Part shown: piece after piece, positions 1 to 64,000 of the stretch
Layout of the letters: every line of letters begins with the position of its first letter
Numbering within the stretch: position 1 is the stretch's first letter
DNA from: Xenorhabdus cabanillasii
GTDB lineage: Bacteria; Pseudomonadota; Gammaproteobacteria; Enterobacterales; Enterobacteriaceae
Assembly: GCF_003386665.1 (NCBI RefSeq)
Contig: NZ_QTUB01000001.1
Span: 124,001-188,000, forward strand
Length of the DNA: 64,000 bases
Reading direction: 5' to 3'
Program-made: the position numbers and the translations under genes
The notes under the pieces: model-generated
The model's database searches: none
What the model saw: only the letters and a program-made list of their open reading frames with translations
Told to the model about the DNA's origin: nothing

Positions 1-974
1 AAGCCTTTCTGGTAATCATCTATCGGGAATTGGTGGGTGATAATTGGGGTTAAATCCAAACCGGACTGAATAAGTGTCGCCATTTTGTACCATGTTTCGA
101 ACATTTCACGTCCATAAATGCCTTTGATAAATAGTCCTTTAAAAATGACCTGACTCCAATCGATCGCCATATCTGAAGGAGGTATACCCAACAAAGCGAT
201 ACGCCCGCCATGATTCATAGTGCTTAATAAGGTACGGAATGCAGGAGGAGCGCCAGACATCTCCAAACCAATATCAAAGCCTTCGGTCATGCCCAGTTCT
301 GACATAACATCCGTCAGATTCTCCTTACTGACATTCACAGCACGAGTAACGCCCATTTTACTTGCTAAATCAAGGCGGTATTCATTCACATCGGTGATCA
401 CAACATGACGTGCACCGACATGCTGACACACAGCCGCAGCCATGATACCGATAGGACCGGCTCCCGATACCAGTACATCTTCTCCTGCTAAATCAAAGGA
501 GAGTGCAGTATGAACAGCGTTGCCAAATGGGTCAAAAATCGCAGCCAGTTCATCCGGAATATTGTCTGGAATTTTAAAAGCATTGAATGCCGGAATAACA
601 AGATACTCGGCAAATGAGCCGGCCCGGTTTACCCCAATTCCTGTTGTGTTACGGCACAAATGTGTGCGTCCACCACGACAGTTGCGGCAATAACCACAGG
701 TAATATGACCTTCACCAGATACACGGTCGCCAATTTTGAATCCTTTAACTTCCTGACCAATTGCGACCACTTCTCCCACGTATTCATGTCCTACCACCAT
801 CGGCACTGGAATAGTTTTCTGAGACCAATCATCCCAGTTGTAGATGTGCACATCCGTTCCACAAATCGCAGTTTTACGGATTTTAATCATCACATCGTTA
901 TGCCCCAGTTCCGGTGTGGGCACATCCGTCATCCAAATGCCTTCTTCTGGCTTTAATTTTGACAACGCTTTCAT
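1..974 (-). CDS. tdh: L-threonine 3-dehydrogenase, C-terminus cut by window edge
   Basis: NAD-dependent zinc dehydrogenase that oxidises L-threonine to 2-amino-3-ketobutyrate in the cytoplasm, the first step of threonine breakdown to glycine and acetyl-CoA. The start ATG is at 974. Visible zinc ligands are Cys38 and the His63-Glu64 pair (catalytic site) and the cluster Cys93, Cys96, Cys99, Cys107 (structural site). A glycine-rich Rossmann motif ([12 protein letters not shown]) follows at about residue 165. About 324 of the usual 341 residues are inside the window. It lies 25 bases downstream of kbl on the same strand, so kbl-tdh is an operon as in E. coli. Confidence 0.97.
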
Positions 975-999
975 AGTGATACCTTATGTAATAGATACC

Positions 1000-2196
1000 T
1001 TATACAATAACATTCAACTGCTTACCGATACGTGTAAATGCAGCCACAACACGTTCAATTTGTTCTTCGGTATGAGCAGCAGAGATCTGGGTACGAATAC
1101 GTGCCTGACCTTTAGGAACCACAGGGTAGAAGAAGCCAATTACATAAATGCCTTCTTTCAGCAGCTCAGAGGCAAATTCCTGCGCCAGCTTTGCATCCCC
1201 CAACATAACCGGGATGATGGCGTGATCTGCACCCGCCAGTGTAAAACCAGCAGCCGTCATTTTTTCACGGAACAAGTTGGCATTTCTCCAGAGACGTTCA
1301 CGCAGATCGTCTCCCTCTTTCAACATATCCAACACCTTGATGGATGCCGCAACAATAGCCGGAGCGAGGGAATTAGAGAACAGGTAAGGACGTGAACGCT
1401 GACGCAGCCATTCCACCACTTCTTTACGTGCGGCAGTATAACCACCGGACGCTCCACCTAATGCTTTACCGAGTGTGCCAGTGATGATGTCAACACGCCC
1501 CATGACATCACAATATTCATGAGTACCACGGCCGTGCTTGCCAACAAACCCTACCGCATGAGAATCATCAACCATGACCAGCGCACCAAACTCATCCGCC
1601 AGATCACAGATAGATTTCAGATCCGCAATGACACCATCCATTGAGAACACACCATCAGTCGCGATCAGGATATTCTGAGCACCTTCTGCTTTTGCCTTCT
1701 CCAACTGTGCTCTTAATTCCTGCATGTCATTATTGGCATAGCGATAACGTTTCGCTTTACATAGGCGAATACCATCAATGATAGAAGCGTGGTTCAGTGC
1801 ATCTGAAATAATGGCGTCTTCTGGACCGAATAATGTTTCAAACAGACCACCATTAGCATCAAAACATGAGGAGTATAGAATGGCATCTTCCAGGCCTAAA
1901 AATTCAGCTATTTTGTTTTCTAATTCTTTATGGGAGTCTTGCGTACCACAAATAAAACGCACGGATGCCATACCAAAGCCGTGGCTATCCATTCCTGCTT
2001 TTGCCGCAGTGATCAGGTCAGGGTGATTAGCCAACCCTAAGTAGTTATTAGCACAGAAATTAATGACGTTGTTGCCATCAGCAACGGCAATATCGGCATT
2101 TTGCGCAGAAGTAATGATACGTTCACTTTTGAATAGCCCTTCCGCACGGGTTTGTTCCAACTGATCACTAATTTTCTGATAAAACAACGCTGTCAT
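1000..2196 (-). CDS. kbl: 2-amino-3-ketobutyrate CoA ligase (glycine C-acetyltransferase)
   Basis: PLP enzyme of the alpha-oxoamine synthase family. It cleaves 2-amino-3-ketobutyrate with CoA to glycine and acetyl-CoA, removing the unstable product of Tdh. The 398-residue length equals the E. coli protein. The PLP lysine is Lys244 in the motif [14 protein letters not shown]. The PLP-contacting Asp-Asp-Ser-His (residues 210-213) is also present. It is the first gene of the kbl-tdh operon. The 237-base gap to the divergent hldD holds the promoters of both directions. Confidence 0.98.
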
Positions 2197-2433
2197 TTTT
2201 CTCTCCTGAGTACCTGAAGTAAGTGAAAGGCATGGTGTATCTTACTTATAGATCCTGCCAGTGACGACACAGTCACAAAGATAATATCAACTTTGTAAAG
2301 CTGATCACGGCTTTGAGACTATGATGCAGCAGGATTTCAGGATATTCCCCTATTTCACCTGCTGTCGTCAGTGGGGTTAAGTGATATGATACGCATTAAA
2401 ATAAAGTGAACTGACTATTTAGAGGTGGGCCAA

Positions 2434-3372
2434 ATGATTATTGTCACTGGCGGCGCAGGGTTTATTGGCAGCAATATTGTCAAGGCACTGAATGACGAAG
2501 GCTATAAGGATATTCTGGTTGTTGATAATCTGAAAGACGGTACAAAGTTCGTAAATCTGGTTGATTTGGATATCAGCGATTATATGGACAAGGAAGATTT
2601 CATTGCCAGTATCGTTGCAGGTGATGATTTGGGCGATATTGATGCTATTTTCCATGAAGGTGCTTGTTCATCCACAACTGAATGGGATGGAAAGTATATG
2701 ATGGACAATAACTATCAGTACTCTAAAGATGTATTGCATTACTGCCTTGATCGTCAGATCCCATTCCTGTACGCCTCTTCTGCCGCAACTTATGGTGGCC
2801 GCAGTGATAATTTTATTGAAGAACGCCAGTATGAGAAACCTCTCAATGTTTATGGCTATTCAAAATTTCTTTTTGATCAGTATGTTCGCGATATTTTGCC
2901 ACACGCAGATTCTCAAATTTGTGGCTTCCGTTATTTCAATGTATACGGGCCACGTGAAGGACATAAAGGCAGTATGGCCAGTGTCGCCTACCATTTGAAC
3001 ACCCAAATTAACCAAGGCCAGAACCCGAAATTATTTGCAGGCAGCGAACATTTCCAACGCGATTTTATTTATGTTGGTGACGTTGCAGCGGTAAACCTGT
3101 GGTTCTGGAAAAATAGTGTTTCCGGCATTTTTAACTGCGGTACAGGCCGGGCTGAGTCTTTCCAGGCCGTTGCTGACGCCGTTATTGAATTCCATAAGGA
3201 AAAATCCCCTGCCGTAGAATACATTGAATTTCCAGAAAAGCTAAAAGGTCGCTATCAGAGCTTTACTCAGGCTGATCTGACAAAACTTCGCGCAGCAGGT
3301 TATGACAACTCATTCAAAACCGTTGCTGAAGGTGTTACCGAATATATGCAATGGCTCAATCAGGATAATTAA
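2434..3372 (+). CDS. hldD: ADP-L-glycero-D-manno-heptose 6-epimerase
   Basis: Short-chain dehydrogenase/epimerase that converts ADP-D-glycero-D-manno-heptose to the L-glycero epimer used to build the inner LPS core. The N-terminus [14 protein letters not shown] carries the Gly-rich NADP motif, and the catalytic Tyr140-x-x-x-Lys144 lies in [12 protein letters not shown] chose ATG 2434, preceded by AGAGGTGGG, over an in-frame GTG at 2425, because the E. coli protein starts MIIVTGG. The product is 312 residues (E. coli 310). It is first in hldD-waaF-waaC; waaF starts 9 bases after its stop. Confidence 0.97.
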
Positions 3373-3381
3373 TTGACCTTT

Positions 3382-4434
3382 ATGAAGATATTGGTGATCG
3401 GCCCATCGTGGGTGGGTGACATGATGATGTCTCAAAGCCTCTACCGCACCTTGAAAGCTTTGTACCCAGATGCAGAAATTGATGTGATGGCACCAGCATG
3501 GTGCCGACCATTACTGGCAAAAATGCCGGAAGTTAATCAGGCGCTGGCAATGCCGCTGGGACACGGGACATTTGCGCTTAGTGAACGTCGCCGTCTTGGG
3601 ATAGCACTGCGTGAAAGTGAATATGATCGCGCTTATGTACTCCCTAACTCCTTCAAATCTGCTTTGGTGCCTTTCTTCGCCAATATCCCTCTGCGTACAG
3701 GCTGGCGTGGTGAAATGCGCTATGGTTTGCTGAATGATATCCGCGTCCTGAATAAAAGTGCTTTTCCACTCATGGTTCAGCGTTATGTTGCTCTCGCTTA
3801 TGATGGGAAAACTGTACGCAGTGCTGAAGATCTTCCCCAACCATTGCTATGGCCTCAATTGGCTGTCAGTGATGAAGATATTGCAGAATCCACAACAGCT
3901 TTTAACATCGCCGATCATCGTCCTATTATCGGTTTTTGCCCCGGTGCAGAGTTTGGCCCGGCTAAACGCTGGCCACATTATCATTACGCAAAACTGGCTG
4001 AACAGTTAATTACTCAAAAAGGTTATCAAATCCTGTTATTTGGTTCAGCTAAGGATAATGAAACTGGTGAAGATATCCGGGCACTTCTGAGTGGAGAGGC
4101 ACGGGAAAACTGCCTTAATCTTGCAGGCCAAACCTCTCTTGAACAAGCGGTCAATATTATCGCAGCGTGTGATGCCATTGTTACAAATGACTCAGGTTTG
4201 ATGCATGTCGCATCAGCCCTGAACCGCCCTCTGGTAGCATTATATGGGCCGAGTAGCCCCGATTTCACTCCACCACTGTCAGACAAAGCCGAAGTGATCC
4301 GTCTGATTACGGGTTACCATAAGATCAGAAAAGGTGACAGTGCGGGTGGTTATCATCAGAGTCTTATTGATATTCAACCAGAGCAGGTTTTAGCCTCATT
4401 GGAAAAACTTTTACAGGCGGAGAACCAGAGTTAA
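3382..4434 (+). CDS. waaF: ADP-heptose:LPS heptosyltransferase II
   Basis: GT9 family enzyme adding the second L,D-heptose to the inner core. The start MKILVIGPSWVGDMMM matches E. coli WaaF; a TTG 9 bases upstream extends the frame but is a poorer start. The C-terminal donor-binding part contains NDSGLMHVASALNRP and ALYGPSSP, typical of WaaF. The product is 350 residues (E. coli 348). Its stop TAA overlaps the waaC ATG by one base (TAATG), so translation is probably coupled. Confidence 0.97.
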   Translation: MKILVIGPSWVGDMMMSQSLYRTLKALYPDAEIDVMAPAWCRPLLAKMPEVNQALAMPLGHGTFALSERRRLGIALRESEYDRAYVLPNSFKSALVPFFANIPLRTGWRGEMRYGLLNDIRVLNKSAFPLMVQRYVALAYDGKTVRSAEDLPQPLLWPQLAVSDEDIAESTTAFNIADHRPIIGFCPGAEFGPAKRWPHYHYAKLAEQLITQKGYQILLFGSAKDNETGEDIRALLSGEARENCLNLAGQTSLEQAVNIIAACDAIVTNDSGLMHVASALNRPLVALYGPSSPDFTPPLSDKAEVIRLITGYHKIRKGDSAGGYHQSLIDIQPEQVLASLEKLLQAENQS

Positions 4435-5411
4435 TGCGTGTTTTACTGGTAAAGACGTCTTCAATGGGCGATGTGTTACATACCCTGCCTGCACTGACAG
4501 ATGCCATGCGATACATCCCGGGGATTCAATTTGATTGGGTCGTTGAAGAGGGATTCGCCCAAATACCCGCATGGCATAGTGTGGTTGAAAATGTTATTCC
4601 TGTTGCCATTCGTCGCTGGAGAAAAAATTGGTTCAGGAAAGATATCCGTGAAGAACGCGCACGTTTCAGGGAACAATTACAGCAACGAAAATATGATGCA
4701 ATTATTGATGCTCAGGGGCTATTAAAAAGTGCCTTTTTGGTGACACGTTTAGCCCATGGCCCAAAACATGGCTATGACAAAAAAAGTATCCGTGAGCCAC
4801 TGGCCAGCTTTTTCTACGATCAACGCCATTCTGTGAGCAAACAGCAACATGCTGTAGAACGAATTCGTGCATTGTTTGCAGAGAGTCTCGGTTATCAAAA
4901 ACCGGTAGAATCAGGTGATTATTCTATCGCCCGTCACTTTCTGAACCAGCAGTCAGAACGTGGAAATGATTATCTGGTATTCCTGCATGCCACCACTCGT
5001 GATGAGAAACATTGGCCAGAAAACCACTGGCGGCAACTGATCGCAGAGATTCAACCAATGGGTATGCGCATCAAGCTACCTTGGGGAGCAGAACATGAAT
5101 ACCAGAGAGCATTACGGCTGGCAGACGGTTTTTCTCATGTTGACGTGTTACCAAAATTAACATTAGCAGAAGTCGCACAGGCTCTTGCTGGCACAAAAGC
5201 TGTGGTATCTGTTGATACAGGGTTAAGTCACCTCACTGCCGCCCTGGATCGTCCAAATATTACTCTGTTTGGCCCGACAGACCCTGGTTTGATTGGTGGG
5301 TATGGAAAAGAACAGCATACCTTGAAATCAGTGGATAATACGATGCAGAGTATTACTCCGGCAGAAGTCATGCTGTTCTTGCAAAATATATTAAATAAGA
5401 ACCTTGCCTAG
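4434..5411 (+). CDS. waaC: ADP-heptose:LPS heptosyltransferase I
   Basis: GT9 enzyme that adds the first heptose to Kdo2-lipid A. The N-terminus MRVLLVKTSSMGDVLHTLPALTDA is the WaaC signature, and VSVDTGLSHLTAALDRP is the ADP-heptose site near residue 260. The 325 residues match the family. It ends the hldD-waaF-waaC run. Its last 21 bases overlap the 3' end of the convergent Mig-14-like gene, so both genes end inside each other and there is no space for a terminator between them. Confidence 0.97.
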   Translation: MRVLLVKTSSMGDVLHTLPALTDAMRYIPGIQFDWVVEEGFAQIPAWHSVVENVIPVAIRRWRKNWFRKDIREERARFREQLQQRKYDAIIDAQGLLKSAFLVTRLAHGPKHGYDKKSIREPLASFFYDQRHSVSKQQHAVERIRALFAESLGYQKPVESGDYSIARHFLNQQSERGNDYLVFLHATTRDEKHWPENHWRQLIAEIQPMGMRIKLPWGAEHEYQRALRLADGFSHVDVLPKLTLAEVAQALAGTKAVVSVDTGLSHLTAALDRPNITLFGPTDPGLIGGYGKEQHTLKSVDNTMQSITPAEVMLFLQNILNKNLA

Positions 5412-6281
5412 TGGGAATGTCTCACACCAACGGCTTTTATATTCAAGAGTAGGATTACCCAATGAGTAACGCATAGTCTTATCTGTTGCCTGACATAATG
5501 CTTTTGCTTCCTGGATATTAACCCACATCAAAATGCTACCAACACTGAGATGTGCATACTCAGGATCATATCCTCCATTAATAGCATCAAATGAAATCCA
5601 TTCAGGACTATCGGCCCGTAATACAAAATCGTACGCACAAGGTGAACCATTAATAAGTAACACGTAACCAAATATATGCTCTCGAAGCTCTGTGTATATT
5701 TCAAGCAAACGCTGACGTTCTTCTGGCGAATGATTATAATCCCAACGCTTTTGATATAAATTGGTGTAGATATCGACCAAACTTTCAGCACTGAATTCAC
5801 TTGAAGGACGAATTTCTCCGCCTGCGCGCGTGAATTTGTTTATCTCATTTTTGCGGTTCCGGCGGGTTTTGTAGGAGAAATTTTCTTTAATCAGGCAGAT
5901 TTGACGCTTACTAAAAGGAGCATTATAGCTGGCATTTATAAAATTATTTTTATGAATAGGAGTTAATCTTTTTGATTTTATAGGTAAAAATAACTTCGCA
6001 TCGGCTGCGACAGGGAAAATCACTTCATCATAAGGGAGTGGATATGTACCCTGGATTTTTTCTACTAATTTTTGGTTTTTAACAAAGAAGCAAGCTCCCT
6101 TAACGACAGTTCCTTTTTCTTTAAAATAGAAGGAGAGCGGGTTGCCTTCAATATGCCTAGTTAAAAAAGAGACGATGTTGGGATGTGTTAATACACAACC
6201 GCCAAAAAGAGCGTGAACTTCTTTATATTGTTCGAAATTACATTTTTTCCATCCCCAAAAAAATGATTTGATTTTTCCCAT
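5391..6281 (-). CDS. Mig-14 family protein (GNAT/FemAB-like fold), LPS cluster
   Basis: The 296-residue protein resembles the Mig-14 family (PF07395) described in Salmonella for resistance to antimicrobial peptides. This is recognition by overall pattern, not by alignment. Features seen are a basic, aromatic N-terminus (MGKIKSFFWGWKKCNF) and a basic stretch around residues 130-150. The C-terminal acetyltransferase-like part includes LYQKRWDYNHSPEERQRLLE and SFDAINGGYDPEYAHLSVGS, and the C-terminus reads LGNPTLEYKSRWC. I see no signal peptide or membrane helix. It is the last gene of the minus-strand core LPS block, 97 bases after the deacetylase gene. A role in modifying LPS or the envelope is inferred from family and location. 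Confidence 0.65.
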   Translation of the reverse strand: MGKIKSFFWGWKKCNFEQYKEVHALFGGCVLTHPNIVSFLTRHIEGNPLSFYFKEKGTVVKGACFFVKNQKLVEKIQGTYPLPYDEVIFPVAADAKLFLPIKSKRLTPIHKNNFINASYNAPFSKRQICLIKENFSYKTRRNRKNEINKFTRAGGEIRPSSEFSAESLVDIYTNLYQKRWDYNHSPEERQRLLEIYTELREHIFGYVLLINGSPCAYDFVLRADSPEWISFDAINGGYDPEYAHLSVGSILMWVNIQEAKALCQATDKTMRYSLGNPTLEYKSRWCETFPLGKVLI

Positions 6282-6377
6282 ATCCTATTCCGTAAAATGG
6301 CTTTTTAATGTTAAGTTAATTTTTTTACTACTTTATAAAAAATGTTTTTTATTTCCAATAATAGTTTGGACTGTTAA

Positions 6378-7344
6378 TTATAAAAATGCATTACTTTTAT
6401 AGTTATAAAATTCCGACAATGTCATACCATGGACCAGTGGTTTCAAGAATCCAAACAATCCTTCTAAATCTTGGTAAAGCAAATCAATTTTTTTCTTCCG
6501 TCTGAAAAGTCGGACTTCCTCCCGGCATAAACTCTGATGAATGCAACATGAATTCAACATAGTCATTACCAGATGCCAAAGTTTGCCGGACGACAGCTTT
6601 CATCTGTTCCAGATTACCCCCTTTTGGGCGCAACCAATTAACTGATGGAGAGCGCTTTTTCCCTCGCACATGATCATATTTTTGTTTAATAAAATTCATG
6701 ATCGGAGAATGCTTATACTGAATACTCATTGGTACTTGTAATAATGAAGAGTCGCCTTCTTTAGCAATATCCTGCAAATCCATAAAATAAGCATGAGATG
6801 GAAAACGGCTATAATCTGTTCCGCCATTTCCATTCGGATCTCCCTTGGTAAAACGCCAGTTAACCTTCGGAGTAACAGAGCAATCTACCTGATAACCATA
6901 TTCGGCCAATAATTGAGCATAATATTCGTTAAATGCCCAGCGACCAGCCCGGTGACTCAGCATTTTGGTCTGAAGTTTTTCTTCAAGAAGATTTGTTATC
7001 AAATCAATTTTTGCTTTTATCTGATTTTTAGGATATTCAATCAGATAAGGCTTATAGTGCATATCATCGTCAGTCAGAGGAACAATAGGTGGATTGTTCC
7101 AGGCATGCAAATGCATACCGATTTCACCTGTGTTTCTGGCAATTACATCCTTGGCAAATTCGATATAACTATCATCCATCGCCATTTCATAGTTTGTTAG
7201 CCAGACGGGTTTGAATCCAAAACGCTCACATAGGCTTTGAAACCTGGGCAGATATTGCGTATTTTCGGTAGAAATTTTATCGCTATTTTGCCAAAGGTTA
7301 TCACCTTCAGTATCAATTGTGATGATGAATGCTGGTTTGGTCAT
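6378..7344 (-). pseudogene. WabN-like LPS core deacetylase, frameshifted in a 7-A run
   Basis: Polysaccharide deacetylase (NodB superfamily) resembling Klebsiella WabN, which deacetylates a core N-acetylglucosamine. Candidate metal ligands are Asp11 (ITIDTEGDN), His78/His80 (GMHLHAW) and His131 (SHRAGRW). The frame opened at 7344 stops at 6484 after FQTEEKN, giving 286 residues. Removing one of the seven T at 6488-6494 (A on the coding strand) lets it continue as EEKIDLLYQDLEGLFG...MTLSEFYNYK to a stop at 6378, for 321 residues. That tail is a normal deacetylase C-terminus. The catalytic part is intact either way. The frameshift may be a mutation, phase variation, slippage-corrected expression or a sequencing error. 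Confidence 0.8.
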
Positions 7345-7380
7345 GAAAAAGATACCTTATTACAGAAACATGAAACATTA

Positions 7381-8482
7381 TTACTCAGTGAAAGTATACA
7401 AGGATAAAAAGACATCTATCTTTTCTAAGATAACCTCCAGCGGTATTTCACTGATTTTACTATTGATATTTTCCTGTACTAATTGGACAGCATTTTTATT
7501 TCCCGGCCCCCACACATCATTGTTGATAAAATTGCCATGTTTATCATTACCATATAGTGCGATTGTATTTTTCTCATACGCCGCCGCAACATGCACAATT
7601 GAGGTATCTGGTGAAATAATCAAATCAGCATGTTTTATTATTTCTACAGCACCGAGAAAATTGCAAAATGGGTTGAAAATACAGTTATCCAAATACGAAA
7701 TCATACTTATTTTTTCGGGGCTACCAATCAATACAATATTGACTGACTGATATGAATAACCAATATGAGATGTTATTCCAATCAATTGTTCTTTAGAAAG
7801 ATCTCTCTTTTCATCAGCAGCAAAGGGATTAATAACAACAGTTACCTTTCCTGGCAAATGAGAGTAAAAGTCACGCACTTTATCCTTGATACCATCAGGA
7901 ACACAGATGTCATACTGCATATTATAATTATAAATCTCCATATGATTCATTAAAGATTTATATCTTTCTGTAATATGTAAATTATAACCTAAGTAGGTTA
8001 TGTTTTTGTTATAAATATTTATTTTATCTTTATTAAACCCAATTACATGATTAGAATTAATCAGTCTTATAAACAAAAGATAAATAACAGGAATTTGATC
8101 ACCCATATCAATAATGAGATCATACTTTTCCTGTTTCAATTTCAATCCTAACTTAAGTATATCTGTATTTTTATCAGGATAGAAATATACCTTATCTATA
8201 TGTGGATTATTTTCTATCACACAATAATTAGTTCGACCTGATAATACATGTAATTCATATCCTTGCTGAGACAATGCTTTTAAAACCGGTGTGGATACAA
8301 TCATATCACCAATTTTATTATCATCTCGTAAAAAAAGAACCTTTTTGACACCTGTAAGAGAAAATTCTCTTTTATCCCATTTATCAATAAAAATTTTACT
8401 CATATTAAATCTTATTTTTTTTGAAAAAATAATTTTTTCTTCTATTTAATTCACGTAATTTTTTAAATTTTTTTTCAGTCAT
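7381..8482 (-). CDS. GT9 heptosyltransferase-like protein (WaaQ position), N-terminus out of frame in an 8-A run
   Basis: GT9 family transferase. The uninterrupted frame is 7381-8403 (340 residues), starting MSKIFIDKWDKREF. It has LFLRDDNKIGDMIVSTPVLKAL near the N-terminus and the nucleotide-heptose site ISPDTSIVHVAAAYEKNTIALYG near residue 280. The ATG at 8403 has no convincing ribosome site. Upstream, 8482-8405 encodes MTEKKFKKLRELNRRKNYFF and ends at TAA. Dropping one A from the 8-A run (T at 8415-8422) fuses it in frame through KKIRFNMSKIFIDK into a 366-residue protein with the basic N-terminus common in this family. The order deacetylase-GT9-GT4-GT4-waaA corresponds to wabN-waaQ-wabH-wabG of Klebsiella-type clusters. 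The gene is notably AT-rich. Confidence 0.7.
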
Positions 8483-8513
8483 TGGAATATCTCAAATAAT
8501 AACATCAAAAATT

Positions 8514-9618
8514 TTACTGCTTTATCAAGGAAAAATATTCACCAAGTACAACATCCAAATCAAATTTCTTATACATATTTTCCGTAATGAAAGGAGGATT
8601 CTGATAAACCAAACGCATTTTTTTCTGCTAATGATTCTGAAGTAAGTTCTGATTTATATTGTTCTAATTCTCCCACCATAATCTCACTGATCCCACCAGG
8701 GCAATTTGTGCTGACAACTGGAGTCTGGCAGATCAAAGCCTCAATTAATACATTGCCTAAACCTTCGCTATCTGAACTCAAAACAACAGCTTTAGCTTCA
8801 CGTATCACGGGCAGAGGATTTGTTAAAAACCCAATTAGTTTAACTCTGGATTGTAAACCAAGTTCCACAATTTTCTGTTTAATTTTATCAGTCATTTTTT
8901 TATCGCCATGACCTGCAATTAATAAGTTGCAAGGAATAGCAGCCATGGCAAATGCTTCTAACAAACGATCATGGCGTTTCACCTCGTGAAATCGTCCAAG
9001 ATGGAGAATATAATCTTGACCTGAATATGGATTGTTTTCCAATGAATTCAGTTTAATTTCAGTTATGTTGAATGGGTTGTAAATAGTGACCATTCTTCTG
9101 GCAGTAACAGATAGATTTTTCTGTAAATCCAAGCCAACTGCATCAGAAACACAAATTAAATTACGATCCTGATAAACACGCTGAATTTTATGTTTCTTAA
9201 GCCAACGTGCCAGACCTGTTTTATTTTCGAGGTAAGATTTAGAAAATACACCATGAATACAAAACCATACATTCAAATTTTCTAATACCTTAGATTTTGC
9301 AACTATACGATCGGTTTTGTGTAAATTGGATATTACCAGCGCAGGAATTCCTTTTTGCCGCAAGATTTTTTCCAAAACCTTATCCATTGATTTCGCTCTA
9401 CGAAAAATTTCAGTCTGTCTTCTAAAAGGACCTGCATATTTATCAGCATCAATAACCAAGTCAACATGTTCAGGAATCGAATATTCGCATTTATCAGACA
9501 ATGATAGTAATGTGATATCAAAACCTTTCTGTTGCAATCCACGGCACAGGCGTACTACGACATTTTCAGCACCACCACCCGGCAATCCATCAATGATAAA
9601 CAGGATATGCCCTTTCAT
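8514..9618 (-). pseudogene. WabH-like GT4 glycosyltransferase, frameshifted in a 7-A run
   Basis: GT-B glycosyltransferase of family 4, resembling the core N-acetylglucosamine transferase WabH. The N-terminal motif is DGLPGGGAENVVVRLCRGL. The donor-site region reads YILHLGRFHEVKRHDRLLEAFA and SSDSEGLGNVLIEALICQTPVVSTNCPGG (EX7E motif). As sequenced the frame ends at 8569 after 349 residues with an unusual tail. Removing one base of the seven T at 8618-8624 gives AEKMRLVYQNPPFITENMYKKF...SLIKQ ending at 8514, for 367 residues, a typical GT4 C-terminus. The start overlaps the end of the upstream WabG-like gene by 4 bases (ATGA). The GT4 core is complete, so a shortened product might still fold. 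Confidence 0.75.
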
Positions 9619-10745
9619 AAAGAAAGCACCCTGCTATACAGCTCAGTAAGCTGCTGAGATAAATAAGCCGGAGTATAACCCGTTATCTTTTCTTTTGCTG
9701 ACATAGCGATTTTACTGGTCAAATGATCTGAAGGTATAAAGGAAATCCTCTCAGATAATCCCTTTATATCTAAAGCATCACATACAAAGCCATTTACTTC
9801 CGAGTCAATGAACTCAGCTCCGCCACAGGTTTTACTGGTTATAACCGGTAAGCCACATGCCATTGCTTCCAGTATGACATTCGGGAAAGGATCATATAAC
9901 GTCGGTAGTAATAGACCATCAGCCATTTGATAAAATGGCAGTGTCTTTTTTTGTACGCCTAAAAACCTAATGCGAGTATAGCAGCCAAGAGAATGAGCTA
10001 GTTGTTTATATTTATTTTCTTCCTTGTCCTGCCCGATCACCAATAGATAGGCTTCTGTCTTGCTAATTGCTTCAATTGCAGCTTTCAGCCCTTTTCTTTC
10101 AAAACCCGACCCAACATATACGAGACATTTAGCCCGTGCTGGGATGGCATATTGCTGTCGCAAGATAACTCGTTCCTCTTCTCCGGCAGGAAAAAACTGT
10201 GATCGATCAATAGCATTATAAATCACAGAAATTTTCTCTTCTGGTAGATCAAAATCTTCCATAACTTCCTGTTTGACCATCTCAGAGTTACAGATAACTT
10301 TCTTCAACTCTGGAGACAAATACATTCTTTTTTCTGCATCCATGACATAACGGTGGTATCGGCTGACAAAAAGCAGTTTACTTTTCCAGGCTGGCAGAAT
10401 TCTCGATCTTTGTTGCAACCACCGCTGATGTACACCATCGCCAGCCCGGTAAATATCACATCCCGCTATTCGTTCATGGCTTTGGACGATATCGAATTGT
10501 TCCTTTTGCCAAAGAGCTCTGGATGCTTCGGCAAACCCTTTCTCACGGCTAATGCGTCCCCATTTCAACGGATTGGCCAAGTGCACATGCCAGTTTGGAT
10601 TTATACTTCCCTGCCAGGAGCGGGTAATAACATTTAATTGTAGATTTTCATTACCCAATGCTTCTAAAGCTCTGGAAATGAAACGTTCAGCACCACCATC
10701 AGGGCGATATTTTTGCCGGACAATGGCAAGACGAACAGGTTTCAT
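9615..10745 (-). CDS. WabG-like GT4 core LPS glycosyltransferase
   Basis: Intact 376-residue GT-B enzyme. The N-terminus RLAIVRQKYRPDGGAERFISRALEAL is like WabG, which transfers galacturonic acid to heptose II in Klebsiella and Proteus cores. Other landmarks are VQSHERIAGCDIYRAGDGVHQRWL (residues about 90-113), YVGSGFERKGLKAAIEAI and the EX7E-type motif PFPNVILEAMACGLPVITSKTCGG. It is the first intact gene of the minus-strand core block, diverging from waaA. Its ATG overlaps by 4 bases the stop of an upstream gene remnant. Family assignment is firm; the exact sugar is inferred. Confidence 0.8.
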   Translation of the reverse strand: MKPVRLAIVRQKYRPDGGAERFISRALEALGNENLQLNVITRSWQGSINPNWHVHLANPLKWGRISREKGFAEASRALWQKEQFDIVQSHERIAGCDIYRAGDGVHQRWLQQRSRILPAWKSKLLFVSRYHRYVMDAEKRMYLSPELKKVICNSEMVKQEVMEDFDLPEEKISVIYNAIDRSQFFPAGEEERVILRQQYAIPARAKCLVYVGSGFERKGLKAAIEAISKTEAYLLVIGQDKEENKYKQLAHSLGCYTRIRFLGVQKKTLPFYQMADGLLLPTLYDPFPNVILEAMACGLPVITSKTCGGAEFIDSEVNGFVCDALDIKGLSERISFIPSDHLTSKIAMSAKEKITGYTPAYLSQQLTELYSRVLSL

Positions 10746-10897
10746 GATAAATATCTCCGAGCAATTTCAATCACAACATTTGTCGCGATCAAACTTAAAT
10801 AGCGATTATCTGTTTTAGTATCAATTTCATCAGGGTCCGGTAATTTACCGTAATTTCCTGCCCAGATCACTTCCCCATTGCCCTGCCATGCAAAGCA
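10742..10897 (-). pseudogene. 3' remnant of an unidentified gene upstream of the WabG-like gene
   Basis: An open frame of 51 codons with no start ends in TGA overlapping the ATG of the WabG-like gene (ATGA). It reads CFAWQGNGEVIWAGNYGKLP and ends NVVIEIARRYLS. A second piece in another frame, ending KRTCLTDLVSIKDDA, lies just upstream to about 10957 and could be the preceding part after a frameshift. The stop-start overlap suggests a former operon partner. I do not recognise the family. Confidence 0.4.
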
Positions 10898-11031
10898 TCA
10901 TCCTTAATAGATACTAAATCCGTCAGACAGGTTCTTTTTAAGGGAATACGAACAACCTATCCGCATTTTGCACACTTTCTTCAAGCCGATGTGATACTAT
11001 AGCCGCAATCTATTTCAGTGAATTTGATAGA

Positions 11032-12308
11032 ATGTTGCTTCGCTTATATCAGGTACTTCTCTACCTTATCCAGCCTATTATCTGGTTGCGCTTATTACTG
11101 CGCAGCCGTAAATCTCCGGCGTACCGTAAACGCTGGAGTGAACGCTATGGTTTTTGTGCCCAAAAAGTTACTCCCGGAGGAATATTACTCCATTCGGTTT
11201 CAGTTGGAGAAACATTAGCTGCTATTCCTCTCGTCAGGATCTTACGGCATCACTATCCTTTTCTGCCAATTACTGTAACAACCATGACACCAACTGGCTC
11301 CGAAAGGGTACTTTCCGCACTAGGGGATGATGTTAACCACGTTTACCTGCCGTATGATTTGCCTGGTTCTATGAGTCGTTTCCTTGATAACGTTAATCCC
11401 AAGTTAATGATTATTATGGAAACCGAGTTATGGCCTAATTTGATAGCCCAATTACACCAACGTGGTATACCGCTGGTTATTGCCAATGCAAGGCTTTCAG
11501 CCCGTTCCGCCGCTGGTTATCAGAAAATTAACAGTTTTATTAAAGCCATTTTAAACAAAATAACGTTGATCGCTGCACAAAATCAGGAAGATGGCGAACG
11601 TTTTATTGAATTAGGGCTGAAACGTAGCCAACTGGCTGTCACAGGCAGTCTCAAATTCGATATTTCTGTTACACCTGAATTGGCCGCTAAAGCGGTGACT
11701 CTGCGTCGTCAATGGGCTGCTCATCGGCCCGTATGGATTGCAACCAGCACCCATGATGGTGAAGAAACCATCATACTGGATGCACATAAAAATTTATTGA
11801 AACAACATCCCGATTTGCTGCTGATTTTGGTTCCCCGCCATCCTGAACGTTTTGCTAAAGCGGAAGAATTAACCCAAAAAATAGGATTAAGCTCGGTATT
11901 AAGGAGTTCTGCTACCATACCCGATGCCAATGTTCAGGTTGTTATTGGTGATACTATGGGTGAACTGATGCTGCTGTACGGTATTGCGGATTTAGCCTTT
12001 GTCGGAGGCAGCTTAATCGAACGTGGTGGTCATAATCCACTGGAAGCTGCGGCTCATGCAATCCCTGTTATTATGGGGCCACATACTTTCAATTTTAAGG
12101 ATATCTGTGCCAAGCTGGATAAAGCTGATGGGCTTATTACTGTGACAGATAGCCAATCTTTGAGTACCGCTGTTAATAGCCTGCTGACGGATGAAGACTA
12201 CCGTCTTTATTACGGTCGTCATGCCGCGGAAGTCTTACACGAGAATCAGGGTGCACTACAACGATTGTTAAAATTACTGGAGCCCTATCTTCCACCACGG
12301 AGCCATTG

Positions 12309-12309
<1 letters not shown>
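11032..12309 (+). CDS. waaA: Kdo transferase (3-deoxy-D-manno-octulosonic acid transferase)
   Basis: GT30 enzyme that transfers Kdo from CMP-Kdo to the lipid A precursor at the inner membrane; it is bifunctional in enterics. The protein has 425 residues, as in E. coli. The hydrophobic N-terminal anchor is [19 protein letters not shown]. The catalytic base Glu60 is in [16 protein letters not shown]. The CMP-Kdo site includes [22 protein letters not shown]. The last bases TGATG overlap the waaE start, so the waaA-waaE-coaD genes form one overlapping operon. The 286-base divergent gap carries its promoter; I saw no ops/JUMPStart element there. Confidence 0.97.
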
Positions 12310-13564
<1,255 letters not shown>

Positions 13565-13566
13565 TA

Positions 13567-13597
13567 CTCTTCGGGGGGCAATTAAGCCCCCAAAGAG
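13567..13597. terminator. stem-loop between coaD and mutM
   Basis: Inverted repeat CTCTT/AAGAG outside GGGGGC/GCCCCC with loop AATTAA, lying between the convergent coaD and mutM. There is no strong T-run on either side, so it is probably a bidirectional end-of-transcript structure rather than a textbook terminator. Confidence 0.6.
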
Positions 13598-13616
13598 ACA
13601 AAGACAAGTTGGTAAG

Positions 13617-14426
13617 TTAATTCTGGCACTGCCGGCAAAAAAATGTACTGCGCTGCCCTAATTTTATACTCTCTATTTTTTCTCCACACATTGGACAAAG
13701 CTCGCCTTTCTTGCCATAAACAAATAATTCCTGCGCGAAATACCCTGGTTTTCCATCGGATTGCAGAAAGTCTTTCAGCGTAGTTCCCCCCTGTTCAATA
13801 GAACGACGTAAAATCTGCTTTATCGTATCTGCTAATAGATAAGCCTCTTCCTGTGTCAGGGAATGCGCAGGGCGTTCAGGCAAAATATGAGAAACATACA
13901 AAGCTTCATTGGCATAAATATTGCCAACACCAACAACCACTTTGTTATCCATCAACCAAGGTTTAATAGCCGTTTTCTTATTACGCGAAAGAGTGTAAAG
14001 GTATGAGCCATCAAATACATCAGACAGGGGCTCAGGGCCCAAATGAGCCAGTACAGAACATTTCTCAAGAGCATCGCTCCATAGCCAGGCTCCGAAACGC
14101 CGTGGATCTGTGTAGCGGAGAATTTTACCGTCTGTCATCACCAGGTCGATATGATCGTGTTTTGCAGGAGGAGTTTCATGCAGTAAGACACGTAAGCTAC
14201 CGGACATCCCAAGATGAACAATGATCCATCCATCAGCCAATTCGAGCAACAAGTACTTTGCCCGACGCTGTACACTGAGCACTGGCTGATCGGATAATTT
14301 CATGATCTGTTCAGAAACAGGCCAGCGCAAACGTGAATTTCTCACTTCAACATATTGAATCACATTACCAGCCAAATGTGGCTCAATTCCCCTGCGACTG
14401 GTTTCGACCTCTGGTAATTCCGGCAT
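13617..14426 (-). CDS. mutM: formamidopyrimidine-DNA glycosylase (Fpg)
   Basis: Bifunctional glycosylase/AP lyase that removes 8-oxoguanine and formamidopyrimidines. The mature N-terminus Pro2-Glu3 in [18 protein letters not shown] is the catalytic end. The C-terminal zinc finger has four cysteines (CPMCG ... FFCRQCQ). The 269-residue length equals E. coli MutM. It is convergent with coaD, as in E. coli. Confidence 0.98.
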
Positions 14427-14543
14427 ATTGACTCCTTGAATAAACTATCTACAGCATCCTATTTCAGCAGATTACGATACCGTTTTCATGTATTATTTAC
14501 AGTCAAATCCAGTCAAAATCATTGAAAGAGTAGGCCAGCCATC

Positions 14544-15806
14544 ATGCTTCTTGATATCAGAAATAGGCTAAACATAATCGAAAATAAAAAGTCCCTGTGG
14601 AACTTATCTATTATTGGACTATATATTATTCTTGTTTATCTGCCAGATATAACAAGATATAAAAATCTTGTCATGATCCTCATCTGCATAACAGCACTGT
14701 GTTATCTGGTAAAGGATTTTCGCCAGGTAGTAAACTCACTACGAAATTCGCTTTGCTTATCCATTTTGCTGTTTATATTAGCAATGTTCTACTCTATTGG
14801 AATTTCCATTGATCCTGCATTGAGTTTCAAAGAGATGAACAAGCCTATTTTAAATGGCCTGCTGCTGTTCAGTTTCACACTTCCGATTGTGCTTTATCAG
14901 GAAAGTAAACAGCACATTGCAAAAATGATCCTGATTGCATTTATTATTGGTATGTTAGCTATTTCACTGACAGATATTGCGAAATACATTATTGATTACT
15001 ATTCAACCGGTGAAATGCCATTTAGTAATTTTAATCACCGGGAGTTTTCATACGGATTTATTTTCTATTTCCCGGTATTGTTATGTACTTGGGCATTATG
15101 GAAAAAACATTCTTTACTGAGCTGGTTATTGTTGATTATCGCTTCAGCCATCAGCCTATTCTTACTACTTGGAACACTTTCTCGTGGAGCCTGGGTTGCC
15201 ATCGTAGCAGCTACAGTATTTATTATTGCAATTAATAGAGAGTGGAAAATCACCATTGCTGCTGCAATATGTCTGGGATTATTGGCCGGGATCACTCATT
15301 GGTCGGCGGCATCGAATCCTGCCACAAAACTACTTTTTTATAAACTCACCCAAACTGATAGCAGTCACCGTTATAGTAATGGAGTGCAAGGCTCTGCGTG
15401 GCAGTTGATTATGGAAAACCCTGTCAAAGGTTATGGTTTCGGTAATAAGGTATATCACCAAGTCTATAATAGTCGTGTTGCCGATTATCCTGACTGGACA
15501 TACAGAACTTCCATTGGACCACATAATGTATTTTTATCGCTTTGGTTTGCTGGTGGCATCCTGGGCCTGATAACCACACTATTAATGACATTCTCAGCAA
15601 TATTTACCGGAAGCCAAATCATACGTCAAAATAGTGGCATAATCCGACAAGCAGGTATCATTATTCTTACCGCATTTATTGGTATTTTCGTCGTCAGGGG
15701 AATGTTTGAAAATGCTTATGTTAATGAAATAGGTATCTTATTGGGATTAATGATCGCTCTATACAGTGCCCAAAAAGAAACCAGAATAGAACAGAAAAAC
15801 TACTAA
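14544..15806 (+). CDS. waaL: O-antigen ligase family protein
   Basis: Polytopic inner-membrane protein of 420 residues with many hydrophobic helices. The periplasmic Wzy_C-type region near residues 260-340 includes SAWQLIMENPVKGYGFGNKVYH and TYRTSIGPHNVFLSLWFAGG. The Arg and the GPHN motif are typical of WaaL, which joins undecaprenyl-linked O-antigen to the lipid A core. It is transcribed alone on the plus strand between mutM and the second minus-strand glycosyltransferase block. WaaL and Wzy cannot be fully separated by motif; the core-LPS location favours the ligase. Confidence 0.8.
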   Translation: MLLDIRNRLNIIENKKSLWNLSIIGLYIILVYLPDITRYKNLVMILICITALCYLVKDFRQVVNSLRNSLCLSILLFILAMFYSIGISIDPALSFKEMNKPILNGLLLFSFTLPIVLYQESKQHIAKMILIAFIIGMLAISLTDIAKYIIDYYSTGEMPFSNFNHREFSYGFIFYFPVLLCTWALWKKHSLLSWLLLIIASAISLFLLLGTLSRGAWVAIVAATVFIIAINREWKITIAAAICLGLLAGITHWSAASNPATKLLFYKLTQTDSSHRYSNGVQGSAWQLIMENPVKGYGFGNKVYHQVYNSRVADYPDWTYRTSIGPHNVFLSLWFAGGILGLITTLLMTFSAIFTGSQIIRQNSGIIRQAGIIILTAFIGIFVVRGMFENAYVNEIGILLGLMIALYSAQKETRIEQKNY

Positions 15807-15814
15807 TTTCAGAT

Positions 15815-15852
15815 ACACCAGCCTATATCCAATAAATGAGACAGGCTGGTGT
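15815..15852. terminator. inverted repeat between waaL and convergent GT gene
   Basis: Perfect 10-base inverted repeat ACACCAGCCT / AGGCTGGTGT around an 18-base loop, between the 3' ends of waaL and the minus-strand GT4 gene. It probably acts in both directions. The T-run is weak. Confidence 0.55.
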
Positions 15853-15866
15853 CCCATTATTTGCTT

Positions 15867-17048
15867 TCATTTATCAAAACATATTTTTTCTATCACTTGC
15901 ATAATCAACTTTGCCCGTTGATCCCAATTAAAATGTTCCGCGACTAACCGCTGAGAGTGTTCTGCTTTAGCCATTATTTCAGCCGGATTATCAATCAGTA
16001 ACTGAATCTGTTGTGCGAAACTTGTCGCATTTTCACTGTCTGCAAAGCTGACTGCGTTTTCATCAACCGCATCACGAATAGAAGGAAGATCAGAAATAAC
16101 AACCGGTTTTCCCATCGCCATATATTCAAAAAGTTTAAGAGGGGAAGTATAACGGCTGCCAATACTGGTTTTTGTCAATGGCAGGATGCAGATATCATTA
16201 TCGGCAATAACTTGGAAACGGTTTTTAGGATGGACAAACCCCAGAAAATTAACCCGATCGCTTACGCCAATTTGTTGAGCTACAGATTTGAGTTGTTCAA
16301 TCTGCGTACTATTTCCACCTGCAATGTTCAATACAACATTATTAAGGTGACACATAGACTTCATAGCAGTAGGTACGCCTTTCCAGCGATGCAAACTGCC
16401 TAGATACAATACCTGTGTTGTTTCTCCTTTCTGGTATTGCTTGCCTGAAGATGCCATCTTTGTTGCTTCAACTGCTAATAAATCAACACCGTCAGGTGCA
16501 ACGATAATCGGTGTTTTAACCCTATATTCAGTACAAATATCGTCACGTAGTAATGAAGTCAGAACAAAAACAGTCCGGGCACGATGATAAACCTGTTGTT
16601 CAATTTTTCTGAGCCTGGAATATTTGCGCTTATTAGCTCGTTTATTCAAGTCATGGGACTCTTTAAAAGATTGAGAAAAAATTTCATGACTTTCAAAAAA
16701 GTGCGGAATATCAGGATGCTTATGCAAGAGATAATTTGCTATTTTAATATTACGAGTAAAAATGGCATCGACCTGGTGTTCCTGCAACCAACGGGAAACC
16801 TGAAAATAAAATAATTTTTGTGTATTGATGGGAAAATACCATTTACGGCGCATATCACGTAAAGCGATCAATTCAACAGATGGTGGTAACTTTCTACCAA
16901 GGATTTCCTCAACACCATTTTGACCCGCAGGTGTTATCAGACAGACTTGGTGACCCTGACGGGCAAAAGCATCCACGTTCTGCAAAATTTGCAGTGAAGC
17001 AACACGAAAGTCAGGTACAGGATAAGGATCAATATAAGCAATCTTCAT
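15867..17048 (-). CDS. GT4 family glycosyltransferase
   Basis: GT-B glycosyltransferase of 393 residues. The N-terminus is MKIAYIDPYPVPDFRVASLQ. A central basic segment includes SHDLNKRANKRKYSRLRKIEQQVYHRARTVFV. The C-terminal donor site reads VLYLGSLHRWKGVPTAMKSM and SRYTSPLKLFEYMAMGKPVVISDLPS. It is the last gene of the block and its start overlaps the preceding GT4 by 4 bases (17045-17048). It probably builds outer core or an LPS-linked glycan; the sugar is unknown. Confidence 0.85.
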   Translation of the reverse strand: MKIAYIDPYPVPDFRVASLQILQNVDAFARQGHQVCLITPAGQNGVEEILGRKLPPSVELIALRDMRRKWYFPINTQKLFYFQVSRWLQEHQVDAIFTRNIKIANYLLHKHPDIPHFFESHEIFSQSFKESHDLNKRANKRKYSRLRKIEQQVYHRARTVFVLTSLLRDDICTEYRVKTPIIVAPDGVDLLAVEATKMASSGKQYQKGETTQVLYLGSLHRWKGVPTAMKSMCHLNNVVLNIAGGNSTQIEQLKSVAQQIGVSDRVNFLGFVHPKNRFQVIADNDICILPLTKTSIGSRYTSPLKLFEYMAMGKPVVISDLPSIRDAVDENAVSFADSENATSFAQQIQLLIDNPAEIMAKAEHSQRLVAEHFNWDQRAKLIMQVIEKICFDK

Positions 17049-18160
17049 GACTTTTTTATAGTATCCAATAAACGGCCTGCCGAATGCTTCCAGGTATACA
17101 TAGTTTCAATTCTCTGGCGAGCATGTTTACCCATTTCTTTTCCTCTGTCTGGTAAAGACAAGAGATGATTAACAGCTCCGGCAATAGCCGCTGCATTACC
17201 GGGCGTCACCAGAATGCCGGACTGATTCTCATTCCCTACCACTTCTGGTATACCACCAATATAACTGGCAATGACAGGTCGCTCACATGCCATTGCTTCC
17301 GCAATGGTAATACCAAATGCCTCATCACCAATGCTTGGGAAGATCCCGGCATCCCCGGCAGCATAAAACTCAGGTAACTGATCATGACCAACAGGAGGAT
17401 GAAAAATAATTGATTGGCCTAACTTCAATTCCGCAGCTTTTTTTTCAAGCCGCTTTAGTTCTTCACCTGCGCCAATAATTAACAGTTTTACATCCTTATC
17501 ACGTAACAAGGCCATCGCATCAACAGCAATTTTCATGCCTTTCCATCCGACTAGCCTACCAGCAAAAGTCAGTAAAAACGTATTTTCATGAATCCTCAGC
17601 CTGTTCCGGACATCAGAATTGGCAGGTTTGAACTTATCAATATCTACACCATTATAGATAACACCTGGAAATTGTTTGAAATGATGCTGGATCTGCCAGG
17701 CATTAAAATGGCTGCAAGCAACCCATGCCGATATTTTTTTCCCTAATATTCTGTCACCTTTAAAAAAGCTGGTCCCCCCACTCATATAGCAAAACTTAGT
17801 ATGGGAGTTGGCTGGCATCGTTCTGGGCCAGAAAAAATCAAAAGGCTTAGTCAATATCACCCAATCAAAATTTTCAGCAATAACTGTTTCACGGGCATGA
17901 CGGGCAAATGAGTAGCGTTCAACAATACGTTGAAAACGGCGACCAATATTGATTACTCGTTCTCTGGGGATAAATGGGAAAGTATGAACACGAATATCCC
18001 GATCTCCCAACTCAGGTCTGATATCACCTGTTCCGCCGAAAATATGGATCTCATGTCCTGCATCTGTCAAAGCTTTAGCCAGCTCCCAGACCGCCGTTTG
18101 AATACCACCATAGGACATGGTAACGGTGACATCAATAAACCCTATTTTCATCGTTTTCAT
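17045..18160 (-). CDS. GT4 family glycosyltransferase
   Basis: GT-B enzyme of 371 residues, or 368 if the second Met is used. The N-terminus KIGFIDVTVTMSYGGIQTAVWELAKAL is the glycine-rich acceptor loop. TFAGRLVGWKGMKIAVDAMALL opens the C-domain, and SIGDEAFGITIAEAMACERPVIAS holds the EX7E motif. It begins 7 bases after the GT9 gene upstream and overlaps the next GT4, so translation is tightly coupled. The specificity cannot be read from sequence. Confidence 0.87.
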   Translation of the reverse strand: MKTMKIGFIDVTVTMSYGGIQTAVWELAKALTDAGHEIHIFGGTGDIRPELGDRDIRVHTFPFIPRERVINIGRRFQRIVERYSFARHARETVIAENFDWVILTKPFDFFWPRTMPANSHTKFCYMSGGTSFFKGDRILGKKISAWVACSHFNAWQIQHHFKQFPGVIYNGVDIDKFKPANSDVRNRLRIHENTFLLTFAGRLVGWKGMKIAVDAMALLRDKDVKLLIIGAGEELKRLEKKAAELKLGQSIIFHPPVGHDQLPEFYAAGDAGIFPSIGDEAFGITIAEAMACERPVIASYIGGIPEVVGNENQSGILVTPGNAAAIAGAVNHLLSLPDRGKEMGKHARQRIETMYTWKHSAGRLLDTIKKS

Positions 18161-18167
18161 TATCCTT

Positions 18168-19157
18168 TTATTGAGCTTCTAGTATATTTTTCACTGAATA
18201 CCAGACTTGTTCCACTGATATATCTGACATGTTATCTTGACGGGTTGCCTGTTGATAATCTATTGGATGTTCAATCACAGCCAATTTCTCATGTTGTTGT
18301 GGAGCAAGAAAACGACCAGGATGAAAACTATGGTACATGGCAACCATTGGGATCCCCAATGCTCCTGCCAAATGTGTCGTCCCGGTATCAACACCGACGT
18401 ACAAATTAAGTTGGCTCATAATCGCCGCATTTTGGCGCATCGTCGTTTTACCCGCCAGAGATGTACATCTCTGTACTCCCAACATTTCAGATAATCTTTC
18501 CGCAGCTACTGCCCCATCCTGGCTACCCAACAGTAAAATGTGGGCAGCAGGATAGTGAGCATAAATACGCCGGGCTAATTCATAAAAAGATTCTACTGGC
18601 CAATCACGGTAAGCTTTCGCAGGAAAACTCTGTAATTGAAAGCCAATCCTTAGTTTATCTTCCAACCCATGATGCCGGAGAAAAGAACTCGCATATTCTG
18701 CTTCATTTTGGCTCACACAATACTGCAACCGCCAGTCATGAATTTCAATCTCTAACGCATTGGCTAACAACGCCCTTTCCTGCTGAGCCTGCATAAGTTT
18801 TTGGGGTTTTTCTACAAACAATTCATTTGGGGTTTTGCGGGATGTATCAGAAAAGCAAACAACCCTATTTGCTTTTCGTCTGGCATATTGTAGGAAAGGT
18901 TTATCATGACTATATACTAATGCCAAATCATAACTACGACGAGAAAACCAACCAGCCCATTTCGCTTTTCCTTTTGAAAAAGCGCTTATTGAATTGATTT
19001 CACTAATATTCTCAAGGATCTCTTTTGTTCTTTTATGCGCCAATACATCAATATTGGCTTCTGGCCAGTTTAACTTTAAAGCCCGAATCACTGGTGTTAC
19101 AAGTAAAGTATCGCCAAAACGCGCAATATTGATAATCAAAATATTTTTAGGTTGCAT
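18168..19157 (-). CDS. GT9 family heptosyltransferase-like glycosyltransferase
   Basis: GT9 protein of 329 residues. The N-terminus is NILIINIARFGDTLLVTPVIRALK. The C-terminal nucleotide-heptose site is LYVGVDTGTTHLAGALGIPMVAMYHS. RIGFQLQSFPAKAYRDWPVESF resembles the WaaC/WaaQ central region. It most likely transfers an extra heptose onto the core. Its ATG lies 9 bases after the stop of a short remnant frame, and 7 bases separate its stop from the next GT4. Confidence 0.85.
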   Translation of the reverse strand: MQPKNILIINIARFGDTLLVTPVIRALKLNWPEANIDVLAHKRTKEILENISEINSISAFSKGKAKWAGWFSRRSYDLALVYSHDKPFLQYARRKANRVVCFSDTSRKTPNELFVEKPQKLMQAQQERALLANALEIEIHDWRLQYCVSQNEAEYASSFLRHHGLEDKLRIGFQLQSFPAKAYRDWPVESFYELARRIYAHYPAAHILLLGSQDGAVAAERLSEMLGVQRCTSLAGKTTMRQNAAIMSQLNLYVGVDTGTTHLAGALGIPMVAMYHSFHPGRFLAPQQHEKLAVIEHPIDYQQATRQDNMSDISVEQVWYSVKNILEAQ

Positions 19158-19166
19158 AATAATGAA

Positions 19167-19268
19167 TTATAAAATTATCCACTCAGAGACTGGCTCACGA
19201 GAACATACATCAAAGTTACTTAAGATATCTTGATACAGATTGTTCCATGCAGAAGCCAAGCAAAAGTT
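19167..19268 (-). pseudogene. possible 3' remnant of a glycosyltransferase gene
   Basis: A start-less frame of 33 codons reads NFCLASAWNNLYQDILSNFD and ends SEWIIL, with its stop 9 bases before the GT9 ATG. AWNNLYQDIL resembles the last helix of GT4 proteins. It may be the tail of a deleted operon gene or chance. Confidence 0.25.
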
Positions 19269-19342
19269 TTATTTCACTTATAGTATATTAGTCCCATATT
19301 AGATAAAGCGATAATATGGGGGCAAAATAATATGATCTGTCA

Positions 19343-20455
19343 CTAACAACTGTCACTGACAACAAAAATAGACTCCATTTTATCTAACATATTATCCATA
19401 CCGAATAAACGTATGGCTCGGTTAAGTGAAGCATTTCCCATCTGCAAACGTACATCTGCATTTCTCATTAACAGATCTAATTTCTCAGTTAGCTGTTCAA
19501 CACATTTAGGTTCAATAATATAGCCTGTCTCACCGTCAATCACAGCTTCAGAGATAGCGCCCACTGATGTAGAAACCACTGGTAATCCGCACGCCATTGC
19601 CTGCATGATACCTTGTGGAACCCCCTCATTTCCAAACGAAGGCAGTGCAAAAATATCCATCGCATTTAAACAGTCCGGAACATCCTGACGATTACCAAGA
19701 AAAATGACACTATCCGCCAGCCCTTCTTGTTTAACCCTGGGTTCAAGATTTTTTCGTTGTGGGCCATCCCCAACAAACAGTAATTGCCAATCAGGATAGC
19801 GTTGATGAAGTATTTTCCAGCTATCCAACAAATAACGATGTCCTTTCCAGGTTCTCATTGTTGCCACAATACCTAGCGTCGGTTTATCTGCAATTCCAAT
19901 ACGCTGGCGGCACTGTTGTTTGTTTTCAGGCTGAAAACGTGTCAAGTCGATACCTGTCGGTACAGATGTCATATGAGATAATGGATAGCCATTATTCGTA
20001 TGTAGATATTGGCGTAACTTTTCCCCTGTTGTGACAATATGCTGGCAGGATTTCAAATAGAGCCAACGGGTCGCTATGGAGGTTGAAACATTAGTGGAAA
20101 CATGGCGGGTTCGGACTATTGGTGGCATTCCTCTTAATGTGGAACATGCCGCAGCCACCAGCCAAGAATCAGTAGAACTGTGGGTATTAATGATGTCAAA
20201 CCGATGGCCTTCAGCCTTCAACCAACGGCGCATTGCTGTAAAGCATGGAAGGCGCTTTTTTTCAATTGGCAACGCAACGACAGGAACACCATAATGGTGA
20301 GCTTCACGATAAAGTGTCGAAGTTGGGCAACAAACGATAACAACATGATGCCCACGACGCATCATCCCCTGAGATTCCGTCAGAATACGGATCTCTTGCC
20401 CTCCCCAACCACGCGACGATTCCGTATGTAAGATGTTCAAGGTCTTTCTAGTCAT
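19343..20455 (-). CDS. GT4 family glycosyltransferase
   Basis: GT-B enzyme. The N-terminus is NILHTESSRGWGGQEIRILTE, followed by NTHSSTDSWLVAAACSTL, IVATMRTWKGHRYLLDSWKIL and the donor motif PSFGNEGVPQGIMQAMACGLPVVSTSVGA. I chose ATG 20455 (370 residues) instead of the far TTG start at 20488, because homologues begin right before this motif. It is the promoter-proximal gene of the four-gene minus-strand block that ends at 15867. A 185-base gap separates it from the GT9 gene. Confidence 0.85.
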   Translation of the reverse strand: MTRKTLNILHTESSRGWGGQEIRILTESQGMMRRGHHVVIVCCPTSTLYREAHHYGVPVVALPIEKKRLPCFTAMRRWLKAEGHRFDIINTHSSTDSWLVAAACSTLRGMPPIVRTRHVSTNVSTSIATRWLYLKSCQHIVTTGEKLRQYLHTNNGYPLSHMTSVPTGIDLTRFQPENKQQCRQRIGIADKPTLGIVATMRTWKGHRYLLDSWKILHQRYPDWQLLFVGDGPQRKNLEPRVKQEGLADSVIFLGNRQDVPDCLNAMDIFALPSFGNEGVPQGIMQAMACGLPVVSTSVGAISEAVIDGETGYIIEPKCVEQLTEKLDLLMRNADVRLQMGNASLNRAIRLFGMDNMLDKMESIFVVSDSC

Positions 20456-20577
20456 TTTCTGAGCCACGCCTGACGGTTCATATATCAAAAAGCGTTAGTA
20501 TAACTGAACGTCATATTACGTTCACGGGTAACTGATAACCAGGTTTAAGATAAGGAGAGATTGGTGTATTTCAGGCA

Positions 20578-20608
20578 TAAAAAAACCCAGCTTTCACTGG
20601 GTTTTTTA
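20578..20608. terminator. bidirectional terminator after rpmG
   Basis: Hairpin AACCCAG / CTGGGTT with loop CTTTCA, flanked by A-run on one side and T-run on the other. It can end rpmBG transcripts (minus strand). It lies 12 bases beyond the rpmG stop. Confidence 0.85.
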
Positions 20609-20619
20609 ATCCACTAAAA

Positions 20620-20790
<171 letters not shown>

Positions 20791-20798
20791 TCAGCTCC

Positions 20799-21056
<258 letters not shown>

Positions 21057-21297
21057 TCAGCTCGAGCTTTGTATTGGGTATGGCCGCCTCGTCAGGCTTA
21101 GGAGCCCATCTCAGCAAATTTTCTTTACTGATAAAGAACGCTACTGAAAAGAATCACATTTTCTCAACAAAAAACTCACTGAGATAGGCTCTTCTCGCCA
21201 AGCCCAAGATCCTCAAAGGTGGCGTAGTATACGCCCTCATTCGCTGATGCTCAAGTCCCGAACAACTAAGATCTGACTGGTTCGTGAAAAAACCGTA

Positions 21298-21990
21298 TTA
21301 AATCCAACCTCTTTCCATAAAAGAGACGCAATATTGTTTGCCTATGACAATATGATCCAAAACCTTAACACCGACTAAATTACACGCATCAATGATTTTT
21401 TCTGTCACCAGTTTATCTGCCAGACTAGGTTCTGGGTTACCGGAAGGGTGATTATGGGCAAGAATAATAGATGCTGCATTAACTTTAACCGCCTGTCTTA
21501 CAATTTCACGCGGATGAACTTCAACTTTGTTTATCGTTCCCTTGAACATTTCATCGTGACAAATCACTTTATTCTGATTTGTCAAAAACAGCACGACAAA
21601 AACTTCCCGATCCTGCCAGGACAATAAATCCTGCAAATAACTTTGAGTCGCGGCAGGGCTACTCATAACATCTTCATGGATAAATTGGCCGGAGAAAAAA
21701 CGCTTTGCCAATTCAGAAACTGCCTGTAACTGAACATATTTGCACACTCCCATTCCTTTATGTGCACAAAAATCAGCATAATCGGCAGAAAGCAAATGGT
21801 ACAATGAGCCAAATGATTGCAGCAGATGTTCCGCCATTTTCACAACAGGCACACCTCTGGCTCCTGTGCGTAAAAATATGGCCAACAACTCCGCATCCGT
21901 CAGAGCAACCGCACCATACGCCAGCAATTTCTCTCGGGGAGCAAGATCTGAATGCAATTCATCGTCTTTTTCCACTATTGTGATATCCAT
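21298..21990 (-). CDS. radC: RadC family JAB1/MPN domain protein
   Basis: 230-residue protein with an N-terminal helix-hairpin-helix-like region ([26 protein letters not shown]) and a C-terminal JAMM metal motif (EVHPREIVR ... [16 protein letters not shown]). Its biochemical role is unsettled; the old link to radiation repair came from another gene. ATG 21990 is preceded by AGGGAGGGAGTAGA. The frame extends 49 codons upstream but that part does not match the family. It diverges from coaBC, as in E. coli. Confidence 0.95.
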
Positions 21991-22247
21991 TCTACTCCCT
22001 CCCTTAAATATCTTTTGCTGGCTGGCTAACAGCCATAGAAGATGACACCCCATAGTTCCGATATCCACATCATTAATATCCCATGATGGAAAAATCACCG
22101 CCAGTCTTGTGCGTATGGTTTGCGTAGCGCTTCGCAAACTTGGTATTTCTCAGTGACGGAACGAGAGCTCTCAACGCCATATTCTCAACACCATATTTTC
22201 TTATGATAGAATCTTGAGTAATTGTAACTTACAGGTGGACAATCAGA

Positions 22248-23477
22248 ATGGCAGAACTTTCCGGTAAACGGCTTTCTGGTAAGCATATCGTGCTCGGCAT
22301 CAGTGGAGGTATCGCCGCTTATAAAACAGCAGAGTTAGTACGGCGTTTACGTGATCATGGTGCCCAGGTACGCGTCGTGATGACCCCGGCAGCAGAGGCT
22401 TTTATTACCCCATTGACATTACAGGCTGTATCAGGTTATCCGGTTTCTGATAATCTTTTAGATCCGGCAGCGGAAGCAGCGATGGGGCATATTGAGCTGG
22501 CAAAATGGGCTGACTTGATTATTCTCGCTCCTGCGACGGCAGATCTGTTAGCTCGGTTAAGTAGTGGTATGGCAAACGATTTAGTCACAACTATCTGTTT
22601 AGCTTCAGCAGCCCCCCTGGCGGTCGTTCCTGCAATGAACCAGCAAATGTACCGTGCACAAGCTACCCAACATAACCTCAATATACTGAGAGAACGTAAT
22701 GTGTTGATTTGGGGACCGGATGAGGGAAGCCAGGCCTGTGGCGATATAGGGCCGGGAAGAATGATTGAACCCATGGCGATTGTTGAACTGGCAACGCAAC
22801 ATTTAAACCCTGTTCGAGATTTAATGGGCCTGCAAATAACAATTACCGCCGGGCCAACTCGTGAAGCCTTAGATCCTGTCCGTTTTATTACCAACCATAG
22901 CTCCGGTAAAATGGGATTCTCCATCGCACAGGCAGCCGCAGAACGTGGAGCTGAAGTCACACTGATTGCAGGCCCTGTCAATCTGACTACTCCTCAAAAT
23001 GTTAAACGTATTGACGTAACCAGCGCATTAGAAATGCACGAGCAAGTGCAGGCAATCGCAGCTTCACAACATATTTTTATCAGCTGTGCTGCCGTCTCTG
23101 ATTATCGATTCAAACAGATATCAGTTGAAAAAATCAAAAAACAGGGTGATGAAATCACCTATACATTAGTCAAAAATCCTGACATCGTAGCGAATGTTGC
23201 GGCAATGGAAAAACATCGTCCCTTTGTCGTTGGATTTGCAGCCGAAACCCAGAATGTGGAAGAATACGCCCGCGGAAAACTCAAGCAGAAGAATCTGGAC
23301 TTGATTTGCGCGAATGATGTATCTCTGGCTGAACATGGCTTCAACAGTGATACTAATGCATTACATCTGTTCTGGCATGATGGCAGCATTAATTTACCGC
23401 ACAGTGGTAAATTACAACTCAGCCACCGCTTATTAGACGAGATATTCAAACGCTATGATGAAAAAAATCGACGTTAA
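22248..23477 (+). CDS. coaBC: bifunctional phosphopantothenoylcysteine synthetase/decarboxylase
   Basis: Also called dfp. The N-terminal CoaC flavoprotein part (residues about 1-190) has [18 protein letters not shown], the active-site His in [13 protein letters not shown] and the Cys motif [11 protein letters not shown]. The C-terminal CoaB ligase part ([25 protein letters not shown]) couples CTP, pantothenate phosphate and cysteine. At 409 residues it is close to E. coli (406). GGTGGAC precedes the ATG. Its last 23 bases overlap dut, as in E. coli. Confidence 0.97.
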
Positions 23478-23913
23478 AATCCTTGACCCCCGCATCGGGC
23501 AAGAATTTCCTTTACCGACCTATGCTACTCCTGGTTCTGCGGGCTTAGATTTACGTGCTTGTCTGGATAACGCAGTGGAACTGGCACCTGGTCAGACCGA
23601 ACTTCTGCCAACAGGGATTGCTATCCATATCGCGGATGAACAATTGGCTGCGGTCATTCTTCCCCGCTCTGGTCTGGGCCATAAACATGGTGTGGTGCTG
23701 GGTAATCTGGTAGGACTCATCGACTCTGATTATCAGGGGCAACTGATGATTTCTGTTTGGAACCGTGGTGATAAGACATTCACCATTGAACCGGGCGAAC
23801 GTATTGCCCAAATGGTTTTTGTGCCCGTTGTACAAGCTGAATTTAATTTGGTTGAAGATTTCGAGAGCACAAAACGCGGAGCAGGTGGTTTTGGTCATTC
23901 CGGTCGTCAATAA
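23455..23913 (+). CDS. dut: dUTP diphosphatase
   Basis: Trimeric dUTPase that keeps uracil out of DNA and supplies dUMP. All five motifs are visible: [39 protein letters not shown] and the C-terminal arm [11 protein letters not shown]. The 152 residues start [15 protein letters not shown] within the end of coaBC, matching the E. coli start. Confidence 0.98.
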
Positions 23914-24067
23914 TTTTCCATAAAGCCTGATACCGTCAACCAACTTTTATATTTTTGCCCATCATCAGCATGGGCAAAATGTATGCCCATAAATTCTGAG
24001 TCAAGACTTGGAAGATAAAGGGTATGGCTGGATTTGTTTTGCTGTCTTAGCAGGGGTATTACCACAC

Positions 24068-24667
24068 ATGGCAGAAAAAGAACGTACAAAAAAGAAAAAC
24101 AGACGTGAAGAAATCTTGCAGGCACTGGCACATATGCTTGAATCCAGCGATGGCAGCCAGCGTATTACAACTGCAAAGCTTGCCGCCAACGTTGGGGTTT
24201 CTGAAGCTGCTCTTTATCGTCATTTTCCAAGCAAAACCCGGATGTTTGATAGCCTGATTGAGTTTATTGAAGACTCTTTAATTTCTCGCATCAACCTGAT
24301 TTTGCAAGATGAAAAAGAGACCATCCCTCGAATTCGGTTAATTCTGATCCTCATTTTGGGTTTTGCAGAAAAAAATCCAGGTTTAACCCGTATCATGACA
24401 GGCCATGCCCTGATGTTTGAACAGGACAGATTGCAAAACCGTATCAACCAACTGTTTGAGCGTATTGAGGTACAGCTTCGCCAAATCTTAAAAGAGAAAA
24501 AAATACGGGATGGACAAGGGTTCAGTTATGACGAAACTATACTAGCATCACAATTACTGGCTTTTTGTGAAGGAATGCTCTCTCGTTTTGTTCGCTCTGA
24601 ATTCCGCTATCGACCAACGAAAGAATTTGAAGTACGCTGGCCCTTGATATTGACCCAACTACAATAA
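24068..24667 (+). CDS. slmA: nucleoid occlusion factor SlmA (TetR family)
   Basis: DNA-binding protein that inhibits FtsZ ring assembly over the nucleoid. The TetR-type HTH ([32 protein letters not shown]) spans residues about 28-62; the rest is the ligand/FtsZ-binding domain. ATG 24068 ([17 protein letters not shown], 199 residues) matches the E. coli start. The frame opens 20 codons further upstream without family support. It is transcribed after dut and convergent with pyrE. Confidence 0.97.
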
Positions 24668-24774
24668 ATTTCCCAAACCTGTTATGAACATTTTTTATTC
24701 TGGGGATCTTTTCATTACAGGATATGGAAATAACAACATGCGTTTTTCACTAACGTTTTTTGTATAAATTTGTG

Positions 24775-24897
24775 TTAACATGCTTCGGCTAGCTGAGTTG
24801 ACTACCCAATCGCTCAGTAATGACATTCCTTCCATATTATCTGTGGGATGTCATTTCTACTACTCACCCCGCCCACCATTGGGCGAGGGTTTTTTTA
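24775..24897 (+). ncRNA. candidate structured small RNA between slmA and pyrE
   Basis: No ORF explains this stretch. It contains a weak stem CTGAG/CTCAG (24793-24817). It also has an 11-base-pair stem with one G-T wobble, AATGACATTCC (24819-24829) with GGGATGTCATT (24845-24855). It ends in a textbook terminator: CGCCCA/TGGGCG (24870-24885) followed by a 7-T run (24890-24896). A TATAAA box at 24763-24768 could start it; no good -35 is seen. It could instead be a processed 3' UTR of slmA. The single-stranded ATTCCTTCC can pair with Shine-Dalgarno sequences. I do not match it to a known family. Confidence 0.4.
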
Positions 24898-24936
24898 GTC
24901 TGTAATTTCTACAGAACAATCAACCAGAACGAATTA

Positions 24937-25578
24937 TCAAATACCGTATTCTCTGCGATAAGCTTCCACAGCCTCTAAATGAGACTGCATTTCTGGGTTT
25001 TCACGCAGATAGGTAATCAAATCATTCAAGGTAATGATAGAGAAGACCTTACAGTGATAATCACGCTCAACTTCCTGGATTGCCGAAAGTGTTTCCCGTC
25101 CACGCTCCTGACGATCCAAACACAAAATAACTCCAGACAACGTTGCACCATGTTGTTTGATAATTTCCATTGATTCACGAATAGCGGTTCCTGCTGTGAT
25201 CACATCATCAACTACTACAACTCTTCCTTGTAATGGGCTGCCGACCAGTGTTCCTCCTTCCCCATGATCTTTTGCTTCCTTACGGTTAAAGCAATAAGGC
25301 ATATCAATATTGTGATGTTCCGCCAGCGCCACTGCGGTTGTAGTTGCGATTGGAATACCTTTATAAGCTGGCCCAAACAGCAAATCACATGGAATACTAC
25401 TATCCTGCAATGCCGCAGCATAAAAACGACCAATCAACGCTAAATCACGTCCGGTGTTAAATAACCCTGCGTTGAAAAAATACGGACTCTGGCGACCGGA
25501 TTTCAGCGTAAATTCGCCAAATTTCAGCACCTGTTTTTCCAGTGCCAGTTCAATAAATTCGCGCTGATAGGCTTTCAT
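24937..25578 (-). CDS. pyrE: orotate phosphoribosyltransferase
   Basis: Forms OMP from orotate and PRPP in pyrimidine synthesis. The PRPP loop [21 protein letters not shown] lies around residues 119-139. The orotate-side motifs [23 protein letters not shown] and [16 protein letters not shown] are also present. The 213 residues equal E. coli. It is the second gene of the rph-pyrE unit with an attenuator hairpin in the gap, so it is probably controlled by UTP-sensitive attenuation. Confidence 0.98.
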
Positions 25579-25631
25579 GGGGTTCTCCTCTTGTACATCA
25601 TTATGATTCTTATCGCCATTATCGCAGATAT

Positions 25632-25655
25632 AAAAAAGGCGACTCTTTAGCCGCC
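25632..25655 (-). promoter_or_regulatory. pyrE attenuator (intrinsic terminator in the rph-pyrE gap)
   Basis: On the minus strand the sequence GGCGGCT-AAAG-AGTCGCC followed by six T forms a strong hairpin (one G-T pair) 8 bases after the rph stop and about 53 bases before the pyrE ATG. In E. coli, translation of the end of rph close to the hairpin prevents termination when UTP is low. The same geometry is seen here. Confidence 0.8.
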
Positions 25656-25663
25656 TGATCCAT

Positions 25664-26440
25664 TTATTTTTTTAATTCATCTTGTTTTAGAGAATCTTCT
25701 TTTGAAGAATCTTGCTTCAGCGCATCTTGCTGCGCGGCAAAAATAGTTGTCAATCCTTCTTTCGCAAGGGAAAGTAATGAAAGCAATTCATCATGGCTGA
25801 ACGGTTCACCTTCTGCCGTGCCCTGAACTTCAATCATTCGGCCATCATCCATCATGACGACATTCATATCAGTCTCAGCCGCAGAGTCTTCTACATACTC
25901 TAAATCACAACGACCTTCACCATTAACGATACCAACAGAAACTGCGGCTACCATTGATTTAAAAGGGCTTTTTTTCAGTTTTCCATCGGCAACCAGCTTA
26001 TCCAGCGCATCTACCAGAGCTACACATGCGCCGGAAATAGCGGCAGTACGTGTACCTCCATCTGCCTGAATAACATCACAATCTAACGTGATGGTATATT
26101 CACCCAGTTTTTTCAAATCTACTGCTGCGCGCAGTGAGCGGGCAATCAGACGCTGAATTTCCATGGTACGGCCAGTTTGCTTGCCTTTAGCGGCTTCACG
26201 GGCGTTACGGGTATTTGTCGCTCGTGGCAGCATACCATATTCTGCCGTGATCCAGCCCTGCCCCTGGCCTTTCAGGAAACGTGGAATTCCTTCTTCAACG
26301 GAGGCATTACATAACACTTTGGTATCCCCGAACTCAACCAGCACCGAACCTTCCGCGTGTTTAGTGTAATGACGGGTTATTTTAATAGGACGAACCTGCC
26401 CTGCCGCTCTTCCTGCCGGACGCATTCCTACCAGGCTCAT
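25664..26440 (-). CDS. rph: ribonuclease PH
   Basis: Phosphorolytic 3'-5' exoribonuclease that trims tRNA 3' ends. Typical segments are [39 protein letters not shown] (phosphate site) and [20 protein letters not shown]. The frame is intact, unlike the frameshifted K-12 allele. The protein is 258 residues, about 20 longer than the E. coli wild type. It ends in a charged, repetitive tail ([17 protein letters not shown]) of unknown value. It is the promoter-proximal gene of rph-pyrE and diverges from yicC. Confidence 0.96.
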
Positions 26441-26564
26441 AGTGTTCTCTCCGCTGTTAATACTTTATTGGGGGCGCATTATACGGCCTAACGCGGCGAA
26501 TGCCTATCCTGCATCTGCATGGAGCGTTATAATCGTTCATCATTTTATAAATTGGGAATGAGTT

Positions 26565-27428
26565 ATGATCCGTAGCATGACCGCTTTTGCGCGGCGAGAT
26601 ATCAAGGCAGATTGGGGAAATGCAGCCTGGGAACTGCGCTCTGTCAATCAACGTTACCTGGAAACTTATATACGTCTGCCGGAGCAATTCAGAAGTCTGG
26701 AGCCAGTCATCCGTGAGCGTATCCGTTCCCGCCTGACTCGCGGTAAAGTGGAATGTAACCTGCGTTTTGAACTGGATACCCGCACTCAGGGCACACTGAT
26801 TCTTAATGAAAATCTGGCCAAACAACTTGTTGAAGCAGCAGGCTGGATTAAGCAACAGAGCAATGAAGGGGAAATCAACCCCGTAGATATTCTGCGCTGG
26901 CCGGGTGTAATGGCTGCCGAAGAGCAAGATTTAGATGCCATCAGCGCACAACTGCTTGCGGAGCTCGATCTGGCACTGGACGCCTTTATCCAAAGCCGAG
27001 AAACTGAAGGGCAGGAGCTTAAGGCACTGATTGATAAACGTTTGGATGCTGTAACTGAGGAGGTCAGCAAAGTCCGTGTACAGATGCCAGCCATCCTGCA
27101 ATGGCAACGCGAACGGTTACAAACCAAGCTGGAAGAAGCCCAGATTCAGTTGGAAAATAACCGTCTTGAGCAAGAATTGATCTTGTTGGCTCAACGTATT
27201 GATGTAGCAGAAGAGCTGGATCGTCTGGCTGCCCATGTCAAAGAAACACGCAATATTCTGAAAAAGAAAGAAGCTGTCGGCCGCCGGCTGGATTTTATGA
27301 TGCAGGAATTTAACCGCGAATCGAATACATTGGCGTCAAAATCAATTAATGCAGATGTGACAAATTCTGCGATTGAACTGAAGGTATTGATTGAGCAGAT
27401 GCGGGAACAGATTCAAAATATTGAGTAA
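26565..27428 (+). CDS. yicC: YicC family endoribonuclease
   Basis: 287 residues, the E. coli length. Landmarks are MIRSMTAFARRDIKADWG at the N-terminus, the helical centre, and the conserved C-terminus GRRLDFMMQEFNRESNTLASKS. Members of the family are endoribonucleases acting on small RNAs in enterics. It diverges from rph with 124 bases between them. Confidence 0.95.
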   Translation: MIRSMTAFARRDIKADWGNAAWELRSVNQRYLETYIRLPEQFRSLEPVIRERIRSRLTRGKVECNLRFELDTRTQGTLILNENLAKQLVEAAGWIKQQSNEGEINPVDILRWPGVMAAEEQDLDAISAQLLAELDLALDAFIQSRETEGQELKALIDKRLDAVTEEVSKVRVQMPAILQWQRERLQTKLEEAQIQLENNRLEQELILLAQRIDVAEELDRLAAHVKETRNILKKKEAVGRRLDFMMQEFNRESNTLASKSINADVTNSAIELKVLIEQMREQIQNIE

Positions 27429-27457
27429 CGTTTCTCAGCATTTCAGAGAAAATCATA

Positions 27458-27491
27458 AAGCCAGATATACATTGTTATATCTGGCTTTTTT
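27458..27491 (+). terminator. Rho-independent terminator after yicC
   Basis: Perfect stem AAGCCAGATATA / TATATCTGGCTT with a 6-base loop and a T-run, 30 bases after the yicC stop. Confidence 0.9.
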
Positions 27492-27564
27492 ACTATCAGA
27501 ACATTGCAGAGCTAATCACAGTAGCGCATGATTAGCGTGTATCACTAGCGAAATCGAAACCTAA

Positions 27565-27711
27565 TTAGTGGTACATGGCTATTTTTTTGTTGTACATTTC
27601 CGGCGATGTTGAATAACCGAGTGTTTTCCGGTTCAATCGCTTAATTCGATCACGTAGGGTCAGATTTTCACGTTCGATACCCTGCGTAAAAGTTTTTCCC
27701 AAACATACCAT
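27565..27711 (-). mobile_element. IS1-family transposase (InsB) C-terminal remnant
   Basis: The minus strand encodes GKTFTQGIERENLTLRDRIK followed by RLNRKTLGYSTSPEMYNKKI and a stop at 27565. This is the C-terminal end of the IS1 InsB transposase (compare the ERNNLTLRTRIKRLARKT type). Only about 48 codons remain. The catalytic part, InsA and any recognisable terminal repeat are absent, so it cannot move. It marks an old insertion at a joint between yicC and the pfkA region. Confidence 0.8.
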
Positions 27712-28040
27712 AACCAACGTTGTTACTTTTTATTTCCAACAAAAGACCTCATTTCGTCAACTTCGCAGAAGATGGAGTTTCTCAGGAAGGTATATCATAA
27801 GTTGTTTTCCTACTGACAATTTATGAGAAATTGCTTGCGGATTTACTGGATTTAATTGAATTTATTAGCTGTTTACACATCATGTACAGGCTATCTGGAG
27901 CCTTGTCATACCTGAATAAGCTATAGGCCTGTTGTTATCTCAAACAATCTTGATTATCTTACTTTCTTGCAAGCCTTTAATTAAACAAATCTTATCACTG
28001 TTACTCTACATAAAAATAAATAGGGATAGGGATACCCTGT
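27712..28040. other. gene-free stretch upstream of the acyltransferase gene
   Basis: AT-rich intergenic DNA. I see no convincing gene; short frames such as one reading ADLLDLIEFISCLHIMYRLS lack a start and support. The start region of the acyltransferase has GGGATAGGGATA about 10 bases before its ATG. Confidence 0.5.
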
Positions 28041-28682
28041 ATGAAAAAAACTCATAAAATTAGCTTCATGTCAAAATGCATGGGAGCAATGTTATCGGGT
28101 CTGTGTCGTATCTTGACTGGTGTGCGGGTGCGATGGATAGGCTGTCAGCCTTCGACCAAAAGTCGTATTTATTATGCTAATCACACCAGCCACCTTGACG
28201 GATTAGTAATTTGGTCCGGGCTTCCTTCTGCGTTGCGTCATCTGGTTCATCCGGTTGCCGCCCGTGATTATTGGGATAAAACCCGTCTACGTCGTTATCT
28301 GATGCATAAGATATTTTGTTCGGTTTTAATCGAGCGCCAAGGTGAGAATACTCACAAAGAAGAAGTTCTTGCACCGTTGGAGGGGATTCTGGAGCGAAAA
28401 GAATCTTTAATTTTCTTTCCAGAAGGGACTCGCGGAGATGGTGAACAAATCAATCCATTCAAGAGCGGTTTGTATTATTTGGCCCGTAAGTATCCTGATG
28501 CTGAACTCGTTCCGGTTTATCTGGAAAATTTAAATCGCGTTTTACCAAAAGGAAAGATATTGCTGGTGCCAATTATTTGTTCGGCCAGATTCGGTCAGCC
28601 ATTGGATAAATTGGCTGAGAATGAAAGTAAAGCCGCATTCTTGCAACGTGCCCAGGCTGCTTTGGAGGAGTTAATGTTATGA
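28041..28682 (+). CDS. PlsC-like 1-acyl-sn-glycerol-3-phosphate acyltransferase family protein
   Basis: 213 residues with both signature blocks of the PlsC family: NHTSHLDGLV (HX4D, residues about 48-57) and FFPEGTRGDGEQINPFKSG (about 130-148). The N-terminus is hydrophobic/basic and may touch the membrane. It is not the housekeeping PlsC by sequence and is probably a dedicated acyltransferase. Its stop overlaps by 4 bases the start of a CdsA-like gene, so the two probably make a CDP-activated lipid together. Confidence 0.85.
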   Translation: MKKTHKISFMSKCMGAMLSGLCRILTGVRVRWIGCQPSTKSRIYYANHTSHLDGLVIWSGLPSALRHLVHPVAARDYWDKTRLRRYLMHKIFCSVLIERQGENTHKEEVLAPLEGILERKESLIFFPEGTRGDGEQINPFKSGLYYLARKYPDAELVPVYLENLNRVLPKGKILLVPIICSARFGQPLDKLAENESKAAFLQRAQAALEELML

Positions 28683-29623
28683 TGGGGGTAGGCTATAATT
28701 TGATGCTGTTGTTTGGCGGTATATTTGGTGCATTAATTATTGCCAGCGTGATTGGTGGGATTTTGTCATTCCGTTATGCGGGAGAAAAGCGTAATGCGAC
28801 TATCGATAACCTGATTGCCCGCATTCGTGGCTGGTGGATGTTGTGTATCGTTTGTGTACTGGCTGTGGTTGTTGGGCCTGTCGGGTCAGTTATATTATTT
28901 GCTGTTATGTCTTTTTTTGCCTTGCGCGAATTTATCACTTTAACTCCGACTCGCCGTGGTGACCATGAGGCTTTATTCTGGTGCTTCTTCTGCTTTATAC
29001 CTGTGCAGTATGTTTTGGTGGGCATGCAGTGGTATGAGCTGTTTTCAGTATTTATTCCTGTTTACGTGTTTCTGTTTTTACCTGCCCGCATTGCTGTGGT
29101 CGGTGATACCACTCGTTTTTTGGAGCGCACCGCAAAAATTCAGTGGGGTATGTTGGTAACTGTATTTGCCATTAGTCATGCACCCGCTTTGTTGATGTTG
29201 GATATTCCTGAGTATCACGGTCAAAATATTGAGTTATTGTTGTTCCTGATGATCGTGGTGCAGATGTCTGATGTTTGGCAGTACGTGTTCGGGAAATTAT
29301 TTGGTAAGCGGCCAATTGTGCCGAAATTAAGCCCCAAAAAAACGGTTGAAGGGTTTATTGGCGGTATTTTGGTTTCGGTATTGCTGGGGATGTCACTGTA
29401 TTGGGTGACGCCATTTTCTCCGTGGGAAGCCGGGCTGATGTCATTGGCTATTACACTGATGGGGTTTATCGGCGGGTTATGTATGTCTGCAATCAAGCGT
29501 GACAGCGGAGTGAAAGACTTCGGTGAAATAATTGAAGGTCACGGCGGCATGCTGGATAGAATCGATTCTCTTTGTTTCTCTGCTCCTATCTTTTTCCATC
29601 TAACGCGCTATTTTTATACCTGA
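28679..29623 (+). CDS. CdsA-like phosphatidate cytidylyltransferase (YnbB type)
   Basis: 314-residue polytopic membrane protein. The C-terminal CDP-diglyceride synthetase signature runs through SDVWQYVFGKLFGKRPIVPK, LSPKKTVEGFIGGI and CMSAIKRDSGVKDFGEIIEG-HGGMLDRID. It condenses CTP and phosphatidate to CDP-diacylglycerol. It resembles E. coli YnbB more than the essential CdsA. No CDP-alcohol phosphatidyltransferase gene, a frequent third partner, is seen next to it. Confidence 0.88.
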   Translation: MMGVGYNLMLLFGGIFGALIIASVIGGILSFRYAGEKRNATIDNLIARIRGWWMLCIVCVLAVVVGPVGSVILFAVMSFFALREFITLTPTRRGDHEALFWCFFCFIPVQYVLVGMQWYELFSVFIPVYVFLFLPARIAVVGDTTRFLERTAKIQWGMLVTVFAISHAPALLMLDIPEYHGQNIELLLFLMIVVQMSDVWQYVFGKLFGKRPIVPKLSPKKTVEGFIGGILVSVLLGMSLYWVTPFSPWEAGLMSLAITLMGFIGGLCMSAIKRDSGVKDFGEIIEGHGGMLDRIDSLCFSAPIFFHLTRYFYT

Positions 29624-29921
29624 AATAGACCATTCTGAATGATCCTAAGAACTGTCGCAGATAAGCATAAATTATGATTGATGGTTCAGTACTGCTGCAT
29701 TGGCTGTGACAGTACTGGACTGTGTTGTTGATTGAAAAAATTTTTGCGGGATAAGTGTTTCAGGGCCGATATTATTTATTCACCAGAATCCTTGCCTATT
29801 GTGCCGGTGGCACGTAAAAATTGTTGGGATTGATGGGAGAATTTATTCATAATCAAAAAATCGTCAAAAAGCAGACAAAATATTAATGCAGACTGAGTAT
29901 TTTTCCGTATCATGGGCGCTG
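29624..29921. other. intergenic DNA upstream of pfkA
   Basis: No gene seen. A dyad CAGTACTG occurs twice (near 29686 and 29711). A TATCAT box at 29908-29913 may be the pfkA -10. The cpxP and fieF genes found here in E. coli are absent. Confidence 0.4.
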
Positions 29922-29936
29922 TTGAATCAATTCAGC
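29922..29936. promoter_or_regulatory. putative Cra (FruR) operator of pfkA
   Basis: TTGAATCAATTCAGC fits the Cra pattern (TGAAnC then TTCA). It lies just downstream of the likely -10 and about 105 bases before the pfkA start. E. coli pfkA is repressed by Cra at a similar place. Prediction by pattern only. Confidence 0.5.
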
Positions 29937-30040
29937 TAATGAAGTGACAATCAGGTTTGGTAAAACCACCGTAAATCTTCCCGTCAGGGAAGGCAGTCAG
30001 CAGATTGGCAAATATTACACCTATAAAATCAGAGGTCATC

Positions 30041-31018
30041 ATGATCAACAAGATTAAAAGAATCGGAGTCTTAACGAGTGGCGGAGATGCGCCGGGTATG
30101 AACGCCGCTATTCGTGGAGTTGTTCGTGCCGCTTTAACCGAAGGGTTAGAAGTTTATGGTATTTATGATGGCTATCTGGGGTTGTATGAAAACAGGATGA
30201 AGAAGCTCGATCGCTTTAGCGTTTCCGATATGATTAATCGTGGTGGAACGTTTTTAGGATCAGCGCGTTTTCCTGAGTTCAGAGATGATAAGGTGCGGGA
30301 AATTGCTATTGAAAACATGCGCAAAGGTGAAATTGATGCGCTGGTGGTGATTGGTGGTGATGGCTCTTATCTGGGAGCGAAAAAGCTGACTGAGGCAGGT
30401 TTCCCATGTATCGGTCTGCCCGGTACGATCGACAATGATGTGGCGGGAACAGATTATACTATCGGTTATTTTACGGCACTGGAGACGATTGTTGAAGCGA
30501 TTGACCGTCTGCGCGATACCTCAACTTCCCACAAACGTATCTCTATTGTTGAGGTAATGGGACGTTATTGCGGTGATCTGACACTATCCGCAGCGATTGC
30601 CGGTGGATGTGAGTTTATTGTCCTGCCTGAACGTGAAATTCCTTTTGATCGTGAAGAATTGTTAGCAGAAATTAAAGCTGGTATCCAGAAAGGCAAGCGT
30701 CATGCCATTGTCGCTATTACTGAACATGTTTGTGATGTAGATGAGCTGGCAAAATATATTGAAACAGAAACACGCCATGAAACTCGTGCAACGGTATTAG
30801 GGCATATTCAGCGTGGTGGTGCGCCAGTGGCTTATGACCGCATTCTGGCATCACGTATGGGGGCTTATTCTGTCCAGTTGTTACTGGAAGGTTATGGTGG
30901 TCGCTGTGTTGGTATCCAGAATGAGAAACTTGTCCATCATGATATTATTGATGCGGTGCAAAATATGCAGCGTCTATTTAAGAAGGATTGGCTGGAAACA
31001 GCAAAAAAACTCTACTGA
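30041..31018 (+). CDS. pfkA: 6-phosphofructokinase I
   Basis: Commits fructose 6-phosphate to glycolysis. The ATP site [32 protein letters not shown], the catalytic loop [15 protein letters not shown] and the substrate loop [11 protein letters not shown] are all present. ATG 30041 ([15 protein letters not shown], 325 residues) follows AGAGGTCATC; the frame opens 12 codons earlier without family support. Followed by a strong terminator. Confidence 0.97.
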
Positions 31019-31062
31019 TTCCGGCTACTCTTCTTCCTTACTAGTAAGTTCATTTTTCAGAT

Positions 31063-31096
31063 ACAGCCATATGATGTCTATATGGCTGTTCTTTTT
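31063..31096 (+). terminator. Rho-independent terminator after pfkA
   Basis: Perfect stem ACAGCCATAT / ATATGGCTGT with a 7-base loop and then TTCTTTTTG. Confidence 0.88.
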
Positions 31097-31214
31097 GTTT
31101 GTTCGTCATATTCCTGTTGTGAATAAGTGGAAATTTTAAATTATTTCTGCGTCAGAACGCTTTCTGTCAGTTTTTATGGAGAAAATCATAAATAATTTAG
31201 GAGAGCATTTTACG

Positions 31215-32270
31215 ATGATTACGCAATGGGAGATTATGAAATGGAAGATAATGAACTGGAGCACGAAAAGGTATTTTGCTCTGATAATGTTATTGCTGGT
31301 CATGCTGACAGGAGGAAAGTCGTGGGCGAAAGATGTGCAACTCCTGAATGTTTCTTATGATCCGACGCGTGAGTTGTATCAGCAATATAATCAGGCATTC
31401 AGTCAATACTGGCAGCAGAAAACCGGGGAACAGGTAACGATCCGACAATCACATGGTGGTTCAGGCAAACAGGCAACTTCGGTTATTAATGGCCTTAAGG
31501 CAGACGTCGTGACATTGGCGTTGGCATATGATGTGGATGCGATTGCAGAGCGTGGCAGTATTGCCAAAAACTGGCTCCAGCGTTTACCGGATAATTCCGC
31601 GCCTTACACATCAACGATTGTTTTTCTGGTGAGAAAGGGGAATCCCAAACAGATTAAAGATTGGTCAGATTTGATCCGTCCTGATGTTTCTGTTGTAACA
31701 CCGAATCCCAAAACGTCCGGTGGTGCACGTTGGAACTATCTGGCTGCCTGGGGATATAGTTTGGTGCACAATAATCAGGATCAAGCTAAGGCAAAAGCGT
31801 TTGTGAAAGCGCTGTATAAAAATGTCGAAGTATTGGATTCTGGCGCTCGTGGAGCAACCAATACTTTTGTCGAACGTGGGATCGGTGATGTACTGATTGC
31901 ATGGGAAAATGAAGCATTGCTGGCGATTAATGCTTTAGATAAGGAAGGTGAAGGAAAATTCGAAATTATCACTCCAGGCACTTCTATTCTGGCAGAGCCA
32001 ACGGTGGCTGTTGTCGATAAAGTCGTTGATAAACGAGGTACACGCGAATTGGCAACTGAATATCTGAAATACCTTTATTCACCGATTGGACAGGAAATTG
32101 CCGCAAAAAATTATTATCGTCCCCGAGATAAAGCCATTGCAGAAAAGTACCGTGCTGTTTTCCCTGAGTTGGAATTATTCACAATTGATGAGGTATTTGG
32201 TGGCTGGAAAAAAGCACAGAAGGAGCACTTTGTTACTGGTGGCATATTTGATGAGATTATCCGGCGCTAA
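31215..32270 (+). CDS. sbp: periplasmic sulfate-binding protein
   Basis: Binds sulfate for the CysTWA transporter. After the signal peptide (hydrophobic core [11 protein letters not shown], cleavage near KSWA|KD), the mature start [17 protein letters not shown] and the binding loop [19 protein letters not shown] match E. coli Sbp. The start is uncertain. I prefer ATG 31215, behind TAGGAGAG; ATGs at 31236 and 31251 would give a more usual signal peptide length. pfkA-sbp-tpiA order is as in E. coli, but cdh is missing. Confidence 0.93.
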
Positions 32271-32300
32271 TAATGGCTGGAAGAAATAAGAATTAAAAGA

Positions 32301-32335
32301 ATAACCGCGACCAGATAACTCGGTGGCGGTTATTT
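32301..32335. terminator. bidirectional terminator between sbp and tpiA
   Basis: Inverted repeat AATAACCGC / GCGGTTATT in the convergent gap, followed by TTGTC on the plus strand and by TTCTTTTAATTC on the minus strand. Confidence 0.7.
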
Positions 32336-32354
32336 TGTCACTGTTTGAGGCGTT

Positions 32355-33122
32355 TTAAGCTTTTTTCGCTTCCGCAGCCGCTTTCACGATAACAGCAAAA
32401 GCATCAGCTTTCAGTGATGCACCACCAACCAGAGCACCGTCGATGTCTGGTTGGGTAAATAATTCAGCCGCGTTGCCAGCGTTAACAGAGCCGCCGTATT
32501 GGATGATAACTTGCTCAGCAATGGCTGCATCTTGTTTTGCGATGTGATCACGAATGAATTTATGGACAGCCTGGGCTTGCGCAGGTGTTGCTGATCTGCC
32601 GGTTCCGATTGCCCAAACTGGCTCGTAAGCAATGACGGCACTTTTGAAAGCTTCTGCTCCCAATGTGTTAAGAACAGCATCAATTTGGCGTGCACATACT
32701 GCTTCAGTCTGGCCCGCTTCGTTTTCCTGTTCGGTTTCACCAATACACAGAACCGGGATAAGACCTTGTTCTTTCAGGACAGCAAATTTTTTTGCAATGA
32801 ACTCATCTCTTTCTTTGTGGTAAGTGCGGCGTTCAGAGTGGCCGATGATAATATATTTTGCGCCCACGTCTTTCAGCATTTCTGCGGATGTTTCGCCTGT
32901 GAATGCACCAGAAAGGTTAACGCTAACATCTTGTGCACCCAGAGCGATACGGCTGCCGGCCAGTGCACTTTTTGCCAGAGAAACATACGCAGTTGGTGGT
33001 GCGATAGCGACGTCACAGCCGTCAACGTTGCTCAGTTCTTTACGCAGGCCTGCAATCAGGTCGTTAACCATGTGGGTACTGCCATTGAGCTTCCAGTTAC
33101 CCATAACTAATGGATGTCGCAT
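32355..33122 (-). CDS. tpiA: triosephosphate isomerase
   Basis: 255-residue TIM barrel (E. coli length) interconverting DHAP and glyceraldehyde 3-phosphate. Substrate Lys in NWKLNGS, His95 in [14 protein letters not shown], the catalytic Glu in [13 protein letters not shown] and the phosphate loop [14 protein letters not shown] are present. Convergent with sbp; yiiQ follows upstream on the same strand. Confidence 0.98.
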
Positions 33123-33254
33123 ATTTTTCCCTCCAACCAGAAAATAATCAAATTGCGAACTGAATTAATATTCTTCAATGAATGGCTTCATGCCATTTAA
33201 GTGGAAGGCCGACAGTATAAAGATCATCGGCCAGAATAGCTCTGCGCTATGTCA

Positions 33255-33875
33255 CTAATTTTCATTTACTGGCACGTCAGATAGCGATAGCTTAATCGGT
33301 TCAATAGCGAAGGTCATTATATTTTCGCTGCTTTTTACGATGATATAGCGTATTGCTCCCATTTTCCGGCTGTAAAATGACTGTTTTTCTGCCGTCTTAA
33401 GGAGTTTCTCTGTTTGTTCTTTAATTTGTTCTGGAGAAAGTGTTGGTTCAAATTGGCCGATCAAGGCAACGATATACTGTTTGGTCAACAAAAGGTTCCG
33501 TTCTTTTTCCTGCTCATTTTGGGATGGCAGTAAAGTAATTTGCAGGCTTTTGATTTTTTCACTGCCTCTCTCCAATACGGCTGAAGAGTAGATTTTTTCA
33601 TTGATCTTACTGGCTGCGCGGATAAAAGGCAGTGAGATATCTTTGCCCGCAATGACTTTATATTCATGCAGAAGAGTTTCAGGGTGTTTTTTGTTGTATT
33701 TTTCCCGGAATGTCGGGATGGTATCTTCAAAAGCCGGGGAATCTGGCAAGAGATACATTAGTTGCGGGTGCACATCTGATGTGACAGAAGGCTCACCCGC
33801 AGTGGTTGAGAATGGTAAACCGATGCTAAAAGCGATTAATATTGTCACCAGAAGTTTATTTATGTCTGTTTTCAT
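33255..33875 (-). CDS. yiiQ: DUF1454 family exported protein YiiQ
   Basis: 206 residues with an N-terminal signal peptide (LVTILIAFSIGLPFSTTAGE). The rest is the DUF1454 region without known function. Position next to tpiA and divergent from yiiR matches E. coli. No catalytic motif is visible. Confidence 0.85.
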   Translation of the reverse strand: MKTDINKLLVTILIAFSIGLPFSTTAGEPSVTSDVHPQLMYLLPDSPAFEDTIPTFREKYNKKHPETLLHEYKVIAGKDISLPFIRAASKINEKIYSSAVLERGSEKIKSLQITLLPSQNEQEKERNLLLTKQYIVALIGQFEPTLSPEQIKEQTEKLLKTAEKQSFYSRKMGAIRYIIVKSSENIMTFAIEPIKLSLSDVPVNEN

Positions 33876-33954
33876 GTTGTTACTCGCCGAGTGTCAAGCG
33901 CGGAAATAAAGTGTAAATAGCAGAAAAACAGCATCCACAATTGGAAAAGAGTAT

Positions 33955-34401
33955 ATGACATTACAACAATGGGGATTCTCATTCAAAGGTCGTATTGGGC
34001 GACGGGAATTTTGGATCGGAATCGGTATCTGTTTCGCTCTGATTTTTATGCTCCTGACTTTGCATGGAATGAATGTTCTCCCCATGAATTATGCAGCGGT
34101 AACCACGGCCTTGATATTGTATCCGACAACAGCAATTTTTTCGAAACGCCTGCATGACCGCAATAAACGTGGTGGATGGACGTTACTGCTGGCATTGGCC
34201 TGGGTGTTACTTTCCCTTGATTGGGGCGCAATGGCACCGATATGGCAATGGGGGATTGGCCGTTTTATTCCGACGCTGATTTTTGTCATGATTATACTGG
34301 ATTGCGGTGTATTCCGTGGAACAGAAGGGCCAAACCGTTTTGGCGAATCGGCAGAAAGGGTTGATCACATTTCTGCTGACAATCCGGTACAAAAACGTTA
34401 A
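33955..34401 (+). CDS. yiiR: DUF805 family inner membrane protein YiiR
   Basis: 148 residues with the DUF805 opening FKGRIGRREFWIG and several hydrophobic segments (ICFALIFMLLTL, ALILYPTTAIFS, LLLALAWVLLSLDWG, LIFVMIILDCGVF). KRLHDRNKRGGW is the conserved loop between helices. The role is unknown. Lies between yiiQ and fpr as in E. coli. Confidence 0.88.
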   Translation: MTLQQWGFSFKGRIGRREFWIGIGICFALIFMLLTLHGMNVLPMNYAAVTTALILYPTTAIFSKRLHDRNKRGGWTLLLALAWVLLSLDWGAMAPIWQWGIGRFIPTLIFVMIILDCGVFRGTEGPNRFGESAERVDHISADNPVQKR

Positions 34402-34524
34402 TTAACTGTTTATATCTAATAGATTTATATACCCAACAGATTTCAAGATACCGCTAATGAAGCGGTGTCTTGAAAGATGAAGATCATTGAAGAGATTATT
34501 AGAAGTAAAAGCCATGGTTGGTCG

Positions 34525-35271
34525 TTACCAGTATTGTTCGCTGGTAACATGGCCCGGTTTACGGCGCAAGTGTTTTTCCATACCGCGTTGTTCTTTCAGA
34601 AGTTGCCGGGTATCTCTGACCATCTGAGGGTTTCCACACAGCATCACGTGGCTGTTTTCTGCCTGCATTGATAAACCGACGGCTGCTTCCATTTCACCAT
34701 TTTCAATGAGTGCCGGGATCCGCCCCATCAATGAATTCTGGCATTTTTCCCGACTGACGATAGTTTGAATCCGCAGTTTTCCCTGAAAAGATTCTTCTAA
34801 TTGCTGCATGAGTGGTAAATAACTTAAATCCTGCTCCAGCCTGACGGCATGCACCAGAACGATATTTTCAAATCGTTCCAAATCATTCCCTTGCTGAAGA
34901 ATGGAAAGATAAGGCCCGATGGCTGTCCCGGTCGAGAGCATCCACAGGTTTCGGCAGTCAGGTATTTCATCAAGGATAAAAAAACCTGCCGCTTGTTCTG
35001 TGACCAGCAATTCATCACCTTTCTGCAAGGCAGCAAGTCGCGGACTGAGTTTTCCTTCCGGCACTGTGACTAAATAAAACTCAAGATTATCGTTATTGGG
35101 AGAATTGACGTAAGAATAAGCCCTCTGGATGCGCTCCCCCTCAACTTCAAGAGCAAGTTTTGCAAATTGGCCAGCAGTGAATTTTTCTATTGGTGCGCGT
35201 AGCTTGATACTGAATAACGAGTCTGTCCAATTGATTATATCTGTGACTTTTCCTGTAACCCAGTTTGCCAT
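34525..35271 (-). CDS. fpr: ferredoxin/flavodoxin-NADP reductase
   Basis: FAD enzyme that passes electrons from NADPH to flavodoxin or ferredoxin. FAD motif RAYSYVNSP, NADP motif STGTAIGPYLSIL and the C-terminal GNPQMVRDTRQLL ... KPGHVTSEQYW are visible. ATG 35271 (MANWVTGKVTDIINW, 248 residues, E. coli length) is preferred over the start 13 codons upstream. In E. coli it belongs to the SoxRS regulon; I could not confirm a soxbox here. Confidence 0.96.
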   Translation of the reverse strand: MANWVTGKVTDIINWTDSLFSIKLRAPIEKFTAGQFAKLALEVEGERIQRAYSYVNSPNNDNLEFYLVTVPEGKLSPRLAALQKGDELLVTEQAAGFFILDEIPDCRNLWMLSTGTAIGPYLSILQQGNDLERFENIVLVHAVRLEQDLSYLPLMQQLEESFQGKLRIQTIVSREKCQNSLMGRIPALIENGEMEAAVGLSMQAENSHVMLCGNPQMVRDTRQLLKEQRGMEKHLRRKPGHVTSEQYW

Positions 35272-35651
35272 TGCATTTAGCCTCTCTACACGATACGGAG
35301 TGAATAACAAGACGGAGTGAATTGGCGCTCCTTTGGCGAGATTTTACGTGATTGAGAGAAATAGCCTTATCGATTACGTGTCACAGTCCAATTGACTATA
35401 TTTTTGCTGTATTATCGGGTTTATATGTACACTTTTATTGACATTTATGGAGAATATGACTGTCATTTTTTCATATTATAAAATTGTATACTGCTAAGAA
35501 AAAATATAAATTGACCGGGAAAATTCAATCTAATGAAGTCAGTACGTCAGGTTTGTTTATTAACAACCTGGGGGCTTTGTTATTGCTGTTATTCCTTAAA
35601 TGAAACAGGATACACGAGTATTTTGTTTAAATAACATTGTATGTGAATGCG
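35272..35651. other. divergent regulatory gap between fpr and emrD
   Basis: Very AT-rich and without an ORF. The emrD-proximal part contains an imperfect hairpin CAGGTTTGTT-TATT-AACAACCTG (35548-35570) without a T-run, which would lie in the emrD leader. Promoter assignments are not secure. Confidence 0.4.
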
Positions 35652-36839
35652 ATGAGAAAAATATTACATTTTAATTTATTGCTGATGTTAATTGTGTTGG
35701 CCGCTGTCGGGCAGATGACCCAGACAATTTATGTTCCAGTTATTGCAGATATGGCGAATTACTTCGGGAAACCGGCGGGCGAAGTACAGCGTGTCATGGC
35801 GGCGTACTTATTCTCTTATGGGTTCTCACAGCTCTTTTATGGGCCATTATCGGATAAAATTGGCCGTCGTCCCGTTATTTTGACAGGAATATCAATTTTT
35901 CTGGTTGCCACAGCTTGTGCACTGTTTTCCTCCAGTTTATCAGTGCTGGTAATAGCCAGTGTATTTCAAGGCCTGGGCACGGGGGTCGGAGGGGTAATGG
36001 TGCGCACTATGCCAAGAGATTTATACACGGGAGCAGAGTTGCGTTATGCCAATAGTCTGCTGAATATGGCGATATTGGTCAGTCCTTTATTAGCGCCGAT
36101 GGTAGGCGGTATCGTAGGCCATTATTTTGGTTGGCGTGCTTGCTATTTGTTTTTATTGCTGTTAGGGGCAACTGTAACTTTGTTTTTATTCCGGCATTTG
36201 CCGGAAACCCGCCCGGAGCAAACAAAACAGAGCACGATGCTGGTCTCTTTCCACCAATTGTTATCCAATGGAGTGTTTGTTTCTTACCTGATTATGTTGG
36301 TTGGTAGTCTGGCGGGTGTGGCTGTTTTTGAGGCTAGCAGCGGGGTTTTGATGGGCGCTGTTTTAGGGTTGGACAGTTTAACTGTCAGTATTCTGTTTAT
36401 TCTGCCGATCCCTGCTGCATTTCTGGGCTCATGGTATGCAGGGCGTGAAAACAAAACGTTTTATCAATTAATGTGGAATTCCGTCATCTGTTGTTTGTTA
36501 GCAGGAGCGTTGATGTGGTTGCCAGGATGGTTGGGGATTATCAATATCTGGACGCTGTTGATCCCGGCTGCATTGTTCTTTTTTGGCGCTGGTATGCTGT
36601 TCCCGCTGGCAACGACGGGGGCTATGGAGCCATTTCCTTATCTGGCTGGTGCAGCGGGGGCGCTGGTGGGAGGATTACAGAATGTGGGTTCTGGCGTGGC
36701 TACATGGTTATCGGCGATGTTGCCACAAAACAGCCAGTTTAGCGTTGGTATGCTGATGTTCTTTTTGGCTCTGCTTATTCTATTGTGCTGGTTGCCAATT
36801 TCTCAGCGGATCCAGCATCAGGAACATACAGTCGGATAA
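35652..36839 (+). CDS. emrD: multidrug efflux MFS transporter EmrD
   Basis: Proton-driven drug exporter with 12 predicted transmembrane segments. NLLLMLIVLAAVGQMTQTIYVPVIADMA opens TM1. The MFS motif A loop is YGPLSDKIGRRPVIL, and GLGTGVGGVMVRTMPRDLY follows TM4. It is 395 residues if started at ATG 35652 (E. coli 394); an ATG five codons upstream is also open. Neither start has a strong ribosome site. It sits convergent with glpK, in the place where glpX lies in E. coli. Confidence 0.95.
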   Translation: MRKILHFNLLLMLIVLAAVGQMTQTIYVPVIADMANYFGKPAGEVQRVMAAYLFSYGFSQLFYGPLSDKIGRRPVILTGISIFLVATACALFSSSLSVLVIASVFQGLGTGVGGVMVRTMPRDLYTGAELRYANSLLNMAILVSPLLAPMVGGIVGHYFGWRACYLFLLLLGATVTLFLFRHLPETRPEQTKQSTMLVSFHQLLSNGVFVSYLIMLVGSLAGVAVFEASSGVLMGAVLGLDSLTVSILFILPIPAAFLGSWYAGRENKTFYQLMWNSVICCLLAGALMWLPGWLGIINIWTLLIPAALFFFGAGMLFPLATTGAMEPFPYLAGAAGALVGGLQNVGSGVATWLSAMLPQNSQFSVGMLMFFLALLILLCWLPISQRIQHQEHTVG

Positions 36840-36877
36840 AGCCGGGCAACATCGGTAGGCAAATATCGAGGTTAAAA

Positions 36878-36928
36878 AGCTCTGACAGAGCAGTACTGCC
36901 ACGTCAGAAGTATTGTAATGTCAGAGCT
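36878..36928. repeat. inverted repeat between emrD and glpK
   Basis: AGCTCTGACA (36878-36887) and TGTCAGAGCT (36919-36928) are perfect complements around a 31-base loop, in the gap between convergent genes. It may stop transcription from both sides, but the long loop and lack of a T-run are unusual. Confidence 0.5.
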
Positions 36929-36978
36929 TCATGTTTCAGTGCGGGATTTATTTCACCTTAATGGAATGGCTTGTTTTT

Positions 36979-38517
<1,539 letters not shown>

Positions 38518-38564
38518 TTATTCAATAATTTTTTATCTGTTATCATCTGCCAAGGGTAGCAAAA

Positions 38565-39362
38565 CTAAGCTCCACGGGGTAAATGGCAGGTAATCAGTTT
38601 GCGGTAACCAAATGCGCCCAGAATTGCACCAACAATGGGGGCTATCAACGGAACAAGGAAATAAGGGATATCCCGACCACCAGTCAGGGCAATATTTCCC
38701 CATCCGGCTAAATAAGCAACTAATTTAGGGCCGAAATCACGCGCAGGATTCAGGGCAAATCCGGTCAGGGGGCCAAAAGAGCCACCGATAACAGCAATCA
38801 AAATACCGATAATCAGTGGCGCCAAAGGGCCACGCGGAATGCCATTTCCATCGTCTGTTAGTGCCAGAATCAGGCAAAGCAAAACAGCCGCGATGACAAC
38901 TTCAACGATAAATGCATGGAATACGGAAATTTGTGATGCAGGGTAAGTGGAAAATACTCCAGCCGTGAAAAGACTTTCTTGTGATCCACGAACAATGTTG
39001 TGAACTTGCTCATAATCAAGGAAAAGGTTGTAATACATCATATAGACGATAGCTGCGGCGACAAAACCACCTAACATTTGGGCAATGATGTAAGGAAGTA
39101 CTTTTTTTCTGTCAAAACTGGCAAATAGGCATAGAGCAATGGTTACTGCTGGATTCAGGTGTGCACCAGAAATTCCGGCTGTAAGGTAAACAGCTAGGGC
39201 AACACCAAAGCCCCAGATGATGCTGATTTCCCATAGACCCAGTTGCGCTCCTGCAAGACGGGCAGCAGCAACACAGCCTAAACCGAAGAAAACAAGCAAT
39301 GCAGTACCCAGAAATTCTGAAATACATTGACCTGATAATGTTGGAGTGGTGGTCCGACTCAT
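38565..39362 (-). CDS. glpF: glycerol facilitator (aquaglyceroporin)
   Basis: Six-helix channel of the MIP family. The two NPA boxes are GAHLNPAVTI (residues 70-72) and GFALNPARDFG (near 205); the Asp after the second box is the aquaglyceroporin mark. 265 residues (E. coli 281). First gene of the glpF-glpK operon, divergent from zapB; glpX is not present after glpK. Confidence 0.97.
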   Translation of the reverse strand: MSRTTTPTLSGQCISEFLGTALLVFFGLGCVAAARLAGAQLGLWEISIIWGFGVALAVYLTAGISGAHLNPAVTIALCLFASFDRKKVLPYIIAQMLGGFVAAAIVYMMYYNLFLDYEQVHNIVRGSQESLFTAGVFSTYPASQISVFHAFIVEVVIAAVLLCLILALTDDGNGIPRGPLAPLIIGILIAVIGGSFGPLTGFALNPARDFGPKLVAYLAGWGNIALTGGRDIPYFLVPLIAPIVGAILGAFGYRKLITCHLPRGA

Positions 39363-39685
39363 TTCTATATCCTATAAAAAGTACAGAGAGGAGATTAATT
39401 ATTAGTCCTTTCTTGCTGCGTTCTGACTACGCAGAGAAAGGCGATGTGAATTTATCGTTAATGAGCGGAAACGAGAAATAGCGAAATTGAAATCTGCGTG
39501 TTGCGTCAACAAAATGAGCGAATTCGCATTTAATTGTGGTTTCATTGATCGTTGAAATGTGATCTTATCTCTATTTAGGATTAGTCACTATATTTTTCGC
39601 TATGCCACATATTGGAAGTATGAAACTAGACAGTCGTTAACAGGCTAAATACAATCAAGGCATTGCTTATAAGAGGGGCTCGAGA
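39363..39685. promoter_or_regulatory. glpF/zapB divergent control region
   Basis: No gene. AATGAGCGAATTCGCATT near 39512-39529 holds the perfect 10-base palindrome GCGAATTCGC and could be a GlpR operator. AAATGTGATC (39555-39564) is a good CRP half site with a poor second half. E. coli glpFK is controlled by GlpR and CRP, which makes both plausible. AAGAGGGGC lies just before the zapB ATG. Confidence 0.4.
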
Positions 39686-39928
39686 ATGTCATTTGAAGTT
39701 TTTGAAAAGCTAGAATCTAAAGTTCAGCAGGCAATTGATACCATCACTTTGCTGCAAATGGAAATTGAAGAATTAAAAGAAAAGAACGCAGCGTTATCTC
39801 AGGATGTCCAAAATGTGACAGATAGCCGTGATTCGCTGGTACGTGAAAATGAACAGCTCAAACAAGAACAATCAGCATGGCAAGATCGCTTACGTACCTT
39901 GTTGGGTAAGATGGAAGATGTGCAGTAA
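39686..39928 (+). CDS. zapB: cell division protein ZapB
   Basis: 80-residue coiled coil, almost entirely helical heptads from [20 protein letters not shown] to LLGKMEDVQ. Binds ZapA and supports FtsZ ring assembly. Monocistronic with its own terminator. Confidence 0.96.
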
Positions 39929-39948
39929 AGTATCCGATTGTTTTGCGG

Positions 39949-39976
39949 AAAAAGGGCGATAACTGCGCCCTTTTTT
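39949..39976. terminator. terminator between zapB and rraA
   Basis: Stem AAAGGGCG / CGCCCTTT with a 7-base loop and six T, 21 bases after zapB. The A-run on the other side may serve rraA on the minus strand. Confidence 0.88.
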
Positions 39977-40021
39977 ATGTATCGTGGAGATTGATGATAG
40001 GGCTATAGGTTTATGCGGATA

Positions 40022-40531
40022 TTACACTTCATCATCGTCGCTATCGTCATCCATCTCCAGCGGAACTTCTGATAGGATCATCCCTGTATTATCTGCATAA
40101 AGATAATCGCCGGAAAAGAAAGTAACTCCACCGAAATTCACCCTGATATCACTTTCTCCGATGCCTTCGCTGTTAGAGCCAGCAGGAATAGCAGCCATTG
40201 CCTGAATGCCAATATCGAGTTCAGCAAGGTGGTCTACCTGACGCACGGCGCCGTAGACGACGATACCTTCCCATTCGTTATTGACAGCAAGTTGAGCCAG
40301 CTCGGCATCGACAAGAGCCTTGCGTACCGATCCACCACCATCGGCGAGTAAAATGCGTCCACGTCCGGGTTCTTCCAGTAAATCATAAAGCAATCCATTG
40401 TCTTCAAAGCATTTCACTGTGATGATTTGACCACCAAATGAAGTACGCCCACCAAAGTTGGAGAATAATGGCTCTACCACGTTTACATCTTCTTGATAGA
40501 TATCACAAAGTTCGGAAGTATCATATTTCAT
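40022..40531 (-). CDS. rraA: ribonuclease E activity regulator RraA
   Basis: Trimeric protein that binds RNase E and inhibits it. [36 protein letters not shown] and [18 protein letters not shown] match the family. ATG 40531 gives 169 residues (E. coli 161); the frame opens 24 codons earlier without support. The C-terminus is a strongly acidic tail ([11 protein letters not shown]). Last gene after menA. Confidence 0.97.
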
Positions 40532-40639
40532 GGGATTTACGTCTGGTTTATGCAAGGAATGAACAGTATATCCTTTTAAGGCCAGTGTTGGCAAAATCAT
40601 CAATCTTAAAACGTGTGTATAAAATTGATATGTAATCGC

Positions 40640-41557
40640 CTAATTAAGTATCAATCCAATGGAAAACAGGATATTAGTCAATAACGCAGCCTTGACCATT
40701 TGTACCAGCTTGGGGCGCATACCTTCGGCAGTTGGATCGCGCAGTACCTGTAACATATGCTGAAATAACAAGGGGAAAGACAGTAAAAATAACCAGTTAT
40801 ACCAGTTATTTAGATAAAAAAGAGTAAAGATGACAAAGCAGAGCATGGCACCTGTAAGCAGTGCCGCATGATAGTAACGGGCTTTTTTTCCACCTAGTCT
40901 GACCGCCAGTGTATTTTTACCGTTTTGGCGATCTATTTCGATATCACGTAAGTTATTAATATTCAACACCGCCACGGAGAGTAAGCCACAGGCCGTTGCG
41001 GGCAGAACGGTATCCAGAGAAAAAGTCTTGGTTTGCAGATAGTAAGTACCAAGGACACTGAGCCAACCAAAGAAAATAAGGACGGAAAGGTCACCCAACC
41101 CCATATAACCATACGGCTTAGCGCCCACCGTATAAGTAATCGCAGCGATGATCGCCAGTAATCCCAGGCCCAGAAAGCCGATAATATCGTTTGGGCTATG
41201 ACAAGCAACGGTGATGAGAGAAATTCCTGACAGACAAGAGAGCAACACGGTAATTTTCAATGCGGCTTTCATTTGTTGTGCTGTGATCAAGCCCTTTTGC
41301 ATGCCGCGCATTGGGCCAATGCGTTTTTCGGTATCACTACCTTTAGTGACATCACCATAATCATTGGCAAGATTGGACAGAATTTGTAGCAGAGAAGCAG
41401 TTAATAAGGCCAGCAACGCCACCGGCCATTTGAAATGACCCGCCCATGATGCAAGAGCAGATCCGGTCATAATGGCTGCTACGGCAAGTGGAAGGGTTTT
41501 GAGGCGTAAGCTTTCCAGCCATGCCTGTATTTGATTGCCCATTGTTATTGAACTCAT
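40640..41557 (-). CDS. menA: 1,4-dihydroxy-2-naphthoate polyprenyltransferase
   Basis: UbiA-superfamily membrane enzyme attaching the octaprenyl chain in menaquinone synthesis. The first Asp-rich motif is NLANDYGDVTKGSD and the second NINNLRDIEIDRQNGKNTLAVRLG. 305 residues with about eight transmembrane helices. It lies between hslU and rraA as in E. coli. Confidence 0.97.
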   Translation of the reverse strand: MSSITMGNQIQAWLESLRLKTLPLAVAAIMTGSALASWAGHFKWPVALLALLTASLLQILSNLANDYGDVTKGSDTEKRIGPMRGMQKGLITAQQMKAALKITVLLSCLSGISLITVACHSPNDIIGFLGLGLLAIIAAITYTVGAKPYGYMGLGDLSVLIFFGWLSVLGTYYLQTKTFSLDTVLPATACGLLSVAVLNINNLRDIEIDRQNGKNTLAVRLGGKKARYYHAALLTGAMLCFVIFTLFYLNNWYNWLFLLSFPLLFQHMLQVLRDPTAEGMRPKLVQMVKAALLTNILFSIGLILN

Positions 41558-41607
41558 ATTGCTATCAAATATTTCAGTGTAATAGATTTTGATTTAAGAA
41601 AAAGAGA

Positions 41608-41629
41608 AATGGGAGGTAAGCCTCCCATT
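41608..41629 (-). terminator. terminator after hslVU
   Basis: Perfect stem AATGGGAGG / CCTCCCATT with a 4-base loop; read on the minus strand it is followed by TTCTCTTTTTCTT. Lies between hslU and menA. Confidence 0.8.
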
Positions 41630-41666
41630 CCATTTTTCACTGCTGTTGAGTCAGGCTCTAAACCGG

Positions 41667-42998
41667 TTATAAGATAAAACGGCTCAGATCTTCATCAGCT
41701 ACCAGCTCATCTAAGTGTGTTTTGACATAGTCAGCATTGATTTCAACAGACTGCCCCTGACATTCGCTGGCTTCGAAAGAGATATCTTCCATCATGCGTT
41801 CAAGCACAGTATGCAAACGGCGGGCACCAATATTTTCGGTTGTCTCATTAACCTGCCATGCAGCTTCTGCGATTCTGCGAATACCGTCAGCGGTGAACTC
41901 AATATTCATGCCTTCAGTGGCCATCAACGCTTTGTACTGTTCTGTCAGTGAAGCATTCGGTTCAGTCAGGATGCGCTCAAAGTCTTCAGTTGTCAGTGCC
42001 TGCAATTCAACACGGATAGGCAGACGTCCTTGCAACTCTGGGATCAAATCGGAAGGGCTGGCAACCTGGAATGCGCCTGAAGCGATGAACAGAATGTGGT
42101 CGGTTTTTACCATACCGTGTTTGGTGGAGACAGTACAACCTTCAACCAATGGCAGAAGGTCACGCTGGACGCCTTCGCGGGAAACATCCGGGCCGGAGCT
42201 TTGGCCACGTTTACAAATTTTATCAATTTCATCGATAAAGACGATACCATGCTGTTCAACTGCATCAATTGCTTGCTGTTTCAACTCTTCAGGGTTAACC
42301 AGTTTCGCAGCTTCTTCTTCTACCAGCAGTTTGAACGCATCTTTGATCTTCAGCTTACGACTTTTTTGACGCTGACCAGCCAGGTTCTGGAACATAGACT
42401 GTAATTGATTGGTCATTTCTTCCATACCCGGAGGTGCCATGATTTCAACACCAACAGGAGCTGCCGCAACTTCGATCTCGATTTCTTTGTCATCCAGCTG
42501 GCCTTCACGCAGTTTCTTGCGGAATGTCTGGCGGGTTGAGGACTGCTCTGGTTGAGTTTCAGGTTGGCCCCAGTTATTTTTTGCTGGTGGCAACAGAACG
42601 TCCAGAATACGCTCTTCAGCCAGTTCTTCGGCACGATGGCGGTTTTTCTCAATAGATTGCAGGCGAACCATTTTCACGGCAGCGTCAGTCAGATCACGAA
42701 TAATGGAATCGACTTCTTTACCGACATAACCGACTTCAGTGAATTTTGTTGCTTCAACTTTGATAAAAGGTGCATTGGCCAGTTTTGCCAGACGACGGGC
42801 GATTTCGGTTTTACCAACACCGGTTGGGCCAATCATCAGAATATTTTTCGGAGTTACTTCATAACGCAGTGATTCATCCAACTGCATACGACGCCAGCGG
42901 TTACGCAGCGCAATGGCAACAGCACGCTTTGCTTTATCCTGACCGATGATATGATTGTCAAGTTCGCTGACAATTTCGCGAGGAGTCATTTCAGACAT
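41667..42998 (-). CDS. hslU: HslU, ATPase subunit of the HslVU protease
   Basis: AAA+ unfoldase that feeds substrates to HslV. Walker [10 protein letters not shown] at residues 57-65, Walker [10 protein letters not shown] near 255, and the pore motif GYVG in [12 protein letters not shown]. Sensor 2 region [16 protein letters not shown]. The C-terminus SRFIL inserts into HslV. 443 residues equal E. coli. 11 bases after hslV. Confidence 0.98.
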
Positions 42999-43009
42999 AC
43001 TATCTATCC

Positions 43010-43540
43010 TTACGCTTTTGAGGACAATTCTTCGAAGTTATGATTTTGGTTGGTGTAGATACAGATATCGCCAGCGATAGTCAGGGCGCGTTCTGCGATT
43101 TCCCGGGCGCTGAGTTCGGTGGTTTCCAGCATTGCGCGAGCAGCTGCTTGTGCATATGAGCCACCGGAGCCAATAGCGATAAGATCATTTTCCGGCTGAA
43201 TCACATCACCGTTACCTGTAATAATCAGAGATGTATTTTCATCTGCAACGGCAAGCAAAGCTTCCAGCTTGCGGAGCATTCTGTCTGTCCGCCAATCTTT
43301 GGCTAGTTCAACTGCTGCTTTAGTCAAATGCCCTTGATGCATTTCGAGCTTACGTTCAAACAGCTCAAACAGGGTGAAGGCATCTGCAGTACCGCCAGCA
43401 AAACCCGCGATGACTTTGTCATTGTAAAGGCGGCGTACCTTACGGACATTGCCTTTCATAACGGTATGACCCATTGTTGCTTGTCCATCACCACCGATGA
43501 TGACTTGGCCATTACGGCGAACACTTACGATTGTAGTCAC
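43010..43540 (-). CDS. hslV: HslV, peptidase subunit of the HslVU protease
   Basis: 176-residue proteasome-like peptidase. Thr2 ([13 protein letters not shown]) becomes the catalytic N-terminus. GGDGQATMG and [15 protein letters not shown] are conserved. Heat-shock operon hslVU in E. coli. Confidence 0.98.
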
Positions 43541-43668
43541 GAGTTAGCCCCTGGTTACAAAATAGAAGATGGCACACACGGTACTTTGGCTGGACAATGC
43601 CACGATTATTTATCAAAAGCACCGTATGTTTGTTATTAGAGATCAAGATGGGGGAAGTTTTTGATTTT

Positions 43669-44517
43669 TCAACCCCCAGCAGGGCGGAGAATACAGTTGG
43701 AAATCCCGGTATTGGCAATGCGATTGCGCATTTTTTCTGCACCATCTTTGCTCTTATACGGTCCCACTACAACCCGGTTCCAACTGTCTTTTGTTGTAAT
43801 CTTACTCTCAATACCGACTAACGCGAGGCTGGCACGGACGGATTCTGCCTGCTCTATAGTACGGAATGAGCCACATTGTAGCATTAATCTGGATTCATTT
43901 AGCGCTGTCTTTGGCTTACTGGTCTCATTGGATGTTTGAGACCGAGGTATTTGAGCCTGAGGTGATTGAAATTGCACCGATGGTTTATTCTCCTGTTGAA
44001 GTACCGGATTTTGCTGTGGAGTATATTCTGGAGATGGTTTTTGTACCGGTGGATTCACAAGGACGTGTGAGCGAGGAACTGGCTCACTGTTATATGGTAC
44101 TTCAGCTAATTGTGTTGGAGGCTGGCGCATATCTGCCTGCATTTGTTCAAGTAACTGGCGCTGTTCTGGCGTCAGTTCCGTTGGCCTGTTGTTCTGTTGG
44201 TTGGGCGTTGAAGAGGGGTCCTGCATTGATGGCAGGCCAACAGGTCGGTTTTCCAGCTCTTTGATATAACTCCAGCGTTCTTCTGGTATTGGTGGCAGAC
44301 CATGGCCTTTAAGCTGGTGAGTGATTGGTGGTGTATTTTGTACACTTTCATTTTTAGTATGTACGATGAAATAAAGTCCACCAATGAATGTGACCACCAA
44401 AGTGACGGCGATAGCTAATGTCGTCTTAGGTAGCCCTTGAGCCTGATTTTTTTTCTTACCAGTACCTTTCCGACGGGGATTGGAATGCCCGCGACTCACA
44501 TAATCTCGTTGTGCCAC
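43669..44517 (-). CDS. ftsN: cell division protein FtsN
   Basis: Bitopic division activator. The cytoplasmic start MAQRDYVSRGHSNPRRK binds FtsA. One membrane helix (TTLAIAVTLVVTFIGGLYFIV, residues about 32-52) is followed by a Pro/Gln-rich periplasmic linker. The C-terminal SPOR domain (RLMLQCGSFRTIEQAESVRA ... RVVVGPYKSKDGAEKMRNRI) binds denuded glycan. 282 residues, shorter in the linker than E. coli (319). Confidence 0.96.
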   Translation of the reverse strand: MAQRDYVSRGHSNPRRKGTGKKKNQAQGLPKTTLAIAVTLVVTFIGGLYFIVHTKNESVQNTPPITHQLKGHGLPPIPEERWSYIKELENRPVGLPSMQDPSSTPNQQNNRPTELTPEQRQLLEQMQADMRQPPTQLAEVPYNSEPVPRSHVLVNPPVQKPSPEYTPQQNPVLQQENKPSVQFQSPQAQIPRSQTSNETSKPKTALNESRLMLQCGSFRTIEQAESVRASLALVGIESKITTKDSWNRVVVGPYKSKDGAEKMRNRIANTGISNCILRPAGG

Positions 44518-44591
44518 TGTGTTTAATTCGCTGAGTTATTTAAAAAATTAAGGAGCAGATACCTAATGTTACTGAACATGTAGTTATTTGC

Positions 44592-45617
44592 CTAGCTTTT
44601 AGGCGAACAAGTACTCTCACGAATAAGCAATTCTGCATCTAATAATTGTGAACCTTTCGAAACCATACGGCCCTGGAGCTGTTCCAGCAACAAAAGCATT
44701 GAGTTATGTCCAATTTCATAACATGGCTGTGCCACAGTTGTCAGCGGCGGTTCGCTGTATTGCGCCATGTTGATGTTATCAAAACCAACAATGGACAGGT
44801 CTTCTGGTAATTTTAATCCCATTTTTTTAGCTTGCCACATTGCACCAATTGCCATGACATCACTATGGCAAAAAATAGCGCTGGGAGGTTCCGGCAGGGT
44901 AAGCAGGATTTTTGCTGATTCAGCGCCACTTTCATGGGTGAAGTCACCTCTGACTATATATTCATCACGGATAGGAACGCTGGTACGACGTAATGCCTGA
45001 ATATAACCCTGAAGCCGATATTGGCACAGTGGCATTGTATCTGGCCCGGTGATACAGGCGATGCGTTTGTGCCCGATTTTTTGCAGGTGATAGGTGGCAT
45101 TGAAAGCGGAGGTCAGATTATCGATATGGACAGTAGGAAGCCCTAGTTCAGGTGCAAATTCATTAGCCATCACCATGGGAGGCATATTTTTCTGCTCTTC
45201 TTTAGAGACATCGAAAGGAACATTTGAGCCAAGTAATATCATGCCATCAATGCGTTTGGTAATGAGCAGATTGATAAAAGCATGTTCTTGCTGTTGTTGA
45301 TGTTTACAGTCACCAATCAGAACCAAATAACCATGTTTTGCCGCAGTTTCTTCAATGCCGCGGATACTTTCATTGAAGAAAGGATCGCTGATATTCGGAA
45401 CGATAACCAGGATGGCTCTGGACTCATTTCGCCTCAAATTTTTGGCGAGATTATGCGGATAGTAACCTACTTCCAGTACGGCATTTTCGACTTTCTGGCG
45501 GGTGTGCGCAGAAACTTTATCAGGATTCATAAGTGTTCTTGATACAGTTGCGGTAGAAACACCAGCTACTTTTGCGACATCTTTCATTGTCGCTAATGCG
45601 CAATTCTTTTTTTCCAT
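44592..45617 (-). CDS. cytR: LacI-family transcriptional repressor CytR
   Basis: Represses nucleoside uptake and catabolism genes together with CRP. HTH at residues about 11-32 (TMKDVAKVAGVSTATVSRTL), hinge KVENAVLEVGYYPHNLAKNLRR, then a periplasmic-binding-protein-like cytidine domain. 341 residues equal E. coli. Located between priA and ftsN as usual. A perfect tandem repeat lies just upstream. Confidence 0.96.
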   Translation of the reverse strand: MEKKNCALATMKDVAKVAGVSTATVSRTLMNPDKVSAHTRQKVENAVLEVGYYPHNLAKNLRRNESRAILVIVPNISDPFFNESIRGIEETAAKHGYLVLIGDCKHQQQQEHAFINLLITKRIDGMILLGSNVPFDVSKEEQKNMPPMVMANEFAPELGLPTVHIDNLTSAFNATYHLQKIGHKRIACITGPDTMPLCQYRLQGYIQALRRTSVPIRDEYIVRGDFTHESGAESAKILLTLPEPPSAIFCHSDVMAIGAMWQAKKMGLKLPEDLSIVGFDNINMAQYSEPPLTTVAQPCYEIGHNSMLLLLEQLQGRMVSKGSQLLDAELLIRESTCSPKS

Positions 45618-45665
45618 AGTTCACTCCTCATGTTCTACAGGTAGCGAAACGATTGCTATCCGAAA

Positions 45666-45695
45666 TGAAAGTAAAAAAACTGAAAGTAAAAAAAC
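45666..45695. repeat. two-copy 15-base tandem repeat upstream of cytR
   Basis: TGAAAGTAAAAAAAC occurs twice without a gap (45666-45680 and 45681-45695), 48 bases upstream of the cytR start. Each unit has a 7-A run. Confidence 0.9.
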
Positions 45696-45725
45696 GCCAG
45701 TCATTCCTGTGGGGAAGCACTGGCG
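45688..45725 (-). terminator. terminator after priA
   Basis: Read on the minus strand, CGCCAGT / ACTGGCG with a 17-base loop is followed by seven T and TACTTTCAG. It lies 200 bases beyond the priA stop and upstream of cytR. Confidence 0.65.
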
Positions 45726-45925
45726 GCTCGTTTTCTACAGTCATATTAATAAATTCATTTTAAACCGATTAACAGTTCAACCCGTTACTTTGTTTACATA
45801 AAAAATGTGATATGCATCATTTCTTAGAGCTACTTCGCAAATTAAGGAAATAATTGTCACTGTTTTTTCATCGGCTTCTGCTCAATTTGGAGTTTTTACT
45901 GCAATAAACAATTGACTGTTTTTTA

Positions 45926-48145
<2,220 letters not shown>

Positions 48146-48346
48146 TTAATGGCAAGACTAAAGCAACATATAATGACAAAGAGTATCATAGCAAATCCGC
48201 GGATTTCATTGCGCAATAAAACGATATTCTGTATGATCCGCCGCCTTTGGTATAAAAATTACCGAACTTATTTTAATCAACACGACGTGTGGTGTCTGGC
48301 GGCGATAGGGCTGGATAGCGACGCGACCTTAACAGAGGTTTTCCCC

Positions 48347-48562
48347 ATGAAACAAGGTATTCATCCTAAATACGAAGAAATTACTGCATCTTGCTCTTGT
48401 GGTAATGTTATCAAAATCAAATCTACCGTAGGTCACGATCTGAACCTGGACGTTTGTGGTGAATGCCACCCGTTCTACACCGGTAAGCAGCGTGACGTTG
48501 CGACTGGTGGTCGTGTTGATCGCTTTAACAAACGTTTCACCGTTCCAGGTTTCAAGAAGTAA
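48347..48562 (+). CDS. rpmE: 50S ribosomal protein L31 (zinc form)
   Basis: 71 residues starting [20 protein letters not shown]. Cys16, Cys18, Cys37 and Cys40 bind zinc (C+ form). The frame is open upstream to 48149 but ATG 48347 behind CAGAGG is the family start. Followed by a strong terminator. Confidence 0.97.
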
Positions 48563-48654
48563 TAAAACTTCCTGCCTGTTATCCGGAATGCCACAAGCTT
48601 CTGTCCTTTAGGTCGGGAGATGTTAAGGAAAAAAGGTAATCTGGTAAAAGCGAA

Positions 48655-48688
48655 AACGCCCGGCGTATAAGCTACGGGCGTTTTTTTG
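48655..48688 (+). terminator. Rho-independent terminator after rpmE
   Basis: Stem AACGCCCG / CGGGCGTT with a 12-base loop and seven T. Confidence 0.88.
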
Positions 48689-48804
48689 CTATTAATATTG
48701 GTTGCATTTTAGTCTCAGAAACAATCGAGAATCATTAAGCTCTGAGGTATACTTCCTCATAATGCGTTATCAATTTGATAACAATGGAGCCATAGGCGAT
48801 TGCT

Positions 48805-49365
48805 ATGTTTTGTGAAATAAAAGTAGCCCAAATGGCTGCATACCTGCTGTCACAAGAGGGCGGGCGCATGGCATATCTGAAACTAATGAAACTTATGTAT
48901 CTGTCTGATAGGGAGTATATGAGGAGATACGGTGAATCAATTAGTGGTGACCGTATGGTCTCTATGCCTCATGGACCAGTACTTTCAAATTCACTCGATT
49001 TCATGAATGGCACTGTGCAAGGTTCGGATGCTGGCTGGGAAAAATGGATTATTGCTGCTGATAATAACGAGCTGGTTACAAAACTTCTTTTAGCTGACCG
49101 TGATGAATATGACGAATTAACAGATGCTGAAATAGAGGTTTTGAATAGTGTTTTTTCAGAATTTGGTCATATGACAAAGTGGCAGATAAGAGATTACACT
49201 CACACGCACTGTCCTGAATGGGTTGACCCTCACGGCAGTTCGTATCCGATTGATCCAAAGAGTATTTTCCTTGCGCTTGGCAAATCAGCCGAAGTTGCGA
49301 TAATGCTTGCTGATAGAATGCGTGAACAGAACCAGTTATATCAGATCGTTAGCAGGTTAGTATGA
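48805..49365 (+). CDS. Panacea-domain protein (DUF4065, SocA-like antitoxin)
   Basis: 186 residues. The Panacea signature is clear: AAYLLSQEGGRMAYLKLMKLMYLSDREYMRRYG, followed by SGDRMVSMPHGPVLS and a helical C-terminus (FGHMTKWQIRDYTHTHCPEW). Panacea proteins act as antitoxins against many unrelated toxins encoded next door. The gene is inserted between rpmE and metJ. Its stop overlaps the start of a decayed partner gene by 4 bases (ATGA), the usual layout of such pairs. The antitoxin itself has no visible defect. Confidence 0.85.
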   Translation: MFCEIKVAQMAAYLLSQEGGRMAYLKLMKLMYLSDREYMRRYGESISGDRMVSMPHGPVLSNSLDFMNGTVQGSDAGWEKWIIAADNNELVTKLLLADRDEYDELTDAEIEVLNSVFSEFGHMTKWQIRDYTHTHCPEWVDPHGSSYPIDPKSIFLALGKSAEVAIMLADRMREQNQLYQIVSRLV

Positions 49366-49765
49366 CAGTTAACTTTGCGCCTGTTAAAAAGGGAACCATT
49401 ATGATACTTACAGGCGCGAAAGACACCTATTTTTTATCTGTAGCGATCCTATATTTTATCCCTCGTTAATGAAATAATGCTTTCTCGCTGTTAATCTAAC
49501 GACTATTTATCCGGATATTCAGTATGATGATACCTGTATTTTAAATATTGGTGATCACCCCTTTGTTAAGCACAAAAGTTATATTTTTTATAAAAAAGCT
49601 GAATTATTGGGAGTCGGTACAGTAACAAGTCAAATTATTGCTGGAGATATTAGAGTATCAGAACCCTGCTATGACGATGTATTTGACAGAATACTGAAAG
49701 GATTTAATATCTCATCTCACGTAGCGCCTAAAATAAGAAAATTTTACAACAAATACCTTGTATGA
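49362..49765 (+). pseudogene. decayed partner (putative toxin) of the Panacea gene
   Basis: The ATG at 49362 opens MTVNFAPVKKGTIMILTGAK and runs to DT at about 49427; that frame then drifts to a stop at 49470. A second frame continues from 49427 as LFFICSDPIFYPSLMK, meets TAA at 49475-49477, and goes on as CFLAVNLTTIYPDIQYDDTC ... GDHPFVKHKSYIFYKKAELL ... KIRKFYNKYLV to TGA 49763. So one frameshift and one nonsense codon break a protein of about 133 residues. The family is unknown to me. The stop-start overlap with the Panacea gene suggests it was the cognate toxin. Confidence 0.75.
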
Positions 49766-49841
49766 TTTTGGGCTATGTACTCACATGAAAATGCTAGCCT
49801 GAATGGTATGTTACACCTGCCTTTCTGGCTAACATTTCTGT

Positions 49842-50159
49842 TCAATATTCCCAAGTCTCAGGATCGATCCCATGCTCACGCATTATGGCTTTTGCAGCTT
49901 CAGGGATTTCATCATGACGTTCTTTACGTAAATCATTATCGTTGGGCAAGGGTTGTCCAGTGAACGCATGGAGAAATGCTTCACACAGCAATTCGCTATT
50001 TGTTGCATGACGCAGATTGTTTACCTGACGACGAGTACGCTCATCTGTCAGTATTTTCAATACCTTTAATGGAATTGAAACCGTAATTTTTTTGACCTGT
50101 TCACTTTTTTTGCCATGTTCAGCATAAGGGCTGACATACTCACCATTCCACTCAGCCAT
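49842..50159 (-). CDS. metJ: methionine repressor MetJ
   Basis: 105-residue ribbon-helix-helix repressor using S-adenosylmethionine as corepressor. The beta strand [22 protein letters not shown] contacts Met boxes. Length and sequence equal E. coli closely. Divergent from metB, sharing a 290-base control gap. Confidence 0.98.
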
Positions 50160-50370
50160 GAGATACCTTAAATATTTTTAAATCAAGCAACTGAAATCAG
50201 AAACAAAAGGAATTATTTCTGAGCTATGTTCGTGTCGATAATTCGGCATTTTAGCATATTTCCCCTATCGACTATATCGCTATGGTTAATCAATTCACAA
50301 AATATGCCCTAATCTGGCATAAAAAGCGGGGGGAATGATTGGATTATGTTATTAAACCGTAAATTATTTT

Positions 50371-50402
50371 GGATGTCTAGATGTATTGACGTCTATCTTT
50401 CT
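50371..50402 (+). promoter_or_regulatory. tandem Met boxes (MetJ operator) before metB
   Basis: Four contiguous 8-base units resembling AGACGTCT: GGATGTCT, AGATGTAT, TGACGTCT, ATCTTTCT. They lie 49-80 bases upstream of metB, in the metJ-metB gap. Confidence 0.8.
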
Positions 50403-50450
50403 GGAGGGTATTCTTTTGTGACTCCGAAAACAAGATAACGGGTAAAGATT

Positions 50451-51611
50451 ATGGGGTGTAAACAAGCTACGGTCGCAGTACAAAGCGGTACAAATATTGA
50501 TGAACAATATGGTTGTGTTGTCCCGCCTATCTATCTTTCCAGCACGTACAGTTTCACAGGGTTTAAGGAACCGAGAGCGCATGATTACTCACGGCGTGGT
50601 AATCCCGGTCGTGATGTTGTCCAGCAGGTTTTGGCTGAACTGGAGGGCGGAGCAGGTGCTGTTATGACCAGCAGTGGTATGTCAGCCATTCACCTGTTGT
50701 GCACCGTTTTCTTGCAACCGGGAGATTTATTGGTAGCACCCCATGATTGTTATGGTGGGAGTTACCGCCTGTTTGATAGCTTAAGCCGCCGTGGCGCTTA
50801 TGATGTTATTTTCGTTGATCAGGCGGATGATTCGGCACTGAAGCAGGCAATTGCTCAAAAGCCTAAATTGATCTTGATTGAAACACCAAGTAATCCATTG
50901 CTGCGTATTGTGGATATTGGGTACATCTGTGGTCTGGCTCGTGAAGCAGGTGCATTGACGGTAGTTGATAACACGTTTTTAAGCCCTGTGCTGCAAAAAC
51001 CATTGGATTTGGGAGCAGATTTAGTTGTCCATTCCTGCACAAAATACCTGAATGGGCATTCTGATTTGATTGCCGGTGCAATTATTGCCAAAGATCCCAC
51101 TCTGGCTGAAGATTTGGCATGGTGGGCGAATAATATCGGTGTGACCGGGGGAGCTTTCGACAGTTACTTGTTGTTGCGAGGCATTCGTACTTTGTCTGCG
51201 CGGGTACTTCTACAGCAAAGCAACACGGCTGCCATTGTGGAATATTTACAGCAACAGCCACAAGTGAAAAAACTTTACTACCCAGCGCTGAAAGATCATC
51301 CAGGGCATGAAATAGCTCTTCAACAGCAAACAGGCTTTGGCGCGATGTTGAGTTTTGAACTTGATGGTGATGAACAAACAATGCGTCGCTTTTTATCTGC
51401 GTTAAAATTATTTACTCTGGCAGAATCGTTGGGTGGTGTGGAGTCATTGATTTCTCATACAGCTACGATGACACATGCTGGTATGTCGGCAGAAGCAAGG
51501 AAACAGGCAGGGATTACGGACTCACTTCTTCGTGTCTCTGTGGGAATAGAAGATAGTCAGGATTTAATTGCTGATTTGGATAATGCATTTCAGGCAGCGG
51601 CAACGAGGTAA
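50451..51611 (+). CDS. metB: cystathionine gamma-synthase
   Basis: PLP enzyme joining O-succinylhomoserine and cysteine into cystathionine. PLP lysine Lys198 in LVVHSCTKYLNGHSD; other cofactor contacts in YSRRGNPGRD and SSGMSAIHLL. 386 residues equal E. coli. metL starts two bases after its stop. Confidence 0.98.
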   Translation: MGCKQATVAVQSGTNIDEQYGCVVPPIYLSSTYSFTGFKEPRAHDYSRRGNPGRDVVQQVLAELEGGAGAVMTSSGMSAIHLLCTVFLQPGDLLVAPHDCYGGSYRLFDSLSRRGAYDVIFVDQADDSALKQAIAQKPKLILIETPSNPLLRIVDIGYICGLAREAGALTVVDNTFLSPVLQKPLDLGADLVVHSCTKYLNGHSDLIAGAIIAKDPTLAEDLAWWANNIGVTGGAFDSYLLLRGIRTLSARVLLQQSNTAAIVEYLQQQPQVKKLYYPALKDHPGHEIALQQQTGFGAMLSFELDGDEQTMRRFLSALKLFTLAESLGGVESLISHTATMTHAGMSAEARKQAGITDSLLRVSVGIEDSQDLIADLDNAFQAAATR

Positions 51612-51613
51612 TC

Positions 51614-54049
51614 ATGATTGAACTGGCAACAGCAGGGGCGGAATCTGGCCGCCAGTTACATAAATTTGGCGGCAGCAGCCTTGCAGATGTGAAATGTTAT
51701 AAGCGGGTTGCGGATATTATGGCGAATTATAGCCAGCCGGGTGACTTGATGGTGGTATCAGCAGCAGGCAGTACGACTAATCAACTGATTGATTGGCTGA
51801 AATTGAGTCAGAGTGACCGTATTTCAGCTCATCAAGTTCAGCAATCCTTACGGCGCTACCAGCAAGAGTTGATCCGCGGATTATTGCCAGAAACCGTTGC
51901 TGAAACTCTGATCGCACATTTTATTGCTGATTTGGAAAGGTTGAGTGCGCTGTTGGATAAACCAATTAGTGACATTACCTATGCTGAAGTTGTTGGTCAT
52001 GGCGAAATATGGTCCGCTCGCCTGATGGCCGCAGTACTTGAATCACAAGGTATTCCTAGCACCTGGCTGGATGCGCGCCAATTTCTGCGAGCAGAACGGG
52101 CAGCCCAGCCACAGGTTGATGTCAATCTTTCCCAGCCTTTGCTGAGTCAGTTATTAGTCCAGAATTCCAATAAGCGCTTAGTAGTGACAGGTTTTATTTC
52201 CAGTAATAAGAAGGGTGAAACCGTGCTATTGGGGCGCAATGGCAGTGATTATTCTGCAACACAGGTTGGTGCATTAGCTGGTGCCAGAAAAGTGACAATC
52301 TGGAGTGATGTGGCCGGGGTTTACAGTGCAGATCCGCGCAAAGTTAAGGATGCGTGTCTCCTGCCATTATTGCGTCTGGATGAGGCCAGCGAACTGGCTC
52401 GTCTGGCAGCTCCTGTACTTCATACCCGTACATTACAGCCCGTTTCCGTCAGTGATATCGATTTGCAATTACGTTGTAGTTATCAGCCTGAGCAAGGCTC
52501 TACTCGCATTGAACGAGTTTTGGCGACAGGAACAGGTGCTAAAATCGTTACCAGCCACGATGATGTTTGCCTGATTGAGTTGCACTTTTCTTCTGCCCAT
52601 AACTTTAAACAAACTTATAAAGATATCGACTCGTTGTTAAAGCGTGCTCAAATCCGTCCTTTGGCGACGGGGTTGCATGCTGACTGCAATCTGATCCAGC
52701 TTTGTTATACCTCTGAAGTTGTTAATAGTGCCCTTGATGTTTTGCAGGATGCATCTTTGCCAGGAAAACTTTCCTTGCGTGAAGGATTATCATTGGTGGC
52801 TTTGGTGGGAGCAGGCGTAGGCAAAAATCCGCTACATAGCCACCGTTTTTATCAACAATTGAAAGACCAACCAGTTGAATTTATCTGGCATGCAGAAGAT
52901 GACATCAGTCTGGTTGCTGTATTGCGTCTGAGCCAGACATCGCACTTGATTCAAGGATTGCATCAGAGCCTGTTCCGGGCAGAAAAACGTATTGGATTGG
53001 TTCTGTTTGGAAAAGGAAATATCGGGTCACGTTGGCTGGAATTGTTTGCTCGTGAACAGAAAAATATCTCTGCACGCAGTGATTTTGAATTTATTTTGGC
53101 GGGAATTGTCGATAGCCGCCGGAGTCTGCTGAACTATCAGGGCATTGACGCAAGTCGGGCACTGGCATTCTTTAATGATGAAGCCACCATACGTGAAGGT
53201 GATGAACTGTTTTTATGGATGCGGGCACACCCTTATGATGATTTAGTGGTGCTGGATATAACGGCAAGTGAAGAATTGGCGAGTAACTATATAGATTTTG
53301 CCAGCTATGGTTTTCATGTGATCAGCGCCAACAAAGCCGCTGGCTCATCTGACAGTAACACTTACCGCATGATCCGGGATGCTTTTGCAAAAACAGGCCG
53401 TCATTGGTTATACAATGCGACCGTTGGTGCCGGGTTACCAATTAACTATTCCGTCAGGGACTTGCGGGAAAGCGGGGATACTATCCTGTCTATCAGTGGC
53501 ATTTTCTCCGGTACTTTATCGTGGTTATTCCTGCAATTTGATGGCACAGTTCCTTTCAGTGATCTGGTAGAACAAGCATGGCAACAAGGGTTGACGGAGC
53601 CTGATCCTCGTATTGATCTTTCCGGTCAGGATGTGATGCGCAAATTGGTTATCCTGGCTCGTGAAGCAGGTTATGAGATAGAGCTGGATCAGGTAAGGGT
53701 AGAATCACTTGTGCCGACAGAAGCCAGTGTTGGTTCTATTGAAGAGTTCTTCGAAAACAGTTCTGCTATTAATGAGCAGATGCTAAAACGGTTGAAAGCT
53801 GCGCGTGAAATGGGAATGGTATTGCGTTATGTTGCGCGTTTTGATGCTAAAGGTAAGGCGAAAGTCGGGGTGGAAGCTGTGCGTTTAGAACATCCTTTAG
53901 CTTCGTTATTACCGGGAGATAATGTCTTCGCCATAGAAAGCCGTTGGTATCGTGATAATCCATTGGTTATCCGTGGCCCTGGAGCCGGGCGAGATGTAAC
54001 TGCCGGAGCAATCCAATCAGATCTGAACCGCTTATCACAACTCTTATAA
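51614..54049 (+). CDS. metL: bifunctional aspartate kinase II / homoserine dehydrogenase II
   Basis: Catalyses the first and third steps from aspartate to homoserine for methionine. The kinase half opens with KFGGSSLADVKCYKRV and has GFISSNKKGETVLLGRNGSD. The dehydrogenase half begins about residue 460 (RIGLVLFGKGNIGSRWLELF). It carries the active-site region HVISANKAAGS and GIFSGTLSWLF. 811 residues (E. coli 810). metBL operon under MetJ. Confidence 0.98.
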   Translation: MIELATAGAESGRQLHKFGGSSLADVKCYKRVADIMANYSQPGDLMVVSAAGSTTNQLIDWLKLSQSDRISAHQVQQSLRRYQQELIRGLLPETVAETLIAHFIADLERLSALLDKPISDITYAEVVGHGEIWSARLMAAVLESQGIPSTWLDARQFLRAERAAQPQVDVNLSQPLLSQLLVQNSNKRLVVTGFISSNKKGETVLLGRNGSDYSATQVGALAGARKVTIWSDVAGVYSADPRKVKDACLLPLLRLDEASELARLAAPVLHTRTLQPVSVSDIDLQLRCSYQPEQGSTRIERVLATGTGAKIVTSHDDVCLIELHFSSAHNFKQTYKDIDSLLKRAQIRPLATGLHADCNLIQLCYTSEVVNSALDVLQDASLPGKLSLREGLSLVALVGAGVGKNPLHSHRFYQQLKDQPVEFIWHAEDDISLVAVLRLSQTSHLIQGLHQSLFRAEKRIGLVLFGKGNIGSRWLELFAREQKNISARSDFEFILAGIVDSRRSLLNYQGIDASRALAFFNDEATIREGDELFLWMRAHPYDDLVVLDITASEELASNYIDFASYGFHVISANKAAGSSDSNTYRMIRDAFAKTGRHWLYNATVGAGLPINYSVRDLRESGDTILSISGIFSGTLSWLFLQFDGTVPFSDLVEQAWQQGLTEPDPRIDLSGQDVMRKLVILAREAGYEIELDQVRVESLVPTEASVGSIEEFFENSSAINEQMLKRLKAAREMGMVLRYVARFDAKGKAKVGVEAVRLEHPLASLLPGDNVFAIESRWYRDNPLVIRGPGAGRDVTAGAIQSDLNRLSQLL

Positions 54050-54220
54050 AATACGACGCTTTCGGTCGGGATATTTCGCTTTCTGTCCCGACTAAACCTC
54101 CCAATTTGTTTGTTTCTGATATGACCAAATTGCTTGTTTTCTGGTATGAATAGTGTGTTTAGAAATAATGTGTTAGAAACAAACAAAACATGCATACAGC
54201 AACACAAGGTCAGGAATCAC

Positions 54221-56857
54221 ATGAATCAGCAATATTCCGCAATGCGCAGTAATGTCAGTATGCTTGGTAAGATACTGGGAGACACGATCAAAGAGGCTCA
54301 GGGAAAAGATATTCTTGATAAAGTTGAAACAATAAGGAAGTTATCTAAATCATCTCGTGCCGGAAACGAAGCTAATCGCCAGCAACTTTTATCAACACTA
54401 CAGAATTTATCTAATGATGAATTGCTGCCAGTTGCCAGAGCGTTTAACCAGTTCCTCAATCTGGCCAACGTTGCTGAACAATATCACAGTATTTCACCGC
54501 ATGGTGAAGCTGCCAGCAATCCTGTGGCATTGGCTGCATTATTTGATCGACTGAAAAGTAAAAGTTTTAATAATGATGATCTGGTTAAGGCAGTTAATGA
54601 ACTTTCCATTGAGCTGGTGCTGACAGCACATCCAACAGAAATTGCCCGCCGTACTCTGATCCATAAACTGGTTGAAGTGAATGCGTGTCTGGCGCAGCTC
54701 GATCATGATGATTTAGCAGATTATGAGCGTAATAATATTACGCGTCGTTTACGTCAGCTTATTGCCCAGTCATGGCATACCGATGAAATCCGCAAAATTC
54801 GACCCACACCGATTGATGAAGCTAAATGGGGTTTTGCAGTGGTGGAGAATAGCTTGTGGGAAGGCGTTCCGGCATTTTTGCGTGAATTTAATGAGCAAGT
54901 AGAAGAATCTATTGGTTACAGTCTGCCAGCAGAAGCTGTTCCTATCCGTTTTACTTCCTGGATGGGGGGAGATCGGGATGGAAATCCTAATGTTACAGCA
55001 GAAATCACCCGCCATGTGTTGTTACTCAGTCGCTGGAAAGCGGCGGATCTGTTCCTGAAAGATATTCAGATTTTGGTATCAGAGCTTTCCATGTCGGAAT
55101 GTACGCCAGAACTGCGTCAGATGGCAGGAGGTGATGAGGTTATAGAGCCTTACCGTGAAATTGCTAAGCAGTTGCGGACACAATTAAATAGTACACTGGC
55201 ATATCTGGAAAAACGTCTGAAAGGTGAGCAAGTTATCCCCCCTGCGGATTTATTGCTGCATAACGAACAATTGTGGCAGCCACTCTATGCTTGTTATCAA
55301 TCGCTGAAAGCCTGCGGTATGGAAATTATCGCTAACGGCCAATTACTGGATACTTTGCGCCGTATTCGTTGTTTCGGCCTGTCATTGGTGCGTATTGATA
55401 TTCGTCAGGAAAGTACCCGTCATACTGATGCTATCGCAGAACTGACCCAATATCTGGAAATGGGGAATTATGCGAGTTGGTCAGAAACAGAAAAACAGGT
55501 ATTTTTACTGCGTGAACTGAACTCCAAACGTCCGTTGATCCCCCATGACTGGCAACCAAGTGCCGAGACTCAGGAAGTTTTAGAAACCTGTAAAGTGATT
55601 GCAGAAACACCACAAGATGCGATTGCGGCATATGTCATTTCCATGGCAAAAATGCCTTCAGACGTGCTGGCAGTGAAGTTATTGCTGAAAGCTGCGGGCT
55701 GTCCGTTATCATTGCCTGTTGCACCATTATTCGAAACCCTTGATGACCTGAATAATGCAGAACGTGTGATCCAGCAATTGCTCCGTATCGAATGGTATCG
55801 TGAACTGATTCAGGATAAGCAAATGGTTATGATTGGTTATTCTGACTCAGCAAAAGATGCGGGAGTAATGGCTGCATCCTGGGCTCAATACCGGGCTCAG
55901 GATGCGCTTATCAGATTGTGTGAAAAAGAGGGTGTGAAGCTGACGCTGTTTCACGGACGGGGAGGTACAATCGGTCGTGGTGGTGCTCCGGCGTATTCGG
56001 CATTACTTTCTCAACCGCCGGGAAGCCTGAAAGGGGGATTGCGTGTCACGGAGCAGGGTGAGATGATCCGCTTTAAATTTGGTTTGCCGCAAGTGACGAT
56101 CAGCAGTCTGGCGATGTACGCCAGTGCCATTCTGGAAGCCAATTTACTGCCGCCACCGGAACCAAAAGCTGAATGGAAACAAGTCATGAACACACTCTCT
56201 GATGTTTCCTGTGACATGTATCGTGATTACGTTCGTGAACAGCCGGAGTTTGTGCCTTATTTCCGTTCGGCGACACCTGAGCCGGAACTGGCGAAATTAC
56301 CATTAGGCTCGCGCCCGGCTAAACGTCGTCCTACAGGCGGTGTTGAAAGCCTGCGGGCAATCCCGTGGATCTTCGCGTGGACACAAAACCGTCTGATGCT
56401 TCCGGCATGGTTGGGGGCGGGGGCAGCACTGCAACACGTAATAGATGCGGGAAAACAGGATATTTTGTCAGAAATGTCCCGTGATTGGCCTTTCTTCACT
56501 ACTCGTATTGCGATGTTGGAAATGGTTTTTGCCAAAGCGGATTTATGGCTGGCGGAATATTATGATCAACGTTTGGTTGATAAAAAACTGTGGCCACTGG
56601 GGAATAAACTTCGCAATCAACTTGTAGCGGATATAGAAACGGTTCTGATGATCTCACAAGATGAGCAGTTGATGGCAGATTTGCCGTGGATAGCCGAATC
56701 TATCGCATTGCGTAATGTATATACCGACCCATTGAACGTCCTACAGGCAGAATTATTACAACGCTCCCGTCAGCAGGAACAACCCGACCCTCGTGTGGAA
56801 CAGGCGCTGATGGTAACAATCGCAGGCGTTGCCGCAGGAATGCGTAATACAGGTTAG
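54221..56857 (+). CDS. ppc: phosphoenolpyruvate carboxylase
   Basis: Carboxylates PEP to oxaloacetate to refill the TCA cycle. Catalytic His in [12 protein letters not shown], active-site [16 protein letters not shown], the glycine loop [14 protein letters not shown] and the C-terminal MRNTG are all present. ATG 54221 ([17 protein letters not shown], 878 residues; E. coli 883) follows CAGGAATCAC; the frame opens 29 codons earlier without family support. Confidence 0.97.
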
Positions 56858-56882
56858 CTTTTCTCTTACTGAATAATGAAGG

Positions 56883-56908
56883 CCGAATGGGAAACTGTTC
56901 GGTTTTTT
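56883..56908 (+). terminator. Rho-independent terminator after ppc
   Basis: Stem CCGAA / TTCGG followed by six T, 26 bases after ppc. A second plus-strand hairpin GCCGAACTA / TAGTCCGGC with TTTTCTTTT follows at about 57002-57033. Confidence 0.7.
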
Positions 56909-57044
56909 ATTTATTGGTAAAAAGAAAACGAGGTAAAAACATACAATTTTTTTCTCTTAAGATGATGAGTTGAGTAACGATAATGAATTGAATACAATCA
57001 TGCCGAACTACCATCTAGTCCGGCTTTTCTTTTGGGAGAAAGAA

Positions 57045-58018
<974 letters not shown>

Positions 58019-58107
58019 AAATAGAATGAGCGAAGCAGGATTTTTAGTCAATTGGGAAATGGCTTATTTCCGATGAGGAATATTCAAAGTGATCAGGAAA
58101 GAAATTC

Positions 58108-58185
58108 ATGTTGGAAGAACGAGTTTATGAAAAATGCGTTGCCCCTATTAACGAACATGGATTGTTTTTTGTACAAAATGGTTGA
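58108..58185 (+). CDS. possible 25-residue small protein
   Basis: ATG 58108 follows AGGAAAGAAATTC and opens MLEERVYEKCVAPINEHGLF to a TGA at 58183. The ribosome site is good but nothing else supports it. The stop overlaps the -35 box of the toxin-antitoxin promoter. It may be chance or the end of a lost gene. Confidence 0.2.
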   Translation: MLEERVYEKCVAPINEHGLFFVQNG

Positions 58186-58230
58186 GTTTTATAGACTATA
58201 GTCTATGATATTTTTGTAGGCTACAGTCTA
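58182..58230 (+). promoter_or_regulatory. toxin-antitoxin promoter with two palindromic operators
   Basis: TTGAGT (58182-58187), a 16-base spacer and TATGAT (58204-58209) form a sigma-70 promoter. The perfect palindrome ATAGACTATAGTCTAT (58191-58206) covers the spacer and -10. A related site TAGGCTACAGTCTA (58217-58230) covers the likely transcription start, 26 bases on. This fits autorepression by the downstream HTH antitoxin. Confidence 0.7.
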
Positions 58231-58272
58231 TGGTTAACCTTGGAAATTATAACTGTATAGGGAGAGCAGAAT

Positions 58273-58623
58273 GTGTGGGAGCTAATAACAACAGAATTGT
58301 TTGACCAGTGGTTTGATGAACAACCTGATGAATTGCAGGAAAGTGTTTTGGCAGTAATGCATGTGTTAGAACTAAAAGGACCGATACTGGGCCGACCATT
58401 GGTTGATACACTGAATGGTTCCCGGTATCCGAATATGAAAGAGCTACGAATCCAACATAATGGAATGCCAATTCGTGCTTTTTTCGCATTTGATCCAAAA
58501 CGTCAGGCAATTATTCTTTGTGCAGGTAATAAAGCAGGGAAAAATCAACGATTGTTCTATAAAGAGATGATTGAGATTGCTGATGAACAATTCAGAATTC
58601 ATCTAGAGGATCTGGAGAGATGA
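58273..58623 (+). CDS. HigB-like toxin (RelE superfamily, Gp49 type)
   Basis: 116 residues starting at GTG 58273 behind AGGGAGAG. WELITTELFDQWFDEQPDELQ, VDTLNGSRYPNMKELRIQH and IRAFFAFDPKRQAIILCAGNKAG are typical of Gp49/HigB ribosome-dependent mRNA interferases. The toxin-first order and a one-base gap to the HTH antitoxin fit HigBA. No frame defect is visible. Confidence 0.85.
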   Translation: MWELITTELFDQWFDEQPDELQESVLAVMHVLELKGPILGRPLVDTLNGSRYPNMKELRIQHNGMPIRAFFAFDPKRQAIILCAGNKAGKNQRLFYKEMIEIADEQFRIHLEDLER

Positions 58624-58624
58624 T

Positions 58625-58924
58625 ATGGCTACATTAAAAGAACTGATGGAAAAGCGCAGCCCCGAAAGCCAAGAGAGAATTAAAGAAAAAGCAGCAGAAT
58701 TGCTGCTTGAAACACAACTTTACCAAATTCGTGAAGCGTTAGAGCTTTCACAAACTCAGGTCGCAAAAAATTTAGGTATTGCACAATCATCAGTTGCTGC
58801 GATCGAGCAACGGGGAAATGAATTAAAAATTTCCACACTTAAAAAATACATTGAGTCTATGGGGGGAGAAATGACCCTTGGTGTTAAATTACCCAATGGT
58901 AATTCAATGAATTTTTCTATTTAA
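58625..58924 (+). CDS. HigA-like antitoxin (XRE family HTH)
   Basis: 99 residues. HTH of the Cro/C1 type at about residues 38-70 (REALELSQTQVAKNLGIAQSSVAAIEQRG), followed by ISTLKKYIESMGGEMTLGV. The N-terminal helices probably bind the toxin. It likely binds the paired palindromes upstream and represses the operon. Confidence 0.87.
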   Translation: MATLKELMEKRSPESQERIKEKAAELLLETQLYQIREALELSQTQVAKNLGIAQSSVAAIEQRGNELKISTLKKYIESMGGEMTLGVKLPNGNSMNFSI

Positions 58925-58929
58925 AATAA

Positions 58930-58947
58930 GTGGGACCGTGGTCCCAC
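58930..58947. terminator. hairpin between higA-like gene and argE
   Basis: Perfect stem GTGGGACC / GGTCCCAC with a 2-base loop between the convergent genes. On the minus strand it is followed by TTATTTTAAA, so it may end argE transcripts. Confidence 0.65.
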
Positions 58948-58961
58948 TCAGAGAATAGGTT

Positions 58962-60119
58962 TTAAATCTCACTCAAACAAAAATGTTCCACAATCTGAGA
59001 AATCAATTTCTTCGTTGGTTCAATCATCGACACTTCTAAATACTCATCAGGCTGATGAGCCTGTTCAATTGAACCCGGTCCCAAAACCAATGTTGGGCAT
59101 AGCTCCTGAATAAAAGGGGCTTCGGTACAGTAATTGACGGTTTCTGCTTTTGTTCCCAGCAGTTTTTCGATGACACCCACCAGCTTGTGATTAGTCGGAC
59201 ACTCATAACCCGGAATGGGAGAATGAGGCGCTGTAACATTCAGGCGTCCCGGCCAGCGCTGTTTTACAGGCTCCAGTGCCTCATTCAGTGCTTCATTCAA
59301 ATCCTGCAAAGTGAGTCCGGGGAGCGGGCGGATTTCCATATGCAGTTCGCAACAGGCACAGATACGGTTTACCGCATCTCCACCGTGGATATAGCCAAAA
59401 TTCATTGTGGGATAGGGAATAGCGAAAGCCGGATTGTGGTAACGCTCCTGCAAGGTATTGCGTAGCTTCATCAACTGAGTGATGGATTCGTGCATCAAGT
59501 CAATGGCATTGACGCCTCGGGCAGGATCGCTTGAGTGTCCGGATTTACCTTCAATGCGGATAGCGTGGGCAACATGCCCTTTGTGGGCACGGATAGGTTG
59601 TAATGACGTAGGTTCGCCAATGATGGCAAAATCAGGCCGGATAGTAGAATTGGCCGCAAAATAGCGTGCTCCCGCCATTGATGTTTCTTCATCTGCGGTA
59701 GCCAGAATATAAAGAGGATGAGATAGTTTGCTGGTGTCGATATTCCGCAATGCATCAATAATAAAGGCAAAGAAGCCTTTCATATCAGCAGTGCCCAGTC
59801 CATATAATTTGCCGTCGCGTTCGCTCAGTGTGAATGGATCCTGGGTCCAGCGCCCGTCGTCAAATGGCACGGTATCTGTGTGACCACATAATAGTAAACC
59901 TCCAGTACCGCTTCCCAATGTTGCCAGCATATTGAATTTGCGGCGGGTTTCCGGAACAGGCTGGATCTCAATTTCAAAACCAATCTCTTTCAGCCAATCA
60001 GCCAGTAGATTGATAACCACTTCATTGCTTTGATCCAATTCTTCATCCACTGCACTGATAGAAGGCGCAGCAATAAGCTGGTGATATAACTCAATAAATG
60101 TTGGTAATTTAATATTCAC
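58962..60119 (-). CDS. argE: acetylornithine deacetylase
   Basis: M20 metallopeptidase family; releases ornithine from N-acetylornithine in arginine synthesis. Zinc ligands His80 and Asp82 in [17 protein letters not shown], catalytic Glu-Glu in [11 protein letters not shown]. 385 residues (E. coli 383). Divergent from argC with shared ARG boxes. Confidence 0.97.
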
Positions 60120-60144
60120 TGTTGACAGCCCTTATTCAAGATAG

Positions 60145-60183
60145 TATCAATATTAATGCAATATTTTTGAATATAAATTCAAT
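60145..60183. promoter_or_regulatory. pair of ARG boxes (ArgR operator) between argE and argC
   Basis: Two 18-base boxes separated by 3 bases: TATCAATATTAATGCAAT (60145-60162) and TTTGAATATAAATTCAAT (60166-60183). The second is a near-perfect match to the ArgR consensus. Box size and 3-base spacing are as in E. coli. Confidence 0.85.
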
Positions 60184-60190
60184 TGTATAT

Positions 60191-60233
60191 TTGGGTTACT
60201 ACATTGGGTTAATACATACATCGGGTTAATACA
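60191..60233. repeat. three imperfect direct repeats upstream of argC
   Basis: TTGGGTTACTACA (60191), TTGGGTTAATACA (60204) and TCGGGTTAATACA (60221) differ by one base each from the middle copy. They lie between the ARG boxes and the argC start, in the leader. Confidence 0.8.
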
Positions 60234-60248
60234 AGGTGAATAAATCCC

Positions 60249-61253
60249 ATGCTTAATACGTTGATAGTTGGTGCCAGTGGCTATACCGGAGCAGAGTTAG
60301 CAGCATATCTGCAACGTCATCCTCATGTCCATCTTTCCGGTCTGATGGTTTCTTCTCAAAGTGCTGATGCAGAGAAATGTTTTTCAGAGCTTTATCCACA
60401 ATATAAAGGGATCGTGGATTTACCCTTACAGCCACTGATGGATGTTGCTGAAGCTGCGGATGGTATTGATGCCGTTTTTCTTGCTACGGCTCACGAAGTC
60501 AGCCATGACATTGCACCGATATTTTTGCAAGCGGGTTGTATCGTATTTGATTTATCTGGTGCTTATCGCGTACAAAATACACAGTTTTATTCAAAATACT
60601 ATGGATTTGAGCATAAAAATACCAACTGGCTTGAGCAGGCAGTATATGGATTGGTGGAATGGCAGGCGGAAGAAATCAAGGCTGCCCGGCTTATCGCGGT
60701 TCCCGGCTGTTATCCCACGGTTTCACAGCTTTCTCTGAAGCCTTTGTTGGAAGAAGGTTTGCTGGATACAGAACAGTGGCCTGTGATTAATGCTGTCAGT
60801 GGCGTAAGTGGTGCTGGGCGTAAAGCTTCATTGAATAATAGTTTCTGTGAAGTCAGTTTACAGACTTATGGGGTTTTTAATCACCGTCATCAACCTGAAA
60901 TCGCGACACATTTAGGTACAGAGGTAATCTTCACACCTCATTTAGGCAATTTTGCGCGGGGGATCCTTGCCACAATTACCTGTAAGCTGAAATCAGGCGT
61001 GACAGAGGAACAAATCAGGCAGGTATATCGGCAGGCTTATCACAATAAGCCACTGATCCGGTTATATGAAAAAGGCTTCCCTGCGTTGAAAGCAGTTGTG
61101 GGATTGCCATTCTGTGATATTGGTTTTGCTGTACAAGGGCAGCACCTGATTATTGTTGGGGCTGAGGACAATTTGCTGAAAGGTGCAGCATCACAGGCTG
61201 TTCAGTGTATGAATATCCGGTTCGGATTCGAAGAAACTCAGGCATTGCTTTAA
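60249..61253 (+). CDS. argC: N-acetyl-gamma-glutamyl-phosphate reductase
   Basis: NADPH-dependent reductase, third step of arginine synthesis. NADP motif [15 protein letters not shown] and catalytic Cys154 in [13 protein letters not shown]. 334 residues equal E. coli. First gene of argCBGH. Confidence 0.97.
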
Positions 61254-61290
61254 TTCAACAATCATTTAATACCGACAGAGGATAAATCTG

Positions 61291-62064
61291 ATGGAGCCGT
61301 TAGTTATCAAGTTGGGTGGTGTGTTATTAGATAGTCACGAAGCGCTGGTGCGGTTATTTTCTACATTACAGTCATATCGAAAAACGCATAAGCGCCCACT
61401 GGTAATTGTACACGGAGGGGGTTGCTTGGTTGATGACCTGATGCAGAAATTACAGTTACCGATTATGAAGAAACAAGGTCTGCGTGTAACGCCAGCTGAT
61501 CAGATCGACATTATTACCGGGACACTGGCAGGTACAGCCAATAAAACTTTGCTCGCCTGGGCGACAAAGTACCGTTTGCCTGCTGTTGGCTTGTGTTTAG
61601 GGGATGGCGGTGTTGTGAAAGTTTCTCAGCTTGATGAGGAGCTTGGTCACACTGGCAGAGCTTATCCCGGTAATCCGGATTTACTGAAAATTTTACTGGA
61701 TCTCGGCTACATCCCTATTATCAGTTCCATTGGTATTACTGAAAAGGGCGAGTTAATGAATGTCAATGCAGATCAGGCTGCTACAGCTATTGCGCAGGTA
61801 TTGCATGCGGATCTGGTTTTGTTGTCGGATGTCAGTGGCATTCTGGATGGAAAGGGACAAAGAATTGCTGAAGTTACGGAAGAAAAAATAAAGCAGCTTA
61901 TTGAGCAAGGAGTCATTACCAACGGCATGATTGTGAAAGTTCATGCAGCATTGGAAGCCGCAAAAACATTAGGGCATCCGGTAGATATTGCAAGTTGGCG
62001 TTATGCTGACCAACTGATCGCACTATTTAATGGTATACCCGTTGGCACTCGCATTCTGGCATAA
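61291..62064 (+). CDS. argB: acetylglutamate kinase
   Basis: Phosphorylates N-acetylglutamate. [17 protein letters not shown], the glycine loop [14 protein letters not shown] and [26 protein letters not shown] are amino-acid-kinase motifs. 257 residues, the short arginine-insensitive enterobacterial form. Confidence 0.97.
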
Positions 62065-62128
62065 CAAGATAGAACAGATTTGGTTTAGCGTTCAACTGAG
62101 ATAAATAAAAAAGTAAAAGGCTATATCT

Positions 62129-63370
62129 ATGACAATTACCTCAACGACTGTTACCTCAAAGAAAGACAGTATTAAAAAAATTGTTCTGGCATATTCTGGT
62201 GGTTTGGATACCTCTGCCATCATTCCGTGGTTAAAAGAAAACTATGGCAATTGTGAAGTTATCGCATTTGTTGCGGATGTTGGCCAGAGTCGTGAAGACT
62301 TGGATGGTATAGAACAAAAAGCGTTACGTTCTGGCGCTTCGGAATGTCATATCGTCGATCTACGTGAAGAATTCATCAAAGAGTATGTTTATCCGGTGCT
62401 GAAAACGGGGGCATTGTACGAAGGCAGTTATTTGCTCGGCACTTCAATGGCACGTCCCATTATCGCCAAAGCACAGGTTGAATTAGCACTGAAAGTGGGA
62501 GCTGATGCTGTTGCTCATGGTGCAACAGGCAAAGGTAATGATCAGGTTCGTTTTGAGAGTACTTATACCGCGTTGGCTCCACACCTGAAAGTAGTTGCTC
62601 CGTGGCGGGAATGGGATTTGCGTTCCCGTGAAGCTTTACTGGATTATCTGAAAGTTCGTGATATTCCCACAACCGCAACACTGGAAAAAATCTACAGTCG
62701 TGATGAAAACGCATGGCACATCTCGACCGAAGGCGGAGTATTGGAAGACACGTGGAATGCGGCCAATAAAGATTGTTGGGTATGGACTGTGGAGCCAGAA
62801 GATGCACCTGATGAACCGGAATATGTCTCTGTCACGGTTGAAAAAGGGGAAGTGGTTGGAGTGAATGGTAAGGTATTGTCGCCATATCAATGCCTTAATG
62901 AGTTGAATACACTGGGGGCTAAACACGGTATCGGCCGGATCGATATTGTGGAAAACCGTTTGGTGGGAATGAAATCCCGTGGTTGCTACGAAACTCCGGG
63001 AGGAACCATCATGATGGCTGCACTGCGTGGTATTGAACAGCTAGTGTTGGATCGCGATAGTTTCAAATGGCGTCAGCAATTGGGGCTTGAGATGTCCTAT
63101 GTTGTCTATGATGGTCGTTGGTTTGTACCATTGCGCCAGTCCATTCAGGCTGCGGCGGAAACACTTGCTGAGAATGTCAGTGGTGAAGTGATCTTGACGC
63201 TGTATAAAGGGCAGGTAACAGCAATACAGAAACAATCGCCTCATAGCCTCTATTCTGAAGAGTTCGCCACCTTCGGAGAAGATGAAGTTTATGATCATAG
63301 GCATGCGGAAGGGTTTATTCGCCTCCATTCGCTTTCTTCCCGTATCCGTGCGTTGAACAGCAAAAAATAA
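62129..63370 (+). CDS. argG: argininosuccinate synthase (type I)
   Basis: Joins citrulline and aspartate with ATP. The P-loop-like motif is [16 protein letters not shown] (residues about 19-34); [12 protein letters not shown] and [10 protein letters not shown] follow. At 413 residues it is the short type I enzyme, not the 447-residue E. coli type, and it sits inside the operon between argB and argH, as in Yersinia and Serratia. Confidence 0.95.
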
Positions 63371-63404
63371 TTTCCGGGCAATCAGAGAAAAGAGGTACGC
63401 AATT

Positions 63405-64000
63405 ATGGCACTTTGGGGTGGACGTTTCAGTCAGGAAGCCGATCAGCGGTTCAAGCAATTTAATGATTCTCTGCGTTTTGACTATCGCTTGGCGGAGCAG
63501 GATATTATCGGCTCCGTTGCGTGGTCAAAGGCGTTGGTTACAGTCGGTGTTTTGACGCCAGAAGAACAACAAAAGCTGGATTTGGCGCTGAATGAGTTAC
63601 TGGATGAAGTACGGGCCAACCCCAAGGCTATTTTGCAAAGTGATGCGGAGGATATTCATAGCTGGGTGGAAGGGCAACTAATTGCAAAAGTGGGGGATCT
63701 GGGCAAAAAACTGCACACAGGACGCAGCCGTAACGATCAGGTTGCTACAGATCTGAAATTATGGTGTAAAAGTCAGATAGCGGATATTCAGCAAGCGCTT
63801 ATAAAGTTACAACAAGCGCTGGTGATTACCGCTGAAAGTAATCAGGATGCAGTAATGCCGGGTTATACCCATTTGCAACGGGCGCAACCAGTTACTTTCG
63901 CCCATTGGTGTCTTGCTTATGCAGAAATGCTTAGTCGTGATGAAACTCGTTTGCAAGATACTCTTAAACGGTTGGATGTCAGCCCATTGGGATGCGGTGC
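63405..64000 (+). CDS. argH: argininosuccinate lyase, 3' part beyond window
   Basis: Last step of arginine synthesis, splitting argininosuccinate into arginine and fumarate. ATG 63405 follows AAGAGGTACGC and opens [31 protein letters not shown] and [16 protein letters not shown] are family motifs. About 198 of the usual 457 residues are inside the window. Confidence 0.97.

What the first reader, a model, noticed from the sequence alone, without database searches (positions are those of the whole stretch)
6378..9618. Three consecutive LPS-core genes each one base out of frame at a poly-A run
Deacetylase, GT9 and WabH-like GT4 genes each contain exactly one base too many. In each, removing a single A from a coding-strand run of 7, 8 and 7 A residues restores a full-length family-typical protein. 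All other long genes of the window are in frame, apart from the decayed Panacea partner. The shared direction and motif suggest more than random decay: phase-variable tracts that switch the outer core, RNA-polymerase slippage that makes some correct product (known for poly-A tracts in AT-rich endosymbionts), or a systematic homopolymer overcall in the data. If real, the core glycan would be heterogeneous within the population.
Basis: partly seen in the sequence, partly recalled or inferred. Interest (0 to 1): 0.75.

Follow-up and report, generated by a model that had tools for sequence, protein, structure and literature searches.

The report
Probable base-calling errors in LPS genes
Three neighbouring sugar-coat genes of a Xenorhabdus bacterium read out of frame by one base each, but the same fault also splits the gene for DNA gyrase, which a cell cannot do without, so these are most likely errors in the assembled sequence.

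Summary
Three adjacent minus-strand genes (window 6378-9618) each change frame once, at coding-strand A runs of 7, 8 and 7; close Xenorhabdus relatives carry each gene in one frame.

Decisive control: gyrB, present once, is split between two frames at an A run in the same genome, but is whole in 29 of 29 other Xenorhabdus genomes.

Against X. indica (635 kb aligned), isolated single-base indels deep inside genes are mostly extra bases (20 against 5), while noncoding ones are near balance (158 against 132; Fisher 0.019). Twelve further genes carry such breaks after my curation. None of the three LPS genes shows a second lesion.

Phase variation and polymerase slippage have little support. Recent true gene loss is not excluded: three neighbours in a row is unusual (about 1% in the sample), and adhE in this genome has a real deletion. 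Raw reads would settle it.

The parts
8569..9618 (-). GT4-type glycosyltransferase gene, frame before the break (349 aa, altered C end)
8618..8624 (-). run of 7 A on the coding strand where the GT4 gene changes frame
8517..8624 (-). out-of-frame remnant of the GT4 C end (X. indica residues 332-367)
8417..8482 (-). out-of-frame N-terminal stretch of the GT9 gene (X. indica residues 1-22)
8415..8422 (-). run of 8 A on the coding strand where the GT9 gene changes frame
7381..8403 (-). GT9-type glycosyltransferase gene, main frame with its own ATG (340 aa)
6488..6494 (-). run of 7 A on the coding strand where the third gene changes frame
6381..6506 (-). out-of-frame remnant of the third gene's C end (X. 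indica residues 280-321)

Best explanation
The three frame switches are most likely artefacts: single extra bases left in the consensus of this closed Xenorhabdus assembly, mostly at A/T runs, with the AT-rich LPS core locus badly hit. The living strain then has three ordinary full-length LPS core genes and nothing switches. Shown: a break of the same kind in single-copy gyrB, further such breaks elsewhere in the genome, and a lean towards extra bases inside genes. Inferred: that the LPS tracts share the gyrB cause, and that poor local read quality explains the cluster.
For: gyrB, single copy, split at residues 1-124 / 123-639 of the family model but whole in 29 of 29 other Xenorhabdus genomes. 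Isolated single-base indels at least 18 residues inside X. indica ORFs: 20 extra, 5 missing; noncoding 158 and 132 (Fisher 0.019). 18 of 447 X. indica ORFs show a collinear frame switch on this genome against 7 of 450 in the reverse test. No second stop or gap in the trio, as in gyrB. High density of A/T runs in the X. indica GT9 gene: 7.3 runs of 6 or more per kb against a median of 1.4. In one MinION study insertion errors often followed A or T (PMC12007338, passages).
Against: Three neighbours in a row is unusual: about 1% for any three in the sample. Noncoding homopolymers show no clear excess of extra bases (A/T runs: 17 longer by one, 16 shorter by one). The extra-base lean is modest (p 0.04 without the trio). 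adhE in this genome has a real deletion, so true decay also occurs. The same MinION study found deletions prominent after long homopolymers. Raw reads and platform could not be seen.
Confidence: 0.77

Rival explanations
1. Recent true loss: the strain has really acquired one extra base in each of three genes of the same pathway, so its outer core is truncated; once one gene was lost the others were free to decay.
For: The three hits are neighbours in one pathway, a clustering that random error explains poorly. A/T runs are natural slippage sites, and noncoding indels between the two genomes are common. A real pseudogene, adhE, exists in the genome.
Against: No second lesion in any of the three. 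No clear relaxed selection: most amino-acid changes in the third gene's remnant are shared with genome G008, and C ends are variable anyway. mutS and mutL are open. The assembly carries the same kind of break in gyrB.
Confidence: 0.15
2. Phase variation: the A runs change length often and switch the outer core on and off within the population.
For: Homopolymer tracts in surface-glycan genes are a known arrangement for phase variation (recalled).
Against: The tracts are short, and only 3 A runs of ten or more exist in the genome. The third gene's tract is interrupted in X. bovienii and X. kozodoii. No relative examined shows an out-of-frame state. mutS and mutL are open.
Confidence: 0.04
3. Recoding: the DNA is as printed, but RNA polymerase or the ribosome slips at the A runs and makes some full-length product.
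For: Known at a longer tract: 11 A in Citrobacter rodentium tssM1 (PMC4256274, abstract seen). The frames on both sides of each break stay open and well kept. E. coli RNA polymerase made low-level insertions at an A7 run by mRNA sequencing (0.39%, PMC6260861, passage).
Against: In reporter tests E. coli RNA polymerase showed no detectable slippage below eight A, and in mRNA insertions outnumbered deletions threefold (PMC6260861, passages), whereas an extra base needs a net loss. gyrB would have to be rescued at a run of 6 A. No relative examined keeps the out-of-frame state.
Confidence: 0.03

Closest known systems
Gene-fragmenting indel errors in long-read assemblies (Kastor study, PMC12007338, passages seen)
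   Same: Intact genes split by single-base indels, many at homopolymers; insertion errors often after A or T in one MinION data set
   Different: That study found deletions prominent after long homopolymers; here extra bases dominate. The platform used for this genome is unknown
Transcriptional slippage rescue, e.g. Citrobacter rodentium tssM1 (PMC4256274, abstract seen)
   Same: An A run at a frame break with a sensible downstream frame
   Different: Run of 11 A there, 7-8 here; there slippage adds A, here a net loss would be needed
Phase-variable homopolymer tracts in surface-glycan genes (recalled, no call)
   Same: Homopolymer run inside a surface-glycan gene
   Different: No length variants seen, short runs, tracts not kept as homopolymers in all relatives
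Core LPS gene sets of Proteus and Xenorhabdus (a GT9 homologue is labelled WamC in P. mirabilis, some GT4 homologues WalW in Xenorhabdus; source labels)
   Same: Same glycosyltransferase families; X. indica, X. bovienii and X. kozodoii hold the three genes in the same order
   Different: The frame switches were seen only in the assembly of this genome

Membership tests
Assembly overcall | Same kind of lesion in an essential single-copy gene that is whole in relatives | tested here: met
   gyrB split here, whole in 29 of 29 other Xenorhabdus genomes; that gyrB is essential is established knowledge
Assembly overcall | One-sided direction of single-base indels inside genes | tested here: met
   20 extra, 5 missing against 158 and 132 noncoding, p 0.019; modest, p 0.04 without the trio
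Assembly overcall | Raw reads disagree with the consensus | not testable with these tools
   no reads held
Pseudogene by recent decay | Further lesions or relaxed selection | tested here: inconclusive
   no second stop or gap; no clear relaxation; a very recent loss would look the same
Phase-variable contingency locus | Tract kept as a homopolymer among relatives | tested here: not met
   third gene's run interrupted in X. bovienii and X. kozodoii; GT9 run only 5 A in X. bovienii
Phase-variable contingency locus | Length variants among cells or isolates of the strain | not testable with these tools
   no second isolate or reads of this strain held
Transcriptional slippage rescue | Run long enough for bacterial RNA polymerase to slip (8 A or more in E. 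coli reporter tests) | tested here: inconclusive
   7, 8 and 7 A: met only at GT9; threshold from PMC6260861, passages
Transcriptional slippage rescue | mRNA of mixed run lengths | not testable with these tools
   no RNA data

The most novel reading that the evidence does not exclude
The printed DNA is right throughout, gyrB included, and this Xenorhabdus lives with a dozen or more frame-broken genes because its transcription or translation slips efficiently even at A runs of 6 to 8, so that LPS core enzymes and other proteins are made as mixtures.
Probability: 0.02. Interest if true: 0.8.

Novelty: not a real feature. Interest (0 to 1): 0.12.

Why it matters
Taken at face value the assembly would suggest an LPS-core switch or an outer-core loss that probably does not exist. 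The gyrB check is a quick general test: before calling phase variation or decay from A-run frameshifts in a single assembly, look for the same lesion in essential single-copy genes. If independent reads do confirm the LPS tracts, the locus becomes a clean case of recent outer-core loss in an insect-nematode symbiont.

Tried and rejected
Mutator state: mutS and mutL are open; mutH, dam and uvrD were not tested. Coding-strand bias: in the first 441 kb, 12 of 900 coding A runs of 5 or more (X. indica length) changed and 0 of 421 coding T runs; in the larger set T insertions also break genes, so I dropped a strand-specific cause. Relaxed selection in the remnants: 11 amino-acid-changing against 5 silent codons in the three remnants, 40 against 102 in the kept parts; explained by naturally variable C ends and, for the third gene, by changes shared with genome G008. 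Promoter and terminator scan of the locus: not above shuffles. Naming the strain: not achieved; X. budapestensis XH-4 (PMC13208338, passages) has a different genome size. By the GT4 protein X. indica (97%) and X. budapestensis (98%) are near.

Rows dropped from the 25 isolated indels inside X. indica ORFs before the curated counts of 16 extra and 3 missing: extra-base rows at 154027 (pfkA) and 1888707 (rmuC), because the break lies before the family match starts; 1904782 (no NCBIfam match at the cut-off used); 3353417 (109-aa ORF, not identified). Missing-base rows at 3262448 (ada, break before the family match) and 41869 (gene with several further differences). One of the 3 missing-base rows kept lies at the edge of the adhE deletion. 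Breaks near the starts of galU, fnr, rnm and dsbB were not counted, being ambiguous.

Full report
WHAT IS THERE. The window lies at C1:124001-188000 of a one-contig genome of 4,335,622 bases. Homologues place it in Xenorhabdus; X. indica is the closest relative whose DNA I compared (about 94% identity over the locus). The region is an LPS core locus: GT9-type and GT4-type glycosyltransferases, a Kdo transferase, an O-antigen-ligase-type protein and a Mig-14-type protein (Pfam; further gene names are recalled). The three genes of the finding lie on the minus strand.

THE OBSERVATION. Each gene changes frame once at a coding-strand A run of 7, 8 and 7. Intact proteins of three relatives mapped onto the window break into two frames there. 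X. indica, X. bovienii and X. kozodoii carry each gene in one frame. In one search GT4 and GT9 were each covered by one frame in six of six Xenorhabdus loci (L006-L011). The third gene is in one frame in 28 of the 29 other Xenorhabdus genomes searched; the one left, 82% complete, gave no match. GT9 is the mildest case: the displaced stretch is about 22 residues and the remaining 340-aa frame keeps the Pfam match.

THE CONTROL. I compared 635 kb of this genome with X. indica (93.5% identity, 70 blocks). One-base breaks occur elsewhere too. The telling one is gyrB: the only gyrB of the genome is cut into two frames at an A run, while 29 of 29 other Xenorhabdus genomes held have it in one frame above the family cut-off. 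GyrB is essential (established knowledge), and the other match in the genome is at the score that the second, ParE-like copy reaches in the other genomes. A run of six A is shorter than the eight at which E. coli RNA polymerase slippage became detectable in reporter tests (PMC6260861, passages). The printed gyrB is therefore very probably wrong, and the assembly contains an error of the kind seen in the LPS genes.

EXTENT. Of 447 X. indica ORFs assessed on this genome 18 show a collinear frame switch; in the reverse test 7 of 450 do. Isolated single-base indels at least 18 residues inside X. indica ORFs number 20 extra and 5 missing; noncoding single-base indels are 158 and 132 (Fisher p 0.019). 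After dropping six rows (listed under Tried and rejected) the counts are 16 and 3 (p 0.015), and 13 and 3 without the LPS trio (p 0.04). The 13 lie in 12 genes: gyrB, adhE, pulA and a YafC-type regulator; ubiB, smdB, a CobW-type GTPase (yjiA, name recalled), loiP and a 1089-aa NRPS-type gene; fliD and putP; and an unidentified 3642-aa ORF with two. Of 13 broken genes whose pieces were checked, 9 (the trio, gyrB, ubiB, smdB, yjiA, yafC and the 1089-aa gene) show no further stop or gap; pulA, putP, fliD and loiP show some. adhE also lacks about its first 225 codons, so it is a real pseudogene: not every break is an error.

AGAINST THIS READING. Homopolymers in noncoding DNA show no clear excess of extra bases (A/T runs: 17 longer by one, 16 shorter by one). 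Three neighbouring genes hit is unusual: about 1% for any three in the sample with 16 events. The lean towards extra bases is modest. The sequencing platform is unknown.

WHY NOT THE LIVELIER READINGS. Phase variation: the tracts are short, the third gene's tract is interrupted in two relatives, and only three A runs of ten or more exist in the genome. Slippage: reporter tests put the threshold at eight A for E. coli, although mRNA sequencing in the same paper found 0.39% insertions at an A7 run; insertions outnumbered deletions threefold, and here a net loss is needed. True recent loss is possible, because the cluster is unusual and the genes serve one pathway; but there is no second lesion, no clear relaxed selection, and mutS and mutL are open. 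The cluster may reflect poor local coverage: the X. indica GT9 gene is 27% G+C with about five times the median density of A/T runs of 6 or more. That is inference.

IF THE DNA IS RIGHT. GT9 would be least harmed: its displaced leader frame ends one base before an ATG that X. indica lacks (sequence), so translation could restart there. GT4 and the third gene would lose about 34-37 C-terminal residues.

VERDICT. As a biological feature the finding is most likely not real. Raw reads decide.

Noticed in passing
window 8403-8482: The displaced GT9 leader frame ends one base before an ATG that X. indica lacks; if the break were real, translation could restart there.
   Followed up: partly
window 15867-17048: Another glycosyltransferase-like gene differs from X. 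indica by one base in an A run near its 3' end (6 against 7), which changes only the last residues (393 against 391 aa).
   Followed up: no
G000 C1:53268-53272: gyrB of the window's genome is split between two frames, a warning for anyone using this assembly for typing.
   Followed up: yes
G000 C1 around 3137945-3139901: adhE lacks about its first 225 codons and has a further frame switch: a real pseudogene.
   Followed up: partly
L001 and L002 (X. indica contigs 11 and 12): The two 21-kb loci are identical and gyrB also occurs in both contigs: probably a duplicated stretch in that draft assembly.
   Followed up: no
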